Source: Oscillospiraceae bacterium
GTDB lineage: Bacteria; Bacillota; Clostridia; Oscillospirales; Ruminococcaceae
Reading direction: 5' to 3'
DNA length: 64,000 nt
Assembly: GCA_018110825.1 (NCBI GenBank)
Contig: JAGBCL010000100.1
Coordinates: 62,001-126,000, forward strand
Part shown: one piece after another, positions 1 through 64,000 of the stretch
Position numbering within the stretch: the first letter of the stretch is position 1
Layout: every line of letters starts with the position of its first letter
Program-made: the position numbers and the translations under genes
The notes under the pieces: model-generated
Told to the model about the DNA's origin: nothing
The model's input: only the letters and a program-made list of their open reading frames with translations
Databases searched by the model: none

Positions 1-698
1 CGGACAGCTCATTTACACCGCTTGAAGCAAGTATTCTTGACCTTGCGCTTGTACTTCACGCTGAACACGGCGGCGGTAACAACTCTACTTTTACAACTCA
101 CGTTGTTACTTCTTCGGGTACAGACACTTACTCAGCAATTGCTGCTGCGCTTGCTTCCCTGAAGGGACCTAAGCATGGCGGTGCAAACATCAAGGTTACT
201 ATGATGTTTGAGGATATGAAAAACAAGCTTTCTGACTGGGAGGATGAGGACGCTATCCGTGACTATCTCACAAAGCTGCTCCGTAAGGAAGCTTTTGACA
301 AGTCAGGTCTTATCTATGGTATGGGTCACGCTGTTTACTCTGTTTCCGACCCGAGAGCGTTGGTACTCAAAAAGGCTGTCAAGAGTCTTTCCGAAGAAAA
401 GCATATGGAAAAGGAATACGCTCTTTACAAGAAGATTGAAAAGCTTGCTCCTGAGGTTATTGCAAAGGAAAGACGCATTTACAAGGGTGTTTCGGCAAAC
501 ATTGACTTCTACAGCGGTTTTGCTTACAGCATGCTGAAGCTTCCGCCTGAGCTTTACACTCCGATTTTTGCGATTGCAAGAATTGCCGGCTGGTCTGCTC
601 ACAGAATTGAGGAGCTTCTCAACACGGGCAAGATTATTCGTCCTGCTTACAGAAGCGTACAGCCGCACAAGGATTACAAGTCACTTTCTGACAGATAA
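1..698 (+). CDS. gltA: citrate synthase, C-terminal part (5' end outside window)
   Basis: The reading frame is open from the first bases of the window to a TAA at 696-698, so the N-terminal part lies upstream. Citrate synthase condenses oxaloacetate with acetyl-CoA in the cytoplasm to start the TCA or glutamate branch. Visible family marks are HAEHGGGNNS followed by TFTTH, the GPKHGGAN block with the active-site histidine, and NIDFYSG, which carries the catalytic aspartate. The C-terminus (IRPAYRSVQPHKDY) is typical of type-II-like citrate synthases of Clostridia. A hairpin terminator follows directly. Family assignment is very secure; only the start is missing. Confidence 0.95.
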   Translation, partial: DSSFTPLEASILDLALVLHAEHGGGNNSTFTTHVVTSSGTDTYSAIAAALASLKGPKHGGANIKVTMMFEDMKNKLSDWEDEDAIRDYLTKLLRKEAFDKSGLIYGMGHAVYSVSDPRALVLKKAVKSLSEEKHMEKEYALYKKIEKLAPEVIAKERRIYKGVSANIDFYSGFAYSMLKLPPELYTPIFAIARIAGWSAHRIEELLNTGKIIRPAYRSVQPHKDYKSLSDR

Positions 699-704
699 AA
701 TTAC

Positions 705-731
705 AGCGGCTTTTGATTTTCAGAAGCCGCT
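705..731 (+). terminator. rho-independent terminator after citrate synthase
   Basis: Arms AGCGGCTT (705-712) and AAGCCGCT (724-731) form an 8-bp stem 6 nt after the gltA stop. The following tract (TAACTTATA) is only moderately T-rich, so termination may be partial. Confidence 0.6.
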
Positions 732-752
732 TAACTTATAGGAGATGTTAAC

Positions 753-1187
753 TTGGAATGGTTCAATATTTTCGGGCTGGTTTTCATTATCATTATTATG
801 ATACCGAATATTGTTTTTGCGATAAAATGCAAGGACGGTTTTGAAAACAAATGGAATAATAAGGCTGTTGAAATTCTTGAACAAATCGGACGTTTCGGCT
901 GTTTCGGATTTATGATAATCAACATTCCTGGCACCTGGTTTGGTTGGTGGTCAGATGAAGCATTTGCTGTTTATCTGATTGTAAATGCAATACTTGTGCT
1001 GATTTATTGTGCAATATGGGGTGTTTGTTTCAGGAAAAACAATATATTCAGGGCATTGTCACTTTCAATTATTCCGTCGGTTATATTTCTGTTCAGCGGA
1101 ATAATGTGCAGGTCTATGTTGCTGATTGCTTCTGCGGTTATTTTTGCACCGTGCCATATTATGATTTCTCATAAGAATGCAAAGTAA
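753..1187 (+). CDS. small integral membrane protein, unknown function
   Basis: A 144-residue protein read from a TTG start at 753, chosen because a GGAG Shine-Dalgarno sits at 741-744 with 8 nt spacing. It has about four hydrophobic segments: residues 5-24 (FGLVFIIIIMIP), roughly 48-62, 70-95 and 103-135. There are short charged loops and a lysine-ended tail. I recognise no catalytic motif or named family. It stands alone between the citrate synthase terminator and a bidirectional terminator at 1192-1221. The presence of a gene is well supported by the RBS and membrane-protein composition; no role can be inferred. Confidence 0.7.
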   Translation: MEWFNIFGLVFIIIIMIPNIVFAIKCKDGFENKWNNKAVEILEQIGRFGCFGFMIINIPGTWFGWWSDEAFAVYLIVNAILVLIYCAIWGVCFRKNNIFRALSLSIIPSVIFLFSGIMCRSMLLIASAVIFAPCHIMISHKNAK

Positions 1188-1191
1188 AAAA

Positions 1192-1221
1192 CCCCTAAAA
1201 GAATTGAATTTCTTTTAGGGG
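1192..1221. terminator. bidirectional terminator between convergent genes
   Basis: Perfect 12-bp inverted repeat CCCCTAAAAGAA / TTCTTTTAGGGG around a 6-nt loop. It is flanked by A-rich sequence on the left and T-rich sequence on the right, so it can stop transcription from both the plus-strand membrane gene and the minus-strand MazG-like gene. Confidence 0.85.
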
Positions 1222-1228
1222 TGTGCTT

Positions 1229-1555
1229 TTACCATCGTTTCATATTACGCTCAAATTTTTCGGTATATGCTTGTTTCAGCTCATCAGCAGTTATTCCATA
1301 GCAAAGTAAAACATCATTATAGTACATCAACACGTCTGCCATTTCTTCAACAAGGTGAGCACGAATTTTCTCATCCTCACAAGACTTTGTGCCGCCGTTT
1401 TGCTTGACAATGTCGATAACCTCACCGATTTCGCCAATCATCCACAGCAGCTTGTTTTTGCCAGTTTCGGGGCAGATTTTCTCCCATTTATCCTTGTACT
1501 TCTCTTGTAGCTTTCTCTGCATTTCAAGCATCTCGTTTACTGAAAAGTCTGACAT
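1229..1555 (-). CDS. MazG-like nucleotide pyrophosphohydrolase
   Basis: 108 residues, the size of single-domain MazG-type NTP/dNTP pyrophosphohydrolases. The metal-binding signature is visible as GEIGEVIDIV followed about 25 residues later by VEEMADVLMYYNDV, matching the family pattern ExxE...ExxD of the all-alpha NTP-PPase fold. Such enzymes hydrolyse nucleoside triphosphates to the monophosphate and pyrophosphate, often to remove non-canonical nucleotides; the actual substrate cannot be told. The start ATG follows a GAGG site with 9 nt spacing. It is the last gene of the minus-strand run DUF896-nspC-DUF4304-MazG and ends at the shared terminator. Confidence 0.8.
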   Translation of the reverse strand: MSDFSVNEMLEMQRKLQEKYKDKWEKICPETGKNKLLWMIGEIGEVIDIVKQNGGTKSCEDEKIRAHLVEEMADVLMYYNDVLLCYGITADELKQAYTEKFERNMKRW

Positions 1556-1574
1556 TAATTTTTACCTCTTCATT

Positions 1575-1982
1575 TCAAAATGATTTATATAACAGATACC
1601 CATATACATTTTTATGTGTACATTTGGGCAACTTGTTTTCAAGTGCTTTTGAACGCAATAAATTCAAATCACCATACCATTCAATCCATTTATTAATAAC
1701 ATTAATAATCAAATTTACATTATTAAACTCTTGATTAACACGTTCAACAATCTGACAACTGCTGATAGATGGATTTTTCTTTTCACCAAGTTCATGTATA
1801 TAAATTCCTAAATTTATATAATACATTTCTGTGTCAAATTGAGAACCTTGTACATTAAACACTACATCCAAGTCTTTTAAGTACAAAACCCATGTATTAT
1901 TTCTTTTTTTATATCCTAAGTTTTTCAATAATGGTGCTATTTCACTTATTAGTTCACTTTTATTTATAGGCATTTTAATCAC
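1575..1982 (-). CDS. DUF4304-like protein
   Basis: 135 residues resembling the DUF4304 family: an N-terminal helix (ISEIAPLLKNLGYKK), then NNTWVLYLKDLDVVFNVQGS and a YYINLGIYIHELG strand. Function of the family is unknown. The GTG start (1982) overlaps the TGA stop of nspC in the arrangement GTGA, so translation is probably coupled to nspC; an ATG three codons later (1973) is a possible alternative. AT-rich codon choice in the gene is somewhat stronger than in nspC, which could mean independent acquisition. That last point is inference. Confidence 0.65.
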   Translation of the reverse strand: MIKMPINKSELISEIAPLLKNLGYKKRNNTWVLYLKDLDVVFNVQGSQFDTEMYYINLGIYIHELGEKKNPSISSCQIVERVNQEFNNVNLIINVINKWIEWYGDLNLLRSKALENKLPKCTHKNVYGYLLYKSF

Positions 1983-3118
1983 AGTCTTTCCTTAAAATCC
2001 TCATACCCGAACTGCTTGACAATTATATTTTCGCCGTCAAGAGTATGAAGCACTATTGCAGGAAGCGGCATACCGTTGAAGGTGTTGTTCTTGACCATTG
2101 AATAAATCGCCATATCGCAGAAAACGAGTCTGTCCCCTGCTTTCAGCGGCTTGTCAAAGGAATAGTCGCCGATAATATCGCCAGCGAGACAGGTTGGTCC
2201 TCCGAAACGGTAGGTATACGGCTTCTCGTCGGGCATACCTGCGCCGATAATATTTGGACGATACGGCATTTCCAGCACGTCAGGCATGTGGCAGGCTGCT
2301 GAAGTGTCGAGGATTGCTAAATTCATTCCATTTTTCAGCGTGTCGAGGACTTCGGTTACAAGGTAGCCTGCGTTAAGTGCAACGGCTTCACCTGGTTCGA
2401 GGTACACCTGAATATCGTATTTTTTCTGCACGCTGTCAACAATCTGCACCAGCTTTTCCACGTCGTAATCGTCACGGGTAATGTGGTGTCCACCGCCGAA
2501 ATTGAGCCATTTAAGGTTGTAGAGGTACTTACCGAATTTTTCTTCCACAACGGCAATTGTACGTTCAAGGACGTCTGCGCCCTGCTCGCACATTGTATGG
2601 AAATGAAGTCCACTTATTCCCTCGGGAAGTGTTTCCGGGAACTCAGCGAGAATTGTTCCTAAACGTGAATTTTTGAAGCAGGGGTTATATATATCCGTTT
2701 CGATTTCGGAATACTCAGGGTTGATACGGATTCCCACTTCGATTTTGCGTCCGCTATTCTGCACGGTCGGATAGTATTTTTCGTACTGTGCAAAGCTGTT
2801 GAACACGATATGGTCAGCAACAGTTACGATTTCGGCGAAGTCCTTTTTGCTGTAGGCAGGTGCGTAGACGTGGGTTTCGCCATCGGGCATTTCTTCCTTG
2901 CCAAGCTTTGCTTCAAAAAGACCGCTGGCGGTTGTGCCTGAAAGGTACTTGCTGATAAGCGGATAGGTGCTGTACATTGAAAAAGCTTTCTGCGCGAGAA
3001 GAATTTTACAGCCTATTCTGTCCTGCACGGATTTGAGAATTCCGAGGTTTTTCACCAGCAGACGCTCGTCCGTTACGTAGCAGGGTGTAGGCAGGGTTGA
3101 GATGTCAAAATCAAGCAT
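1979..3118 (-). CDS. nspC: carboxynorspermidine decarboxylase
   Basis: 379 residues, full length for NspC, a PLP-dependent alanine-racemase-fold enzyme that decarboxylates carboxy(nor)spermidine in the alternative spermidine pathway. Seen in the sequence: the PLP lysine in LLAQKAFSMY near residue 43, LNFGGGHHITRDDY near 205, the YLEPGEA loop, and the C-terminal active-site cysteine in GGPTCLAGD. The start ATG has an AAGGAG site. It lies 11 nt downstream of the DUF896 gene and overlaps the next gene by 4 nt, so it belongs to a four-gene operon. No carboxynorspermidine dehydrogenase is seen in the window. Confidence 0.93.
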   Translation of the reverse strand: MLDFDISTLPTPCYVTDERLLVKNLGILKSVQDRIGCKILLAQKAFSMYSTYPLISKYLSGTTASGLFEAKLGKEEMPDGETHVYAPAYSKKDFAEIVTVADHIVFNSFAQYEKYYPTVQNSGRKIEVGIRINPEYSEIETDIYNPCFKNSRLGTILAEFPETLPEGISGLHFHTMCEQGADVLERTIAVVEEKFGKYLYNLKWLNFGGGHHITRDDYDVEKLVQIVDSVQKKYDIQVYLEPGEAVALNAGYLVTEVLDTLKNGMNLAILDTSAACHMPDVLEMPYRPNIIGAGMPDEKPYTYRFGGPTCLAGDIIGDYSFDKPLKAGDRLVFCDMAIYSMVKNNTFNGMPLPAIVLHTLDGENIIVKQFGYEDFKERL

Positions 3119-3129
3119 TTCGGTACTCC

Positions 3130-3306
3130 TTATTTTTTGTCAACGAATTCGATATTCTGAAGCTGACCTGTAAGGTTAGCCTTGATGCCGTCACGGTACT
3201 CCTGACGAAGCTGAGCCTGCTCAGCCTTTTCCTCCTCAGTCAGACCCTCTGGGGTACGGGATTTTCTTGCAAGCTCGTTTATTCTATTGATTTTTTCCTG
3301 TGTCAT
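3130..3306 (-). CDS. DUF896 family small protein (YnzC-like)
   Basis: 58 residues. The ATG at 3306 is chosen rather than an upstream in-frame start because AAGGAG lies just upstream of it. The sequence INRINELARKSRTPEGL, then EEEKAEQAQLRQEY and ending NIEFVD, is the classic DUF896/YnzC pattern: a two-helix bundle of Firmicutes whose function is not established (in Bacillus subtilis some members are linked to the SOS response). It is the promoter-proximal gene of the nspC operon. Confidence 0.88.
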   Translation of the reverse strand: MTQEKINRINELARKSRTPEGLTEEEKAEQAQLRQEYRDGIKANLTGQLQNIEFVDKK

Positions 3307-3338
3307 AGTTTTACTCCTTAAAAATAGTTTCAAATGAT

Positions 3339-3367
3339 ATTATATCAGATTTTTTTATCTATTGCAA
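3339..3367 (-). promoter_or_regulatory. sigma-A promoter of the DUF896-nspC operon
   Basis: On the minus strand TTGCAA (3367-3362), 17-nt spacer, TATAAT (3344-3339). The -35 box abuts the stop codon of the upstream methyltransferase gene, so the operon can be transcribed independently of it. Confidence 0.75.
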
Positions 3368-4114
3368 CTACTCTTTTACAGCTTTGACAATAAGGAAATT
3401 CGGTTTTATGTACTCCTTGACAATTGTTGGTAGTTTTTCTATCGCCCACGGCTTTGGTGTCGGCTCAACGATTTCTTTCAGAGTAAGCCCGCTGCTGATG
3501 ATTTCGGTGAGAAGCTGTCCCATAGGGCGGTGATATTTTATAACACCGTCAACAAACCAATTCTTTTCGCGCTTGCCTGCCCTGTTATAATCGGAAAAGG
3601 TATAGGAAACACGCTGACCGTTTTCGTCATAATTAAAGTGGGCGTTGCTTTCGTCGATTGTTGCGGTAATAATGGGGTGTTCCTGTGAGAAAAGGAGTGT
3701 TCCGTTGACGTTAAGCAGGTTACATATATCGGTCATAAGTGCGCCGAAGTCTTTGATATAGTGTAAAGCTAAAGAACTGTACACCAAATCAAACTTTACA
3801 TTAAGCTTACTGATTTCTGTCATACTCATACGGATATACTCGATATTTTCGTGCGTTGCTTCTTTTTGTGCAACTTCAAGCATTTTCTCAGATATGTCAA
3901 GTCCTATAACTTTACACGCTCCGTGCTGTACAAAATCAATGCAATTCTTTCCGCAGCCGCAGCCTAAGTCGAGAACGGTCTTTCCTGTCAGGTCAGGGAG
4001 CATTTCAGCCATTGCAGGCTGCTCCAAAAGGTCATTTAAGCATATATCTTTTGCACGCAATTCCTTATAGCCATTGAAAAAAGTTTCGTTATCGAAAATG
4101 TTCTGATTACTCAT
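3368..4114 (-). CDS. class I SAM-dependent methyltransferase
   Basis: 248 residues. Motif I VLDLGCGCGKN (about residues 47-57) binds S-adenosylmethionine, followed by VIGLDISEKMLE and YSSLALHYIKD, typical of the Methyltransf_11/UbiE-like group. Similar small-molecule methyltransferases are widespread in Firmicutes and the substrate cannot be deduced. A GGAGG site precedes the ATG. Its start lies one base from the end of the Nudix gene, so the two are cotranscribed. Confidence 0.85.
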   Translation of the reverse strand: MSNQNIFDNETFFNGYKELRAKDICLNDLLEQPAMAEMLPDLTGKTVLDLGCGCGKNCIDFVQHGACKVIGLDISEKMLEVAQKEATHENIEYIRMSMTEISKLNVKFDLVYSSLALHYIKDFGALMTDICNLLNVNGTLLFSQEHPIITATIDESNAHFNYDENGQRVSYTFSDYNRAGKREKNWFVDGVIKYHRPMGQLLTEIISSGLTLKEIVEPTPKPWAIEKLPTIVKEYIKPNFLIVKAVKE

Positions 4115-4115
4115 A

Positions 4116-4622
4116 TTACCCTCCTATCTTATCAAAGAAGTATCCCAGCGTTGACACAAGCTGACCTGTTTCGTAAAGCTCATTTATTTCGGCAACGGTA
4201 AGCCATTTTGTGTGTTCAACCTCGTCAGTTGTGGCATTGTCAAGCTGAACCTCACCGTTATATTCAAACAGCCACACATCAAGAATGTCATTAAATTTCT
4301 TACCGTTAATCTGCTTACGCACCTGTGAGAAAACAAGGTTGTTTTCCGTGCCGATTATATCAACTCCGACCTCTTCCTTCACCTCACGGATTGCACCTTG
4401 CAGGCTTGTTTCACCTTTCAGCACCGAGCCGCCGACTGTTTCCCACATAAGCGGAAAGGTAGGACGGTTTGCTGAACGCTGTGAAATGAGATACTCTCCT
4501 TTGCTGTTGCGTATCCAGACGTGAACAACAAGGTGGTAACAACCGTCTGGGATTTCATTACCACGGATGTGTTCCCTGCCGATTGGATTTCTGTTTTCGT
4601 CATACAAGTCCCATAATTCCAT
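4116..4622 (-). CDS. Nudix hydrolase
   Basis: 168 residues with a complete Nudix box near residues 66-88: GGSVLKGET, then REVKEEVGVD, matching GX5EX7REUXEEXGU. The N-terminus MELWDLYDENRNPIGREHIRG resembles IPP-isomerase-like Nudix proteins of unknown substrate found in Firmicutes. GGAGG precedes the ATG with 6 nt spacing. Only the ackA terminator and this RBS lie between this start and ackA, so there is no room for a separate promoter; expression probably depends on read-through from ackA or a promoter inside its end. Confidence 0.88.
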   Translation of the reverse strand: MELWDLYDENRNPIGREHIRGNEIPDGCYHLVVHVWIRNSKGEYLISQRSANRPTFPLMWETVGGSVLKGETSLQGAIREVKEEVGVDIIGTENNLVFSQVRKQINGKKFNDILDVWLFEYNGEVQLDNATTDEVEHTKWLTVAEINELYETGQLVSTLGYFFDKIGG

Positions 4623-4640
4623 ACATTACCTCCGATGAAA

Positions 4641-4674
4641 AAAGCCGTTTCTGAAACAAATCAGAAACGGCTTT
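4641..4674 (-). terminator. terminator after ackA
   Basis: Perfect 14-bp inverted repeat AAAGCCGTTTCTGA / TCAGAAACGGCTTT with a 6-nt loop. Read on the minus strand it is followed by a short T run and then, within 20 nt, by the Nudix RBS and start. Confidence 0.85.
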
Positions 4675-4687
4675 ACAAAACTTATGA

Positions 4688-5887
4688 TTACTTGGAGATG
4701 AGTGCGAGTGTATCTCTTGCGATAAGAAGCTCTTCGTTTGTTGGAACAACCCAAACCTCAACCTTGGAGTCAGGTGTGGAAAGCTTTGTGAGCTTGCCGT
4801 GGATTGTAGCGTTGAGCTCGTTGTCAATCTTGATACCGAAGAAGTCCATATCTGCACAAACTGCTTCACGAACTTCAGAAGCGTTTTCGCCGATACCGCC
4901 TGTGAAGAGAACAGCGTCAAGACCGTTCATTGCAGCAGCATAACCGCCGATGTACTTCTTGATTTCGTATACAAGCATATCTGTAACGAGCTGAGCTCTG
5001 TCATTGCCTTCAGCAGCAGCAGTGGAGATATCTCTGTTATCGGAGGAGATACCGGAAACGCCGAGGAAGCCGGACTTCTTATTCATATAGTCGCTCATTT
5101 CCTTTGTTGTAAAGCCGTGCTTTTCAGCAACGAATGTTACAGCAGATGGGTCAACACAGCCTGTTCTTGTACCCATTACAACACCGTCGAGTGGTGTGAA
5201 GCCCATAGATGTATCAACAGACTTACCGCCGTCAACAGCTGTGATGGAAGAACCGTTGCCGAGGTGACAGGAAACTATCTTGAGGTCCTTGATATCCTTG
5301 CCCATTGCTTCTGCAAGTGCTGCGGAAACAAATCTGTGGGAAGTACCGTGGAAGCCATACTTTCTTACGTGGTACTTTTCGTAGTCCTCATAAGGAAGGC
5401 CGAACATATAAGCCTTAGGAGGCATTGTCTGGTGGAATGCTGTATCGAACACAACAACCTGAGGAACGTTCTCAGGAAGAACCTTCTTACAAGCCCAGAG
5501 AGCAAGTGCGTGTGGGTGGTTATGTACAGGAGCAAGGTCCTGGAGGTCATCAATCTGCTGGATAACTTCGTCAGTTACGAGAGTTGTCTTGTCGAAAATT
5601 TCAGCACCCTGCACGATTCTGTGACCAACTGCGGAAATTTCGTCCATGGACTTGATTACAGCTGCATCGCCTGTTGTGAGAACTTCAACGAGCTTTTCAA
5701 AAGCTTCTGTGTGTGTTGGGAAATCGCAGTCCATATCAACAGCTCTGCCGTCGAATGTCTTGTGGGAAACGTGACCGCCGATACCGATTCTGTCGCAGTT
5801 ACCCTTTGCGATAACGCTTTCATCTTCCATGTTGAGAAGCTGATACTTGAGTGAGGAGCTTCCTGCGTTTACTACGAGAATAATCAT
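4688..5887 (-). CDS. ackA: acetate kinase
   Basis: 399 residues, normal full length. It interconverts acetyl phosphate + ADP and acetate + ATP, the substrate-level phosphorylation step of acetate fermentation. Visible motifs are VNAGSSSLKYQ at the N-terminus (ASKHA phosphate-binding loop), GFHGTSHRFV, CHLGNGSSITAVDGGKSVD near residue 210, and TGGIGENA near 325. It has its own promoter and terminator. No pta gene is in the window. The divergent neighbour is tmcAL, whose enzyme consumes acetate. Confidence 0.97.
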   Translation of the reverse strand: MIILVVNAGSSSLKYQLLNMEDESVIAKGNCDRIGIGGHVSHKTFDGRAVDMDCDFPTHTEAFEKLVEVLTTGDAAVIKSMDEISAVGHRIVQGAEIFDKTTLVTDEVIQQIDDLQDLAPVHNHPHALALWACKKVLPENVPQVVVFDTAFHQTMPPKAYMFGLPYEDYEKYHVRKYGFHGTSHRFVSAALAEAMGKDIKDLKIVSCHLGNGSSITAVDGGKSVDTSMGFTPLDGVVMGTRTGCVDPSAVTFVAEKHGFTTKEMSDYMNKKSGFLGVSGISSDNRDISTAAAEGNDRAQLVTDMLVYEIKKYIGGYAAAMNGLDAVLFTGGIGENASEVREAVCADMDFFGIKIDNELNATIHGKLTKLSTPDSKVEVWVVPTNEELLIARDTLALISK

Positions 5888-5924
5888 AATTTTGAACTTC
5901 CTTTCAAAAATTTCTAATCATACC

Positions 5925-5952
5925 TTTATATACTATTACAAAATGCAATCAA
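5925..5952 (-). promoter_or_regulatory. candidate sigma-A promoter of ackA
   Basis: Minus strand TTGATT (5952-5947), 16-nt spacer, TATAAA (5930-5925), about 40 nt upstream of the start codon. The rest of the 211-bp divergent region toward tmcAL is AT-rich and I could not place a convincing tmcAL promoter in it. Confidence 0.5.
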
Positions 5953-6098
5953 AATCAAGAGTTTCACAATATTTTAAGAATATCGTAATATTTATTCAAT
6001 ATTTATTGATGCAAAATCATATACTATATAAACGTATGGGTTTGTACACTACGGGTGAACTGTACCCTTATGACCCCCAAAAGAAAGGATTGAACTGT

Positions 6099-7304
6099 AT
6101 GAAAACATATGGTATTATTTGTGAATACAACCCGTTCCACAACGGTCACATTCATCAGATTGAAGAAACAAGAAAACATGGTGCTACACACATTGTTGCA
6201 ATTATGAGCGGCAACTATGTCCAGCGTGGCGACGTTGCCATGATTGACAAGTTTGAAAGAGCTAAAATTGCTGTAAACAATGGTGTTGACCTCGTTATTG
6301 AAATGCCTGTTGTATATTCCCTTTCCAGTGCGAACTTTTTTGCACGCGCAGGTGTTATGATGCTTGGTGCACTGGGTTGTGTTGACGGAATTTCTTTCGG
6401 AAGCGAATGCGGTGACATTGCTCTTCTTAAGAATGCAGCTATGGCATCACTTAATGCAACAACTCCTGAAAAGGTCAAGCCTTTCCTTGAAAAAGGCATG
6501 TCATTCCCTCAGGCTGTTCAGCAGATTGTAGGTGCTGAATATGGTCCTATTATCTCTTCTGTATTTGACTCACCGAACAATGTTCTTGCAGTTGAATATC
6601 TTAAGGCTCTTAAAGTTCTCAATCTTGAAATGGATACATTTACAATCAAGAGAAAGGGTGCTGACCATGACAGCATGAATGCTGTTGACGGTATCGCAAG
6701 CGGTTCCCTGCTTCGTCAGATGATTGAAGACGGCGAGGATATCAGCGCTTATGTACCTAAGGATATGGCTGAACTTGTTGCTGAATATGATGACAAGGAT
6801 ATGCTTGCTTACTTCGACAATCTTGAACGTGAACTGCTTTACATTCTCCGTTCTCTTGTTCCGCCAATCATTTCTGAGTGTCCTGATGTTGACCCTGGTC
6901 TTGCAAATCTTATTTTTGCTTCTGCTATCAAGTCAAACTCTATAGACGAATTCCTTGAAACTGTTGATACAAAGCGTTACACTACTGCTAAGCTCAGAAG
7001 AATTCTTCTCAACCTTTATATTGGTGCAAAGGCTTCAGACCTTATGATTATGCCGCCTTACGGAAGAATTCTTGCTTTCAACGAAAAGGGTACTGAAATT
7101 CTCAAGGCTGCTAAGGAAAAGGCTGAGGGTAACAAGTATGCAATCCCATTCAACACCTCACTCAAGGATATTGTTGAACTTCAGAAGCCACCTATCAACA
7201 GATTTGCTGACCTCTCAAACCGTGCAACAAATCTTTACGGACTTGCTTCAAGAACAATCCGTCCTTGTGCTGAAGAATTTACTACAAAGATTGAAATTCA
7301 GTAA
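6099..7304 (+). CDS. tmcAL: tRNA(Met) cytidine acetate ligase (YlbM/TmcAL family)
   Basis: 401 residues, as usual for the family, starting at the ATG behind AAGAAAGGA; the frame is open further upstream but that part has no family similarity. The N-terminus GIICEYNPFHNGHIHQIEE contains the HxGH nucleotidyltransferase motif, and SGNYVQRGDVAMIDKFERA plus SANFFARAGVMML are family hallmarks. In Bacillus subtilis TmcAL activates acetate with ATP as acetyl-AMP and forms N4-acetylcytidine at the wobble position of elongator tRNA-Met. The divergent position next to acetate kinase fits an acetate-using enzyme. A terminator follows at 7312-7348. Confidence 0.92.
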   Translation: MKTYGIICEYNPFHNGHIHQIEETRKHGATHIVAIMSGNYVQRGDVAMIDKFERAKIAVNNGVDLVIEMPVVYSLSSANFFARAGVMMLGALGCVDGISFGSECGDIALLKNAAMASLNATTPEKVKPFLEKGMSFPQAVQQIVGAEYGPIISSVFDSPNNVLAVEYLKALKVLNLEMDTFTIKRKGADHDSMNAVDGIASGSLLRQMIEDGEDISAYVPKDMAELVAEYDDKDMLAYFDNLERELLYILRSLVPPIISECPDVDPGLANLIFASAIKSNSIDEFLETVDTKRYTTAKLRRILLNLYIGAKASDLMIMPPYGRILAFNEKGTEILKAAKEKAEGNKYAIPFNTSLKDIVELQKPPINRFADLSNRATNLYGLASRTIRPCAEEFTTKIEIQ

Positions 7305-7311
7305 CTGGTTT

Positions 7312-7348
7312 AAAAAGTTACATATTTATGTCAAATTGTAACTTTTTT
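7312..7348 (+). terminator. terminator after tmcAL
   Basis: Arms AAAAAGTTACA (7312-7322) and TGTAACTTTTT (7338-7348) with a 15-nt loop, ending in a run of T. Confidence 0.75.
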
Positions 7349-7404
7349 ACAGTGTTTTTTCTGAATTCGTCATAAAATTGTAATATATTTTGGTGAAATA
7401 ACTA

Positions 7405-7433
7405 TTGCCAAATTTGAAAATTTATAGTATACT
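7405..7433 (+). promoter_or_regulatory. sigma-A promoter of the secreted Tyr-rich protein gene
   Basis: TTGCCA (7405-7410), exact 17-nt spacer, TATACT (7428-7433), leaving a leader of about 65 nt before the ATG at 7504, which is preceded by AAAGGAG. Confidence 0.8.
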
Positions 7434-7503
7434 TATGATTGAGCAGAATTTTTATTCCAAATTCTTAACTTAAAGAAATTAAATTGTAAAGGAGATATTC
7501 AAA

Positions 7504-9138
7504 ATGACAAAGAAGACAGTTAGCAAAATTGCTGCAATTGCTCTTGCAGGTCTTACTACATTCTCTACTATGGGTGTAGCTGCAAGTGCTACAACTACAG
7601 TAAATAAGGACGCAGAAATTTACGGTACAGTTGATGTTCTTACTATTTCTTTGACAACAACTACTACTTCTTATGATGCAGAAGGTAAGATTACAAGCAC
7701 AACAACTACTACTGAAAACCTTGTTGTTAATAAGTACTACGACTCTACAGCTCAGGCTAATGCAGCTTACACTAAGTATGTAACTGATAATCCTAAGACA
7801 AACGTTGCTAAACCAGCACTCGGAACTCCTGGTGATGCAGTTACTTATACATATGGAAAGTCTATCGACAGCGGCGTTAAGCTTTCAACATTATTTGCTC
7901 CTGGTGCAACAGTTGATATTGATGAAACCGGTTTAATCTCTGCTGGTTCTAAGTGGACAGTTGTTGCAAGCGGCGCAACTACTACACCAGGCACAGGTAC
8001 AGGCTCTACTTCCGGTGGTGTATACAGTGAACCTGCTGCTGCATACAAGTATGCTGATACAAATGTATACTACTCCAAGCTCAACAACTGCTTCTATCCA
8101 AACCTTAAGGCTCTCCAGAGCGTTGAAGGTATCCACTCCAACTACACAGTTGGCAAGCCATCTACACCATACAGCTCCACAAACTGCTACTTCAATGTTT
8201 CCAATGGTTCTTATGTATCCTACAAGACTGATTACACATACCTTGTAACCGGTCCTTCTTCTACAACTACTACACAGTATGGCAGCTACAAGGTTGGCAG
8301 CTACTATTACTCAACATATGCTGAAGCATATGCAGCTGCAAACAACAATGCTAACCTTATTACTACTTATTCCACATACACAACAGTTCCTAATAACTAC
8401 TTCTCTAACGTAACAGGTGCATATTACAGCACTTATTCCGCTGCTCTTTACGCTTCTAACGGTAACGCTGCTTACGTTGACGTTTTCAATGGTGCATCTA
8501 CATACTATGATTACTATGATTACCTCTATGGTTACTCCAACTATACTGATCCTTATTACTACTACTGGATGAACAAGAACTACGGTACTTCTTCCAGCAA
8601 TAAGGACACAACTACTGCTACAATCGGTAAAAAGACAGGTTGGACAACAATTGCTAAGTACCTCAAGAACATCAGCAACGGTTCTTCCACAACTGTTGAT
8701 ATGAACAATGAGACTGTTGTTCCTTCTTCTGTTCTCTCCGCTATCAAGGGCAGAAACATCACAGTTAAGTTTGTTCTTGACAACGGTGTAACATTTACTG
8801 TAAACGGTAAGGATGTTACTACTGCTAAGGATATTGACCTTGACACAACATACAATACAAAGAGCATTTCCAAGAAGCTCATTAAGGCTGCTTACAAGAA
8901 GAATGACGCTGTAAGTTCTGCACAGCTTTCTATCGATGCTGGTTCTCTCGGCTTCAATGCTGACCTTACTGTTAAGTTCAGCACTAAGCGCAGCGGTTAC
9001 AAGGCTAAGATTTATCGTTACAACTCTGCAAGAAACACTCTCCAGCTCGTTGATACAGCTACAATCGGCAGCACCGGTAAGTGTACTTTCGACAACATTA
9101 CTAAGGGCGGCGAATTTGTAGTAGTTCTTTACAAGTAA
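7504..9138 (+). CDS. secreted Tyr/Thr-rich surface protein with C-terminal beta domain
   Basis: 544 residues. Residues 1-30 form a Sec signal peptide (KK, then AIALAGLTTFSTMG, cleavage likely after ASA). Residues 30-170 are Thr-rich with low complexity and end in a Gly/Thr linker. Residues 180-370 are very rich in Tyr, Asn and Ser and carry loose repeats of the form YYSTYxxA (SYYYSTYAEAYAAANN, GAYYSTYSAALYASNG). Residues 378-544 resemble a beta-rich module found at the C-termini of clostridial exported proteins (GWTTIAKYLKNI, VDMNNETVVPSSVL, ITVKFVLDNGVTF, VVVLYK). No sortase signal, dockerin or enzyme motif is visible. It has its own strong promoter and terminator, consistent with an abundant single-gene surface or secreted product; function unknown. 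Confidence 0.85.
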   Translation: MTKKTVSKIAAIALAGLTTFSTMGVAASATTTVNKDAEIYGTVDVLTISLTTTTTSYDAEGKITSTTTTTENLVVNKYYDSTAQANAAYTKYVTDNPKTNVAKPALGTPGDAVTYTYGKSIDSGVKLSTLFAPGATVDIDETGLISAGSKWTVVASGATTTPGTGTGSTSGGVYSEPAAAYKYADTNVYYSKLNNCFYPNLKALQSVEGIHSNYTVGKPSTPYSSTNCYFNVSNGSYVSYKTDYTYLVTGPSSTTTTQYGSYKVGSYYYSTYAEAYAAANNNANLITTYSTYTTVPNNYFSNVTGAYYSTYSAALYASNGNAAYVDVFNGASTYYDYYDYLYGYSNYTDPYYYYWMNKNYGTSSSNKDTTTATIGKKTGWTTIAKYLKNISNGSSTTVDMNNETVVPSSVLSAIKGRNITVKFVLDNGVTFTVNGKDVTTAKDIDLDTTYNTKSISKKLIKAAYKKNDAVSSAQLSIDAGSLGFNADLTVKFSTKRSGYKAKIYRYNSARNTLQLVDTATIGSTGKCTFDNITKGGEFVVVLYK

Positions 9139-9144
9139 TTTTTT

Positions 9145-9174
9145 AAACGTGCACAGTTAATTCTGTGCACGTTT
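9145..9174 (+). terminator. terminator after the secreted protein gene
   Basis: 12-bp arms AAACGTGCACAG / CTGTGCACGTTT with a 6-nt loop, followed by TTTT. Confidence 0.9.
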
Positions 9175-9188
9175 TTTTAAATTAGGTA

Positions 9189-9217
9189 TTGACATTTTAA
9201 GCTATGTGTGATATAAT
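9189..9217 (+). promoter_or_regulatory. consensus sigma-A promoter of rpmE
   Basis: TTGACA (9189-9194), 17-nt spacer, TATAAT (9212-9217): a perfect match to the consensus, as expected for a ribosomal protein gene. Confidence 0.92.
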
Positions 9218-9250
9218 TAATATCCGTAAGTGATTTATTAGCACTACTGT

Positions 9251-9294
9251 CCGATATATTGTGATGGGCTGCTATGCAATCATAAATATATTGG
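9251..9294 (+). promoter_or_regulatory. structured rpmE leader, candidate L31 autoregulatory element
   Basis: Within the roughly 90-nt 5' leader a long imperfect hairpin can be drawn. CCGATATATT (9251-9260) pairs with AATATATTGG (9285-9294). GTGAT (9261-9265) pairs with ATCAT (9279-9283). TGC/GCA closes the tip, leaving a one-sided GGGC bulge. It ends about 8 nt before the GAGGTG ribosome binding site. L31 leader motifs are known in several phyla; identity with one of them is inference. Confidence 0.5.
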
Positions 9295-9314
9295 CAAGAA
9301 ATGAGGTGTTATTA

Positions 9315-9518
9315 ATGAAAGCTGGAATTCATCCTGATTACAAGGAAACTACTATCACATGTGCATGCGGTAACGTAATCAACACTCGTTCCACTAAGGA
9401 AAACATTAAGGTTGAAATTTGTTCCAAGTGCCACCCATTCTATACTGGTAAGCAGAAGCTTGTTGATACAGGCGGACGTGTTGACAGATTTAAGAAGCGT
9501 TTTGGTCTTGATAAGTAA
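9315..9518 (+). CDS. rpmE: 50S ribosomal protein bL31
   Basis: 67 residues from the ATG at 9315 (RBS GAGGTG, 6 nt spacing); an earlier in-frame GTG at 9261 lies inside the leader hairpin and would add residues not found in L31. [20 protein letters not shown] and [13 protein letters not shown] show the zinc-binding form (CxC...CxxC), i.e. the C+ type that stores zinc on the ribosome. The tail [12 protein letters not shown] is typical. Confidence 0.96.
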
Positions 9519-9525
9519 TTTCAAA

Positions 9526-9552
9526 AAGCCTGCGTAGGTTTTACGCAGGCTT
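9526..9552 (+). terminator. terminator after rpmE
   Basis: 11-bp arms AAGCCTGCGTA / TACGCAGGCTT with a 5-nt loop and an ATTTTTT tail. Confidence 0.9.
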
Positions 9553-9579
9553 ATTTTTTACGGGAATGAGGTTGTTTTT

Positions 9580-10209
9580 ATGCAGAACAATGATTACTCA
9601 ACTATCAATGGTTTTGCGGAAGCTTCTTTTATCGAACGCAAATCAGAATTTATCGGATACATAAAACATGTCGAAACTAATGACGAAGCTGTTGATTTTA
9701 TAAATGAAATACGTGCTAAACATCGTAAAGCCACACATAACGTTTATGCATACATTTTACGTGACGGGGCAACATCCCGCTACTCAGATGACGGAGAACC
9801 GCAAGGAACTGCTGGGGTTCCAGTACTTGATGTGCTGCAAAAAGAAGGCTTGACAGATATTTGCTGTGTCGTAACACGTTATTTCGGAGGAATTCTCCTT
9901 GGTGGCGGTGGTCTTGTACGTGCATACTCACACAGTGCAAAAATTGCTGTTGAGGCTTCTGAACGGTTGATAATGTGCAGATGTTTTCCGATTGATGTTA
10001 CGGTAGATTACAATTTATATGGAAAAATTAATTATGTACTTCCTGACTTTGAGGTAAAACTTCTGGATACAATATTTGCGTCTGATGTTACTTTGAAAAT
10101 GCTTGTAAAAATTGATTATATTGATAAACTCAAAGAAAAAATTACCGATATTACTAACGGAAACTTATTAATAGAGCAATTTGACGAATGTTTCGAGAAT
10201 TTTGCATGA
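9580..10209 (+). CDS. YigZ/IMPACT (UPF0029) family protein
   Basis: 209 residues, the normal size of bacterial YigZ proteins. The N-terminal half has the signature blocks KSEFIGYIKHVET, AKHRKATHNVYAY, SDDGEPQGTAGVPVLDVL and VTRYFGGILLGGGGLVRAY. The C-terminal half (from about residue 140) is the smaller ferredoxin-like domain. The family is related to eukaryotic IMPACT; a precise bacterial role is not established. GAGG RBS 8-9 nt before the ATG. It lies alone between the rpmE terminator and dgt. Confidence 0.92.
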   Translation: MQNNDYSTINGFAEASFIERKSEFIGYIKHVETNDEAVDFINEIRAKHRKATHNVYAYILRDGATSRYSDDGEPQGTAGVPVLDVLQKEGLTDICCVVTRYFGGILLGGGGLVRAYSHSAKIAVEASERLIMCRCFPIDVTVDYNLYGKINYVLPDFEVKLLDTIFASDVTLKMLVKIDYIDKLKEKITDITNGNLLIEQFDECFENFA

Positions 10210-10360
10210 TTATTTGTCAATACCAACAAAAATAGATTTTATGCAAGGTTTTTCTTACACTAAATTCGTATATATAGATGTTAAATAAAATTTATGTCAC
10301 AAAATATCGCAGCAGATTATTTATGCTGTTATTATCTCACATATAGAAAGGAATGGACTT

Positions 10361-11353
10361 ATGACAATACGCGAGCAAACAGAAATTACAGAGCTTGGTA
10401 TATTGTGTGAAGACGCTTGCACTTCAAAGGGTACCGGACGTCGTGTACGCAGTGAGCCGAAATGTCCTATCAGAACAGAATTTCAGCGTGACAGAGATAG
10501 AATTCTCCATTCCAACGCTTTCAGACGTCTGAAACAAAAAACTCAGGTTTTCCTCTCCCCTGTCGGTGACCATTATCGTACAAGACTTACTCACACGCTT
10601 GAAGTTTCTCAGATTGCAAGAACTATTGCCAGTGCTCTTCGTCTCAACGAAGACCTGACGGAGGCTATTGCTCTTGGTCACGATTTGGGACATACGCCTT
10701 TCGGTCATTCCGGTGAGGATATCCTTAACGAAATCTGCCCTTATGGTTTTTGCCATTACCTGCAGAGCGTTCGTGTTGTTGATTACATAGAAAAAAACGG
10801 CAAGGGTTTAAATCTTACCTATGAAGTTAAAAACGGTATTGCATGTCACACAAACAAGGTTGCTGTTACAAAGGAAGGTTATATTGTTCGCCTTGCTGAT
10901 AAAATCGCTTACATTAATCACGATATTGATGATGCTATACGTGCAGGTATGCTCAAGGAATCAGATTTGCCGAAATCCGCAACAGATATTCTTGGTCACA
11001 CCAAAAGCGAACGAATTACTACACTTATTATGTCCATCGTCAACAACGGTGTACAGGATATTCACATGAGTGTTGATGTTAAGGAAGCTCACGATGAACT
11101 TCGTTCATTCATGTTTGCTAATGTTTATAAAAATTCTGTTGCCAAAACTGAAGAAGCAAAGGCAAAGGCTCTTGTTGAAAAACTATATATATATTTCCTG
11201 CGTAATCCTGACAAAATGCCTGACGATTACAAAAAAATTATGGCACGCTTTGACAAGGAACGTGCGGTTTGCGACTATATTGCCGGTATGACAGATGTTT
11301 ATGCTGTTAACCTTTACAATGAATTGTTTATACCGAAAGGCTGGAAACTTTAA
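10361..11353 (+). CDS. dgt: deoxyguanosinetriphosphate triphosphohydrolase-like protein
   Basis: 330 residues of the HD superfamily. RLTHTLEVSQIARTIA supplies the first metal histidine, ALGHDLGHTPFGHSGE the HD pair and further ligands, and RLADKIAYINHDIDD the distal aspartate. These enzymes hydrolyse dNTPs to nucleoside and triphosphate and so tune dNTP pools. RBS AAAGGA. The stop codon overlaps the dnaG start (TAATG), placing it at the head of a dgt-dnaG-rpoD-Rrf2 operon. Confidence 0.93.
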   Translation: MTIREQTEITELGILCEDACTSKGTGRRVRSEPKCPIRTEFQRDRDRILHSNAFRRLKQKTQVFLSPVGDHYRTRLTHTLEVSQIARTIASALRLNEDLTEAIALGHDLGHTPFGHSGEDILNEICPYGFCHYLQSVRVVDYIEKNGKGLNLTYEVKNGIACHTNKVAVTKEGYIVRLADKIAYINHDIDDAIRAGMLKESDLPKSATDILGHTKSERITTLIMSIVNNGVQDIHMSVDVKEAHDELRSFMFANVYKNSVAKTEEAKAKALVEKLYIYFLRNPDKMPDDYKKIMARFDKERAVCDYIAGMTDVYAVNLYNELFIPKGWKL

Positions 11354-13101
11354 TGGCTTTTCCTGACCAGTTTATTCTTGAACTTAAACAGAACAATCCC
11401 ATTGACAGCGTGATGTCATCTTATGTAAGTCTTATCCGCAGAGGAAGAAACTGCGTGTGTTTATGTCCGTTCCACTCGGAAAAATCACCGTCATGCACGG
11501 TTTATCTTGATAGTGACCCACATTTCTATTGTTTTGGGTGTGGTGCTGGCGGAGATGTTATTACATTCATAATGAAAATTGAAAATCTTGATTACGTTGA
11601 GGCTATAAAGTTTCTTGCTGACCGTGCGGGAATGACTATGCCTGATGAGGCAAAAAACAATGAAGCCTCACGAATTAAGGCTCGTGTTCTTGAAATCAAC
11701 AGAACAGCTGCAAGATTTTTCCACAACACGCTTGCAAAATCCCCTGATGGTGAAAAGGGACGCAGATATTTCGCCGAACGTCAGCTTTCCCCTGCTACAA
11801 TTACCAAATACGGTCTTGGTTATGCACCTGATGACTGGTACAAGCTTTCAAATTATATGCGTTCAAAAGGGTTCACTGAAGATGAACTTGTTACTGCTAA
11901 TCTTTGCGGACGAGGCAGGAATGGTGGCATTTACGATTCATTCCGTGACCGTGTGATGTTCCCTATTATTGATTTGAGGGGCAATGTAATTGCTTTCGGC
12001 GGACGCATTATTGACGGAAGCGGTCCGAAGTATCTTAACAGTTCTGATACGCCTGTTTTCAAGAAGAGCAGAAATCTGTTCTCGCTGAATTTTGCTAAAA
12101 AAACAGATGAGAAGCGTCTTATTCTTGCAGAAGGTTACATGGATGTTATTGCCATTAATCAGGCGGGATTTGAAAATGTTGTTGCAACTCTGGGCACGGC
12201 ACTTACTCAGGAACAGGCTCGGCTTATGTCCCAGTATGCTGAAGAGATTATTATTGCTTACGACTCGGATGGTGCAGGTCAGAATGCTACTCACAAGGCT
12301 ATAAATCTGCTTTCCGAGGTTGGTGTACGCACAAAGATTATTCATATGGAAGGTGCTAAAGACCCTGATGAATACATAAAGAAGTTCGGTGCGTCACGTT
12401 TTAAACAGCTGCTTGACAAATCAGGCGGTGCAATTGAATTTGAACTGGAAAAATGCAAAAATGGTTTGAACGTTGACACCGATGACGGAAAAATTGAATA
12501 TTTGAAACGTTGCGTAAATGTTATTTCTGATATTTCCTCCCCTATTGAACGCGAAGTTTATATCGGACGGCTTGCTGAAACAAACAGAGTAAACAAGGAC
12601 ATGCTTTTACAGCAAGTTGAGGGTACGATAAAGCGACGGATTAACAAGGCTAAAAATCAGGAATGGACGGAAATACGGACGTTTCAGAAGCAATACAAAA
12701 GCAATCCTGATTCATACCGCCATCCTAAGGAATTCAAGGCAGAGGTTGGAATTATTGCTTATCTTGCAGCTAATCCTGATGAGACGGAATATGTTTCGTC
12801 AAAGGTTTCGCCGGAACAATTTGTGACAGAATTCAACAGAAAAGTGTATCAGGTTATGCTTGAAAAAATCAAAAAATCAGCTTTTTCCGATATTCATTCG
12901 CTGCAAAGTGAATTTAGTGCAGACGAAATGGGTAAAATAACCGAAATTGCAGTCAACAGCAAAGATGTAAATATTAATAAAACAGCTGTTGATGATTTTA
13001 TTAATATTCTTTCTTCGTCAGCTGACAATTCGGTTGATATAAAGGACATGTCAAATGATGACTTTTTGAAATATATTCAGAATTTGAAAAATAAGAAGTA
13101 A
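11353..13101 (+). CDS. dnaG: DNA primase
   Basis: 582 residues. The N-terminal zinc finger is CPFHSEKSPSC followed by HFYCFGCGAGGD (residues about 38-66). The RNA-polymerase core has KYGLGYAPDDW and FGGRIIDGSGPKYLNS. The TOPRIM domain shows ILAEGYMDVIA (about 258) with AYDSDGAG. The C-terminal part is a helicase-interaction domain with weak conservation. It makes RNA primers at the replication fork. Start overlaps the dgt stop; rpoD follows after 20 nt. The conserved dnaG-rpoD macromolecular-synthesis pairing supports the call. Confidence 0.97.
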   Translation: MAFPDQFILELKQNNPIDSVMSSYVSLIRRGRNCVCLCPFHSEKSPSCTVYLDSDPHFYCFGCGAGGDVITFIMKIENLDYVEAIKFLADRAGMTMPDEAKNNEASRIKARVLEINRTAARFFHNTLAKSPDGEKGRRYFAERQLSPATITKYGLGYAPDDWYKLSNYMRSKGFTEDELVTANLCGRGRNGGIYDSFRDRVMFPIIDLRGNVIAFGGRIIDGSGPKYLNSSDTPVFKKSRNLFSLNFAKKTDEKRLILAEGYMDVIAINQAGFENVVATLGTALTQEQARLMSQYAEEIIIAYDSDGAGQNATHKAINLLSEVGVRTKIIHMEGAKDPDEYIKKFGASRFKQLLDKSGGAIEFELEKCKNGLNVDTDDGKIEYLKRCVNVISDISSPIEREVYIGRLAETNRVNKDMLLQQVEGTIKRRINKAKNQEWTEIRTFQKQYKSNPDSYRHPKEFKAEVGIIAYLAANPDETEYVSSKVSPEQFVTEFNRKVYQVMLEKIKKSAFSDIHSLQSEFSADEMGKITEIAVNSKDVNINKTAVDDFINILSSSADNSVDIKDMSNDDFLKYIQNLKNKK

Positions 13102-13121
13102 AAAGAAAGGACTGACCTTTT

Positions 13122-14201
13122 ATGCAGAACAATAAAAGAACTATTGAAAGCCTTATGGAACAAGGCAAGGCAAGCGGTAAGCTTTCCACAAAAGAAATTA
13201 CTGATGTTCTTGAGGAGCTTGAATACGACGTTGACCAGATGGAGGCGTTCTATGACAGCTGTACAAATCTGAACATTGAAATTATCGAAGACTTTACTAT
13301 TGATACGGATGACCTTTCTATTCCTCTTGAATCCGCTGATGACCTTGAAATGTCACTTTCCACTGAAGGTATTGCTATCGATGACCCTGTAAAGATTTAT
13401 CTCAAGGAAATCGGACGTGTTCCTCTGCTTTCTGCTGAGGAAGAAATTGAACTTGCTGAGCGTATGGCTCAGGGTGACCCTAAGGCAAGAAAGCGTCTTT
13501 CTGAAGCTAACCTCAGACTTGTTGTTTCTATTGCTAAGCGTTATGTTGGTCGCGGTATGCAGTTCCTTGACCTTATTCAGGAAGGTAATCTCGGTCTTAT
13601 CAAGGCTGTTGAAAAGTTTGACCACACCAAGGGCTTCAAGTTCTCCACTTATGCTACATGGTGGATAAGACAGGCTATTACAAGAGCTATTGCTGACCAG
13701 GCAAGAACTATCCGTATTCCTGTACACATGGTTGAAACAATCACAAAAGTTAAGAAGGTTACAAGCCAGCTTCTTCACAAGAACGGTCATGACCCTTCCC
13801 CTGATGAAATTGCACTTGAACTTGATATGCCAGTTGAACGTGTAAGAGAAATTATGCGTATTGCTCAGGACCCTGTTTCCCTTGAAACTCCTATCGGTGA
13901 GGAAGAGGACAGCCATCTCGGTGACTTTATCCCTGATGATGATGCTCCTGCTCCTGCGGAGGCTGCTTCTCTTATTCTTCTTAAGGAACAGCTTGGCGAG
14001 GTTCTCTCTACACTTACAGAGCGTGAAGAAAAGGTTCTCAGACTCCGTTTTGGTCTTGAAGACGGCAGAAGCAGAACTCTTGAAGAAGTTGGCAAGGAAT
14101 TCAACGTTACACGTGAACGTATAAGACAGATTGAAGCCAAGGCTCTCAGAAAGCTCAGACACCCAAGCAGAAGCAAGAAGGTTAAGGATTTCCTTGATTG
14201 A
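13122..14201 (+). CDS. rpoD: RNA polymerase primary sigma factor (sigma-70/sigma-A)
   Basis: 359 residues. Region 1.2 begins near [20 protein letters not shown] (residue 88). Region 2 contains [38 protein letters not shown] and [20 protein letters not shown]. Region 3 has [12 protein letters not shown]. Region 4 carries LREEKVL-like and [20 protein letters not shown]. The N-terminus is short, like sigma-A of Gram-positive bacteria. It directs transcription from the TTGACA-17-TATAAT promoters abundant in this window. RBS GAAAGGA; third gene of the dgt operon. Confidence 0.98.
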
Positions 14202-14216
14202 TAAGAAAGGATTTAT

Positions 14217-14612
14217 ATGTATTTTACTTTGGAATCGGATTACGCTGTAAGAATAGTTCATTGTCTTGCTCAGTCGGAAGTGCGTCTTGATGCAAAGACT
14301 ATTTCCGAACGCTCTACAGTTACTCTGAGATTTGCACTGAAAATTCTACGCAAGCTGGTTGAGAGTGGTATTGTCAAGTCATTCAAGGGAATTCAAGGCG
14401 GATATATTCTTGCAAAAGAACCTAAGGATATTACACTTAAAGCTGTGATTGAAACAGTTGAGGGAAAATATCAGTTAAGCAGATGTCTCGACCCTGAACA
14501 CGGCTGCAACCGAGGCATGTCGGGAAAATGCTGCTTTCAGAGAGTTTTTGGAGAAATATCTGCTGATGTTGACAAAAAACTTGATTCATACACATTCGAC
14601 ATGTTTATATAA
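14217..14612 (+). CDS. Rrf2 family transcriptional regulator
   Basis: 131 residues. The N-terminal winged helix is typical (YFTLESDYAVRIVHCLAQ, then STVTLRFALKILRKLVESGIV, KSFKGIQGGYILAK). Near residues 90-108 it has CLDPEHGC then GKCC, that is C-x6-C-x7-CC, in the place where IscR, NsrR and RsrR carry iron-sulfur ligands. It may therefore sense redox state, iron or NO; the ligand spacing is not exactly that of IscR. It lies 15 nt after rpoD, and the operon ends at the terminator 14619-14650. Confidence 0.88.
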   Translation: MYFTLESDYAVRIVHCLAQSEVRLDAKTISERSTVTLRFALKILRKLVESGIVKSFKGIQGGYILAKEPKDITLKAVIETVEGKYQLSRCLDPEHGCNRGMSGKCCFQRVFGEISADVDKKLDSYTFDMFI

Positions 14613-14618
14613 ATACAT

Positions 14619-14650
14619 AATGCCGTTTCAGTTTGTACTGAAACGGCATT
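14619..14650. terminator. bidirectional terminator between the rpoD operon and ldhA
   Basis: 14-bp arms AATGCCGTTTCAGT / ACTGAAACGGCATT with a TTGT loop. On the plus strand it is followed by TTCTTATTTTTT; the convergent D-lactate dehydrogenase gene stops 3 nt away. Confidence 0.88.
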
Positions 14651-14652
14651 TC

Positions 14653-15636
14653 TTATTTTTTATAGGCTACCTCGTTGGTAAGTGCTTCACCACTATAAAA
14701 CTGATGAAGATTAAACAATGTTACCTCGGCAATTTTCTGCAGTGCTTCTTCGGTAAGAAAAGCCTGATGAGAAGTCATGATAACATTAGGCAGGGATACA
14801 AGACGTGCGAGGACATCGTCCTGGACGATTGTACTCGAATAATCCTCGAAGAAAAGTGCAGTTTCTTCTTCGTAAACGTCAAGACCTGCTCCCCTTACTT
14901 TACCGTCCTTAAGTGACTGCAAAAGTGCATCGCTGTCGATAAGCTGACCTCTGGAAGTATTAAGGATTACAACTCCTTCTTTCATTTTTGCAAGGCTTCT
15001 TTCGTTGATTATATACCGTGTATCCTTTGTCAATGGACAATGGAGAGAAATGATATCACTTTCCGCAAAAAGCTTATCAAGGGTAACATAGTTGATACTG
15101 CTGTTTTCCATTGGATATGGGTCATAGGCAATAACATTCATTCCGAAGCCTTTACAGATATCAATGAAGATACGTCCGATTTGACCCGTACCGATAACAC
15201 CTGCGGTTTTGCCGTGCAAATCAAATCCAGTCAGACCGTTAAGGCTGAAATTGAAGTCACGAGTTCTGATAAAGGCTTTATGAATTTTACGGTTAAGTGT
15301 AAGAAGAAGTGCCATTGTATGCTCAGCTACTGCGTACGGTGAATAAACGGGTACACGGACAACACTGATTTTGTCCTTTGCGTACTTTAAATCAACATTA
15401 TTGTAGCCTGCACAACGCAATGCAACAAGCTTGACACCAAGTGCGCACAGTTCGTCAATTGTTTCGCTGTTAATTGTATCATTTACAAAGGCAACAACAG
15501 CTTTACATCCTCTTGCTGCAGCGGCACTGTCAGGAGTGAGCTTATAGTCGAGGAACTTGATATTATAGTCGGTATTGAGCTTGTCAAACCACAATTTGTC
15601 ATATGGCTTTGTATCAAAAAAAGCTATTTTTTCCAT
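14653..15636 (-). CDS. ldhA: D-lactate dehydrogenase / 2-hydroxyacid dehydrogenase
   Basis: 327 residues. NAD-binding GVIGTGQIGRIF (about residue 147) with the following DPYP; substrate-binding RCAGYNNVD; catalytic HCPLTKDTRYIIN, NTSRGQLID and the SHQAFLTEEAL histidine. The insertion EEETALFFEDYS is typical of fermentative LdhA-type D-lactate dehydrogenases rather than of phosphoglycerate dehydrogenases. It would reduce pyruvate to D-lactate with NADH. AAAGGA RBS. Substrate is inferred from family resemblance. Confidence 0.88.
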   Translation of the reverse strand: MEKIAFFDTKPYDKLWFDKLNTDYNIKFLDYKLTPDSAAAARGCKAVVAFVNDTINSETIDELCALGVKLVALRCAGYNNVDLKYAKDKISVVRVPVYSPYAVAEHTMALLLTLNRKIHKAFIRTRDFNFSLNGLTGFDLHGKTAGVIGTGQIGRIFIDICKGFGMNVIAYDPYPMENSSINYVTLDKLFAESDIISLHCPLTKDTRYIINERSLAKMKEGVVILNTSRGQLIDSDALLQSLKDGKVRGAGLDVYEEETALFFEDYSSTIVQDDVLARLVSLPNVIMTSHQAFLTEEALQKIAEVTLFNLHQFYSGEALTNEVAYKK

Positions 15637-15676
15637 TGAAGTTCGTCCTTTCTTTTTTTATATTGTATGCATAGGA

Positions 15677-16249
15677 TTAAGAATTATTATACAGCCAATC
15701 AAGAAACTCGTTCATATATCTTTTTTGAGGTGTTATTATCTCTTTTACATCGGGATGCTGTTCGCAAAAAGCTTCAAGCATTTCTTTAAGATTATCTGCT
15801 GACTGCATATAATCATCGACTATATATTCCCTGCTGCAGCCAAGCTTATGAAGCAGAATGGCAGAAACAACACCTGTTCTGTCCTTGCCAGCGTTGCAGA
15901 AATATATTACGTTTGTTTCAGCAGAAAGAATTTCCTCAATTATTTTATCCATATTGCTGTCAGCCATTCTGATATATGACTTCGACACATCATCGGTCGT
16001 CGGAGGAATAGCATTACCGCCTGTTACGGACATACAAACATAATTAAAAGCGATGTTGTCAATCAAATGACATTTTTTCTGCAAACGTTCATTCTCCTCA
16101 CGCAGGTCAATAACTGTTGTAATATTATTGTCAATAAGCCATTGTATTTCACTTTCGGTTATTTTATATGGCACATCACTTCTTATGTATCTCAGGCTAT
16201 TGGGGAGAATTGCCCTTGTATTTATCGTACTATTAAGCAAACTGCTCAT
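15677..16249 (-). CDS. tyrosine-protein phosphatase (Y_phosphatase3-like)
   Basis: 190 residues from the ATG at 16249, which has GAGG 6 nt upstream; the in-frame GTG two codons earlier overlaps the RBS. LRYIRSDVPYKI and TTVIDLREENER resemble the N-terminal part of the bacterial tyrosine/dual-specificity phosphatases (MptpB/IphP-like). The P-loop is CNAGKDRTGVVSA near residue 117, with the catalytic Cys and Arg intact. The residue before the Cys is Phe, where HCxxGKDRTG proteins have His. It probably dephosphorylates protein tyrosine or phosphoinositide-like substrates; target unknown. Confidence 0.85.
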   Translation of the reverse strand: MSSLLNSTINTRAILPNSLRYIRSDVPYKITESEIQWLIDNNITTVIDLREENERLQKKCHLIDNIAFNYVCMSVTGGNAIPPTTDDVSKSYIRMADSNMDKIIEEILSAETNVIYFCNAGKDRTGVVSAILLHKLGCSREYIVDDYMQSADNLKEMLEAFCEQHPDVKEIITPQKRYMNEFLDWLYNNS

Positions 16250-16265
16250 ATCCACCTCTAATATT

Positions 16266-16294
16266 TGCCGCCTTTGATTCGTTCAAAAGCGGCA
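16266..16294 (-). terminator. terminator after the aldose-epimerase-like gene
   Basis: TGCCGCCTTTGA pairs with TCAAAAGCGGCA with one mismatch around a short loop. On the minus strand it comes just after the 16300 stop codon. The tail is not strongly T-rich. Confidence 0.55.
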
Positions 16295-16299
16295 TTTGT

Positions 16300-17166
16300 T
16301 TATTCAAGTTCAATGCTGTATGTGAATACATACTCGTTTTCAGGTGCAAGCTTGATTGCATGGGACATTTTTGTGATATCCTCTTCATTATCGCAGTATA
16401 CGGGCACGCTGCTCCAAGGCTCAAGACACACAAACTCGGCTTTTTTTGTGAGTGCTTCATCTGCAAAATAAGATGACCACACAGCGATACAGCCACCATT
16501 GTCATAGTTGAGCTTTACCTTTCTGCCGTTTTGATTTGCAATGGCAACCCAGCTTGAATTCGGTGCATCTTTCATAAACACATCGTTTGCGAAAAGCTCA
16601 TGGCTGAGCTGAACAGTATTTTTGTTATCCAGAATTACTGTGCTTTTACCATTGAACTCCTGAATGAGATTCTCGTTTTTCTCGTACTCCACATAGTAAT
16701 CGTCAAATCTTTCGTTTTCGTTGAGCGGCACTCTGAATGCAGGGTGTCCACCGATGAAGAAATAAATATCCTTGCTGTCTGTATTTTTTACAGTATATGT
16801 AACAGTGATTTTGTTACCTGCAACGGAATACTTTACAAAAAGGTTGAAATCAAAGGGGTAGATTGCTTTTGTAGCATCTGTTGCTTTCAGCAGAAATACC
16901 GCCTCTGTATCGGTTGAGGAAACAAGCTCAAATTCGCTGTCACGGGCAAAACCATGATTAGAGAGGCTGTATTCCTTACCGTCATAGTAATACTTTTTTG
17001 AATCGGTATTACAGATAAACGGGAAAAGTACCGGAGCGTGACGCTTCCACACAGCTGGCTCAGCCTGCCAGAGATATTCGTTATTACCAAGCTTCAAGGA
17101 GTGAAGCTCTGCTCCGAAACTATCGATTATTGCATTGATTTTTTCGGTTGAAATTGTTGTCTGCAT
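16300..17166 (-). CDS. aldose 1-epimerase family protein (LacX-like)
   Basis: 288 residues of the galactose mutarotase fold. Family marks: WKRHAPVLFPFICN, YSLSNHGFARDSEFELVSS, FFIGGHPAFRVPLNEN with the catalytic histidine region, and CLEPWSSVP with the catalytic glutamate. This LacX/YihR-like branch epimerises aldoses or phosphorylated sugars; the substrate is not known. RBS AAAGGA. It follows the GH25 gene by about 20 nt, so the two may be cotranscribed. Confidence 0.88.
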   Translation of the reverse strand: MQTTISTEKINAIIDSFGAELHSLKLGNNEYLWQAEPAVWKRHAPVLFPFICNTDSKKYYYDGKEYSLSNHGFARDSEFELVSSTDTEAVFLLKATDATKAIYPFDFNLFVKYSVAGNKITVTYTVKNTDSKDIYFFIGGHPAFRVPLNENERFDDYYVEYEKNENLIQEFNGKSTVILDNKNTVQLSHELFANDVFMKDAPNSSWVAIANQNGRKVKLNYDNGGCIAVWSSYFADEALTKKAEFVCLEPWSSVPVYCDNEEDITKMSHAIKLAPENEYVFTYSIELE

Positions 17167-17185
17167 AAAAATTATCCTTTCTTAA

Positions 17186-18241
17186 TCAGGTAAAATCCGC
17201 ATTGGTTTCACCGTAATATGTATCAAAGCAGATATTCAGGTCAACATCGCCATTGACACCGTCAACTCTGCCATCGCTTGCGTATTGCCATATTTTGAAG
17301 TCATACGGATACATAGGCTCATTGTAACCGTGCTTATATTCGGCATACCAGAAACCGTAATCTTTGAGCTTGCTCATATCAAGCTTGAATAAAGCAAATT
17401 TCAGACTTCCGTAGACCATAGGAATATATCCTCCATCGGCAATTGTATCGCAGAAGGCTGCGGCACACTCGGTTACTGTATATGGTGCAATTTCGTTTGT
17501 ACGGGCATTTTCAGCCTCTGTTATTTCCCAGTCATAGACTATAGGAAAAGTTATATCATATCGTTGAATCTGCTCCATAACAAAGTTTGCTTCTTCAATT
17601 GCTTCCTCGGTTGTTACGGCTTGTGAATAAAAATACACGCCTACTTCAAGTCCTGCGTCAAGTGCACCGTTGGCATATGTATGGAAACGGTCATCAAGAT
17701 TTATTTCTCCCGTTTCATATCCGCGGTAGCCAACTCTGAGAATTACAAAATCAATTTCGTCTGCGGCAACTCTCTGCCAATCGATTTCTCCCTGATGATA
17801 CGAAACATCAATACCGGTTTTGGAAATCTGTTTGCCGTTTTCAGAATAAGTATATCGTCCATTCTGAAATTTCAGACCTGAATAATCATAAGAATGACGC
17901 GGCAAATCCGTAAAAGCCTGAAGCCATATATCGCCGTAATACGAGTCATTCAGCAGGATTGTATCATCCTCATCAAAAAAGTCATAGACACGGTTATTGA
18001 TGACAGGGATAAATTTAGCCTCAGGCTCTGTTTCGGGTTGTTTTGGTGCTTTTACTGCAAGCAATGCAACGGCTATTGACAAGCAGATTATTATTGCAAT
18101 TGAAGTTAATGCAAAACCTACTGCCAGATTAAGCGGCAGTTTAAGCATTTTCCTTGTTTTAAGGAGCTTTTCCTCATAGATTTTTTCTTCTGTATTAACT
18201 GTTTCTTCGACAACAGTTTTTTCTTCATTCAATTCACTCAT
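17186..18241 (-). CDS. membrane-anchored GH25 muramidase
   Basis: 351 residues. A cytoplasmic N-terminus of about 35 residues rich in Glu/Lys is followed by one membrane segment (LAVGFALTSIAIIICLSIAV, about 38-60) and an extracellular stalk. The GH25 domain starts at GIDVSYHQGEIDWQRV (about 142). IVYDWEITEAE carries the catalytic DxE pair, and FWYAEYKHG and IWQYASDGRVDGVNGDVDLN complete the family fold. GH25 enzymes cleave the MurNAc-GlcNAc bond of peptidoglycan. Own promoter at 18287-18315. Anchoring suggests a role in the cell's own wall rather than as a secreted bacteriolysin (inference). Confidence 0.92.
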   Translation of the reverse strand: MSELNEEKTVVEETVNTEEKIYEEKLLKTRKMLKLPLNLAVGFALTSIAIIICLSIAVALLAVKAPKQPETEPEAKFIPVINNRVYDFFDEDDTILLNDSYYGDIWLQAFTDLPRHSYDYSGLKFQNGRYTYSENGKQISKTGIDVSYHQGEIDWQRVAADEIDFVILRVGYRGYETGEINLDDRFHTYANGALDAGLEVGVYFYSQAVTTEEAIEEANFVMEQIQRYDITFPIVYDWEITEAENARTNEIAPYTVTECAAAFCDTIADGGYIPMVYGSLKFALFKLDMSKLKDYGFWYAEYKHGYNEPMYPYDFKIWQYASDGRVDGVNGDVDLNICFDTYYGETNADFT

Positions 18242-18286
18242 CTTATATCTCCGTTGATTATGTCGAATAATTTATACTTTACGAAG

Positions 18287-18315
18287 ATTATAGCATATTA
18301 TATTATATTTTGCAA
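18287..18315 (-). promoter_or_regulatory. sigma-A promoter of the GH25 gene
   Basis: Minus strand TTGCAA (18315-18310), 17-nt spacer, TATAAT (18292-18287). Confidence 0.75.
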
Positions 18316-18394
18316 GAATAACATTGGCTTTACAATGCGGATTTTTCCATCTGAAAAGCAGATACTAATAAAAAAACAATTACGGTGAATTCTG

Positions 18395-19195
18395 ATGAAA
18401 AAAATCGTGCTTCTGACTTGTATTATATATGGAGTAATTTCTGCATATATTGCTTCGCTTATTTATATTGAACCTATGGCGCATAGTTATCCTGCTGTCG
18501 AAAGAATTGATATTTCTTACCTTATTGAGAAGAATTTTGCTGATTACACAGATGAGGATTACGCTGTTGTTTTTCAGCAGACGGGATTGGGCAAAGCCGC
18601 TGTAAAAAGCCTTTCTTCACCATTTTTGCTTGCAGATTATCAGGAAAGTTATTTTGCTGAGGTTGAATATATCTGCACCATGAACTCCCCTGTTTCTTTT
18701 GAAGAGCGAATTGAGGATAGTCCGGTTATGCTTGCGCCGCTTGAAGACGGTGATGTACTTATTACAAACTCGTCACATGTTTTCAGCTGGCGAAACGGAC
18801 ATGCGGCAATTGTTGTTGATGCTGAAAGCGGAATGACACTTGAAGCGGTTGTAATCGGTAAAAACTCAAAGTTTCAGGATACGGACAAATGGAGACATTA
18901 CCCTAACTTTGTTGTGCTACGGCTCAAGGATACAAAAAAAGAAGAACGTGCCGCAATAGCACGTTCTGCATATGATTATCTCCGTGATATTCCCTATTGG
19001 GTTACAGTCGGATTTTTCCCTGCCAAATACAGCGAACTTGAAATTGCAAGAGGTACGCAATGTGCACATCTTGTATGGCTTGCTTATGCGGCACACGGCT
19101 ATGACATTGATTCCGACCGTGGATTGATTGTTACACCGAATGATATTCTGGAAAGTGATTTATTTGAAGTTGTTCAGGTTTACGGGAGAGGTTAG
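18395..19195 (+). CDS. YiiX/YebB-like NlpC/P60-superfamily cysteine peptidase, exported
   Basis: 266 residues with an N-terminal signal anchor (KKIVLLTCIIYGVISAYIASLIY). The catalytic domain has the circularly permuted papain-like order: GDVLITNSSHVFSWRNGHAAIVVD near 120 supplies the His, and GTQCAHLVWLAYAAHGYD near 222 supplies the Cys. It ends with TPNDILESDLFEVVQVYG, as in YiiX-like proteins. Members are thought to cleave amide or lipid-linked bonds in the envelope; no exact substrate is known. Divergent from the GH25 gene. Its TAG stop overlaps the convergent HD gene end by 4 nt. Confidence 0.85.
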   Translation: MKKIVLLTCIIYGVISAYIASLIYIEPMAHSYPAVERIDISYLIEKNFADYTDEDYAVVFQQTGLGKAAVKSLSSPFLLADYQESYFAEVEYICTMNSPVSFEERIEDSPVMLAPLEDGDVLITNSSHVFSWRNGHAAIVVDAESGMTLEAVVIGKNSKFQDTDKWRHYPNFVVLRLKDTKKEERAAIARSAYDYLRDIPYWVTVGFFPAKYSELEIARGTQCAHLVWLAYAAHGYDIDSDRGLIVTPNDILESDLFEVVQVYGRG

Positions 19196-19857
19196 ATGAT
19201 ATCTCCTCCGTTTATACGCAGGTGGAATTTAATACCGAGAAATTCCGCAGAACGCTTGCAGAGAAGCATACGGTTGAGGAATATTTCAAAATACTCCATA
19301 ACAGGAGAAATTTTGCTGTCAATCTGGAGTTCAAGAATTATTGCAGATTTATCATCATTGAAATAAAGCTCGGATTTTTCCACTGCATAATTCACACGGT
19401 CATGGATATCAAAATTAATCATTTCACTGCGGACACGGCTTCTGCGCACATCGGTTTTATCGGCGATGATAAGTGCGGCGGAAATTGCGTTTATAGGCTG
19501 GGCAGTTGATTCGTCGTGATTACCGATTGCGGATACGATTGCACAGATTTCATCGGCTGGCATATCGAAATTATCAAGCAGACGGAAAGCCATTACTGCA
19601 CCGCTTTGTGCATGTTCGGAACGATTTACTACGTTACCTATATCGTGAAGATAAGCGGCAATTTTTCCAAGTTCGATGGTTCTTTCACTGTAATTGAGGG
19701 TTGACAGAATAAGTTCCACAGAAGCTGCTGTTTTTTCAACGTGGGCAAATGAATGTTCTGTATAGCCCTGTGCTTCTACGGCTGCGTCGGCATTTTTGAT
19801 GTATGTACGGATATCAGGATTCTGCTGTATATATTTGTAAGTAACAATACTGCTCAT
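19192..19857 (-). CDS. HD domain phosphohydrolase-like protein
   Basis: 221 residues from the ATG at 19857. An in-frame ATG six codons earlier is rejected because the AAAGGA ribosome binding site lies inside that stretch. HSFAHVEKTAASVELIL supplies the first His, AAYLHDIGNVVNRSEHAQSG the HD pair, and NHDESTAQPINAISAALIIADKTD the later metal ligands of the HD fold. The C-terminal 70 residues form a beta-rich tail without a known motif. The role is a metal-dependent phosphohydrolase of unknown substrate. Confidence 0.88.
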   Translation of the reverse strand: MSSIVTYKYIQQNPDIRTYIKNADAAVEAQGYTEHSFAHVEKTAASVELILSTLNYSERTIELGKIAAYLHDIGNVVNRSEHAQSGAVMAFRLLDNFDMPADEICAIVSAIGNHDESTAQPINAISAALIIADKTDVRRSRVRSEMINFDIHDRVNYAVEKSELYFNDDKSAIILELQIDSKISPVMEYFEIFLNRMLLCKRSAEFLGIKFHLRINGGDII

Positions 19858-19889
19858 TGGTAAGTTTCCTTTCATATTTTTTCCTTGAC

Positions 19890-19918
19890 ATTATATCATA
19901 AAAATTATATTACGTCAA
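19890..19918 (-). promoter_or_regulatory. sigma-A promoter of the HD-domain gene
   Basis: Minus strand TTGACG (19918-19913), 17-nt spacer, TATAAT (19895-19890). It is divergent from the FecR-like gene promoter, with about 34 bp between the two -35 boxes. Confidence 0.8.
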
Positions 19919-19952
19919 ATGTGATGGTTTGTTGAAAAACATAAGAAATGTT

Positions 19953-19981
19953 TTGACAAAAAGCGATATTTATGGTATACT
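19953..19981 (+). promoter_or_regulatory. sigma-A promoter of the FecR-like gene pair
   Basis: TTGACA (19953-19958), exact 17-nt spacer, TATACT (19976-19981), 49 nt upstream of the TTG start codon. Confidence 0.85.
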
Positions 19982-20030
19982 GTATTGTAGTTATGTATAC
20001 TCAACTGAAACGTAGAAAGGTGGCTTTATC

Positions 20031-21128
20031 TTGTTAAAAATCCTTTCTGAAAATCTGAAACTCATTATGATTGGTCTTATTTCGATTCTGATGATTATTG
20101 CTATTGCTATTGTTATCAGTCTTTACTTCGGCGGCGAAGTTTCAAGAGAACTTATCATTACTGAAATTTACGGCAGTGCCACAATTACAAGAGAAACAAG
20201 AACAATTAATGCAAGTAAAAACGGACGTCTGAAAAGCGGCGATATTATTACCACCAGGGATAATTCTTCGCTCCGAATAAGTATTGATGATGACAAGTTT
20301 ATTCTTGTTGAGCCTAATACTTCTCTGTACATATATTTTACGGATATTGCTTCAAAAGGAAATATTTCCGTTAACCTCAGCAAGGGTGCAGCTGTTTGCC
20401 AGATTAAGAATAAATTACGAAAAAATGCAACATTCAAATTGAAAACACCAAACAGCTCAATCAATGTTACCGGAACTGTTTTCCGCACGGAATTCAATTA
20501 TGTTTCCGAATATATGGGCTATGAAAATGTGATGATTACTCAGGTTCAGAATTTTGACGGGTCTGTTAATCTGCAGCTTTATGACATTAAACAGCAGCCT
20601 CAGGATTTGCCGATGGTTCTTACAGAACGTACATCTGCACAAATGCTTACGGCTGAAAACTTATGCCAATACGGGTATCTGAATTACAGTTTTGATTTAA
20701 ATTCCATGAACAGCATGGTTCTGGGTGAGCTTATACGTGCCCAGAAAGATACCGAACTTGCATTCAGTGCTGATGAAGTTACTTCTGCTTATAAAATGGT
20801 GTCGATTGAAGAAAAACAAATGGAAACAATGACAACAACTCCGGTTTCTGAAGCAACTGAATCAGTAACAACAACTGTTACTACTACATATGAAACTACT
20901 GAAACAACTGCTGTAACCACTCTTCCTCAGACAGAAGAATCCTATGATTCTTCGCAGGATACCCTCAGGACTACACAGAAGCCTCATGAATATACCACAT
21001 ACAGTGGTATTAAGTGGTGGGAAATTACAGGCAACACAAATACGGGTACTGATGATTACGAGGATTGGTTTACTGAAGAAACCGAAGAACCAACCGAAAC
21101 AGTCATGGCAGGTATTTCTGCTGATTAA
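20031..21128 (+). CDS. FecR-like domain membrane protein with Thr-rich tail
   Basis: 365 residues from a TTG start with AAAGGTGG 7 nt upstream. One membrane segment (LIMIGLISILMIIAIAIVIS, about 11-31) is followed by an extracellular FecR-like domain: LKSGDIITTRDNSSLRISI, VEPNTSLYIYF, then TPNSSINVTGTVFRTEF around 135-155. A helical region (about 215-265) comes next. A low-complexity Thr/Glu tail follows (TTPVSEATESVTTTVTTTYE), ending without a further domain. FecR domains classically face the outside and signal to sigma factors, but Firmicute versions such as this have no adjacent sigma gene and are of unknown role. It is followed by a second protein of the same design. Confidence 0.8.
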   Translation: MLKILSENLKLIMIGLISILMIIAIAIVISLYFGGEVSRELIITEIYGSATITRETRTINASKNGRLKSGDIITTRDNSSLRISIDDDKFILVEPNTSLYIYFTDIASKGNISVNLSKGAAVCQIKNKLRKNATFKLKTPNSSINVTGTVFRTEFNYVSEYMGYENVMITQVQNFDGSVNLQLYDIKQQPQDLPMVLTERTSAQMLTAENLCQYGYLNYSFDLNSMNSMVLGELIRAQKDTELAFSADEVTSAYKMVSIEEKQMETMTTTPVSEATESVTTTVTTTYETTETTAVTTLPQTEESYDSSQDTLRTTQKPHEYTTYSGIKWWEITGNTNTGTDDYEDWFTEETEEPTETVMAGISAD

Positions 21129-21139
21129 ATTGAAAGGAG

Positions 21140-21159
21140 TATGCTGATAATTCAGTGTA
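21140..21159 (+). promoter_or_regulatory. hairpin between Shine-Dalgarno and start codon of the second FecR-like gene
   Basis: AAAGGAG (21133-21139) is followed at once by an 8-bp stem with a 4-nt loop. TATGCTGA (21140-21147) pairs with TCAGTGTA (21152-21159), including two G-U pairs. The likely ATG at 21166 comes 6 nt after. A stop codon in frame (TAA, 21148-21150) rules out a start nearer the Shine-Dalgarno. The same architecture occurs at 26992-27011 and 30982-31001. Confidence 0.5.
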
Positions 21160-21165
21160 ATGATT

Positions 21166-22950
21166 ATGAAAGAATTATTCAAAAATTTCAAAATTCCGAT
21201 TATACTTGGCGGATGTGCACTTTTAGCTGTTATTATAACTGTTATTTTACTTACAGGAGGTTCCTCCTCATCATCATATGGATTGTACATGTCATCTGCA
21301 TACGGAACGGTAAGCGTTACGAATTCAGATAACATGGTTTCTGCAAACTCAGGTGACCAACTTAATGAGGGTGATGTTATTACTGTTGGTGATAACTCTT
21401 CCTGTACGCTTGTATATGAGGGTAACAAGAATTCTGATGATAACTACATTGTAATTGGTGCAAATTCTCAGATTGTAGTAATGAATGATTTCGATGGTAA
21501 AGATGAGGGTGAACTGTTTATCAGAAACGGTACAGTTATTGCAAATTTTGCTGATGATGACCATTCACCTGTTGTACTTCGAACAGTTGACGCATCTATA
21601 ACAACAGAAGACAGCGTCTCAAAGGTTTCATACTACACAAACGAATATATGTCATATACTGACTTATATACATTTATGGGCAACAATCAGGTGCAGCTTT
21701 ATGACGAGCAAGGACATAAAGTCAACAATGCGGAAATGCAGATTGAAAAGAAGTGGGGACGTGTTGTTGCAGAAAGCGGTCCATCATTTGAAGCACTCAA
21801 CCTTGATATTGACCTTAATGAACTTTCTGCTTTCGATTTAAAGGCACTTATTAAAATTGCAAACATTGTCGGAGACAAATTCCCGTATACAGTTGCTGAA
21901 TTAAAGGCTGTATATGATACAAAATCCGATGACAACAGCGGAATTTCAATCGAACAACAACCTGATGCAACAGAGACTGCACCTGTAACAGAACCTGTAA
22001 ATACTCCCGGTGATACTTCCGGAACTATACAGACTGCAGAGCCAATCACTACTACTGTTGCTCCTCCGACTGAAACAACTCTTCCTGGACAAACTACTAC
22101 TGCGGCAAAAACAACTTCTGCTGCAAACACAACTTCTGCTCAGAATACAACAACAAAAACTAACGTATATCACAACGTTACAATTATTATTGACGGTGAG
22201 GAAACAATTCAGGAAGTTCCACATGGCGGAAATGCTGAAAAGCCTGAAGACCCGCATATTGATGGTCTTACATTCATTGGTTGGGATAATTCCTTTGAAA
22301 ATATTACCGAGGACAGAATAATCACAGCTATGTTTGATGAGGCATTCGGAGATGACAATAACATTTTCAATGATAACGACAACAATAATAACAATACCTC
22401 ACTCCCTGTTCACAATGTAACTGTTGTTATCGGCGACAAGTCTACAGTTGTTCAGGTTGTTCACGGTCAATCTGCTAATCTCCCATCTGTACTTAACATT
22501 GAAGGTTACGTATTTATGGGATGGGATAAGGATTATACATCTATTACAGAAGATATGACAATTACTGCAATTCTCAAGCCTAATGTTCACACGGTAACAT
22601 TCATTGTTGAAAACAACACCTTTACTGTTGAAGTTGAACATGGCGGTGATGCGCTTCCTACATATATTCCTGTTTCAGACAGCAACGGAAATATGTTTGT
22701 AGGTTGGGATAAACCGATTACCAATATCACTATGGATACAACAGTTAAGGCGGTATTCAATACAGGTACATACCATACAGTAACTTTCATTATTGATAAT
22801 GAATTCTATACCGTTCACGTTGCTGACGGTGGAACCGCTGAACCTCCGTTCTGGCCTATGACAAACTCACTTGGTGTACCATTCCTTTGCTGGGACAGAA
22901 GCCTCGACAACATTACAAGTGATGTAACAATTACAGCATATTACGGATAA
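21166..22950 (+). CDS. FecR-like domain membrane protein with four InlB/Flg_new-type repeats
   Basis: 594 residues from the ATG at 21166 (an ATG at 21160 would add two). One membrane segment (IPIILGGCALLAVIITVILL) leads to a FecR-like domain (LNEGDVITVGDNSSCTLVYE, IVIGANSQIVVMND, about 60-180). A Thr/Ala/Pro linker follows (TTAAKTTSAANTTSAQNTTT). Then come four beta repeats of about 60 residues, each with HxVT(F/V)I, (V/A)xHGG-like and (G/C)WD...ITxD..(I/V)TA. The repeat WD positions lie near FIGWDNSF, FMGWDKDY, FVGWDKPI and FLCWDRSL. Such Listeria-Bacteroides/InlB B-like repeats occur in surface proteins. Probably cotranscribed with the preceding FecR-like gene; ends at terminator 22957-22984. 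Exact role unknown. Confidence 0.82.
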   Translation: MKELFKNFKIPIILGGCALLAVIITVILLTGGSSSSSYGLYMSSAYGTVSVTNSDNMVSANSGDQLNEGDVITVGDNSSCTLVYEGNKNSDDNYIVIGANSQIVVMNDFDGKDEGELFIRNGTVIANFADDDHSPVVLRTVDASITTEDSVSKVSYYTNEYMSYTDLYTFMGNNQVQLYDEQGHKVNNAEMQIEKKWGRVVAESGPSFEALNLDIDLNELSAFDLKALIKIANIVGDKFPYTVAELKAVYDTKSDDNSGISIEQQPDATETAPVTEPVNTPGDTSGTIQTAEPITTTVAPPTETTLPGQTTTAAKTTSAANTTSAQNTTTKTNVYHNVTIIIDGEETIQEVPHGGNAEKPEDPHIDGLTFIGWDNSFENITEDRIITAMFDEAFGDDNNIFNDNDNNNNNTSLPVHNVTVVIGDKSTVVQVVHGQSANLPSVLNIEGYVFMGWDKDYTSITEDMTITAILKPNVHTVTFIVENNTFTVEVEHGGDALPTYIPVSDSNGNMFVGWDKPITNITMDTTVKAVFNTGTYHTVTFIIDNEFYTVHVADGGTAEPPFWPMTNSLGVPFLCWDRSLDNITSDVTITAYYG

Positions 22951-22956
22951 AAAATC

Positions 22957-22984
22957 AAGACCTGAACTATATGGTTCAGGTCTT
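22957..22984. terminator. bidirectional terminator between FecR-like gene and hydF
   Basis: 11-bp arms AAGACCTGAAC / GTTCAGGTCTT with a TATATG loop; T-rich on the right (TGTTTTA) and A-rich on the left, serving both convergent genes. Confidence 0.85.
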
Positions 22985-22988
22985 TGTT

Positions 22989-24182
22989 TTATTCAAGCAA
23001 ATTATGTATTTCCTCAAAAGGAATAACGCTACGTTTTAGGATTCCGTTCATATATGCAATTGCAGTACCATAATTGGTTATCGGAACACCTTGTTCAGCT
23101 GCACAAAGGTAACGATATTTCACTTCCCTTTCGTTAAGCATACAGCCTCCGCAATGGATAATAAGCTTATATTCTCTTAAATCCTCAGGAAATTCTGTTC
23201 CTGAAGTGAACTCGAATTCAAAGCTTTTGCCCGTATATTTTTTCAATAGATTAGGAAGCTTTACTGTGCCTATATCGCCGCATTGTCTATGATGAGTACA
23301 GCCCTCAGAGATAAGAATTTTATCGCCGTCTTTAAGCTGTTCAATTGCAGTTGCGCCTTTAACTGCGGTTTCAAGACTTCCCTTATAACGTGCGAAAAGA
23401 ATTGAGAATGACGTAAGCTGGATATCATCTGGGACAATTGCAGAGACCTTTCCGAAAGCCTGACTGTCGGTAATAACAAGCTTTGGCTTTGTTCCAAGCT
23501 TTGCGAGTGTTTCTTTAAGCTCGGTGTCCTTGACAACGACGGATACTGCACCTGCATCGAGAATATCACGGATTGTCTGCTGCTGCGGGAGGATAAGCCT
23601 GCCTTTTGGTGCAGCGGCATCGATTGGCACAACAAGTACAACTATATCAAGCGGTTCAATCAGGTCCGCAACGATTTTTTTGTCGCTATCCTCGCTGTTG
23701 GCAAGGGTTACGATTGCTTGTTTCAACTCATCAATGCCGATTTTTTCAAGGGCACTTCCATAGAAGTGACCCTCTTTCTTATCGGCTGTAAAGGTATCCG
23801 ACTTGTTATGGAAAATCACATAAGGGATATTCTTTGCAATAATTTTTTCGATAAGCTGTTTATCTTCTGCACTCTCCTCTGCTCCTTCGATTACTACAAC
23901 GGCAACATCGGTTTTGTTGAGCATCTGATAGCTTTTCTTGATACGGAGTGCACCGAGGTCGCCATCATCGTCGATACCCGGAGTATCAATCATTACCACG
24001 GGGCCGAGCGGGAGAAGCTCCATTGCTTTCAGCACGGGGTCGGTTGTTGTACCCTTGACGTCGGAAACTATTGCTAAATTCTGATTTGTCAAGGCATTCA
24101 TAACGCTGGATTTACCAGCGTTACGCTTGCCGAAAATGCCGATATGGACACGGTTTGCGGATGGTGTATTATTAAGACTCAT
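22989..24182 (-). CDS. hydF: [FeFe] hydrogenase H-cluster maturation GTPase HydF
   Basis: 397 residues. The N-terminal GTPase domain has Walker A FGKRNAGKSSVMNAL, switch G-T-T-T-D, DTPGIDDDGDLG and HNKSD. A dimerisation domain follows. The C-terminal iron-sulfur domain carries EGCTHHRQCGDIG and, about 48 residues later, IIHCGGCMLN, matching CxH...HCxxC. HydF is the scaffold on which HydE and HydG products assemble the 2Fe precursor before transfer to the hydrogenase. Last gene of the TM1266-hydE-hydG-hydF operon, 18 nt after hydG. Confidence 0.97.
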   Translation of the reverse strand: MSLNNTPSANRVHIGIFGKRNAGKSSVMNALTNQNLAIVSDVKGTTTDPVLKAMELLPLGPVVMIDTPGIDDDGDLGALRIKKSYQMLNKTDVAVVVIEGAEESAEDKQLIEKIIAKNIPYVIFHNKSDTFTADKKEGHFYGSALEKIGIDELKQAIVTLANSEDSDKKIVADLIEPLDIVVLVVPIDAAAPKGRLILPQQQTIRDILDAGAVSVVVKDTELKETLAKLGTKPKLVITDSQAFGKVSAIVPDDIQLTSFSILFARYKGSLETAVKGATAIEQLKDGDKILISEGCTHHRQCGDIGTVKLPNLLKKYTGKSFEFEFTSGTEFPEDLREYKLIIHCGGCMLNEREVKYRYLCAAEQGVPITNYGTAIAYMNGILKRSVIPFEEIHNLLE

Positions 24183-24200
24183 AACATCACCGTTCCTTTC

Positions 24201-25640
24201 TTAAAATCTGAAATCACGCTTACCCTTTGTAATTTCTTCAAGGTTCTTGATCACGATTTCTCTTACCTTTTCGTTAGGGATGTTGTTGATTTCCTTCATA
24301 ATAAGCTCGTCGCCCACTTCCTTTGTACGCTGTTCAGCGTAGTCGGTGAGGTATTCCTTGAGTGTCATAAGTGCGTTAGGGTGACAGCAGTTCTGAATCT
24401 GGCCTGTCTTGCAGAGGCTCATAAAGCGGTCACCTGTTCTGCCTTCACGGTAGCAGGCTGTACAGAAAGATGGAATGAAGCCCATTTCCATAAGCCAGCA
24501 TACAACCTCGTCAAGTGTTCTCTGGTCGGAAACGTCAAACTGTTCGCTGTCGTGAGGACGTTCTTCCTCTGCGTAACCGCCTACGGAAGTTCTTGAACCG
24601 CCACTAATCTGAGACACACCGAGACGGAGAACCTTTTCTCTTACGGACTGGCTTTCTCTTGTAGAAATAATCATACCTGTGTATGGTACGGCAATTCTGA
24701 TAAGTGCACAAATTTTTGCGAATGTTTCGTCAGAAATACCGTTATCAAACTGGTCAGGGTCGATGTCGTCGGCTCTCTTGAGACGTGGAACACTGATTGT
24801 GTGAGGTCCTACGCCGTGAACAGCTTCAAGGTGTTCAGCGTGCATAAGAAGACCTGCAAACTCATAGCGATAGAGTTCAAGTCCGAACAATACGCCAAGA
24901 CCAACGTCATCGATACCACCCTCCATTGCTCTGTCCATTGCTTCAGTATGGTAAGCATAGTCGTGCTTTGGTCCTGTCGGGTGGAGCTTGAGGTAACTTT
25001 CCTTGTGGTAGGTTTCCTGGAAAAGGATATATGTACCGATACCTGCTTCTTTAAGCTTGCGGTAATTTTCAACGGTTGTTGCGGCGATATTTACGTTTAC
25101 ACGTCTGATTTCGCCGTTTTTATGCTTGATTGAATAAATTGTGTCGATACATTCGAGAATGTACTCGATTGGGTTATTTACAGGGTCCTCGCCTGCTTCG
25201 AGGGCAAGACGCTTGTGTCCCATATCCTGAAGTGCAATAACTTCCTTGCGTACTTCCTCCTGAGTAAGCTTTTTGCGGGCAATGTGCTTGTTCTTCATAT
25301 GGTAAGGACAGTAAACACAGCCGTTTACGCAATAGTTTGAGAGGTAGAGCGGTGCAAACATTACGATACGGTTGCCATAGAATTTCTGCTTGATTTCTTC
25401 AGCAAGTGCATACATTTCCTGAATTTTTTCAGGAATTTCACAAGCGAGAAGCACGGAAGCTTCACGGTGGGAAAGACCTGCACAGGTTACATAGCTGCCG
25501 TTTTTCTTAGGACGTGCCTTTTCAAGAATGCTGTCGATAAGCTCGATATTATCCTTGTTTGCGTCGGCATAGGCAATGGTTTCACGGATTTCTTCGTCGC
25601 TGATAAATTCTTCAGCCTTTAATGATTTTGGATTGTACAT
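24201..25640 (-). CDS. hydG: [FeFe] hydrogenase maturase HydG (radical SAM tyrosine lyase)
   Basis: 479 residues. The radical-SAM cluster motif is CVNGCVYC (CxxxCxxC, about residues 108-115) in SNYCVNGCVYCPYHMKNK. The C-terminal auxiliary cluster motif is CTACYREGRTGD with a third Cys in MSLCKTG (CX2CX22C), diagnostic for HydG. It cleaves tyrosine to supply CO and cyanide on iron for the H-cluster. GGAA-type RBS. Lies between hydE and hydF. No hydrogenase structural gene is in the window. Confidence 0.97.
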   Translation of the reverse strand: MYNPKSLKAEEFISDEEIRETIAYADANKDNIELIDSILEKARPKKNGSYVTCAGLSHREASVLLACEIPEKIQEMYALAEEIKQKFYGNRIVMFAPLYLSNYCVNGCVYCPYHMKNKHIARKKLTQEEVRKEVIALQDMGHKRLALEAGEDPVNNPIEYILECIDTIYSIKHKNGEIRRVNVNIAATTVENYRKLKEAGIGTYILFQETYHKESYLKLHPTGPKHDYAYHTEAMDRAMEGGIDDVGLGVLFGLELYRYEFAGLLMHAEHLEAVHGVGPHTISVPRLKRADDIDPDQFDNGISDETFAKICALIRIAVPYTGMIISTRESQSVREKVLRLGVSQISGGSRTSVGGYAEEERPHDSEQFDVSDQRTLDEVVCWLMEMGFIPSFCTACYREGRTGDRFMSLCKTGQIQNCCHPNALMTLKEYLTDYAEQRTKEVGDELIMKEINNIPNEKVREIVIKNLEEITKGKRDFRF

Positions 25641-25676
25641 AATTCTATTTCCTTTCTTGAACGGTGTTACCCGTAA

Positions 25677-26726
25677 TTATTCGCTTTTCCAGTCGCCTCT
25701 TGCAGTCACGATTTGGTAGCCTATGGCTTCCATTCGCTTTTTCAGGTTTGCAACGCTTTCTGCGGCTTCGTCGCCTGTACTGATTTTGTTGTCGTACAGA
25801 AGATACTTTTCACGGACGTCAAGCGGTGAAAGATTTGGCATTACAACGTTACAGCCTGCGAGGATACCCTTTTCCCTGCCGCTTGTGTGGATTGTACCTA
25901 GTGCAGTTGTTGATGGAAGAAGGACGTTAGGTAGGATAAGTCTGACAAGTCCCAGCATAAGCAGGGTTGTTTCGAGTGTGCCCGCTTTTTCATTTGCAAA
26001 TGGAGTATCGTGGTGAGGAATAAATGGTCCGATACCGACCATGTGAGGCTTGAAATCATGTATGAAAATCAGGTCGTCAGCAAGATTTTCCGTTGTCTGA
26101 TAGGGTGAGCCGACCATAAATCCGCAACCTGTCTGAAATCCGATTTCCTTTAAATCTGCAAGACATTTCTTACGATTTTCAAGGGTGAGATTTTTGGGGT
26201 GAAGCTTGCTGTAATGACAACTGTCGGCGGTTTCGTGACGCAAGAGAAAACGGTTTGCGCCAGCGTCGTAGAATTTCTGATAGCTTTCACGGGGACGCTC
26301 GCCAATTGAAAGTGTCAACGCACAATCAGGATATTTCGTCCTGATTGCGGAAATGATATCGACCATTTTTTCGTCAGTGTAGAATCCGTCCTCGCCGCCC
26401 TGCATTACAAAGGTGCGGAAGCCTAAAGCGTAACCCTGTTCACAGCAGGATAAAATCTGCTCTTTGGTAAGGCGATAACGCTCAGTTTGCTTGGCACTTC
26501 GACGTATTCCGCAATAATAGCAATCGTTCTTGCAGTAGTTGGTGAACTCTACAAGTCCACGGATATACACGTCCTTGCCATAGTGCTGTTCACGGATTTT
26601 ACGTGCTTTTTCAAAAAGGTACTCGTCGGTTTCGGGAGTGTGGTTTTCGATTATTTCGACAAATTCATCCTTGGTAAGGATGAGGTCATGCTCCAACTTG
26701 TCGATAAGGGATTTAATTCTATTCAT
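25677..26726 (-). CDS. hydE: [FeFe] hydrogenase maturase HydE (radical SAM)
   Basis: 349 residues from the ATG at 26726, which has CGGAG 7 nt upstream; an extension of the frame upstream is not conserved. The radical-SAM motif CKNDCYYC lies in EFTNYCKNDCYYCGIRR near residue 62. Further family blocks are VMQGGEDGFYTD, LSIGERPRESYQKF, RHETADSCHYSKLHP and GPFIPHHDTPFA. HydE supplies the dithiomethylamine-related part of the H-cluster. Its start overlaps the end of the TM1266-like gene by 8 nt, indicating coupled translation. Confidence 0.97.
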   Translation of the reverse strand: MNRIKSLIDKLEHDLILTKDEFVEIIENHTPETDEYLFEKARKIREQHYGKDVYIRGLVEFTNYCKNDCYYCGIRRSAKQTERYRLTKEQILSCCEQGYALGFRTFVMQGGEDGFYTDEKMVDIISAIRTKYPDCALTLSIGERPRESYQKFYDAGANRFLLRHETADSCHYSKLHPKNLTLENRKKCLADLKEIGFQTGCGFMVGSPYQTTENLADDLIFIHDFKPHMVGIGPFIPHHDTPFANEKAGTLETTLLMLGLVRLILPNVLLPSTTALGTIHTSGREKGILAGCNVVMPNLSPLDVREKYLLYDNKISTGDEAAESVANLKKRMEAIGYQIVTARGDWKSE

Positions 26727-26982
26727 TGGTTTTCTCCGATAATTTGGAATAAATGGTTTTGGTGGAAATTCCGTTAAGCATACCGAGTTTGCCTGACAGT
26801 GCACTTATAACATTTGCAGGTGCGTCGATTGCAACACTGATGATTGAAACATCTCTTTCACGGTACGGGATACCCATTCTGCCGATTATGTAGTTGCTGT
26901 ACTGGTGGAGAACATTGTTGAGCTGTTCAACCGACTCGGTATTCTCCACGACAATTCCGATGAGTGCTACTCTTGTGTCCAT
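26719..26982 (-). CDS. TM1266 family hydrogenase-associated regulator (NikR/ACT-like)
   Basis: 87 residues from the ATG at 26982. DTRVALIGIVVEN, QYSNYIIGRMGIPYRERDVSIISVA and GKLGMLNGISTKTIYSK are typical of the TM1266-type 'iron-only hydrogenase system regulator' proteins, small alpha/beta domains found beside HydE/F/G. Their ligand and mode of action are unknown. The Shine-Dalgarno AAGGAGG lies 30 nt upstream with an 8-bp hairpin between. An alternative TTG start (27003) has better linear spacing but lies in the hairpin loop and would add 7 residues not usual in the family. First gene of the hydE-G-F operon. Confidence 0.82.
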   Translation of the reverse strand: MDTRVALIGIVVENTESVEQLNNVLHQYSNYIIGRMGIPYRERDVSIISVAIDAPANVISALSGKLGMLNGISTKTIYSKLSEKTNE

Positions 26983-26991
26983 AAATTTGAT

Positions 26992-27011
26992 TACGCTTCG
27001 CAAGAAGCGTA
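26992..27011 (-). promoter_or_regulatory. hairpin between Shine-Dalgarno and start of the hyd operon
   Basis: Minus strand: GGAGG (27017-27013), one A, stem TACGCTTC / GAAGCGTA with loop TTGC (27011-26992), nine nt (ATCAAATTT), ATG at 26982. The geometry (1 + 20 + 9 nt) is identical to that at the PBP gene (30982-31001). Confidence 0.6.
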
Positions 27012-27261
27012 TCCTCCTTTTTCGATGTTTTGTGGTTTTCGTCAGAAAATTTCGAACTTTAGTTCGAAAAACAAAACTCGGGTCTGAAAATTTATTTTCA
27101 GACTTCCTCCTCAAATAAATAAACCTGCCGACAGTTCTGCCGACAGGTACAATAATAGCGTGATATTCTATCGTTGCCTTTCCCCTCAGAAAAATCTTCG
27201 GGCGTCAGAACAGGAATTTATATTATAGGTTGTTCACGGTCAGGCACACCTTTCCGATTAC
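27012..27261 (-). promoter_or_regulatory. long structured 5' leader of the hydrogenase-maturation operon
   Basis: The promoter at 27268-27296 predicts a transcript start near 27261, so about 260-280 nt precede the first gene; this is the only gene-free stretch of about 300 bases in the window. In order on the minus strand it holds: an unassigned segment of about 110 nt; a terminator-like hairpin with U-rich tail (27146-27123); a GAGGAGG followed by a 9-bp hairpin (27112-27082); a second hairpin TTCGAAC / GTTCGAA around 27070-27050; and the final Shine-Dalgarno. I match none of this to a riboswitch class I know. Confidence 0.55.
27123..27146 (-). terminator. terminator-like hairpin inside the hyd leader (candidate attenuator)
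   Basis: On the minus strand CCTGTCGGCAG and CTGTCGGCAGG can pair over 10-11 positions with two G-U pairs around a tiny loop, followed by TTATTTATTT. It stands between the promoter and the coding region, so it could control read-through. Confidence 0.5.
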
Positions 27262-27267
27262 ACTTAT

Positions 27268-27296
27268 ATTATAACATAGTTTTTCTGACTTTGCAA
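27268..27296 (-). promoter_or_regulatory. sigma-A promoter of the hydrogenase-maturation operon
   Basis: Minus strand TTGCAA (27296-27291), 17-nt spacer, TATAAT (27273-27268), starting 11 nt after the end of the zinc-ribbon gene. Confidence 0.8.
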
Positions 27297-27306
27297 CAGG
27301 GAAATT

Positions 27307-27540
27307 TTAAACTCTCCACCTATGTCCGCAGCACTGACATACAGCTTCACTATGGGTTTTGGTTTTCGTTTTTGTTCGTGTGTTGGTAATTGCGGGGATA
27401 ATCAACACAAGTCCACAGGTGCAGACGGCGAGAAGTATCCACAGTGCCCAGCCGAGGCAGCCTCTGTGCTTGGTTTTGGTTTGTGTTTCGGTAACTGCTT
27501 GTATTGTAACATTATATGAACCGCATCTTGAACATTTCAT
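27307..27540 (-). CDS. small zinc-ribbon membrane protein
   Basis: 77 residues. N-terminal CSRCGS and C-terminal CQCCGHRWRV form a split zinc ribbon (CxxC ... CxCC). Between them lies a hydrophobic stretch, WALWILLAVCTCGLVLIIPA, flanked by Thr/Lys-rich strands (TETQTKTKHRG, TNTRTKTKTKTH). This layout resembles LITAF-like or zinc-ribbon single-pass proteins in which both ribbon halves lie on the same face. AAGGAG RBS and a perfect promoter just upstream. No functional assignment. Confidence 0.78.
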   Translation of the reverse strand: MKCSRCGSYNVTIQAVTETQTKTKHRGCLGWALWILLAVCTCGLVLIIPAITNTRTKTKTKTHSEAVCQCCGHRWRV

Positions 27541-27562
27541 GGTATCATCTCCTTTGAATAAT

Positions 27563-27591
27563 ATTATACATTATATAATATTATTTGTCAA
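27563..27591 (-). promoter_or_regulatory. consensus sigma-A promoter of the zinc-ribbon gene
   Basis: Minus strand TTGACA (27591-27586), 17-nt spacer, TATAAT (27568-27563). The RBS begins only about 10 nt after the -10 box, so the leader is very short. Confidence 0.85.
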
Positions 27592-27610
27592 TACCTGTTT
27601 TCAAAAAAAT

Positions 27611-27637
27611 ATCGGGAAAGCGAAAAACCTTCCCGAT
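27611..27637 (-). terminator. terminator after the RNA methyltransferase gene
   Basis: 8-bp arms ATCGGGAA / TTCCCGAT; on the minus strand it is followed by ATTTTTTT. Confidence 0.85.
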
Positions 27638-27642
27638 AACAA

Positions 27643-28758
27643 TTATTTGAAATACATATAAAGCTGACATTTCAGCATACCGTTATAAAGCTTACGGCGT
27701 TTATCTGCCTTTTTGCCAAAGATTTTCTCAAACTCCTCGTGTGGTGAAATTACGAAACAAGGGTGTTCCCTGTCGGCTTTGAAGCACTGTCCCATAACTG
27801 CATAGAGTTTTTCTGCTTCTTTCAGTTCAAGAAGTCTTTCGCCGTAAGGCGGGTTACTGATTGTAATGATATTATCCTCGTTCACATAGTCACGGACGTC
27901 TGCCTGCTTAATCTGCACACGCTTCTGTATACCTGCTTTACGGCAGTTTTCTTGAGTAAGTGCGACACACTCGGGGTCAATATCGTAGCCGTAAGCAAAG
28001 AAGTCGGTATCCTTACGGATTGAGTCGAGTGCATTCTGTCGCTCATCTGACCATATTCCCGCTGGAATAACGTTCCAATTTTCAGCGGCAAATTTACGCT
28101 TTAATCCTGGTGCAATATTAAGAGCCTTGTATGCGGCTTCGATAAGAATTGTTCCGCTTCCGCAGAACGGGTCGCAGACAATGCTGTCACCTCTTACGTG
28201 GGCAAGGTCAACTATACCTGCGGCAAGAGTTTCCTTGATTGGTGCGGCATTGGAATTTCTTCTGTAGCCACGCTTGTGGAGTCCTGCCCCTGAGCTGTCA
28301 AGGTAGATAGTAACATGATTTTTGAGGATACTAAACTGAATCTGAAACAGTGCACCTGTTTCCTCAAACCAACTTATTCCGTATGCACCTTTAAGACGCT
28401 CTACAGCGGCTTTCTTGATTATTGACTGGCAATCGGGTACGCTGTGAAGTTCAGAATTGAGAGAATGACCCTTTACAGGGAAGCGGTCGGTTGCTCCGAT
28501 AAAATCCTCAAAGGGAATATTTTTTGTTCCCTGAAACAAATCCTCAAAGCTGTATGCGTCGAATTCAGCAAGCTGAATGAGCACTCTTTCTGCTGTTGCA
28601 AGCCATAGATTTGCTTTTGCAAGTACGGAAAAATCTCCCGAAAAAGTAACCTTTCCGTCGGAAACATTTATATCCTGTCCGCCGATTTTTGTTACCTCAA
28701 ACTTTAACACGCTTTCCAACCCGAAATGACACGGGCAGGCCATTCTAATCAAATTCAT
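27643..28758 (-). CDS. THUMP-domain class I RNA methyltransferase (YpsC/RlmL-like)
   Basis: 371 residues from the ATG at 28758 (AAGGA, 9 nt spacing; a TTG two codons earlier is too close to it). The N-terminal THUMP region (LIRMACPCHFGLESVLKFEV onward) is followed by the Rossmann methyltransferase: SGAGLHKRGYRRNSNAAPIK, CDPFCGSGTILIEAA (SAM motif I), GYDIDPECV and the catalytic ISNPPYGERL. Relatives methylate 23S rRNA at N2 of guanine (RlmL) in gamma-proteobacteria; the exact position for the Firmicute YpsC group is less certain. The upstream PBP gene ends 12 nt before this start, so they may share a transcript. Confidence 0.9.
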   Translation of the reverse strand: MNLIRMACPCHFGLESVLKFEVTKIGGQDINVSDGKVTFSGDFSVLAKANLWLATAERVLIQLAEFDAYSFEDLFQGTKNIPFEDFIGATDRFPVKGHSLNSELHSVPDCQSIIKKAAVERLKGAYGISWFEETGALFQIQFSILKNHVTIYLDSSGAGLHKRGYRRNSNAAPIKETLAAGIVDLAHVRGDSIVCDPFCGSGTILIEAAYKALNIAPGLKRKFAAENWNVIPAGIWSDERQNALDSIRKDTDFFAYGYDIDPECVALTQENCRKAGIQKRVQIKQADVRDYVNEDNIITISNPPYGERLLELKEAEKLYAVMGQCFKADREHPCFVISPHEEFEKIFGKKADKRRKLYNGMLKCQLYMYFK

Positions 28759-28770
28759 ATCCAATAATCC

Positions 28771-30972
28771 TTAATCTTCGTTAGTCTTTTTCTTTTCTTC
28801 TTCCTTGTCGGACTTATGAACACCCGAACACATTTCAGGAATGTTACTCTTCCTATAATAACCTACTGTACCTGTAGGACATTTTGCACTTGCAAGCTTA
28901 CCTGTTTTTGTACAGTAATAATATTCAAGAACGTCAGGACATTCAGGGAATTCCTTACCCTCTTCGGCTTCTGCAATTTCACCGAATACGTTCTTCCATA
29001 CCTGTGCAGAACTATAATATGTTCCTGTAGGAATCTGCTTTGGTGTTTCATAGCCGTACCAGACACCGCTTACATAGTCAGGTGTACAACCTACAAAGGA
29101 AAGGTCGTGCCAATCCTGAGATGTACCCGTTTTACCAACAAGCGGTGTATTCTGAAGCCTTGCAGCTCTACCGGTACCGTTAGGGCCTTCGATAACGGTC
29201 TGCATAAGCTTATTCATAATATACGCTGTATCCTCACTGATTGCCTGGATTGGTGTATATTTGTGCTGAATAACAATCTGACCGTTTGCATCAACAACCT
29301 TGGTAAAGGAAGTTGGCTTGTAATATTTACCGCCGTTGCCGAACACCTGATATGAAGCAACAAGCTCTTTAAGGGTAAGACCTTTTGTAAGTGCACCTAC
29401 TGAAAGAGGAGCAATATTTGCGTCATCAGCTACAAGAGTTGTAATCTGGAATCGATTCTGCAGAAACTCAAAAACTTCCTGCGGAGTTTCCTGCTCAATA
29501 AGCTGGGCAGGTATTGTATTGAGAGAACGCTGGAGAGCCTGGAAAGTAAAATATCCGCCGTAGTCCCACGATTTGGAGTTATAGTTGTAAGGCCACTTTC
29601 TTGGGTTGCCTTCATCGTCAAGAATTTCATCTTCAAGCGGTTTATTGATAAATACTGTTGACCAATGGAAAAAGTCGTGTTCAAGTCCGTATGCATAAGA
29701 AGTAATTGGCTTGATACAAGAACCTGGTGAACGTTTAGAGTGGGTAGCATTATTCCACGACATGGATTCAGCCTTTTCACCGATACGTCCGACTACTGCC
29801 TTGATATTTCCTGTGTAATCCATAACTATAAACGCAGACTGAGGCGGGTCATTGAGAACCGTTTCGGAGAATGTTGTATAGTCCTTATACTTCTCTTCAA
29901 TTGCATTCTGCATTTCTATATCAATGGTTGTATAAATCTCATAACCGCCATTGTAAAGCTTGTCACTTGCTTCCTGATATTCGATACCGTACATTTCCTG
30001 GAATTCAGATATAACATCATTGATAACCATATCTACAAACCAGTTCTGGATACCGTTGGTCTCTTCTTCACCTTCTGCTTTTGCATTAGGGTCTCTGAAA
30101 ACTACCTCTTCGGCAATTGCTTCTTCATACTGACGCTGAGAAATACAAGCATTCTTGTACATAAGCCAAAGAACTGTTTTCTGACGTTCGAGGTTGCCTT
30201 CCGGGTCCGCAAAAGGGTTAAGTGTTTCAGGAGATTTCGGAATAGCGGCAAGACATGCACCTTCGGCAATTGTCAGTTCGGATACGTCCTTACCAAAATA
30301 TTTCATTGAAGCTGCCTGAATACCTGCGGCACTTCCGCCGAATCCGATATAGTTAAGATACGCTTCAAGAATGTCAGTTTTGGTACAATATTTTTCAAGC
30401 TGTGCGGAACGGAAAATTTCACGCATTTTTCTATCCCAGTCGGGATTATCATCACCTGTTACGTTACGGACAAGCTGCTGTGTGATTGTTGAACCACCCT
30501 GACGGGAACCAAGAAAGCTTAAAAATTCGTTAAGAAACGCTGTAAATGTACGTTTCCAGTCTACGCCTGCGTGTTCATAAAAACGCTCGTCTTCTGTATA
30601 AACGAAAGCGTCCTGAACGTGCTGAGGAATTCTGTCGATGGAAACAGGAATTCTGTCGGCATTACGGCTGATACTTGCAAGTTCAATAACCGCACCGTTT
30701 TCGTCGTATCCGTAAATGAAGGTTGTATAATCAAGGTCTAAGTCAGAAAGTGAAATATCCACTTGTTCCTGGTCTACAAACTGGAGAACGTAAACGGTAA
30801 GGGCTGCAGCAATAATTGAGCCTGTAATAACAACAATCAGCACAAGAGACAGAATTGTTGTTCCGATTACAGCTAAAGTACGCTTAATAGGATTTACTTT
30901 TCTTTTTTTACGTTTTTTCTTTTCCGGCTGCTCTGCAAAACGCTCACCTGAAGTATTTTCCTTTTTTGCCAT
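28771..30972 (-). CDS. class A penicillin-binding protein (PBP1A-type)
   Basis: 733 residues. A basic cytoplasmic tail (KKKRKKRKVNPIKR) and one membrane segment (TLAVIGTTILSLVLIVVITG) precede the GT51 glycosyltransferase domain with EDERFYEHAGVDW (catalytic Glu) and GGSTITQQLVRN. The transpeptidase domain has SPGSCIKP (SxxK with a Cys where Thr is usual), SLNT (SxN) and VGKTGTS. The C-terminus has Cys-rich and Lys/Glu-rich tails. It polymerises and cross-links peptidoglycan outside the membrane. The start is ATG 30972 or, four codons earlier, 30984. Either way the GAGGAGG is separated from it by a hairpin, and a stop codon in frame excludes an earlier start. Confidence 0.95.
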   Translation of the reverse strand: MAKKENTSGERFAEQPEKKKRKKRKVNPIKRTLAVIGTTILSLVLIVVITGSIIAAALTVYVLQFVDQEQVDISLSDLDLDYTTFIYGYDENGAVIELASISRNADRIPVSIDRIPQHVQDAFVYTEDERFYEHAGVDWKRTFTAFLNEFLSFLGSRQGGSTITQQLVRNVTGDDNPDWDRKMREIFRSAQLEKYCTKTDILEAYLNYIGFGGSAAGIQAASMKYFGKDVSELTIAEGACLAAIPKSPETLNPFADPEGNLERQKTVLWLMYKNACISQRQYEEAIAEEVVFRDPNAKAEGEEETNGIQNWFVDMVINDVISEFQEMYGIEYQEASDKLYNGGYEIYTTIDIEMQNAIEEKYKDYTTFSETVLNDPPQSAFIVMDYTGNIKAVVGRIGEKAESMSWNNATHSKRSPGSCIKPITSYAYGLEHDFFHWSTVFINKPLEDEILDDEGNPRKWPYNYNSKSWDYGGYFTFQALQRSLNTIPAQLIEQETPQEVFEFLQNRFQITTLVADDANIAPLSVGALTKGLTLKELVASYQVFGNGGKYYKPTSFTKVVDANGQIVIQHKYTPIQAISEDTAYIMNKLMQTVIEGPNGTGRAARLQNTPLVGKTGTSQDWHDLSFVGCTPDYVSGVWYGYETPKQIPTGTYYSSAQVWKNVFGEIAEAEEGKEFPECPDVLEYYYCTKTGKLASAKCPTGTVGYYRKSNIPEMCSGVHKSDKEEEKKKTNED

Positions 30973-30981
30973 GATTATGAT

Positions 30982-31001
30982 CATGCTTCAGTGGAAGCAT
31001 G
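30982..31001 (-). promoter_or_regulatory. hairpin between Shine-Dalgarno and start of the PBP gene
   Basis: Minus strand: GGAGG (31007-31003), one A, stem CATGCTTC / GAAGCATG with loop CACT (31001-30982), nine nt (ATCATAATC), ATG at 30972. Two stem positions differ from the hyd-operon copy but remain paired (T-A to C-G and C-G to T-A). Confidence 0.6.
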
Positions 31002-31048
31002 TCCTCCTCTCTGATGGTTTCAAATAGGCAAGTATATTTTATACATGA

Positions 31049-31077
31049 ATTATACCATATACATTTGCCTTTGTTAA
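31049..31077 (-). promoter_or_regulatory. sigma-A promoter of the PBP gene
   Basis: Minus strand TTAACA (31077-31072), 17-nt spacer, TATAAT (31054-31049), giving a leader of about 70 nt that includes the start hairpin. Confidence 0.75.
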
Positions 31078-31144
31078 CAGTTATTCCTAATTTGTAATAA
31101 TTACAAAGCAAATTGTAATTTTTTCAACACATTAATAACACAGA

Positions 31145-32353
31145 CTATCTGATTATATATGAGTCGCATCCGAGTGAGATAACTGCTGTTATTGTTTCAT
31201 TGAAGTCTGCTTGTGAAAAGTCACCCTGATTAAGTACAGGAACTATTTTCACATCACTGCCTGCAAGTCTTTGAATTTCAGAAAAAATCACATAAGCCTT
31301 ATTATTTGCAGGAAGTTCAGCAAGAGCAGTTTCTTCTCCGTTGATTACAGCTGTATTTGGAATCTGCGATGGAATATATTCTACTGCAAGAATATTGTAA
31401 TCAAGCTCTTCCGGCTTGAAAACTTCTTCTGTTCCGTTAATAATCTTTTCTGCTGAAACAGTTAACAACGATTCTGTGTCGTATGCATCGGCAGCAGCAG
31501 AAGCAATATTAGCAATATTTACAAGTGACTTGTATCTGTTTTCATTCTTTACAATATCACCAATATATGAAAGGTCGGAATTTCTGAATGTCGGGAATAC
31601 TGCGCCGTCATACACAATGAAATCAAATCCTGAACCTGCAATTTCATTTGATATATGTTTCACATACTCCTGTGTATCCGCATCAAACGGTGACAACCAT
31701 GGCTTTCCGCCTTTTGTAGGTGCATTATCAAGCCATGTGGAATCATCGGTTGTTTTGTATGAACCGGTACGATTTTCTCCATAGCGGTTATTATCCTCAA
31801 GCAAATTAACGTATGCAATTGCAGTAAATCCTTCGCTTTTTATTACTGACGCAATTTGTCCTGCAAACATTGTTCCTGATACTGCATCCTCAGATGATTT
31901 TGCCATTTCTGAAGTTGTGTTGTAATATAATTTACCGCCTTCTGCTTTAAGCGGAACAATAACAGCTGTATAGCCGCTTTCTTTTACTGATGCAAGAGCA
32001 GTCGCGAGAGAATCCATTGAAGATAGTGCTGTTTCCGGCAACTGATATGCAGAGAAGTTTTCACGTTTTTTTACTTCTTCCACAGGCTGTGTTGTTTCCT
32101 CAGGTTCAGTTTTGTCCGCTTCTTCAGCTTCTGTTTTTTCAGTTACTACCGGAGGAGACCACACTTCATCTTCAGTTACGCTTTCTCCTGATTTGCTTAA
32201 TATATACTCATGGACAGGTTTGGCTATACTATACCCTAAAAAAACCAAAACTGCAAGACATATTATAATCAATATAACCTTCAAAACCTTACGGGTTCTT
32301 TTTTTACGGTGATTTGCTGATGTTCTGTAAATTTTTCTTCCGCCTTTAGCCAT
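31145..32353 (-). CDS. membrane-anchored putative glycoside hydrolase (DUF4015-like)
   Basis: 402 residues. Basic N-terminus, one membrane segment (VLKVILIIICLAVLVFLGYS, about 23-43), a Glu/Thr-rich linker (TEAEEADKTEPEETTQPVEE), then a domain of about 300 residues. This domain has strand-helix alternation like a TIM barrel: SLATALASVKESGYTAVIVP, GFTAIAYVNLLEDN, PWLSPFDADTQEYVKHI, GFDFIVYDGAVFP. It resembles the DUF4015 putative glycoside hydrolase group, but I cannot confirm catalytic acids. Ends the rpe-rnfDEA-like run, 16 nt after the RnfA-like gene. Confidence 0.6.
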   Translation of the reverse strand: MAKGGRKIYRTSANHRKKRTRKVLKVILIIICLAVLVFLGYSIAKPVHEYILSKSGESVTEDEVWSPPVVTEKTEAEEADKTEPEETTQPVEEVKKRENFSAYQLPETALSSMDSLATALASVKESGYTAVIVPLKAEGGKLYYNTTSEMAKSSEDAVSGTMFAGQIASVIKSEGFTAIAYVNLLEDNNRYGENRTGSYKTTDDSTWLDNAPTKGGKPWLSPFDADTQEYVKHISNEIAGSGFDFIVYDGAVFPTFRNSDLSYIGDIVKNENRYKSLVNIANIASAAADAYDTESLLTVSAEKIINGTEEVFKPEELDYNILAVEYIPSQIPNTAVINGEETALAELPANNKAYVIFSEIQRLAGSDVKIVPVLNQGDFSQADFNETITAVISLGCDSYIIR

Positions 32354-32369
32354 ATTGCTGCATTTCCTT

Positions 32370-32963
32370 TCAATAATTTAAAGTATGCCCTGACAATCCC
32401 CAGAATGCCATACTTAATATGCCGAGATAAATCAGCATAATAGGATAACCTCTGAACGGATATGGTACTTTTTCTGAATATATTTTATCATAGACAATTG
32501 CTGTAAGGTAAACCGCAAAAACAAAACCAAGACCAATTCCAAGACCGTGAATAAAATAATCTGACAAAGTTTCGCAATATTTAGAAATGAGAAACATTGA
32601 CCCAAGCACTGCACAATTAAAAGCTGAAATATGCACATATTTTTTGGCTTTTGCAAAAAGCCTGGGCAAGAACTTCCACAGACACAGAAGTGTTAGAATG
32701 TACACAAATCCAAGAACGCATATATACACAAGCGGCATATAAATATAGCTGTTATCGTTATTGGCAAAAAGCTTGTTTACAAAATATGTCAGCACGCTTA
32801 TAAGTGCAGTAATATATGTTACGCTTAAACCAAAACCAAAAAGATTTTTTCGGTTTCTCGATATAACCACAAGTGTACTTGTACCCAATGCACGTGAAAA
32901 AATAGTATTTTCCACAAAAACTGCAATAAATGCAGTCATCATTATATTTCCCATCAATTCCAT
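32370..32963 (-). CDS. RnfA-like membrane protein, one cluster Cys missing
   Basis: 197 residues with six predicted membrane segments, the size of RnfA/NqrE. VFVENTIFSRALG and the end VPYPFRGYPIMLIYLGILSMAF align with RnfA. In canonical RnfA one Cys sits in the FLGICPFLG loop and one in NCAVLG; both are ligands of an intramembrane iron-sulfur cluster shared with RnfE. Here the first loop reads ALGTSTLVVIS without Cys, while FNCAVLGS keeps the second. RBS AAAGGTG. It follows the RnfE-like gene by 10 nt. No rnfB, rnfC or rnfG accompanies it. Confidence 0.75.
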   Translation of the reverse strand: MELMGNIMMTAFIAVFVENTIFSRALGTSTLVVISRNRKNLFGFGLSVTYITALISVLTYFVNKLFANNDNSYIYMPLVYICVLGFVYILTLLCLWKFLPRLFAKAKKYVHISAFNCAVLGSMFLISKYCETLSDYFIHGLGIGLGFVFAVYLTAIVYDKIYSEKVPYPFRGYPIMLIYLGILSMAFWGLSGHTLNY

Positions 32964-32973
32964 AAAAACACCT

Positions 32974-33594
32974 TTATTTTTGTCTTACACGTTTAATAAA
33001 CAGCAATATACTTCTGAAAACCGCTGCTATAAGTCCCAACAGAATAAACCCGCCAAACGGATTCTGAAGTGCAGCTATTTCAACCGGCATACCTATTATG
33101 TTTCCGCAGATTGTGCCGAATGCAAGAATTTCTCTTATTGCTGCAAACAAAAGCACTGCAGCGTCATAACCGATAATACAGAATATGATATCCAGAAACA
33201 TTTTTCCTTTGGTTTCAAGAAAGAATATCGTTTCAGAGCGGGATATAATAAAGCTGCTGGTTATGAAAAGAGGAAAAAATATTCCCAATGCTTCTACACC
33301 TTCCGGCATCAGATATTTTAAAAAAATCACAGATGGTACATAAACCAGTGCACCGATAATTGTGTACAGAATTATTCTTACTGTATAAACTATATTTTTA
33401 GGAACAAATGACGACATAAGCAATGTGAAAAAAGTTATCAGCGAAAAAGCTATAACAAGAGTTACGGCATCAAAAAAGTTATTTGCCATTACCACAACAG
33501 GGGCAATAACCATTCCGCTTACAAATATCGGATTTTTATATAAAAGGGCATTCTTCACAATCCCCTTGCAGCTGTTATCGTTTGCCACAATCAT
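32974..33594 (-). CDS. RnfE-like membrane protein lacking both cluster Cys
   Basis: 206 residues, about six membrane segments. LLYKNPIFVSGMVIAPVVV, ALGIFFPLFITSSFIISRSET and AAIREILAFGTICG correspond to RnfE blocks (KNPVFVQxLGLCP, LGIFIPLIVVNCxILGRAE, GAIREILGxGT). Both positions where RnfE has a ligand Cys are replaced (VIAP and TSS). The ATG overlaps the RnfD-like stop as ATGA; a GTG two codons later has better spacing from GGAG. Annotated as Rnf-like by fold and order, not by proven function. Confidence 0.72.
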   Translation of the reverse strand: MIVANDNSCKGIVKNALLYKNPIFVSGMVIAPVVVMANNFFDAVTLVIAFSLITFFTLLMSSFVPKNIVYTVRIILYTIIGALVYVPSVIFLKYLMPEGVEALGIFFPLFITSSFIISRSETIFFLETKGKMFLDIIFCIIGYDAAVLLFAAIREILAFGTICGNIIGMPVEIAALQNPFGGFILLGLIAAVFRSILLFIKRVRQK

Positions 33595-34601
33595 TTCTCC
33601 AATTCATTTTTCTCAAGGATTTCAAGAGTTTCATTTATATGGTTCAAAGGTTTGTTTACTTTATGAAAAACAGATTTTTTATTTTTTATCATATCGGCAA
33701 AGGAAAGAGCTTTTCTATCCAATTCAATTCCTATAGGCGATGAAATTATTACTGCATAAATAGCAGCATTTTCTGTTGCTGAGTAACTATGAAAAATTAT
33801 TACGCAAATTGAAAATACCACACCATAAATAAAACGGGAACTTTTTGTTTTAGGGATAATGCTGTAATCACATGATAAGAAAATCATACCGAAAAGCAGC
33901 ATACCGCTTGCAAAAAAGTAAATTACGCTCATTATGTCATTATCATATCTGACAAAAGCATAAATTCCAAGAATAACGGCTTCAGTAAAAAATGTAATTG
34001 CTGAAACAGAACGTCTGAAAATAAGAAATACAACGGCTACAAGCATTAATAAAACAAATCCGGTTCCCATAGGTCCATTAAATTTACCTATGAGGACATC
34101 AATTAATGACAGTTCTGCACTTTCAGTTAATAGGAATGCAGAAGTAAAAGATGATGAAAGCACATCAGGTGACACTACAGATGTCATAGGAATTTCGGAA
34201 AACGGCTTTGGATATGTAAGCATATTCTGAGTAAAACTCAATGATGCAAACAAGAAGCCTGTTGCTGCTGCGTTGAATATTTCGCACCCATGTCCGCCAA
34301 ATGCATGTTTTGCAATAACAATTGAGAAAACTGCTGCTATTACCGCGGCATAATACGGCACCGATGCTGACATCATAAGACCCAACGTAATGCCCGTTAT
34401 CAATGCAGATAAATCTTTTCCCATATCTGCTTTTCTGAGCTTACAACACAAAAAATCAGTTGCTACGCTGACTGATATTGTGATTGCAAAAACCACAGCT
34501 GCTCTCATTCCATAATAATAAACTGACATAGATGCAATTACTATCAGAACAATCAGCATATCTGTCATTATACTGAAATCTGTTTTTGTTTTTGAATTCA
34601 T
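33591..34601 (-). CDS. RnfD-like membrane protein without the flavin-attachment motif
   Basis: 336 residues from the ATG at 34601 (AAGGTGG RBS; an in-frame GTG overlaps it). Nine or so membrane segments. KDLSALITGITLGLMMSASVPYY and KHAFGGHGCEIFNAAATGFLF match RnfD/NqrB blocks (DLSAxxTGxLLAxxLPP, GGxGxNxFNPAxxA). In the region where RnfD has the S(G/T)AT motif for covalent FMN, this protein reads VLSSSFTSAFLLT, with no recognisable motif. The C-terminus extends about 45 residues into a charged cytoplasmic tail. Directly follows rpe and overlaps the RnfE-like gene by 4 nt. Confidence 0.72.
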   Translation of the reverse strand: MNSKTKTDFSIMTDMLIVLIVIASMSVYYYGMRAAVVFAITISVSVATDFLCCKLRKADMGKDLSALITGITLGLMMSASVPYYAAVIAAVFSIVIAKHAFGGHGCEIFNAAATGFLFASLSFTQNMLTYPKPFSEIPMTSVVSPDVLSSSFTSAFLLTESAELSLIDVLIGKFNGPMGTGFVLLMLVAVVFLIFRRSVSAITFFTEAVILGIYAFVRYDNDIMSVIYFFASGMLLFGMIFLSCDYSIIPKTKSSRFIYGVVFSICVIIFHSYSATENAAIYAVIISSPIGIELDRKALSFADMIKNKKSVFHKVNKPLNHINETLEILEKNELEK

Positions 34602-34611
34602 TAAATCCACC

Positions 34612-35259
34612 TTATTTTACAAGCTTTTCTACGGCGGCAGTCATATCATCTGCACCGAAAAGATATGAGCCTGCAACAAGAATTTCCGCTCCTGCAGCCT
34701 TTACAAGCTCTGCTGTTTCGGCATTTATTCCTCCGTCAACCTGAATAGGGACATTCAGACCTTTGCTGTTTATAATTTTCTTTGCTTCGGCAATTTTATC
34801 AAGAGTTGAGCTGATAAAGCCTTGTCCTCCGAAACCTGGTTCTACTGTCATAATCAGTAACATATCAATCTTATCAAGATACTGCTCAACATCCGAAACC
34901 GGAGTATTCGGCTTTATGGCCAGTCCTGCTTTTTTTCCGCATGAATGAATGGCATTGATTGTTTCATTTATATCTGAATCTGCTTCAGAATGAAAAGTAA
35001 TAATATCTGCACCATTGTCAGCAAAGTCCTTGACATACTTAATCGGGTCAATAATCATAAGGTGAACGTCAAGAGTTCCCTTTACTATTTTGGATACAGC
35101 TTTAAGAATCGGAATCCCGTAACTTATATTAGGAACAAAAACGCCGTCCATAACGTCGAAATGTATATACTCACAGCCTGACTCCTCTGCCCTTTTGATA
35201 TCGGAACCAAGGTTACAGAAATCTGCGCTTAAAATTGAAGCTGATGCTATATTTTTCAC
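34612..35259 (-). CDS. rpe: ribulose-phosphate 3-epimerase
   Basis: 215 residues from a GTG start at 35259, chosen because GGAGG lies 7 nt upstream. TIM barrel with ASILSADFCNLGSDI, HFDVMDGVFVPN (metal and catalytic Asp), DVHLMI, TFHSEAD, MTVEPGFGGQGF and QVDGGIN. It interconverts ribulose 5-phosphate and xylulose 5-phosphate in the pentose phosphate pathway. Own promoter at 35301-35329. The Rnf-like genes follow with almost no gap, so they probably ride on this transcript. Confidence 0.96.
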   Translation of the reverse strand: MKNIASASILSADFCNLGSDIKRAEESGCEYIHFDVMDGVFVPNISYGIPILKAVSKIVKGTLDVHLMIIDPIKYVKDFADNGADIITFHSEADSDINETINAIHSCGKKAGLAIKPNTPVSDVEQYLDKIDMLLIMTVEPGFGGQGFISSTLDKIAEAKKIINSKGLNVPIQVDGGINAETAELVKAAGAEILVAGSYLFGADDMTAAVEKLVK

Positions 35260-35300
35260 TGAAAAACCTCCAAACACTGAATTAATGCATACCACATTTT

Positions 35301-35329
35301 ATTATATAATATTTGGCAAAAAAAATCAA
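35301..35329 (-). promoter_or_regulatory. sigma-A promoter of rpe
   Basis: Minus strand TTGATT (35329-35324), 17-nt spacer, TATAAT (35306-35301). The -35 box sits in the T-rich tail of the upstream terminator. Confidence 0.75.
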
Positions 35330-35360
35330 GGTCAAATGCCAAAAAGATTGACATTTGACC
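35330..35360 (-). terminator. terminator after the DHHW gene
   Basis: 9-bp arms GGTCAAATG / CATTTGACC. On the minus strand it is followed by TTGATTTTTTTTG. Confidence 0.75.
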
Positions 35361-35375
35361 TAATCTATAAATTAT

Positions 35376-35487
35376 ACGGGAATATGCTGAATACGCTTCC
35401 GCTGAAGCTCCCCTACGGGTATCGCTTATTCAGCTGCATACCACTTCCGCCGCATAAACTGATATTTCCCGTTAATTCAGTTTATGC
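35376..35487. repeat. dense palindromic region of unknown nature
   Basis: Several competing inverted repeats: GCTGAATA (35386) / TATTCAGC (35427), GCATAAACTGA (35452) / TCAGTTTATGC (35477), ACGGGAATAT (35376) / ATATTTCCCGT (35462), and an internal GCTTC / GAAGC mini-hairpin (35395-35408). No ORF fits. It may be a small structured RNA, a 3'-end processing structure or a palindromic element. Confidence 0.5.
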
Positions 35488-35515
35488 AGTTAAAGTTTTT
35501 TCGCTACTTGTACAA

Positions 35516-36667
35516 TCAACTTCCGTAAGCAAGCTTGCGGAGATTGATATCGGTCATAAATGATGATGCATTGTATAAAAACATTACCTGGTCATAATCT
35601 TCTGGATTGAGCAGACCTTTATATGACATCTGGATATAACGCATATCTACAAGTGTGATTTCGGAGTAATGCTGGGTAAGGAATGGTACGTAGCAATGTG
35701 CGTATGAATCCTTGAACATAAGCAGTTTGCCGCCTTCGCTGTCTGTTTTGATTGTTACAAGCGGCTGGTTTGTTCCGAGGAATGTTGAGTATTTATCCTT
35801 TACATCAAGAAATTCTCTGAAGTACATACTGTCATAGCTTGCGGGATCCTTGCCATATTCTGAAGTAATCAGGACATCTTTAACGCTGCTTCCGCCGTTA
35901 TAATGATAAATATCGATACTGTCTTTTTCTATTCCGCCATAAAGTGCCTTTGAATAGAACGTACCAAGGAAGGAATCGGAAGCGTGCTCAATATCATACA
36001 TTTCTCTTGGAACAGGTTCATATCCCATTTTCTTTCCTGCTGTCTGATACGCAATATATGCACCTTGCGTTGTCCAGTGGTGGTCGGTACGGTAATAGAT
36101 ATAATTGAACTTTTCAGCCTGCATTGCCGGATATACATCTATTGTTGAAGCATTTTTTGAAAGTGCTCCGTAAACATAATTTATCAATTCACGCTGATTA
36201 GCATTAGGTGCACTTTCAGGAAGCTGGTCACGGTATATTTCGGCAGAAGTCGGTACAAGCATAAAATATACCGGAACATCATTATCAGAAACAAACTTAT
36301 TTATTGCATTTATACTTTTATCTATAAATGCATAGTCCGGTTCTTCCACCTTCTCAACAAGTCTGTCATCAAGTATATATATACCGTTACGTTCATATTT
36401 TCCTGCAAAAGTTTCAACTGCTGTTTTCATTTTTATCCAGTCAGTTCTGCCTGCAAAATGGTCGGAAATATAGGTTTCCAGCTTATTCATATAGCTTCGG
36501 TCATAAATTGTTTTGGCAGAAGCCTCAGGCATTGATTGCAGAGTACGGTTCTCTATATCGGAAAAACTTTCCTTTGGTGCAAAAATTGTTATAATCGGAA
36601 AAGCAATAAGAATTCCGAAAAACGCTATGCAAGTTATGAGATTTACAACATTAAGCTTCTTTTTCAT
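35516..36667 (-). CDS. DHHW family exported protein (AlgX/AlgJ-like partner of MBOAT)
   Basis: 383 residues with an N-terminal membrane anchor (LITCIAFFGILIAFPIITIF). ENRTLQSMPE, YISDHFAGRTDW, VPTSAEIYRD, the name-giving YRTDHHWTTQGAY near residue 200, and LLMFKDSYAHCYVPFL with the SGNH-type Ser are typical. DHHW proteins act outside the membrane with an MBOAT acyltransferase to acetylate cell-surface polysaccharide. It lies 15 nt after the MBOAT gene, which supports that pairing. Confidence 0.88.
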   Translation of the reverse strand: MKKKLNVVNLITCIAFFGILIAFPIITIFAPKESFSDIENRTLQSMPEASAKTIYDRSYMNKLETYISDHFAGRTDWIKMKTAVETFAGKYERNGIYILDDRLVEKVEEPDYAFIDKSINAINKFVSDNDVPVYFMLVPTSAEIYRDQLPESAPNANQRELINYVYGALSKNASTIDVYPAMQAEKFNYIYYRTDHHWTTQGAYIAYQTAGKKMGYEPVPREMYDIEHASDSFLGTFYSKALYGGIEKDSIDIYHYNGGSSVKDVLITSEYGKDPASYDSMYFREFLDVKDKYSTFLGTNQPLVTIKTDSEGGKLLMFKDSYAHCYVPFLTQHYSEITLVDMRYIQMSYKGLLNPEDYDQVMFLYNASSFMTDINLRKLAYGS

Positions 36668-36682
36668 ATGCTTCTCCTCTCT

Positions 36683-38182
36683 TTAGAATCTGAAATACAG
36701 GAATGGATTATAGGTTGCGTCAACAAGGTAAGATGTACAGATAAGAAGCATTGCAACGATAAAAACAGGTGTTGCATAGATAACAAGCTTCTCTTTTTTC
36801 TTCTTAACCACGTCAACAAGTGTCATAAACCAATCTGTTGATGCGAAGATACAAAGTGCAAAAATTACAATGTTTGTTGTGAACAAATAGGTTGCTGTAC
36901 TGTCGGTAAGGATACCTGTTGCACCAAACATTGCTCCAAAATAGCGGAATGCATCGGAAAGAGTATTGGTATCGAAAAGCACCCAGCCGAACACTGCAAG
37001 AATGAAGGTATACAGTGTACTGATTGGTGTAGGAAGCTTTTCAAGGATTTTACCCCAGCCGAGTCTTTCGATAATAATCAGCACGCCGAAATAGAGTCCC
37101 CAAAGGATAAAATTCCAGCTTGCACCATGCCACAGACCTGTAAGTCCCCATACGATAAGAAGATTGCGGAGGGTTTTGCCTTTACCCTTGCGGTTACCTC
37201 CAAGAGGGATATAGACATACTCACGGAACCATGTACCGAGAGTGATATGCCATCTGCGCCAGAATTCGCTGACACTCTTTGACATATATGGGTGGTCAAA
37301 GTTCTTCGGGAAATTGAAACCAAGCATTTTGCCAAGACCTACTGCCATATCTGAGTAACCTGAGAAGTCAAAGTAAATCTGGAATGTAAATGCGAGAATA
37401 CCAATCCATGCGGTTGCGACACTGATTTCGCTGTAGTCCATAGCCTTAATCTGGGTCCAGATGATACCGATATTGTTTGCAAGTAGAACCTTTTTGGCAA
37501 GTCCCTTTACAAACTTGCCGATACCCTCGCTGATTTTGTTGATGTTTACGGTACGTTCTTCAATTTCAGCTGCAACATCCTCATATCGCACGATAGGGCC
37601 TGCGACAATTTGCGGAAAAAGTGTTACATAGGAAGTAAATCCGATGAAGCTTTTCTGAACCTTGATATTACGCAGATAGAGGTCGATTGTATAGGACATT
37701 GACTGGAAAGTAAAGAATGAAATACCGATTGGCAGGGCTACTCTGTCCTCTGTTAAGCCGAAATCGTATATATTTTCGTTTATCCAGCGATTGACAAGGA
37801 TAATCGGATTTGTAATATCGCTCTTGAAAATAGAATTGATTGTATCAATGAAGAAGTCGCTGTACTTGAAAATTGCAAGCAAACCTACATTCATTATTAC
37901 GGACACAAGCAAGCAGATTGTACGTTTTTTCTGGTTATCATCATACTTATCCATAAAGCGTCCTGCAAAGTAGTCAATTGCTGTGGAGAAGAGCATTAAA
38001 ATCATATAGAAAGGCTCGCCCCATGCGTAGAAGAAGAAGCCTGTCAACAAAATAAGCAGATTTCTTGTGGGAATTACAATCGGCTTTTTCTTTCCCGCAT
38101 TGACTTTGTCGGGAAGAAGGATATATATTATCATTACTATCGGGAGAAAGTAATACAGAAATGTTAAACTTGAAAATACCAT
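36683..38182 (-). CDS. MBOAT family O-acyltransferase (AlgI/DltB-like)
   Basis: 499 residues from the ATG at 38182. Many membrane segments, LPIGISFFTFQSMSYTIDLY, FDFSGYSDMAVGLGKMLGF, ITLGTWFREYVYIPLGGNRKG and the catalytic-histidine block GLTGLWHGASWNFILWGLY are the MBOAT signature of AlgI/PatA. It transfers acetyl groups across the membrane to the DHHW partner. The GAGGAG is 22 nt from the ATG and lies inside the upstream coding region, with a weak 4-bp hairpin between; translation may be coupled to the preceding gene, which ends 4 nt before. Confidence 0.92.
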   Translation of the reverse strand: MVFSSLTFLYYFLPIVMIIYILLPDKVNAGKKKPIVIPTRNLLILLTGFFFYAWGEPFYMILMLFSTAIDYFAGRFMDKYDDNQKKRTICLLVSVIMNVGLLAIFKYSDFFIDTINSIFKSDITNPIILVNRWINENIYDFGLTEDRVALPIGISFFTFQSMSYTIDLYLRNIKVQKSFIGFTSYVTLFPQIVAGPIVRYEDVAAEIEERTVNINKISEGIGKFVKGLAKKVLLANNIGIIWTQIKAMDYSEISVATAWIGILAFTFQIYFDFSGYSDMAVGLGKMLGFNFPKNFDHPYMSKSVSEFWRRWHITLGTWFREYVYIPLGGNRKGKGKTLRNLLIVWGLTGLWHGASWNFILWGLYFGVLIIIERLGWGKILEKLPTPISTLYTFILAVFGWVLFDTNTLSDAFRYFGAMFGATGILTDSTATYLFTTNIVIFALCIFASTDWFMTLVDVVKKKKEKLVIYATPVFIVAMLLICTSYLVDATYNPFLYFRF

Positions 38183-38186
38183 AAAT

Positions 38187-38798
38187 TTACGGGTTATCCG
38201 TTTGCTCCTCTCTGTTGTGTATTTTTTCGGCAAGAGTAAAAAACTCCTGCTTGGTCATAAGTGTATTAAGTATATCAATTATTGCAGTTGTTGACATTAA
38301 TTCAGGCAGATTAAGCTCCGAGAGAAGCTTTTTGCGGAGTGCTGAAGAATTCGGCATTCCACTGAAGCCACACTCATAAAAATCAATTCGTGTTATTGGG
38401 TCGGAATTTACGGGACGCTCCTCGGATACAATTCCTGCCTTTGCAAAGGCTTCGAGTATAAGCTTTTTTTCAATACCCTCAACTCCGAGTTTGCCCTCTT
38501 TTGATGGCTCTGCTTTACGTTTTTCTTTTCCAAAAATATCGGGGATATAGACATTGGTTATATTGCCGTTTTTGATTGCACCTTTAAGGAATGAACGGAT
38601 TTTGAATCCTGCGGTATCTGAATCGGTCAGGATTATTATTCCCGTTGCGGCGGCATAATACCTTATAATTTTCAAAGTTTCCTTATCCTTGAAAATCTTG
38701 AATCCGTTTGTAGGAATTATTACTGCGTCAATTATTGAGGAAAGTTTGATTTTATCGTACTTACCCTCAACTATGACGGCTTGTTTTATATGAAGCAT
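38187..38798 (-). CDS. rnmV: ribonuclease M5-like TOPRIM protein (DUF4093)
   Basis: 203 residues. The TOPRIM domain starts with KQAVIVEGKYDKIKLS (catalytic Glu), followed by PTNGFKIF and IIILTDSDTAGFKIRSFL (DxD). EGKLGVEGI and the C-terminal helical DUF4093 part match RNase M5-type proteins, which mature 5S rRNA in Firmicutes. It differs from the Bacillus enzyme in length of the central loop, so the symbol is tentative. 16 nt after holA in the same run. Confidence 0.75.
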   Translation of the reverse strand: MLHIKQAVIVEGKYDKIKLSSIIDAVIIPTNGFKIFKDKETLKIIRYYAAATGIIILTDSDTAGFKIRSFLKGAIKNGNITNVYIPDIFGKEKRKAEPSKEGKLGVEGIEKKLILEAFAKAGIVSEERPVNSDPITRIDFYECGFSGMPNSSALRKKLLSELNLPELMSTTAIIDILNTLMTKQEFFTLAEKIHNREEQTDNP

Positions 38799-38814
38799 AA
38801 TTGCGTACCTTTCA

Positions 38815-39864
38815 TCATCTTTTGAATGTAAGCATTTTTACGAGGGCTTCCTCCAGTAAAATCTGCGGTTGAGTTTTTGAGGATTTCATCAATGCATCTG
38901 TATCGGCAAGAGTTTTGATACACATTCTAAGATGCGGCATTGAGATTTTCTGCACATCACGGAACGCATTGTCAACCCGGAATTCAATGTTTTTTGCATA
39001 GCCGAAATCAGATTTTACATCAGTGGGACCTTTTCGTACTGACATTGCTGCTCTTGCGCGGTACATATCAAGCATATTTCCTGTAATTGTATAAAGAATT
39101 ACGATAGGCTCGATTTTTTCTTCAATAAGGTCATTGAAAAGACGCATTGCTGTTTTTCTGTCCATTCGCATAATTGCTTTTGCAAGGTCAAAGGTTGTGG
39201 TTTCGATTTGCCTTGGAGAAAGCTGACGGATTATATCCATTGTGATTTCATTTCCTTGTGCGTATGCTGTAAGCTTGGCAACCTCGTTGGAAATAAGCAT
39301 TGTATTGCAGGAACACTGTTCGGCAAGAAAACGTGCTGCATCACGGGAAATTCCACAACCTGCTTTTGACACGGCTGCCATAATTTCCTTTGCAAGGGTA
39401 TCAGGTGTTTTTAATGCAAAATTGCAAACACTTCCGTTTTTCCCTACGGCATCCATAAGCTTTTTATTTTTCGCTGTAGGATATTTTTTTCCGTCAGTAA
39501 CATCAACAGAAGTATAGTAAAAAATCAGCACTGTACTTTCGGGAAGATTTTTTACTATGTCAATAACTATGTTAAGCTGGTCTGAGGTAAGTGTTTCGGC
39601 ATTAAGGTCGGATACAACACAGCAGACGTAATCCGCAAACATCGGAAGTGCTTCACATGAGTCGGAAAGCAGCTCTATATCAAGGTTTTTTCCGTCAAAA
39701 TTGTGCAGATTATAGGTTTCGTCATCCTTACTGACAAGGCGTGCGGAAAGTGCTTTGGTATATTTTTCAACAGCAACTGCATCCTTACCATAAAAATAAT
39801 ATGCACGGCTGTAGTTATTGTTTTTTACTGCGGTTTTGATATCATTTTCAGTTACAACAGCCAT
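38815..39864 (-). CDS. holA: DNA polymerase III subunit delta
   Basis: 349 residues. SRAYYFYGKDAVAVEKY at the N-terminus replaces the usual YLLxGxE clamp-loader start. ADYVCCVVSDLNAE, LIFYYTSVDVTDGKKY, ARFLAEQCSCNTMLISNEVAKL and FDLAKAIMRMDRKTAMRLFNDL are typical. It is the clamp-loader subunit that opens the beta clamp. The position after comEC is a common arrangement (comEC-holA) and supports the call. GGAG RBS. Confidence 0.9.
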   Translation of the reverse strand: MAVVTENDIKTAVKNNNYSRAYYFYGKDAVAVEKYTKALSARLVSKDDETYNLHNFDGKNLDIELLSDSCEALPMFADYVCCVVSDLNAETLTSDQLNIVIDIVKNLPESTVLIFYYTSVDVTDGKKYPTAKNKKLMDAVGKNGSVCNFALKTPDTLAKEIMAAVSKAGCGISRDAARFLAEQCSCNTMLISNEVAKLTAYAQGNEITMDIIRQLSPRQIETTTFDLAKAIMRMDRKTAMRLFNDLIEEKIEPIVILYTITGNMLDMYRARAAMSVRKGPTDVKSDFGYAKNIEFRVDNAFRDVQKISMPHLRMCIKTLADTDALMKSSKTQPQILLEEALVKMLTFKR

Positions 39865-39877
39865 TGGCTTACTCTCC

Positions 39878-41989
39878 TTATTTTATCAGTTTGGTTGTTA
39901 TTTTTCCGTATTTGTCAGATTCAAAGCTTATGCTTTCATCTATGTACAAAGCTTGCTGAAAAAAATCTTTTTCAGGTTTTTCATTCATAATGATTACACT
40001 TTCAGAAGCTGGCTCAGAAGTAAATTTTCTGCCGCTGTACAAAACAGCAAACTCATATTCGCTATAATCTGCAATGTCACTTTCAGATGTGCAGAACAAG
40101 AATTTCGTTCCGTTAACATCTATAACTACTATATCGTCATCAAATTCCACTGTATATTTATCTGATTCAAATATACTTTCTTCGGTATAAAAATACATAT
40201 TGTTCTTTTCAGCACTGACAAGCTTTCTGTCATTTTCAGGAACCATATACGCTTTCACATCAAATATACTGAAACGGTTATCGTAGATAATTTGTGATGA
40301 AACAACATCAGTATTCATAAAAATTGATTCAATTTTACGTATGCCTTCACGGTTGAGGTATTTTATGGCATACTCTGCTGTTTTACCACCTTTCTTCAGG
40401 TCGATTATGCATGCGGATTTATTGTCATGAATTACTGCGGAAACTGAAGCATTATTCTTCAGCACTGCGATTGTTACCGCATCATCAGCCATATAACGCT
40501 GTATATTTACAAAGCTTACCACAAACACAAAAACAGTAGTTATTACTGCAACTGTAATTTTTATATTCTTGCAAAGAAAAGAAACGGTTATTCCTATAAT
40601 CAGTGCTGAAGTAATTAATGGGGTAATACTTTCATCACCGAGAGGTATATATGCAAAATTAAGACTACCGATATATTTTGCGATTGCCGAAACAAGCCAG
40701 CAACACACTTCGCAGAATTTCAGCACGGGAATTGCTACAAAAGGAATTCCTCCTGTAAGGGTAACAATTACTCCGCCTATGAGTGCGGCTTCACATATCG
40801 GAAGCAATATCAGATTTGATACAGGTGACACCACTGAAACTTCATCAAAAAACAGTGCTATTACAGGAAACACCACAATCATTACACACAAAGAAGAAAT
40901 CAATGATGCTGCAATTTTTCCTATTGAATATTCCTTTCGGATATCCTTTATGATTTTCGGTGCAACAACACCTATACCGAAAACACCGGTTACAGATAAA
41001 AGGAATGATGCGTCTCTTACCGCAAAGGGAGAGGTTATGGTAAGCAGAATTACCGCTATTCCCAATGAATTGAAGGTATCTGCCTTTCGCTTGAAAAGCT
41101 CTGCTCCATAGACAAGAAGCACCATTACTGCGGCACGTATTACTGAATTTGACATTCCTGCAAGAACAACAAAACACATCACGGGAACAATAAGCAGTCC
41201 GAAACGCAGGTACTTGTTCATGGGTATACGAGAAATAATCAGCCAAATAAACGAACATACAACGGACAGATGCACGCCTGAAACTGCCATTATGTGACCT
41301 ATTCCAGCACGATACATCAGTGTCTTATCGGCACTTTCCAAACCAGTTTTATCTCCGAAAAGCATTGCGGTCATTATTCCGCTGTAACGGCTGTCCATAT
41401 TTCTATTGATTACTGAAAGAACGTAATCTCTGTATTTTAAAAGAGTTTTCTTTGGCGAAAACACGTTATTATTTTCATAATTGAGCTTATAAACCTTACT
41501 TAACTGAATAAATATATTTTTGGATTTATAATATGTTTTTGTCGGAAATTTATAGCTGTCCTTAAGTTCTTTTGCTTTACCCAGGACACTTATACTGTCA
41601 CCGATTTCTACGTCGTAAGAATCGGAATAGAAGGTTACATATGCTTTTACATCACTATTAATTATACCATTTATGGTATATGAAGCCTTATCGCCGTCAT
41701 GGAAACTTACATCGGTTACAACACCTTTTACTTCCACGTCATAACCATCATATTTGATAACACTATGATAGACGCTGCAATCATACAAGCCGTAAAGAAG
41801 AAATGCAGCTGCGGCACTTGCTGAACAAACCGTTATTTTTATTGATTTACTTTTAAAAATAATCAAAGATAAAATCGATGCAGTGAATAATGTTACTGAT
41901 AATGAGAAGTTTGTTACATATGTAAAAAAAGATGCGAAAAACAGCCCTATAAGATAAGATGAACCTATATAAGCCATTTTCCGCACCAT
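39878..41989 (-). CDS. comEC: ComEC/Rec2 family competence protein with degenerate C-terminal domain
   Basis: 703 residues. The N-terminal part has membrane segments and a DUF4131-like OB region (DVEVKGVVTDVSF, IGDSISVLGKAKEL). The competence core shows MTAMLFGDKTGLESADKTLMYRAGIGHIMAVSGVHLSVV, GMSNSVIRAAVMVLLVYGAELFKRKAD and further membrane helices. ComEC forms the channel for single-stranded DNA import. The last about 200 residues sit where ComEC has a metallo-beta-lactamase-like domain, but no HxHxDH motif is visible (the region reads IESIFMNTDVVSSQ). No comEA or comF is in the window. Confidence 0.88.
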   Translation of the reverse strand: MVRKMAYIGSSYLIGLFFASFFTYVTNFSLSVTLFTASILSLIIFKSKSIKITVCSASAAAAFLLYGLYDCSVYHSVIKYDGYDVEVKGVVTDVSFHDGDKASYTINGIINSDVKAYVTFYSDSYDVEIGDSISVLGKAKELKDSYKFPTKTYYKSKNIFIQLSKVYKLNYENNNVFSPKKTLLKYRDYVLSVINRNMDSRYSGIMTAMLFGDKTGLESADKTLMYRAGIGHIMAVSGVHLSVVCSFIWLIISRIPMNKYLRFGLLIVPVMCFVVLAGMSNSVIRAAVMVLLVYGAELFKRKADTFNSLGIAVILLTITSPFAVRDASFLLSVTGVFGIGVVAPKIIKDIRKEYSIGKIAASLISSLCVMIVVFPVIALFFDEVSVVSPVSNLILLPICEAALIGGVIVTLTGGIPFVAIPVLKFCEVCCWLVSAIAKYIGSLNFAYIPLGDESITPLITSALIIGITVSFLCKNIKITVAVITTVFVFVVSFVNIQRYMADDAVTIAVLKNNASVSAVIHDNKSACIIDLKKGGKTAEYAIKYLNREGIRKIESIFMNTDVVSSQIIYDNRFSIFDVKAYMVPENDRKLVSAEKNNMYFYTEESIFESDKYTVEFDDDIVVIDVNGTKFLFCTSESDIADYSEYEFAVLYSGRKFTSEPASESVIIMNEKPEKDFFQQALYIDESISFESDKYGKITTKLIK

Positions 41990-42013
41990 AAAAGGTCAGC
42001 CCTTTCGATTTAC

Positions 42014-42358
42014 TTAGCCCATTGTTTCGTTGAGCTTTCTTCCGCCAAGAATGTGGAAGTGGAGATGCTTAACGCTCTGACAACCGTTTTCGCCGATGTT
42101 TGTAGCAACACGGTAGCCGTCCTCGGCAATGCCCTGCTCTTTGGCAATCTTTGCAGCTGCTTCAAAAATATGAGCAACATAAGCAGAGTTTTCTGCTGTA
42201 ATTTCAGCAGCACTTGCGATGTGAGTCTTTGGCACTACGAGAATATGAACGGGAGCAAGAGGATTGATGTCCTTGAATGCGTACACGAATTCGTCCTCGT
42301 ACACCTTTGTGCTTGGAATTTCACCTGCGATGATTTTACAGAAAAGACAATCAGACAT
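42014..42358 (-). CDS. HIT family nucleotide-binding hydrolase (HinT-like)
   Basis: 114 residues from the ATG at 42358 (GGGAGG, 8 nt spacing; an ATG two codons earlier is too close). CLFCKIIAGEIPSTKVYEDE at the start and the histidine triad HLHFHILGG near the end identify the HinT/PKCI group, which hydrolyses AMP-linked phosphoramidates. Lies between alaS and comEC on the minus strand. Confidence 0.95.
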   Translation of the reverse strand: MSDCLFCKIIAGEIPSTKVYEDEFVYAFKDINPLAPVHILVVPKTHIASAAEITAENSAYVAHIFEAAAKIAKEQGIAEDGYRVATNIGENGCQSVKHLHFHILGGRKLNETMG

Positions 42359-42374
42359 TTTCATTTCCTCCCGA

Positions 42375-45008
42375 TTACTTTACAAATTCAGCAACAATTC
42401 CGCTTACAGCTGCAATTGCTTCTGCTGCCTTGGAAGCGTCACCCATACCAGCCATAGCGCTGTCAGGACGTCCGCCGCCCTTACCGCCTGTGAGTGCGGA
42501 AACCTTCTGAACGATTTTACCTGCGTGAGCACCGTTTGCAACAGCGTCCTTACCGCAAGCACAGATGATTGAGCCGCCGTTTTCGTTTGTTGCAGCAATT
42601 ACTGCAACAGCATCGGAAGCCTTATCCTTAATCTGGTCACCCATTGTTCTGAGAACGTCAGGCTTTGTATTTTCAAGAACTGCTGTGATAACCTTAACAG
42701 AGCCAACTGTTTCAGCGTTGTCGAAAAGTGAGTCAAGCTGAGAAGCGGCAATCTTGCTCTTGAGCTCAGAAATTTCCTTTTCAAGAGCCTTAACCTCACC
42801 AGCCATAGCGTTACACTTGGAAACAAGTTCTGTAACGTTTGGTGCCTTTACAGCCTGTGCAGCACTTGTGATTGTTGTCTTGTACTCGTCGATGAGAGCG
42901 AGAACGCCTGCACCTGTTACAGCTTCGATACGTCTTACGCCTGCTGCTACGGAGTTTTCGGAAAGAATCTTGAACAGACCGAGCTTGGATGTATTATCAA
43001 CGTGAGTACCGCCGCAGAATTCGATTGATACGCCGTCAACATTTACAACGCGAACTACATCGCCATACTTTTCGCCAAACAGAGCCATAGCGCCGAGTTT
43101 TCTTGCTTCTTCGATTGGCATTTCTGTCATTGTAACTGTGATTGCGTCGAGAATATTCTTATTGATGATAGCTTCGATTTTCTTCAGCTCGTCTACTGTT
43201 ACAGCTTCGAAGTGAGAGAAGTCGAAACGTACTCTTTCGTCGTTTACAAGCTGACCTGCCTGGTGAACGTGGTCACCGAGAACTGTTCTGAGTGCAGCCT
43301 GGAGAAGGTGTGCAGCGGTATGGTTACGCATTACAGCTGCTCTTGTTTCGGGATTAACCTTTGCAGTAACGTCTGCGCCTGTTGTAAAGCCGCCGCTTGT
43401 TACTTCACAATCGCATACGAACTGACCGCCTGTAAGCTTCTGTGTATCGAGAACTTCCATAACGTTGCCGTTGCTTTCGATTGTACCCTTATCGCCTACC
43501 TGTCCGCCGCTTTCAGCATAGAAAGGTGTTGTTTCGAGGAGAACTGTTACTCTGTCGCCTTCTTCGCACATATCAGCTGCTTCGCCGTTCTTAATCATAG
43601 CGAGAAGCTTTGTTTCAGCTGTAAGGTCTGTATAGCCCACAAACTTTGTTGTGTACTGTGTAAGAACGCTTGCTGTAGCGTCATCCCAGCCGCCGCCGAG
43701 CTTTCTGTTTTCACGTGCGGTCTGCTTCTGTATCTTCATACATTCCTGGAACTTTTCTTCATCAACGGAGATACCCTTTTCACCGCAGATTTCCTTTGTA
43801 AGGTCAAGTGGGAAGCCGTAAGTATCGTGGAGCTTGAATGCTTCCTCGCCGCCGAGAATCATTTCTCCGCCCTTAGCTTCGATATCTGCGATATACTGGT
43901 CAAGAATCTGAGAGCCCTTGTCAACTGTCTTTGCGAAAGCTTCTTCTTCCTTCTTGATTACTGTCTTGATGTAATCACGCTTGCCGTCGAGTTCAGGATA
44001 AGCGCTTACATTTTCGTTGATAACTGTATCAACAACTTCATAGAGGAAAGGCTTGTTTGTACCGAGAATTCTGCCGTGTCTTGCAGCTCTTCTGAGAAGT
44101 CTGCGGAGAACGTAGCCGCGTCCTTCGTTGGAAGGCATTACACCGTCGCCAACCATAAATGTTGTACTTCTGATGTGGTCTGTGATAACACGGATAGAGA
44201 TATCTTCCTTAGCATCAGCCTTATATGTTTTGCCTGTAAGCTCAGAGATTTTCTTCATAATGTTCTGGACTGTGTCAACTTCAAAGAGGTTGTCAACGTC
44301 CTGCATTACGCAGGCAAGTCTTTCAAGACCCATACCTGTGTCGATATTCTTTGTAGCAAGCTGTGTATAGTTGCCGTGACCATCGTTATCGAACTGTGTG
44401 AAAACGTTGTTCCAGATTTCGATTATTCTGTCGCAGTCGGAAGCCTGTTCAAAGTTTTCGAATGGACCGTACTTCTCGCCTCTGTCGAAGTGGATTTCAG
44501 AACAAGGACCGCAAGGACCGCTGCCGTGCTCCCAGAAGTTATCCTTCTTGCCGAGCTTGATAATTCTATCTCTTGGCACGCCTACTTCTGTTGCCCAGAT
44601 TTCGCCTGCTTCGTCATCTTCCTCGTAAATTGTTACCCAGAGTCTGTCCTCAGGGATTTCAAGTGTCTTTGTGAGGTACTCCCAAGCCCATGCGATTGCT
44701 TCGTGCTTGAAGTAGTCACCGAAGGAGAAGTTACCGAGCATTTCAAAGTAAGTACCGTGACGAGCTGTTTTACCAACGTTCTCGATGTCAGGTGTACGGA
44801 TACACTTCTGACAGGTTGTTACTCTGTGGCAAGGTGGTTCTTCGATGCCCTGGAAATACTTTTTAAGTGGTGTCATACCTGCATTGATAAGCAGGATAGA
44901 GTTATCGCCCTGTGGTACGAGAGGAGCAGAGTCCATTCTGAGGTGTCCCTTGCTCTCGAAGAATTTAAGATAGCTTTCACGCAGGTCATTAAGTCCTGTC
45001 CATTTCAT
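42375..45008 (-). CDS. alaS: alanyl-tRNA synthetase
   Basis: 877 residues from the ATG at 45008 (GGAAG; a TTG two codons upstream also fits the frame). The class II core has GHLRMDSAPLVPQGDNSILL, CQKCIRTPDIENVGKTARH, TYFEMLGNFSFGDYFK and DTGMGLERL. The editing domain has the zinc residues HTAAHLL and CGGTHVDNT. The C-terminal C-Ala ends at IAAVSGIVAEFVK. A complete enzyme charging tRNA-Ala. Confidence 0.98.
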   Translation of the reverse strand: MKWTGLNDLRESYLKFFESKGHLRMDSAPLVPQGDNSILLINAGMTPLKKYFQGIEEPPCHRVTTCQKCIRTPDIENVGKTARHGTYFEMLGNFSFGDYFKHEAIAWAWEYLTKTLEIPEDRLWVTIYEEDDEAGEIWATEVGVPRDRIIKLGKKDNFWEHGSGPCGPCSEIHFDRGEKYGPFENFEQASDCDRIIEIWNNVFTQFDNDGHGNYTQLATKNIDTGMGLERLACVMQDVDNLFEVDTVQNIMKKISELTGKTYKADAKEDISIRVITDHIRSTTFMVGDGVMPSNEGRGYVLRRLLRRAARHGRILGTNKPFLYEVVDTVINENVSAYPELDGKRDYIKTVIKKEEEAFAKTVDKGSQILDQYIADIEAKGGEMILGGEEAFKLHDTYGFPLDLTKEICGEKGISVDEEKFQECMKIQKQTARENRKLGGGWDDATASVLTQYTTKFVGYTDLTAETKLLAMIKNGEAADMCEEGDRVTVLLETTPFYAESGGQVGDKGTIESNGNVMEVLDTQKLTGGQFVCDCEVTSGGFTTGADVTAKVNPETRAAVMRNHTAAHLLQAALRTVLGDHVHQAGQLVNDERVRFDFSHFEAVTVDELKKIEAIINKNILDAITVTMTEMPIEEARKLGAMALFGEKYGDVVRVVNVDGVSIEFCGGTHVDNTSKLGLFKILSENSVAAGVRRIEAVTGAGVLALIDEYKTTITSAAQAVKAPNVTELVSKCNAMAGEVKALEKEISELKSKIAASQLDSLFDNAETVGSVKVITAVLENTKPDVLRTMGDQIKDKASDAVAVIAATNENGGSIICACGKDAVANGAHAGKIVQKVSALTGGKGGGRPDSAMAGMGDASKAAEAIAAVSGIVAEFVK

Positions 45009-45036
45009 TTTCAAAACTTCCTTTCAAATCGTAAGA

Positions 45037-45780
45037 TTAGTCCTCATCCTCTTCATCAGGCATATCCCAGTTGTGGTATACCTTCTGAACATCGTCGTTG
45101 TCCTCAAGGTGTTCAAGGAGAAGGTTCATCTTCTTGATAGAATCCTCATCTGTAAGCTCTGTATATGTTGCAGGAATCATTTCGATATCAGCAGAAACGA
45201 GCTTGTAGCCCTTATCTGTGAGGGCATCTCTTACTGCTGCAAAATCAGCAGGCTCTGTTTCGATTTCAATCATATCGTCTTCCATTGTAAAGTCGGAAGC
45301 ACCTGCATCGAACACGTCTTCCATAACTGTATCTTCGTCCTTGCCGTCAGCTTCAGCAACGATGATACCCTTGCTGGAGAACATAAAGGATACACAGCCT
45401 GTTGTACCGAGATTGCCGCCAAACTTATCAAAGTAGTGACGAACGTCGCCTGCTGTACGGTTCTTGTTGTCTGTAAGTGTTTCTACAATTACAGCAACGC
45501 CGTTAGGACCATAGCCCTCGTAAACGTTAGCCTCATAGTTTGTCTTATCAGCACCGCCTGCTGCCTTCTTGATTACACGGTCGATGTTATCGTTAGGAAC
45601 GTTGTTTGCCTTAGCCTTTGCGATAAGATCACGGAGCTTTGCGTTGTTGTTGGGGTCAGCGCCGCCTTCCTTTACACAAACAGTGATTTCACGTCCGATT
45701 TTGGTGAAAATCTTGGCCTTTGCGCCGTCTGTAGCTTCCTTTTTTCTCTTGATATTGTTCCATTTGGAATGTCCTGACAT
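45037..45780 (-). CDS. yebC: YebC/PmpR family protein
   Basis: 247 residues from the ATG at 45780 (AAGGAG). MSGHSKWNNIKRKKEATDGA is the invariant start, followed by KIGREITVCVKEGGADPNNN, RVIKKAAGG and YEGYGPNGVAVIVETLTDNKNRT. The C-terminal acidic end (WDMPDEEDED) is usual. Annotated in the past as a transcriptional regulator; some members assist ribosomes on proline stretches. Followed by alaS after 28 nt. Confidence 0.96.
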   Translation of the reverse strand: MSGHSKWNNIKRKKEATDGAKAKIFTKIGREITVCVKEGGADPNNNAKLRDLIAKAKANNVPNDNIDRVIKKAAGGADKTNYEANVYEGYGPNGVAVIVETLTDNKNRTAGDVRHYFDKFGGNLGTTGCVSFMFSSKGIIVAEADGKDEDTVMEDVFDAGASDFTMEDDMIEIETEPADFAAVRDALTDKGYKLVSADIEMIPATYTELTDEDSIKKMNLLLEHLEDNDDVQKVYHNWDMPDEEDED

Positions 45781-45817
45781 AATAAAACTCTCCTTCAAAT
45801 TATATAAAAAATTTATT

Positions 45818-46477
45818 TTACTTTATAAACAATCTGCGATATACCGCAGATTTTGTTTCAATTGGTTCGCCGTGGCCGAAGAAAATTCTTTCGGTTTTTA
45901 ATGTTTTGATTTTTTCGAGGGATGCTCTTGCAGCTTTCGGACTTTCACAGATTGCAGGAAATGAAGGTTTTATGTAATTCATTGCCGCATCGCCGAGGTA
46001 CAAATCCGTACCGTTCAGGAATCCGAATGAGCCTTTGGTATGTCCGTCAAGTTTAACAGCTTTACAATCTGCACCGAATTCTTTACCGAGTTCCATACCG
46101 TCCTCAAGGTAAATACTTACCTCAAACAGCTCCGACCTGTTGCTCATTGTCTTTTTTGAAAGTGCGGCGACAAACTTTCCTGCTGCACCCACTGAATAAA
46201 AGTGTCTGCAAAGGTTGTCCTCGGCAAGTAATTCATCACTCTTACTCATTGCGATTGGTACGCCGTACAATTCGGAAAAATAAGCGGCATTGCCGATATG
46301 ATCATTATGGCCGTGGGTAAGCACAATAAGCTTCACGTTATAGTTGAGAAGCCAGGTTTCGATTTCGTCACGGTACTTCGGGGTACCCGTATCAACTAGG
46401 ATATCGCCGTCCGTACCCCTGATTATGTAACAGTTGATGTTATCACAATTTATAAGGTTTACATTAGTTAAGTCCAT
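45818..46477 (-). CDS. metallo-beta-lactamase fold hydrolase
   Basis: 219 residues from the ATG at 46477 (AGAGG RBS), starting two bases past the mrnC stop. VLTHGHNDHIGNAAYF near residue 62 is the complete HxHxDH zinc motif; LDGHTKGSFGFLNG and LGDAAMNYI supply the later ligands; FFGHGEPI is the last His. It resembles glyoxalase II-like small hydrolases; substrate unknown. Third gene of obg-mrnC-MBL. Confidence 0.87.
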   Translation of the reverse strand: MDLTNVNLINCDNINCYIIRGTDGDILVDTGTPKYRDEIETWLLNYNVKLIVLTHGHNDHIGNAAYFSELYGVPIAMSKSDELLAEDNLCRHFYSVGAAGKFVAALSKKTMSNRSELFEVSIYLEDGMELGKEFGADCKAVKLDGHTKGSFGFLNGTDLYLGDAAMNYIKPSFPAICESPKAARASLEKIKTLKTERIFFGHGEPIETKSAVYRRLFIK

Positions 46478-46478
46478 A

Positions 46479-46889
46479 TCAATTTTCCTCTGTTGCCAAC
46501 TCAACATTATACCATATAATGTCGAATAATTCAACTATTCTTTCTGAATTTCCCGTGAGGTGGAGATACCCGAAAAGAGCCTCCAGAGCGGTTGCACGTC
46601 TGTACTCCACGGGATTTGAGCTTTTCGGCACGGTATTGCCCGTTGCATTGCGTCCGCGCTTGAAAACAGCTTCTTCCTCTTCGGTAAGATGCGGCATTAT
46701 CACGTCAACCGCCTTTGATTGATACGCTGCACGAACTCTTTCAACAGCTTCCTTATGAAGCTTTTTTACAGGCATATTGGCCGTAAGCACGATTTTTTCA
46801 CGTACAAGCTGCTCATACACTGCATCACCGAGGAATGCAAGTGTAAGAGGGCTGTACTGATTAGCGTCTTTCTTTTCCGTTGTAAACAC
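46479..46889 (-). CDS. mrnC: mini-ribonuclease III
   Basis: 136 residues. SPLTLAFLGDAVYEQLVRE (catalytic Asp region), TEEEEAVFKRGRNATGNTVPK and EYRRATALEALFGYLHL are diagnostic of mini-RNase III, which trims 23S rRNA ends in Firmicutes and lacks the dsRNA-binding domain. The only reasonable start is a GTG at 46889 that overlaps its own AAGGAG. It lies 6 nt after the obg stop, so initiation is probably by coupling to obg translation. Confidence 0.92.
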   Translation of the reverse strand: MFTTEKKDANQYSPLTLAFLGDAVYEQLVREKIVLTANMPVKKLHKEAVERVRAAYQSKAVDVIMPHLTEEEEAVFKRGRNATGNTVPKSSNPVEYRRATALEALFGYLHLTGNSERIVELFDIIWYNVELATEEN

Positions 46890-46895
46890 TCCTTG

Positions 46896-48176
46896 TTAAA
46901 ATACAAAGTCAAACTCAAAGCCGAAGATATTGACTGTATCACCTTCGTCAATGCCCATACGTTCAAGTTCGTCAATAATACCGCTGTTTCGGAGGACACG
47001 CTGGAAATACTGGAGGGATGAGTAGTCTTCCATATCCACGGTACGCATAATATTTTCAAGCCAAGCAGCTTCGACATAATAAACTCCATCGTCGCCTCTT
47101 GTAATTTCGAACTTCTCGCCCATTCCTGCGCGCTCATCAAGCTCCTGCTGAGTAAGAGGTTCAGCCTCGTACTCTCTGACTGGCGGAAGCTTGTCAAGCT
47201 CAGCTGTGATTGCGTTCACAAGCTGTTTTGTACCCTGTGTTGTTGCGGCAGAAATTTCAAAGAATTCAAGTCCCTGTTCGGTTACATACTGCTTAAAGGC
47301 TTCAATCTGTTCGGGTGTTGCCATATCGCATTTGTTTGCGGCAACAATCTGCGGACGCTCAGCCAAATCCTCGCTGAAATTGGCAAGCTCACGGTTGATG
47401 ATTTCAAAGTCCTCAACGGAGTCTCTGCCCTCGATACCTGAAACGTCAACAACGTGAACAATAAGTCTGCAACGTTCAACGTGGCGAAGGAACTCGTGTC
47501 CAAGTCCTACACCGTCGCTTGCACCCTCGATAAGTCCAGGGATATCGGCCATTACAAATGATTTACCTTCTTCAACCTTAACAACGCCGAGAACGGGGGT
47601 AAGAGTTGTGAAGTGGTAGTTGGCAATCTTAGGCTTTGCCGCTGAAACAACAGAAATAAGTGTGGATTTGCCTACATTTGGGAAACCTACAAGACCGACA
47701 TCGGCGATAAGCTTCAGTTCAAGTGTTACCTCATACTCTTCACCAAGGAAACCTGGCTTTGCGAACTTCGGAATCTGTCTTGTCGGTGTAGCAAAACGTG
47801 CGTTACCCTTACCGCCCTTACCGCCCTTGGCGAGAATTTTCGGCTCGTCGCCTGACATATCTGCCATAATTCTACCAGTCTGTGCGTCACGGATAATTGT
47901 ACCACGCGGCACACGGATTACAAGGTCAGGAGAATTCTTGCCAGTACGGTTGCCTGAAGAACCGTTTTCGCCTCGCTGTGCGATATATTTTCTTTTATAG
48001 CGGAAATCTTCGAGGGTTGAGAAGTTGTCATCAACCTGAAAAACGATATCGCCGCCCTTGCCGCCATCGCCGCCGTCTGGACCGCCTGCCGCTACATATT
48101 TTTCACGGTGAAATGAAACGGCCCCGTCGCCGCCGTCACCTGCTTTTATCTTAATTTTCGCTTTATCTACAAACAT
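46896..48176 (-). CDS. obg: GTPase Obg/CgtA
   Basis: 426 residues. The N-terminal glycine-rich Obg fold (KIKAGDGGDGAVSFHREK, GGPDGGDGGKGGDIVF) is followed by the GTPase domain with GFPNVGKSTLISVVS, DIPGLIEGASDGVGLG and NKCDMATPEQ. A C-terminal OCT domain completes the Gram-positive layout (WLENIMRTVDMEDYSSLQYF, GDTVNIFGFEFDFVF). It takes part in 50S assembly and stress control. Own promoter. Confidence 0.97.
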   Translation of the reverse strand: MFVDKAKIKIKAGDGGDGAVSFHREKYVAAGGPDGGDGGKGGDIVFQVDDNFSTLEDFRYKRKYIAQRGENGSSGNRTGKNSPDLVIRVPRGTIIRDAQTGRIMADMSGDEPKILAKGGKGGKGNARFATPTRQIPKFAKPGFLGEEYEVTLELKLIADVGLVGFPNVGKSTLISVVSAAKPKIANYHFTTLTPVLGVVKVEEGKSFVMADIPGLIEGASDGVGLGHEFLRHVERCRLIVHVVDVSGIEGRDSVEDFEIINRELANFSEDLAERPQIVAANKCDMATPEQIEAFKQYVTEQGLEFFEISAATTQGTKQLVNAITAELDKLPPVREYEAEPLTQQELDERAGMGEKFEITRGDDGVYYVEAAWLENIMRTVDMEDYSSLQYFQRVLRNSGIIDELERMGIDEGDTVNIFGFEFDFVF

Positions 48177-48218
48177 ATTTAACCTCTTTCTTACATCAAG
48201 TCACAAAATACCCATAAT

Positions 48219-48247
48219 ATTATACCACAAAAGAATTGCAACTGCAA
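48219..48247 (-). promoter_or_regulatory. sigma-A promoter of obg
   Basis: Minus strand TTGCAG (48247-48242), 17-nt spacer, TATAAT (48224-48219). Confidence 0.75.
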
Positions 48248-48296
48248 TATATAATTAGAAAAAATCGCCTGTTTATGCAGATTTATGGGTAAAAAA

Positions 48297-48321
48297 TGTC
48301 CCTCTCGGGGAGAGAGGGACA
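48297..48321 (-). terminator. terminator after the epimerase gene
   Basis: 10-bp arms TGTCCCTCTC / GAGAGGGACA with a 5-nt loop. On the minus strand followed by TTTTTTACC. Confidence 0.88.
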
Positions 48322-48325
48322 AAAT

Positions 48326-49192
48326 TTATTTCAACTTATTGATATAAAAATCCAGCAAATCAAATATCCAGTCTTTTACGTTGCTGAATTTATAACCGAG
48401 TAATTCTGCTTTTTCTGTATTTATGCTGTATTCGGTTTCGCCGTTGTATGGTGCAGACTCGCCGTCTGATGTGAGAATTGCTTTTACTCCTGTCTTTTCT
48501 TCGACATATGTAATTATTTCTCTGAGAGAAATTGTACCGTGTGAACAACCGTTTATTGCACCTAAAAAATCCTGTTCTGCAAGGAATGCCATAAACTCCC
48601 CTGCTTCATCTGAACGGATATATCCCATCTTGCAATTAAGATTGTCAACATACATAGGGATTGATTTTACGACGTGTTCAACATAGAAAAGCAATCTATT
48701 TGTGTAATCGTCCGTACCAACAACATAAGGGTAACGAACAGCAATCCATTTTGTATCGTTATACACTTGGGACAGTGCACATTCAGCCTGTCTTTTAACC
48801 TCGTCATACGGGAAATCGGGTCTGTTGCACCAAACAAGCTTTTTATTGTTTCCATCAAACTCATTTTCCTTTGTGTCAATGTGTTTTGGCTCATACACGG
48901 CGGTACTTGACATATGAATAAGCTTATCACATTTCACAACATCCATAAGATATTTTACATCATTGGAACAATATGCGATTTTATCAATTACTACGTCGTA
49001 ATGCTTGCCTGCAAGTGCATTTTTTATGCTTTCGGGATTTGTTCTGTCAAGCGTTATACGTGTTACTTTGTCACCGAAATTATCTGCGGTTTTACCTCTT
49101 GTTGCAATGGTAATGTTATGTCCGTTATTCAGTAATGCGTTGACCATATGCACGCCGAAAAATCTTGTTCCGCCGATTACGAGAATGTTCAT
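48326..49192 (-). CDS. NAD-dependent epimerase/dehydratase (extended SDR)
   Basis: 288 residues. The N-terminal Rossmann motif is VIGGTRFFGVHMV (GxxGxxG). HMSSTAVYE carries the active Ser, and the YxxxK pair is YDEVK near residue 153. WIAVRYPYVVG is typical of the substrate-side loop. Members act on nucleotide sugars or related compounds; nothing nearby fixes the substrate. AAGGAG RBS. Last gene of a small group (49828, 49564, 49192) downstream of tRNA-Ser. Confidence 0.85.
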   Translation of the reverse strand: MNILVIGGTRFFGVHMVNALLNNGHNITIATRGKTADNFGDKVTRITLDRTNPESIKNALAGKHYDVVIDKIAYCSNDVKYLMDVVKCDKLIHMSSTAVYEPKHIDTKENEFDGNNKKLVWCNRPDFPYDEVKRQAECALSQVYNDTKWIAVRYPYVVGTDDYTNRLLFYVEHVVKSIPMYVDNLNCKMGYIRSDEAGEFMAFLAEQDFLGAINGCSHGTISLREIITYVEEKTGVKAILTSDGESAPYNGETEYSINTEKAELLGYKFSNVKDWIFDLLDFYINKLK

Positions 49193-49207
49193 TTTGCAAA
49201 CTCCTTA

Positions 49208-49564
49208 TTAATCCCAATCAAATGTTGCATAACCACAATGTTTTATTTGATTAATTGTTTCTCTCCATAAAGTCTCATCTTCAGCGCTTGCTAAAAAGGT
49301 AACTTTGGGATTGGTATAAAAAATCATTTTCCAGCCGTCAGCTTTTGTTCTGTCGCAAACATATTTAACTCTGGATTTCTTTTGATTTTTACTTTTACAC
49401 CACCCTTTATATGCTTCTTTAAAATTGATTTTCATCAGCTGTCCATTATTATCGTTATACAATATTCCTTCTTTGTCAATCGACTTAATATTAATCAAAG
49501 CAACCTCTTGGGGTGTAAACTCAATAATATTGTTATCTGTCTTTTTTCTGAACAATGAAAACAT
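49208..49564 (-). CDS. hypothetical protein
   Basis: 118 residues; no family recognised. It has a Lys-rich middle (GWCKSKNQKKSRVKYVCDR) and a beta-strand pattern (EGILYNDNNGQLMKINFKEA) with two Cys. AAAGGAG RBS 8 nt before the ATG. Sixteen bases before the epimerase and 25 after the zinc-ribbon gene, so the three are likely one transcript. Confidence 0.65.
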   Translation of the reverse strand: MFSLFRKKTDNNIIEFTPQEVALINIKSIDKEGILYNDNNGQLMKINFKEAYKGWCKSKNQKKSRVKYVCDRTKADGWKMIFYTNPKVTFLASAEDETLWRETINQIKHCGYATFDWD

Positions 49565-49588
49565 ATAAGTCTCTCCTTTTTGTCAAAC

Positions 49589-49828
49589 TTATTTCTCCAA
49601 ATTATAAACCATAATCGGCTCGTTATTGGCTTCTTCATATACATAAATACGTTGACAATCAGGACATTTCCAAACATCATATTTGGGAAATGGAATATTC
49701 AACGGAGAGATAGTTTCGCAATCAATTATTTTGTCCCACTCTTCATCTGTATAAACTTTTAAAGATACATTGTTTGGACAAGCTGAATTTGACAGCGTTG
49801 CTCCACATCTGCATACCATCCTTGCCAT
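49589..49828 (-). CDS. small zinc-ribbon-like protein
   Basis: 79 residues from the ATG at 49828; an in-frame GTG at 49837 overlaps the GAGGTGG RBS. MVCRCGATLS near the start and VWKCPDCQRIYVYEE near the end form a CxC ... CxxC zinc-ribbon pattern. Function unknown. Its RBS lies about 15 nt after the tRNA-Ser terminator, so no separate promoter fits in between. Confidence 0.65.
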   Translation of the reverse strand: MARMVCRCGATLSNSACPNNVSLKVYTDEEWDKIIDCETISPLNIPFPKYDVWKCPDCQRIYVYEEANNEPIMVYNLEK

Positions 49829-49857
49829 ATAAGCCACCTCATTTTGCTATAAAAAAT

Positions 49858-49885
49858 AAAAGCACCGTCCAAGACGATGCTTTTA
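49858..49885 (-). terminator. terminator after tRNA-Ser
   Basis: AAAAGCACCGTC / GACGATGCTTTT (one G-U pair) with a 3-nt loop, followed on the minus strand by TATTTTTT. Confidence 0.85.
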
Positions 49886-49888
49886 TTT

Positions 49889-49981
49889 TGGCGGAGAAGG
49901 AGGGATTCGAACCCTCGATGAGCTATTAACCCATACACGAGTTCCAGTCGTGCGCCATAAACCGGGCTAGGCGACTTCTCC
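49889..49981 (-). tRNA. tRNA-Ser (anticodon GGA)
   Basis: 93 nt including an encoded CCA end. The acceptor stem GGAGAAG pairs with CTTCTCC. The anticodon stem CACGA / TCGTG encloses loop CTGGAAC, so the anticodon is GGA (serine, UCC/UCU codons). A long variable arm (around TATGGGTTAATAGCTCATC) is as required for a class II tRNA, and the T-arm contains GGTTCGAATCC. Own promoter and terminator. Confidence 0.96.
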
Positions 49982-50014
49982 ATTTATTGTATCGCATCTC
50001 TCAGCGACTTAATT

Positions 50015-50043
50015 ATTATATCAGATGTTTTTACATTTGTCAA
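50015..50043 (-). promoter_or_regulatory. consensus sigma-A promoter of tRNA-Ser
   Basis: Minus strand TTGACA (50043-50038), 17-nt spacer, TATAAT (50020-50015). Confidence 0.9.
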
Positions 50044-50085
50044 GCCTTTTTTGCAAAAAAGTTTTATTTTTTTCTAATTATGTAA

Positions 50086-50117
50086 AAACGGCTTCCAACC
50101 GTGATTGGAAGCCGTTT
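50086..50117 (-). terminator. terminator after rpoC
   Basis: Perfect 13-bp arms AAACGGCTTCCAA / TTGGAAGCCGTTT with a 6-nt loop just after the rpoC stop; on the minus strand followed by TTACATAATTAG with T-rich sequence further on. Confidence 0.82.
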
Positions 50118-50124
50118 GGATAGA

Positions 50125-53100
50125 TTAAACTGTTGCAGGTGCTGTATGCTCTGCGGTTTCGTTCTTAACAACTTGTGTATTATTGTAAACGTCCATACCT
50201 GTACCTGCAGGAATGAGCTTACCGATAATAACATTTTCCTTAAGGCCCTGGAGGTAGTCGCTCTTACCCTTGATAGCTGCGTCGGTAAGTGCTCTTGTTG
50301 TCTCCTGGAAGGAAGCTGCGGACAAGAAGCTGTCGGAATTGGACGAAGCCTTTGTGATACCCTGAAGAACAGGGAGAGTTGTAACAAGTGTAACACCTGT
50401 TTCGCCTGCGTCAATTCTTGCCTGGAGTTCTGCGTTAATCTGGTCGATTTCACGCTTATCAACGAGAGAACCTGGGAGCAGATAACTTGAACCGCTGTCG
50501 TCAACCTTAACCTTACGGAGCATCTGGCGAACGATAACTTCGATGTGTCTGTCGTTGATATCAACACCCTGCTGACGGTAGGTCTTCTGAACTTCTGTGA
50601 TGATATAGTTCTGAACAGCCTGCTGACCATTGACTGCAAGGATATCGCCAGGGTTGATTGCACCTTCTGTAAGTGATGCACCTGCTTCAACCACGTCACC
50701 CTCATGAACCTTAATCTTGAAGCCATATGGTACAGGATAGTATTCTTCTGCACCTGTTTCAGCATTTGTGATAATAACGTTTCTGATTTTCTTGATTTCT
50801 TCCATACGAACTGTACCGCTGATTCGTGCGATAATAGACGCATTCTTCGGACGGCGGCTTTCGAAGAGTTCTTCAACTCTTGGAAGACCCTGTGTGATAT
50901 CTTCTGCGGAAGCGATACCACCTGTATGGAACGTTCTCATTGTAAGCTGTGTACCAGGCTCACCGATAGACTGTGCAGCAATTACGCCGACAGCTTCACC
51001 TACAGCAACGAGGTTGCCGTTTGCAAGGTTTGCACCGTAACACTTAGCACATACACCGTGCTTAGCCTTACAATTGAGTACAGAACGGATTTTAACCTTT
51101 TCGACACCGCTGTCAACAATCTTCTGAGCATCAAATTCGTTCATAAGCTTGTTGTGGCTCATAATAAGGTCGCCTGTATTCGGATCACGGAGATCTTCGA
51201 TAAGATAACGACCAACAAGACGTTCCTTAAGCGGTTCAATCATTTCATTACCGTTCTTGATTGTATAAACTTCGATACCCTCATTTGTTCCGCAGTCTTC
51301 TTCACGGATGATAACATCCTGAGAAACGTCTACGAGACGACGTGTAAGGTAACCGGAGTCGGCAGTACGAAGCGCTGTATCGGCAAGGCCCTTACGAGCA
51401 CCACGTGAGGAGATGAAGTATTCGAGAATGTTAAGACCTTCACGGTAGTTAGCACGAATAGGCATCTCGATTGTGGAACCGGAAGTATTGGCGATAAGAC
51501 CACGCATACCTGCCAGCTGACGAATCTGGTTAATACTACCACGGGCACCTGAGTCAGCCATCATGAAGATTGGGTTGTACTTATCAAGACCATCCTTCAA
51601 GGCAACTGTTACCTCATCTGTAGCCTTATTCCAGATATCAATAAAGTGCTTTGATTTTTCAGCAGCAGAAATAAATCCACGCTTATAGAGCTTATTGATC
51701 TTTTCAACCTTTGCGTCTGCGTTAGCAAGAATATCCTTCTTTTCCTCAGGAATTTCTGCGTCACAAACAGCAACAGTGATTGCAGCTCTTGTGGAGAACT
51801 TATATCCGAGAGCCTTGATATCATCAAGAACTTCCGCAGTTTTAGCTGTACCGTGGATGCGGATACAACGGTCAACGATATCGGAAAGCTGACCCTTCTT
51901 AACGAGGAAGTCAACCTCGAGATCAAACTGCTTATCGGAGTTGGTTCTGTCAACATAACCGAGGTTCTGAGGAATCTTTTCATTGAAGATGATTCTGCCG
52001 ACTGTACATTCAATCAGCTTGGAAACTGTTCTTCCGCCGATATCCTTGGAGATACGAACCTTGATCGGAGCATGGATGGAAACTACGCCTTCGCTATAAG
52101 CCATAAGGGCTTCATTTACATCACGGAATACCTTTCCTCCGCCCTTTTCAAGATACTGACCATTCTCGTCCTTTTCTTCCTTCTTCATTGTGAGGTAATA
52201 GGAACCGAGAACCATGTCCTGAGAAGGAACTGCTACAGGACGTCCGTCAGAAGGCTTGAGGAGGTTATTTGCAGCAAGCATAAGGAAACGAGCCTCTGCC
52301 TGAGCTTCTGCAGAAAGCGGGAGATGGACAGCCATCTGGTCACCGTCGAAGTCGGCGTTGAACGCTGTACATACCAGCGGATGGAGCTTGATAGCTCTGC
52401 CTTCTACGAGGATTGGCTCAAACGCCTGAATACCGAGTCTGTGAAGCGTAGGGGCACGGTTAAGAAATACTGGGTGATCCTTGATCACGTTTTCAAGTGC
52501 ATCCCACACATCATTCTCAGCTCTGTCTACCTTCTTACGGGCAGACTTGATATTGGTAGCCTTGCCTGTATCAACAAGGCGCTTCATTACGAAAGGCTTG
52601 AAGAGTTCGAGTGCCATTTCCTTAGGAAGGCCGCACTGGAACATCTTGAGTTCAGGACCAACTACGATAACGGAACGACCGGAGTAGTCAACACGCTTAC
52701 CGAGGAGGTTCTGACGGAAACGACCCTGCTTACCCTTGAGCATATCGGAAAGAGACTTGAGGGCACGGTTGTTAGGACCTGTTACAGGTCTGCCGTGTCT
52801 GCCGTTGTCGATAAGTGCGTCAACAGCTTCCTGAAGCATTCTCTTTTCGTTTCTGATGATGATATCAGGCGCTTCGAGTTCAAGCATTTTCTTAAGACGG
52901 TTATTTCTGTTGATAACACGTCTGTAGAGGTCATTGAGGTCGGAAGTAGCGTATCTGCCGCCGTCCAGCATAACCATCGGACGAATATCAGGCGGGATAA
53001 CCGGAACAACATCGAGAACCATCCACTCCGGCTTGTTGCCTGAGAGGCGGAATGCTTCGATAATTTCAAGTCTCTTGAGGAGCTTGATTTTCTTCTGTCC

Positions 53101-54039
53101 CGGAGGAAGCTCTGCGAGCTCAGATTTAAGTTCATTAGCAACTGCTACAAGGTTGTTAATCCAGTTTTCCTTATCAGCGATTTCGTTGAATTCACCATTA
53201 ACATTTGCAGCTTCGAGGTTTTCAAAGAAAATCTTTTCGATATACTGAGAACCGGTTTCAACTGTAATAAGAGCGCCCTGCTCTTCTGCCTGTCTTCTGT
53301 TGAACGGAACAATTTCTTCAGTATAGGTTGTTCTGGAAACAACATCACCAACGTTATAATCCTCGTTTTCAGCATTGTCAGAAATTACATAGCAACGCTT
53401 AGCGAGGAAGTCCTTAATCTGTTCCTCATCGATACCTGTAACCTTTGCAAATTCGCTGAGATGCTGCATGATATAGGTATCATATCTATCAGGATTATAT
53501 TCGTCAAGAAGTTCCTTGATAGCTTCTGCACCCATTTCTGCAACGAAATCGTCCTCGTACTTTTCACGCATATCAGCATATTCCTTTTCAGTAAGGAGCT
53601 GCTTCTTCACGAGTTCTGTATTACCGGAATCGATAACGATATACTTAGTGAAGTAAAGAACTTCTTCAAGACGCTTCTGTGATACTTCGATAACCTGACC
53701 GATTCTGGAAGGTGTACCCTTGAAGTACCAGATATGGGAAACAGGAGCAGCAAGCTCAATATGACCCATACGCTCACGACGAACCTTTGCACGTGTTACT
53801 TCAACACCGCAGCGGTCGCAGACTTTGCCCTTGAAGCGGATTTTCTTATACTTACCGCAGTGACATTCCCAGTCCTTCTGAGGTCCAAAAATTCTTTCAC
53901 AGAAAAGACCGTCACGCTCAGGCTTCTGAGTTCTGTAGTTTATTGTTTCAGGTCTTTCAACCACACCGTAAGACCATTTTCTGATCTGTTCGGGGGATGC
54001 AAGACCGATTTTTATAGATTCAAAAGTATTGAATTCCAA
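50125..54039 (-). CDS. rpoC: DNA-directed RNA polymerase subunit beta'
   Basis: 1304 residues from a TTG start at 54039 (AAAGGAG 8 nt upstream) giving [19 protein letters not shown]. The N-terminal zinc site is [20 protein letters not shown]. The catalytic Mg loop is [12 protein letters not shown], with [15 protein letters not shown] before it. The second zinc site is [21 protein letters not shown] near residue 880, and the bridge/trigger region has [16 protein letters not shown]. Like other Firmicutes it lacks the large proteobacterial insertion. Last gene of the rpoBC pair. Confidence 0.98.
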
Positions 54040-54080
54040 ATATAACACTCCTTTAAACTGTTGTTTCAATGAGAAGCGAT

Positions 54081-54109
54081 GTTCCGTCCCGATTTACACG
54101 GGACGAAAC
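54081..54109 (-). promoter_or_regulatory. intercistronic hairpin between rpoB and rpoC
   Basis: GTTCCGTCCCG / CGGGACGAAAC form 11 pairs (one G-U on one strand) around a 7-nt loop, in the 85-bp gap between rpoB stop and rpoC start. No T run follows, so it looks more like a processing or stability element than a terminator. Confidence 0.5.
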
Positions 54110-54124
54110 CGAGTGTATTAATCA

Positions 54125-57100
54125 TCAGATAAGGTCGTCTTCATCGTCGAAGGAGTAATCCTCTTCGTCCTCATCGTCACTGTCATAATCACCGTAATCG
54201 TCATCGTCGCTGTCTTCAAGCGAGAAGCCGTCATCAAAATCGCCTTCTTCAACGATTGCGTCCATATCATCTGCGTCTGAAACAGGAGGTGGAATAATAT
54301 CGTCATCGTCCTCAAATGTCTGCTTGAGGTCAATTTCCTCGTTATTTTCGTCAAGCACCTTAACATCAAGGCAGAGGGACTGGAGTTCCTTGATAAGAAC
54401 CTTAAAGGATTCAGGAATACCAGGCTTAGGAACGTTCTGGCCCTTAACGATTGCCTCGTAAGTCTTTACACGACCTACGGTATCGTCAGACTTGACAGTA
54501 AGGATTTCCTGAAGTGTATATGCAGCACCGTAAGCTTCAAGTGCCCAAACTTCCATCTCACCGAAACGCTGACCGCCGAACTGAGCCTTACCGCCGAGAG
54601 GCTGCTGAGTAACCAGTGAGTAAGGACCAACGGAACGAGCGTGGATTTTATCATCAACGAGGTGGTGGAGCTTGAGGTAATACATATAACCAACAGTTAC
54701 AGGGTTATCAAACTTATCGCCTGTACGTCCGTCATAAAGGATTGTTTTACCGTCTTCTCTCATGCCTGCTGCCTTGAAGCACTCACGGATATCATCTTCG
54801 TGTGCGCCGTCAAATACAGGAGTCATAATCTTCCAGCCGAGCTTCTTAGCCGCCATACCGAGGTGAACCTCGAGAACCTGACCGATGTTCATACGGGAAG
54901 GTACGCCCAGAGGGTTAAGAACGATATCCAGCGGTGTACCGTCAGGAAGGAATGGCATATCTTCGGATTTAAGGATACGGGAAACGACACCCTTGTTACC
55001 GTGACGACCAGCCATCTTATCGCCGACAGAAATCTTACGCTTCTGAGCGATATAGCAGCGAACGAGCATATTTACGCCAGGAGCAAGCTCTTCGGAGTTT
55101 TCTCTTGTAAATACCTTTACGTCAACGATAACGCCAGCCTCACCGTGAGGAACCTTAAGGGAGTTATCACGAACTTCTCTTGCCTTTTCACCGAAGATTG
55201 CACGGAGAAGTCTTTCTTCAGCTGTGAGCTCGGTTTCACCCTTAGGTGTAACCTTACCAACGAGGATATCGCCGGCACGAACCTCAGCACCGATACGGAT
55301 GATACCACGGTCATCAAGGTCCTTGAGAGCATCTTCACCAACGTTAGGAATATCGCGTGTGATTTCCTCAGGTCCGAGCTTTGTATCACGGGACTCAATC
55401 TCATATTCTTCGATATGGATAGAGGTGTACATATCTTCACGAACAACACGTTCATTAAGAAGAACGGCGTCCTCGTAGTTGTAGCCTTCCCAGGTCATAA
55501 AGCCGATGAGAGCATTCTTACCGATAGAAATTTCACCATTGCATGTAGCAGGACCGTCGGCAAGAACCTGTCCAACGTGTACCTCTTCACCCTTATCAAC
55601 GATAGGACGCTGGTTTACGCAGGTACCCTGGTTGGAACGCTTGAACTTTGTGAGCTTATAGGTATGTGTTGCACCTGTGCCTTCCTTAACAACAACTTCG
55701 TCAGCGGAAACACGTTCAACAACACCGTCGTGCTTGGAAACAACACATACGCCTGAGTCAACAGCAGACTTATACTCCATACCTGTACCAACGATAGGTG
55801 CTTCAGTTTTAAGGAGCGGAACAGCCTGACGCTGCTTGTTCGCACCCATGAGGGCACGGTTTGCGTCATCATTTTCAAGGAACGGAATCATAGCTGTAGC
55901 GATGGAAACTACCATCTTAGGAGAAACGTCCATATAGTCGATACGTTCACGTTCACATTCAAGAATCTGGTCACGGTAACGTGCATTAACGATTGGACGT
56001 GCAAACTTGCCTTCTTCTGTAAGAGGTTCGTTCGCCTGAGCTACAGTAAAGTTATCTTCAACATCAGCTGTCATATAAACAACTTCATTTGTTACAACAC
56101 CTGTTGCCTTATCAACCTTTCTGTAAGGAGCTTCGATAAAGCCGTATTCATTGATACGGGCAAAGGAAGCGAGGTAAGAGATAAGACCGATGTTAGGTCC
56201 TTCAGGAGTTTCGATAGGACACATTCTACCATAGTGGGAGTAGTGTACGTCACGAACTTCAAATCCGGCACGGTCACGGGAAAGACCGCCAGGACCGAGG
56301 GCTGAAAGACGTCTCTTATGAGTAAGCTCTGCAAGAGGGTTAGTCTGGTCCATGAACTGTGAAAGTGGTGATGAACCAAAGAATTCCTTGATTGCAGCTG
56401 TAATTGGTCTGATATTGATAAGAGCCTGCGGAGTGATGGAATCCATATCCTGAGTCTGGATATTCATTCTTTCACGGATAACTCTTTCCATACGGGAGAA
56501 GCCGATTCTGAACTGGTTCTGAAGAAGTTCGCCGACAGAACGAATTCTTCTGTTACCGAGGTGGTCTATATCGTCAACAAGTCCAACACCTTCGCAGAGG
56601 TTGATGAAGTAGCTGATTGTTGCATAGATATCGTCAAGGATAATATGCTTCGGAACAAGTTCTTCAGCACGGGACTTAACCATTTCCTCGAGTTCTTCCT
56701 TATCAGAAGCTGTTTCGAGAATTTCCTTGAGAACCTTGAAGTATACCTTTTCGTTGATACCGTACTTTTCAGGGTCGAAATCAACGTAAGGAGCCATATC
56801 AACCATACGGTTACCGAGAACCTTAACTTCGCGGTCTTCAATGCTGTGGGAAGTTTCGCCTGTAGGTGTTGTGAAAGTTTCCTTATGCTCAACACGAAGC
56901 CATACTTCACCTACACCTGCCTGCTCGATTTCCATAGCCTTATCGTAAGTGATAAGGTCACCCTCGTCAGCCATGATTTCACCTGTAAGTGGGTTAGCAA
57001 CAGGTCTGGAGAGGTAATGTCCGGAAATTCTGGAGCCTACGCCCAGCTTCTTGTTATACTTGTAACGTCCGAAACGTGCGAGGTCATATCTCTTTGCATC

Positions 57101-57886
57101 AAAGAAAAGACCGTTGAGGTGATTTTCCGCACTTTCAACTGTAGGCGGTTCACCCGGACGCAGCTTCTTATATACTTCAAGAAGAGCTTCTTCTCTGTTC
57201 TTTGTAGTATCCTTCTGAAGAATAGTCTGGTTGATACGTTCATCGGAACCAAAAACTTCTTCAATTTCAACATCTGTACCGCAGCCAAGTGAACGGATGA
57301 ATGTTGTGAGAGGAATTTTTCTGTTTTTATCAATTCTTACATAAGCAACATCGTTTGAGTCCATTTCGTACTCAAGCCATGCACCTCTGTTAGGAATAAC
57401 AGTTGATTTAAAAAGGTCCTTACCGGTCTTATCCTTTTCAAATGAGTAGTAAACACCGGGAGAACGAACGAGCTGTGATACGATAACACGCTCAGCACCA
57501 TTGATTACGAACGTACCGCTGTCTGTCATAAGCGGGAAATCGCCCATAAACACTTCATTTTCTTTTACTACACCTGTTTCCTTGTTCCAAAGAGTAGCCT
57601 TTACTCTCAGCGGAGCTGCATAAGTTACATCACGTTCCTTACATTCTGCAACGGAATACTTAGGTGTGTCGTCGATTGAATAGTCCACAAAGTTCAGCAC
57701 GAGATTACCGTTATAGTCGGTAATTGCCGCAACATCGCGGAATACTTCTTTAAGTCCCTCCTCCAGAAACCATTTGTAGGAATTTTTCTGCACCTCGATA
57801 AGATTCGGCATTTCGAGAGCTTCATTGATCTTACTGAAACTCATTCTCGTCGTTTTACCGAGCTGCACCGGCTTGACATTCACCAT
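54125..57886 (-). CDS. rpoB: DNA-directed RNA polymerase subunit beta
   Basis: 1253 residues from the ATG at 57886 (AAGGAGG, 8-9 nt spacing). [18 protein letters not shown] at the start, the rifampicin region [20 protein letters not shown] with [18 protein letters not shown], and [16 protein letters not shown] are diagnostic. The last 60 or so residues after the family core form a strongly acidic tail rich in Asp/Glu (such as [18 protein letters not shown]). Preceded by comM rather than by rplJ/rplL. Confidence 0.98.
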
Positions 57887-58032
57887 AGGCGGGTCCCTCC
57901 TTATATTTTTGCGGGGATAGAACATTCCGAAAAAAACAATTTTTTCTCGGAGCTATTGCAATCTTAAACACGATGTGTTATACTATATATAACGTCAAAA
58001 CGGCATAAGATTACATTATGATACAGTATATT

Positions 58033-58061
58033 ATTATACTACAACATTCAAGTATTGTCAA
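58033..58061 (-). promoter_or_regulatory. consensus sigma-A promoter of rpoBC
   Basis: Minus strand TTGACA (58061-58056), 17-nt spacer, TATAAT (58038-58033), giving a leader of about 140 nt. The leader contains a hairpin TCCGA(G)AAAAAA / TTTTTTTCGGA around 57925-57950. Confidence 0.9.
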
Positions 58062-58092
58062 GGACTTTTCCACGATTTCTTTAATTTATTAA

Positions 58093-58131
58093 AAATAACC
58101 GTATTCGCACTTAAATCGAATACGGTTATTT
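58093..58131 (-). terminator. terminator after comM
   Basis: Perfect 15-bp arms AAATAACCGTATTCG / CGAATACGGTTATTT with a 9-nt loop. On the minus strand followed by TTTAATAAATT. Confidence 0.85.
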
Positions 58132-58170
58132 TTAGTTTTACACAAAAAGCACAACATTTTGTGGTCAATA

Positions 58171-59700
58171 TTACTGCCCACCCCAATATTTACGGTCGAG
58201 GCTCCTGAACTGGACAGCCTGCGCAATATGAGCCTTGTCGATTACTTCCGAGCCGTTCATATCAGCAATTGTTCGCGCAACCTTCAGTATTCTGTCATAT
58301 GCACGGGCTGAAAACCCCATCTTTTCAAACACATTTTTAAGAGTTTCCTTTGCTCTGTCGGTCATAACACACACATCTGTAAGCATATCCGAAGTAATTC
58401 TTGCATTACAGGTAACCTTTGTACCCTTGAATCGGACATTCTGAATTTCTCTTGCAGCCTGAACCCGCTCTCTTATCTGTGCGGAGCTTTCCTCCTTGGT
58501 TGTTGAAGAAATATGCTCAAACTCGACGGGAGGAACTTCGACGTGTATATCGAAACGATCTAACAATGGACCGCTGATTTTGGAAAGATATGCCGAAACA
58601 GCCTTCTGGGAACAGGTGCATTTTCTTGTGGGGTGTCCGTAATAACCGCAGGGACAGGGATTCATTGCGGCAACGAGCATAAAACTGCAAGGATATGTAA
58701 TTGCACCTGCCGCACGGGAGATTGTCACCTGCTGGTCTTCAAGGGGCTGACGGAGAATTTCAAGTGCAGGACGTTGGAACTCAGCAAGCTCATCAAGAAA
58801 CAGCATACCGTTATGTGCAAGGGAGATTTCACCGGGGCGTGGAATTGTTCCGCCGCCTGCAAGTCCTGCTGAGGAAATTGTATGATGAGGACTTCTGAAC
58901 GGACGTGCTGTAACAAGTGGGTGTTCCTTATTCACAAGTCCCGAAACGGAATGAACGTTGGTTGTTTCGATTGACTCCTCAAAGGTCATTGCGGGAAGGA
59001 TTGTATTAAGGCGCTTGGCAAGCATTGATTTACCTGAACCGGGACTTCCAATCATTAAAATGTTATGTCCGCCTGCTGCGGCATATTCAAGAGCCTTTTT
59101 AGCAGCGTACTGACCCTTTACATCGGCAAAATCAAGGGTATCAAAACGTTCTTCGGGCTTTATTTCGTATGGTCGCTGCGGAAGAATTACTTCTTCACGA
59201 CTAAAATGCTTTATAAGCTGGCCTGCATTCTCTACGCCGTACACAGTTACACCCTCAACAACACTTGCTTCGTAAGCGTTATCTGAAGGAACAAACACAT
59301 TTTCAAAGCCAGCTTTCTTTGCAATAAGCACCATAGGAAGGACACCGTTTACGGTTCTTACATCGCCGTTGAGGGACACCTCTCCGATGAATGCTGATTT
59401 AGAGATATCCTCTTTTATATGTCCCATTACACATAGGAGTGCAACGTAAATTGCAAGGTCGTGTACGCTTCCTGATTTTCTCGTATCGGCAGGAGCAAGG
59501 TTTACAATTACCTTTGCAAGTGGAAACGCTATATTGCAGCATCTGAGTGCTGAACGAATTCTTTCACGGCTTTCCTTTACAACCGTATCACCGAGACCTA
59601 CTATATCAAAAGCAGGTGTACCCTTGCTTGTTTCAATTTCAACTTCCACGGGAAAGGCGTTAAGACCGAAAAGTCCCAAACTGTTTACTTTGGAAAACAT
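58171..59700 (-). CDS. comM: ComM/YifB family Mg-chelatase-like AAA+ ATPase
   Basis: 509 residues. The N-terminal Lon-like domain (FPVEVEIETSKGTPAFDIVGLGDTVVKESRERIRSAL) is followed by the AAA+ core with Walker A MIGSPGSGKSMLAKR, Walker B NGMLFLDELAEF and MNPCPCGYYGHPTRKCTCS (Cys-rich loop). The C-terminus ends QFRSLDRKYWG. In naturally transformable bacteria ComM is a branch-migration helicase; the occurrence of comEC in the same window agrees. SD GGGGGA overlaps the end of the hydrolase gene, so the two are coupled. Confidence 0.95.
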   Translation of the reverse strand: MFSKVNSLGLFGLNAFPVEVEIETSKGTPAFDIVGLGDTVVKESRERIRSALRCCNIAFPLAKVIVNLAPADTRKSGSVHDLAIYVALLCVMGHIKEDISKSAFIGEVSLNGDVRTVNGVLPMVLIAKKAGFENVFVPSDNAYEASVVEGVTVYGVENAGQLIKHFSREEVILPQRPYEIKPEERFDTLDFADVKGQYAAKKALEYAAAGGHNILMIGSPGSGKSMLAKRLNTILPAMTFEESIETTNVHSVSGLVNKEHPLVTARPFRSPHHTISSAGLAGGGTIPRPGEISLAHNGMLFLDELAEFQRPALEILRQPLEDQQVTISRAAGAITYPCSFMLVAAMNPCPCGYYGHPTRKCTCSQKAVSAYLSKISGPLLDRFDIHVEVPPVEFEHISSTTKEESSAQIRERVQAAREIQNVRFKGTKVTCNARITSDMLTDVCVMTDRAKETLKNVFEKMGFSARAYDRILKVARTIADMNGSEVIDKAHIAQAVQFRSLDRKYWGGQ

Positions 59701-59703
59701 AAC

Positions 59704-60648
59704 TTATTCCCCCATTTCGCTGATATGGCTGTTACACCATTCCAGAATATCATTGTATACTTCATTGCGGTTTATTTCATTAAGCAATTCATGACGTGCA
59801 CCATCATAAAGCTTCATTTCAACGGCTGTACAGCCTGCATTTTCAAGCACTGACAAAAGTTCACGCGGGCCTTTCCCCCACTGTCCTATCGGGTCGGCTT
59901 CACCTCCCAATATAAGAAACGGTTTATGTTTCGGAACTGCATCGATACAACGCTTGTCTGTTGCGTACATAAAAAGCTTTATCAGGTCACAGAATGCACT
60001 GACGGTAAATATGAAGTTGCACTTCGGATTATCATAGAACTTGTACACAAGTTCATCATCTCTTGACAGCCATGCGAATTTATTCACAGGGTCATCAATT
60101 TTGACGTTTGTATATCCATAAATCATTTTCTCTATAATTTCAGAACGGCACATATCACCGCTTGCTCTGCGTATTGTATCCGCCATTAACATAACAGAAT
60201 CAAGTTTTACCTTTGTATTAAGCGCACCAAGGAGAATTACACTATTATAAAGGTATCCGCATTTTGAAACAGCTACTCTTGCAGTAAGTGAACCGAGGCT
60301 GTGTCCGATTAAAAAAAGCGGTTTTTCTGGGTACTGCTTACGGATTATTTTTGACATCTGCACGGTATCCTTCACAAGATACTGCCATCCCTTTTCATGA
60401 GCAAAAAAACCGAGGTAATCGTCATTCAGGACAGATTTGCCGTGTCCCAGATGGTCGTGACCGCATACTGCAAAACCATTTCTGCATAGAAAGTCTATGA
60501 ATTCCTCATATCTTTCGATATATTCACACATTCCGTGGGTAATCTGAATTACTGCTTTCGGCTCAGTAATCGGGTTGTATATATAATATGTAATATTATC
60601 AGTTCCGTTTGAACTCCTGAAATAATCTTCTGATTTCTCAAAATTCAC
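59704..60648 (-). CDS. alpha/beta hydrolase (monoacylglycerol lipase-like)
   Basis: 314 residues from a GTG start at 60648 with AGGTG 6 nt upstream. KAVIQITHGMCEYIERYEEF (oxyanion region), GHDHLGHGKS, the nucleophile elbow LIGHSLGSLTARV (GxSxG near residue 115), LILGGEADPIG and the last His in YDGARHELLNEINR identify the Hydrolase_4 lysophospholipase/MGL group. It probably cleaves fatty acyl esters; the real substrate is unknown. Heads the comM transcript. Confidence 0.88.
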   Translation of the reverse strand: MNFEKSEDYFRSSNGTDNITYYIYNPITEPKAVIQITHGMCEYIERYEEFIDFLCRNGFAVCGHDHLGHGKSVLNDDYLGFFAHEKGWQYLVKDTVQMSKIIRKQYPEKPLFLIGHSLGSLTARVAVSKCGYLYNSVILLGALNTKVKLDSVMLMADTIRRASGDMCRSEIIEKMIYGYTNVKIDDPVNKFAWLSRDDELVYKFYDNPKCNFIFTVSAFCDLIKLFMYATDKRCIDAVPKHKPFLILGGEADPIGQWGKGPRELLSVLENAGCTAVEMKLYDGARHELLNEINRNEVYNDILEWCNSHISEMGE

Positions 60649-60687
60649 TGTTTTCACCTGCTTATAATAATAGTACAAACTGAAATA

Positions 60688-60716
60688 ATTATATCATTTT
60701 TTCATTATTTTAACAA
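60688..60716 (-). promoter_or_regulatory. sigma-A promoter of the hydrolase-comM operon
   Basis: Minus strand TTGTTA (60716-60711), 17-nt spacer, TATAAT (60693-60688). Confidence 0.7.
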
Positions 60717-60846
60717 GAGTTTACACAAAAAATTTGTTTCAGAGAAAAAATACACAATTTTTTTCTTGCTTGAGACAGATTTTTGGCTGTTTTACTCTTA
60801 ATTTTGCCCTAACAAATAAATAGTTGTTAAAAATTTTTAAAACCTA

Positions 60847-60875
60847 TTTTCAATCGAAAGAATTTGTGGTATACT
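60847..60875 (+). promoter_or_regulatory. candidate promoter of the phosphoglucomutase gene
   Basis: TTTTCA (60847-60852), 17-nt spacer ending in TTTGTGG, TATACT (60870-60875). The -35 is weak; the TG-like bases just before the -10 could compensate. The rest of the 300-bp divergent region (60649-60948) is AT-rich and shows nothing else. Confidence 0.55.
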
Positions 60876-60948
60876 ATATCATATTATGCTATTAAAGCAA
60901 TAATCGGTTAGTATATTCATATTTCTATTTGACATGGAGGTATTTTTT

Positions 60949-62670
60949 ATGAACGAAAAGGAGCTTTACGCACTTTGGTGCGAAAAGGCAGTTGATGACC
61001 CGGACTTACAGACTGAACTCAAGTCCATTGCAGGTGATGATGAGGCTATTCTCGACAGATTCTACCGTGACCTTGAATTCGGCACAGGCGGTCTGCGTGG
61101 TGTTATCGGTGCAGGTTCATACAGACTGAACATCTATACAATCAGACGTGCTACTCAGGGTCTTGCTGACTATGTCAAGGAAGCTTTCCCTATCAATCCT
61201 TCCGTTGCAATTGCTTACGACAGCCGCATCAAGTCTGATGTTTTCGCTAAGGAAGCTGCTGCTGTTCTTGCTGCAAACGGTATCAAGGCTTATATTTACA
61301 ACGAGCTCATGCCTACTCCTATGCTTTCCTTTGCTGTTCGTGAACTTAACTGCAGCGCTGGTATTGTTGTTACAGCAAGCCACAACCCTGCTAAGTACAA
61401 CGGCTACAAGGTTTATGGCTCTGACGGTTGTCAGCTCACTCTCGGTGCTGCTGAAATCGTGCTCAAGAACATCAACAATGTTCCTATGTTTGACGGTGCA
61501 AAGGTTATTCCTTTTGAAAAGGGTCTTGAAGAAGGCACTATCGAATACATCAAGCAGGACGTTATTACAAACTACATCAACAAGGTTTCCGAGCAGGGTA
61601 TTCACACTGATCTTTGTGCTGCAAGCGGTCTTAAAGTTGTTTACACACCGCTCAATGGTACAGGTAACAAGCCTGTTCGTATGATTCTCAACAAGATTGG
61701 TATTACAGATGTTACTGTTGTTCCTGAACAGGAATATCCTAACGGCAACTTCCCTACCTGTCCGTTCCCTAACCCTGAAATCAAGGAAGCTCTTGCTCTT
61801 GGTCTTAAGCTTTGCGAAAGCGTACAGCCTGACCTGCTCCTTGCTACTGACCCTGATGCTGACCGTGTTGGTATTGCTGTTCCTGACGGCAAGGGCGATT
61901 ACGTTCTCTTCACAGGTAACGAAGTTGGTGCAATGCTCCTTGAATACATCTGTGCTGAAAGAACAAAGCTTGGCACAATGCCTGAGAATCCGATTGCTGT
62001 AAAGACAATCGTTACAACTGACATTGCAAAGGCTATTGCTGAAGAATACGGCGTTAAGATTATCGACGTACTTACAGGCTTCAAGTTTATCGGTGAACAG
62101 ATTGGTTTCCTCGAGGACAAGGGCGAAGAAAACCGCTACATTTTCGGTTTTGAAGAAAGCTACGGTTACCTTGCTGGTTCCTATGTACGTGACAAGGACG
62201 CTGTTGTTGCTTCAATGCTCATCTGCGAAATGGCTGCATTCTACCGCACAAAGGGTATTTCCATGCTTCAGGCTCGTGAGAACATGTACAAGAAGTACGG
62301 CGTTTACACTCACACTCAGAAGTCCTTCACTTGCGAAGGTGCAACCGGTATGCAAAAGATGAAGGAGCTTATGACAATGCTCCGTACAGACACACCTAAG
62401 GAAATCGGTGGTCTTGCTGTAATTCGCTTTGACGATTACCTTGCAAGCACTTCCTTAGACTGCAAGACAGGCGACAAGACAATGCTTACGCTTCCTAAGT
62501 CTGATGTTCTTACATTTGCACTTGAAGGCAACGCTTCTGTTATTATCCGTCCGTCAGGTACAGAGCCTAAGATAAAGGCTTACTACACAACAACAGGTGC
62601 TACAAAGGCTGATGCTGATGCACTTGAAGAAAAGATTTCCGCAGATTTCCAGAGAATTCTCGGTTTCTAA
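60949..62670 (+). CDS. phosphoglucomutase/phosphomannomutase
   Basis: 573 residues from the ATG at 60949 (GGAGG, 8 nt spacing). FGTGGLRGVIGAGSYRLN at the N-terminus, the phosphoserine loop VVTASHNPAKYNGYK, the metal loop ATDPDADRVGIAVP, the sugar-binding GFEESYGYLAG and the phosphate-binding RPSGTEPKIKAYY cover all four domains. The length fits the PgcA-like Firmicute alpha-phosphoglucomutases, which make glucose 1-phosphate for glycogen and cell-wall sugars. High use of GCT, CTT and GTT codons, like rpoD and rpmE, suggests strong expression. Confidence 0.95.
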   Translation: MNEKELYALWCEKAVDDPDLQTELKSIAGDDEAILDRFYRDLEFGTGGLRGVIGAGSYRLNIYTIRRATQGLADYVKEAFPINPSVAIAYDSRIKSDVFAKEAAAVLAANGIKAYIYNELMPTPMLSFAVRELNCSAGIVVTASHNPAKYNGYKVYGSDGCQLTLGAAEIVLKNINNVPMFDGAKVIPFEKGLEEGTIEYIKQDVITNYINKVSEQGIHTDLCAASGLKVVYTPLNGTGNKPVRMILNKIGITDVTVVPEQEYPNGNFPTCPFPNPEIKEALALGLKLCESVQPDLLLATDPDADRVGIAVPDGKGDYVLFTGNEVGAMLLEYICAERTKLGTMPENPIAVKTIVTTDIAKAIAEEYGVKIIDVLTGFKFIGEQIGFLEDKGEENRYIFGFEESYGYLAGSYVRDKDAVVASMLICEMAAFYRTKGISMLQARENMYKKYGVYTHTQKSFTCEGATGMQKMKELMTMLRTDTPKEIGGLAVIRFDDYLASTSLDCKTGDKTMLTLPKSDVLTFALEGNASVIIRPSGTEPKIKAYYTTTGATKADADALEEKISADFQRILGF

Positions 62671-62679
62671 AAATAAATC

Positions 62680-62712
62680 AAGGCTCATTGTTCCGTAAAG
62701 GCAATGAGCCTT
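62680..62712 (+). terminator. terminator after phosphoglucomutase
   Basis: 11-bp arms AAGGCTCATTG / CAATGAGCCTT with an 11-nt loop, followed by TTTTAC. Confidence 0.85.
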
Positions 62713-62731
62713 TTTTACAAGAGGTGACATT

Positions 62732-63445
62732 ATGGCTGATACTAAAAAAATCGGAAATACAATCGGAAAAGTAATTTCATTTTTATTCCTTGCAATTGCT
62801 TTGATAAATCTTGCTGTTGTTGTTATGACCTCGGCTTTTATGTCTATTGTTCTGATGATTATCTGCACGGCTTGTTTCATCATTGCTTTCAGAAAAAAGC
62901 AGTATGATGCAAAGGCAATTGCTATTGAACTGGTTGCTGTTTTGATTTTAGCATATTTTATATTTTTTACCGCTTTTTTTTCAGGATACATGAAGTGGCA
63001 GTATCCCCTTCAACGTTGGTACATTGAATTTATGGCAAATGATGACACTGACGGATTCTTCCCTGACAAGCTTCCTGCAGACGCTGATAATTTCTGCACT
63101 AAATATGTACCTCCTATGATGCAAGGCAGCGGTTCTTATTATATCTGCTTCAATACTGATGGCATTGAGCAGTACAAGGCTTACACGGGAAATGCGGTGC
63201 TATCATTTACTATGGAGGAATACCGCAACGGACTTTCTGTTGAAAATGATGCAAAATTCAATGAACTTGCCGAGGATGGATATGGACTGGATTTTTATGT
63301 AGATATTCCTGATTGCATTGATGAATCAGATAATAATACGGAAATACACATAATCAACTCAAATTTTTACTGGAATCACCCTCACATAGATATAATTTTT
63401 ATTGATTATGATGAAAAGCTGGTTTGTTTTTCAAGTGTTGGATAA
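62732..63445 (+). CDS. membrane protein of unknown function
   Basis: 237 residues. Three hydrophobic segments in the first 90 residues (VISFLFLAIALINLAVVVM, FMSIVLMIICTACFIIAF, IAIELVAVLILAYFIFFTAF) precede an extracytoplasmic domain of about 145 residues. This domain has many Asp, Tyr and Phe and two or three Cys (ADNFCTKYVPP, YYICFNTDG, VDIPDCIDES). No family recognised. GAGGTG RBS. It may be partly dependent on read-through of the phosphoglucomutase terminator, since no promoter is evident in the short gap. Confidence 0.7.
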   Translation: MADTKKIGNTIGKVISFLFLAIALINLAVVVMTSAFMSIVLMIICTACFIIAFRKKQYDAKAIAIELVAVLILAYFIFFTAFFSGYMKWQYPLQRWYIEFMANDDTDGFFPDKLPADADNFCTKYVPPMMQGSGSYYICFNTDGIEQYKAYTGNAVLSFTMEEYRNGLSVENDAKFNELAEDGYGLDFYVDIPDCIDESDNNTEIHIINSNFYWNHPHIDIIFIDYDEKLVCFSSVG

Positions 63446-63451
63446 TTTCTC

Positions 63452-63480
63452 TTGACATAATTATTAAAAACATATATAAT
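63452..63480 (+). promoter_or_regulatory. consensus sigma-A promoter of the GNAT gene
   Basis: TTGACA (63452-63457), 17-nt spacer, TATAAT (63475-63480). Confidence 0.88.
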
Positions 63481-63536
63481 ATTTTTTGTGTGCGTTTTTT
63501 TGAAAAATTATGTCGGATTTATGTGAGGTTATTGTT

Positions 63537-64000
63537 ATGAAAACAAAGGCTTATAATATTTACTGCAAATGTTTCCCTCATCTTCCTTTGGAGGAAGAAA
63601 TGTTCCTGAAACTTATTGACATGGAAAACTGCAAGCTTATCCCCCACTATGAACACGAAGTTCTTGCAGGTTACGGTGTTGTGAAGGGCAACTGTATCCG
63701 TCTGCTGTGTGTTGCTCCTGATTACCGCGGACGCGGCATTGGCAGCAAGCTTATGAAAAAGTGTGAGCAGTACATTGCTGAAAATGGATTTGATAAGGCT
63801 GTTCTTGGTGACAAGGGTTCAGATTTTTTCATTGGTGCGGTTACTCCTGAAAGTCAATGGAATGATATGCGCAACCGTTTCTTTGAGTGTGAGGGTTATT
63901 CTGCTAAAAACGGCTGTCTTGAAATGAAAATGGGACTCGCTGATTTTGATTATGAAAAGCTTGATATTCCTGCTTGTCCCGATGACGTTACCTTCAGTTA
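63537..64000 (+). CDS. GNAT family N-acetyltransferase (3' end outside window)
   Basis: At least 154 residues from the ATG at 63537 (GAGG, 8 nt spacing), open to the window end. LLCVAPDYRGRGIGSKLMKKCE is GNAT motif A, which binds the pyrophosphate of acetyl-CoA. The segment before it (VLAGYGVVKGNCIRL) and the ENGFDKAVLGDKGSDFF and FFECEGYSAKNG strands fit the fold. The acceptor substrate is unknown. The remaining C-terminus (starting CPDDVTFS) lies outside. Confidence 0.85.
   Translation, partial: MKTKAYNIYCKCFPHLPLEEEMFLKLIDMENCKLIPHYEHEVLAGYGVVKGNCIRLLCVAPDYRGRGIGSKLMKKCEQYIAENGFDKAVLGDKGSDFFIGAVTPESQWNDMRNRFFECEGYSAKNGCLEMKMGLADFDYEKLDIPACPDDVTFS

Follow-up and report, generated by a model that had tools for sequence, protein, structure and literature searches.

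The hairpin that separates the Shine-Dalgarno (SD) sequence from the start codon of a penicillin-binding protein (PBP) gene, in the 64,000-nt stretch of Oscillospiraceae DNA analysed here (the window), is read, with a probability of roughly three in four, as one copy of a family of inserted structured leaders; the hairpin, termed B, would loop out the gap between SD and ATG. This reading was drawn from comparison of sequences. On the minus strand, the order GGAGG, A, CATGCTTC, CACT, GAAGCATG, ATCATAATC, ATG is present just as a first-pass annotation of the same DNA had described it, and the linear gap of 30 nt from GGAGG to ATG was confirmed (Table 1). It had also been held that an in-frame stop codon excludes any start closer to the SD. 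This stood for starts 5′ of the hairpin, which are ruled out by an in-frame TGA within the hairpin itself. It did not stand for the ATG with which the stem ends (30984-30982), since this codon shares the reading frame and no stop intervenes (MIIIMAKKE...). The start of the hyd operon (27018-26980, minus strand) has the same 1 + 20 + 9 nt layout, as claimed, and its stem differs from that of PBP at two positions with the pairing kept.

Table 1. Features of the PBP and hyd leaders and a further candidate start in the window
Feature	Coordinates	Strand	Basis
hyd inserted element, 119 nt	26985..27103	-	filled/empty alignment; absent at the site in sisters G017 and G004
SD1 GAGGAGGAA, ancestral Shine-Dalgarno 5′ of the hyd insert	27104..27112	-	reading, alignment
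P1 hairpin GTCTGAAAA/TAAA/TTTTCAGAC of hyd module A	27082..27103	-	copy comparison, fold, covariation
P2 stem enclosing P3 and P4 (three-way junction), hyd module A	27023..27080	-	copies, fold, covariation
SD2 AAAGGAGG, brought by the hyd element	27013..27020	-	sequence reading
hyd hairpin B: TACGCTTC / TTGC / GAAGCGTA	26992..27011	-	reading; R3 E=3.1e-7
First gene after the hyd element, for a TM1266-like putative iron-only hydrogenase regulator	26722..26982	-	Pfam PF21699 1.8e-33
Class A penicillin-binding protein (PBP) gene	28771..30972	-	Pfam Transgly 4.8e-55, Transpeptidase 1.1e-16
PBP gene start codon ATG	30972-30970	-	sequence reading
PBP Shine-Dalgarno GGAGG	31003..31007	-	read directly
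PBP hairpin B: CATGCTTC / CACT / GAAGCATG	30982..31001	-	reading, R3, ortholog covariation
PBP hairpin B, arms	5′ arm 31001-30994, 3′ arm 30989-30982	-	
PBP spacer ATCATAATC, 9 nt, stem to start codon	30973..30981	-	length as in 59/82 B copies
Possible degenerate third B-type start, AAAGGAG TATGCTGA TAAT TCAGTGTA ATGATT ATG	21129..21168	+	R3 E=0.013, R2 E=0.18

Within the window, the 26-nt PBP pattern occurs once when up to three mismatches are allowed, and in none of 100 shuffles. A perfect stem of at least 8 bp is found within 4 nt after GGAGG at 3 of the 56 GGAGG sites, namely those of PBP, hyd SD2 and hyd SD1; from the background rate of such stems (160 in 127,920 positions), about 0.07 would be expected at 56 sites. 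When a 48-nt piece of the PBP leader was folded alone, another structure was preferred, in which GGAGG is paired with CUUCC (-13.4 kcal/mol, z -1.69), and in a context of 131 nt hairpin B forms with a z-score of only -1.01. Hence, fold energy alone is weak evidence at PBP.

Orthologs of the PBP gene were read in 20 genomes of the genus, the one in G009 not being found. By eye, the leader hairpin is clear in six of the 20 (G000, G017, G004, G003, G013 and G019) and weak in two (G014 and G005), and the remaining 12 have a plain SD-ATG leader; the stem of G004 is shortened by loss of its top pairs. One stem pair is T-A in G000, T.G in G017 and C-G in G004. A model of B (R3) was built from 34 copies, none of them from this genome, although its rows had been located with a model (R2) that had itself included PBP and hyd. 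On the window R3 gave 46.4 bits for PBP (E 9.6e-9) and 39.7 bits for hyd (E 3.1e-7). It recovered 3 of the 20 PBP orthologs at E < 1e-4 (G000, G004 and G017), scored G019 and G013 at E 0.14 and 0.19, and missed the hairpin seen by eye in G003. Both conservation and covariation were therefore found at the PBP orthologs, where the first-pass annotation had proposed to look for them. It is covariation, not fold energy, that carries the case for the PBP hairpin, which is real and not a product of chance. The PBP SD can also pair with the CUUCC of the 5′ arm of the stem (30990-31014, minus strand), giving an SD-closed fold that competes with B.

The family to which the hairpin belongs has a uniform layout: an SD, 0-4 nt, a stem of 8-9 bp, a loop of 3-4 nt, usually 9 nt, and ATG. 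In 26 hand-picked copies 97.6% of the stem cells are paired, compared with 77.9 ± 1.6% after shuffling and at most 55.1% when the alignment is slid, and both sides have changed at 8/8 pairs. An alignment of 81 distinct copies, fitted to the model, gave 97.3% paired cells versus 78.9% when shuffled, again with all eight pairs changed on both sides. The distance from stem end to ATG in 82 copies is 9 nt in 59, 8 nt in 8, 10 nt in 7, 7 nt in 5 and 12 nt in 1, two copies having no simple stem. Module A, the upstream part of the element described below, precedes B in 60 of these copies, and an ORF of at least 50 aa begins at the modelled ATG in 74, in a set that is biased towards starts because the R2 model itself includes SD and ATG. 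The suggestion that there is a bacterial family of such starts common to unrelated genes is thus supported by covariation and by the nearly fixed spacing from stem to ATG.

In the 71 of 81 distinct copies for which the distance from AGGAG to ATG was measured, it is 25-35 nt in linear sequence (median 32) and 9-16 nt (median 11) with the hairpin removed. The gap is too long when the stem is counted and near normal when the stem is looped out, and a stable stem lies wholly between SD and start codon, as in an accommodated ribosome-binding site; from this spacing we infer the looping-out. It could also be supposed that translation really begins with the ATG or GTG that ends the 3′ arm of the stem; the hairpin would then do no more than cover this codon, and the downstream ATG would be internal. 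The stem does end in an in-frame, open start codon in 45 of the 71 copies, and since the codon is in frame and open an alternative start is possible there. In 20, however, the last stem codon is no start codon (although in some an ATG spans the end of the stem, as CAT followed by G), in five it is out of frame and in one it is blocked by a stop; the corresponding codon at hyd is GTA. The foot codon lies, moreover, about 20 nt from the SD and is base-paired, and in sisters with an empty site the downstream ATG has an SD at normal spacing. Initiation at the stem foot in place of the downstream ATG is hence regarded as unlikely, and a second start at this codon as possible.

Hairpin B is usually the 3′ end of an element of about 120 nt, the anatomy of which was derived by reading the copies side by side, including the SD1 that lies 5′ of P1. 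The full element consists of P1 and P2, the latter enclosing P3 and P4 (together module A), followed by its own SD2, B and about 9 nt. The fold obtained for the hyd leader (-44 kcal/mol, z -3.5) matches this structure. Among 76 distinct A copies, likewise aligned by fitting to their model, 96.4% of the cells are paired versus 83.7% in shuffled alignments, and 26 of 30 pairs have changed on both sides. Module A offers a less start-biased test of position than the R2 set, its model (R1) including SD columns 5′ of P1 with little weight. In 54 of the 76 copies an SD core falls within the opening 16 nt of the R1 match, ahead of P1, compared with 6-15 of 76 in seven control windows further upstream. 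An ORF of at least 50 aa that is preceded by an SD core begins no more than 62 nt downstream of A in 67 of 75 copies; at seven shifted positions the same was found for 5-31 of 60-76.

Hairpin B is not obligatory. Nine A copies (L038, L051, L053, L155, L214, L215, L218, L231 and L233) have SD2 and a start codon without B, the frame of L051 being only 46 aa long. The SD2 core lies 7-13 nt from the start codon in these copies, and L214, which reads GGAGGAAGTCATATTTATG, comes near to a B-bearing leader minus its hairpin. All nine fit the looping-out of B, since the extra distance between SD and start is missing where B is missing. Four other A copies (L216, L217, L219 and L232) have no usual SD2, B or gene start behind them; they are divergent, and at least two of them appear, by eye, to lie directly after stop codons. 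In L216 module A is followed by a B-like hairpin, and in L232 by a second, reduced A copy. In a further group (L220, L223, L224, L226, L228, L229 and L230) A is, by eye, decayed and B is kept.

Empty sites at three genes (hyd, gltD and metG) show that the element was inserted between SD and ATG. Within the genus, filled leaders were found at 2 of 20 hyd regulator genes, at 2 of the 19 gltD genes whose leaders were read (one more was not located) and at 1 of 18 metG genes. At hyd, the empty site of G017 reads GGAGGAA-AT-ATG and the filled site of G000 GGAGGAA-(119 nt)-TT-ATG, and the flanks on the two sides are identical at 94 of 98 and 114 of 122 positions. The hyd copy of G001 shares 80% identity with that of G000 but 90% with a copy that G003 carries at a different gene, and the hyd sites of the closer sisters G017 and G004 lack the insert; hence, independent insertions at this gene are the simplest reading. 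As an alternative to a bridged SD, the first-pass annotation had considered a small palindromic element inserted at ribosome-binding sites, and the empty sites bear this out. Because an inserted palindrome and a looped-out SD are compatible, the two ideas merge. The gltD insert comes after AAGGAAGT, part of the end of the upstream gene, and a TGA within its P1 (L254/L255) appears, by eye, to serve as the new stop of that gene.

It is proposed that the full element inserts into the few bases between the SD and the start codon of a host gene. The original SD1 would then lie over 100 nt away from the ATG, and SD2 would take over. SD2 is itself about 30 nt from the ATG because B lies between; the folded hairpin would take out about 20 nt, leaving some 10 nt between SD2 and the ATG, or fewer where the stem is extended at its base by GA/TC or GAC/GTC pairs. 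Since the folding of B would shorten the gap, the gene would presumably still be translated. Old copies in which A decays and B is kept would be expected if loss of the fold left the SD too far from the start. The PBP leader is most likely either a B-only remnant of the element or a direct insertion of B, and in such B-only leaders the SD of the host would serve the downstream ATG through the looped-out hairpin. Ahead of the PBP SD, GAAACCATC may be a remnant of the tail of module A.

In phage T4, a hairpin between SD and AUG shortens the gap from 22 to 5 nt in gene 38 and from 27 to 11 nt in gene 25 and raises initiation (PMC3014915). The 'split' or 'accommodated' ribosome-binding sites of the two T4 genes are alike to the present leaders, where an AGGAG-ATG distance of 25-35 nt becomes 9-16 nt. 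Those are single phage genes, whereas here a multi-copy inserted family stands ahead of unrelated bacterial genes, and the function that was demonstrated there is proposed here. To our knowledge, looped-out SD spacing has been known from these two T4 genes, and, although looped-out SDs and small interspersed repeats are both familiar, their combination between SD and ATG appears undescribed. A literature search with most subscription journals and preprints outside its coverage returned no description of such an element. The odds are about even that a new class of mobile element is at hand, one directed genome-wide at the interval from SD to start codon and equipped with a replacement ribosome-binding site that folds by itself; it could thereby interrupt a translation signal and still not silence the gene, and initiation in this lineage would routinely proceed across a hairpin between SD and AUG.

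If the looping is true, it would be a recurring property here, represented by dozens of natural variants and by compensatory stem changes. The B-less copies, together with the matched filled and empty sites of sister species, form a ready-made test set for the question of how much structure the 30S subunit tolerates between SD and AUG, and they also bear on how repeats come to occupy translation signals. Starts of this kind could be misjudged by gene finders and by start-site models built on a spacing of 5-10 nt.

The own genome was searched both by palindrome and by the SD-hairpin-ATG layout, and further copies were found before a GltD-like oxidoreductase, an ABC-2 transporter, a TadZ/CpaE-like ATPase and a gene without a Pfam match. 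A palindrome at 35395-35408 was considered as a copy of the hyd hairpin and rejected, as it is not at a start. With the hyd leader as a DNA query, 19 of 61 genomes were matched at E <= 0.01, 17 of the 21 in the own genus and, weakly, 2 of the 40 others. R1 detected module A in 18 of the 21 genus genomes at E <= 0.01, with up to 33 matches per genome, and R2 detected B in all 21 at a lenient E <= 1, with up to 70 matches per genome, scoring being limited to 150 candidates in each genome. Beyond the genus, stricter filters were used, and R2 was positive at E <= 1e-4 in 3 of 294 other genomes of the order, all three from a single genus of the same family. The scan of related genomes that had been suggested thus yielded copies in the own genus and in one further genus, and the carriers, as searched, are one genus and another of the same family, Oscillospiraceae-like gut bacteria. 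The same element is present as L191 in G171, one of these three genomes, and as L042 in G006 of the own genus, and because of this, transfer or contamination of a metagenome-assembled genome (MAG) is possible.

Across copies, the downstream genes include those for the hydrogenase regulator, PBP, a GltD-like oxidoreductase and methionyl-tRNA synthetase, and further for an ABC-2 transporter, a TadZ/CpaE-like ATPase and a HAD hydrolase. This variety bears on the idea that A and B form a regulatory leader, riboswitch-like or protein-binding, in which B opens and closes to switch initiation. A multi-stem structure that covaries, is strongly conserved and stands directly ahead of starts would suit such a role, as would the pyrimidine-rich 5′ arm of B that can pair with the SD at PBP. 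Yet the downstream genes are functionally unrelated, presence at a given gene differs among sister species, and up to 33 A and 70 B matches (E <= 1) per genome are many for one switch. Nor was there a match in Rfam: the scan of the window at gathering thresholds returned only a tRNA, and a permissive scan of eight loci only five matches, all below the gathering score. With nothing relevant in these scans, a known RNA family was rejected. A regulatory leader is accordingly considered improbable. The temperature- or protein-controlled switch that had been put forward in the first-pass annotation is not supported either, the genes being unrelated and none of the results pointing to a response to a ligand, a protein or temperature.

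The element shares with MITEs its short length, its multiple copies and its variable presence at orthologous sites. Unlike MITEs, it has no clear terminal inverted repeats, since P1 and B are each palindromes and not, by eye, inverted copies of one another, and no target-site duplication was seen at the hyd, metG and gltD junctions; it also brings its own SD. SD2 as a target-site duplication of SD1 was rejected, as the two differ within copies (at gltD, AAGGAA versus GAGAGGAGG). In the passages cited, BOX, RUP, Correia/NEMIS and ERIC repeats are described as about 100-200 bp long, with stable RNA structure, multi-copy and present or absent among relatives, and BOX and RUP as over-represented between convergent genes (PMC2229807, PMC3049150). 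In size, RNA structure, copy number and variable presence these repeats correspond to the element, whereas those passages name no placement between SD and start, which is where the present element lies.

In REP elements a GGAG or GTAG tetranucleotide precedes the hairpin. A GGAG-like tetranucleotide likewise lies beside B, and the stems of B are near-perfect DNA palindromes in which G.U pairs are rare (18 of 604 pairs). Both properties would suit a role of B in DNA, as a transcription-factor operator or a REP/IS200-like end hairpin, with the position at starts as a by-product. Against it, B is tied to start codons, with 0-4 nt separating it from the SD and, in most copies, 9 nt separating it from the ATG, and the sequence of the stem is too variable for one operator. 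The Y1 transposase (PF01797) was found in 4 of the 21 genus genomes and not in the other 17, some of which are incomplete assemblies; it was not found in G000, G002 and G003, the genomes with the most A matches, and a REP/RAYT origin was rejected on this ground. A purely DNA-level palindrome is thus given little credence, and a DNA-level role in moving the element may exist alongside the RNA role. An accidental palindrome in a single leader, for which the weak fold z-score at PBP might speak, can be set aside in view of the leave-out model (E=9.6e-9) and of the covariation both family-wide and among orthologs.

Three exact-pattern scans of a viral collection gave one match, and the IMG/VR contig IMGVR_UViG_3300013414_001150 (L296) carries module A at 2255-2404 and at 3606-3730, before phage genes. 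From its ORFs the contig reads as a Mu-like phage, and phages may be a vehicle for the element. Hairpin B is present in one of the two A copies of this contig.
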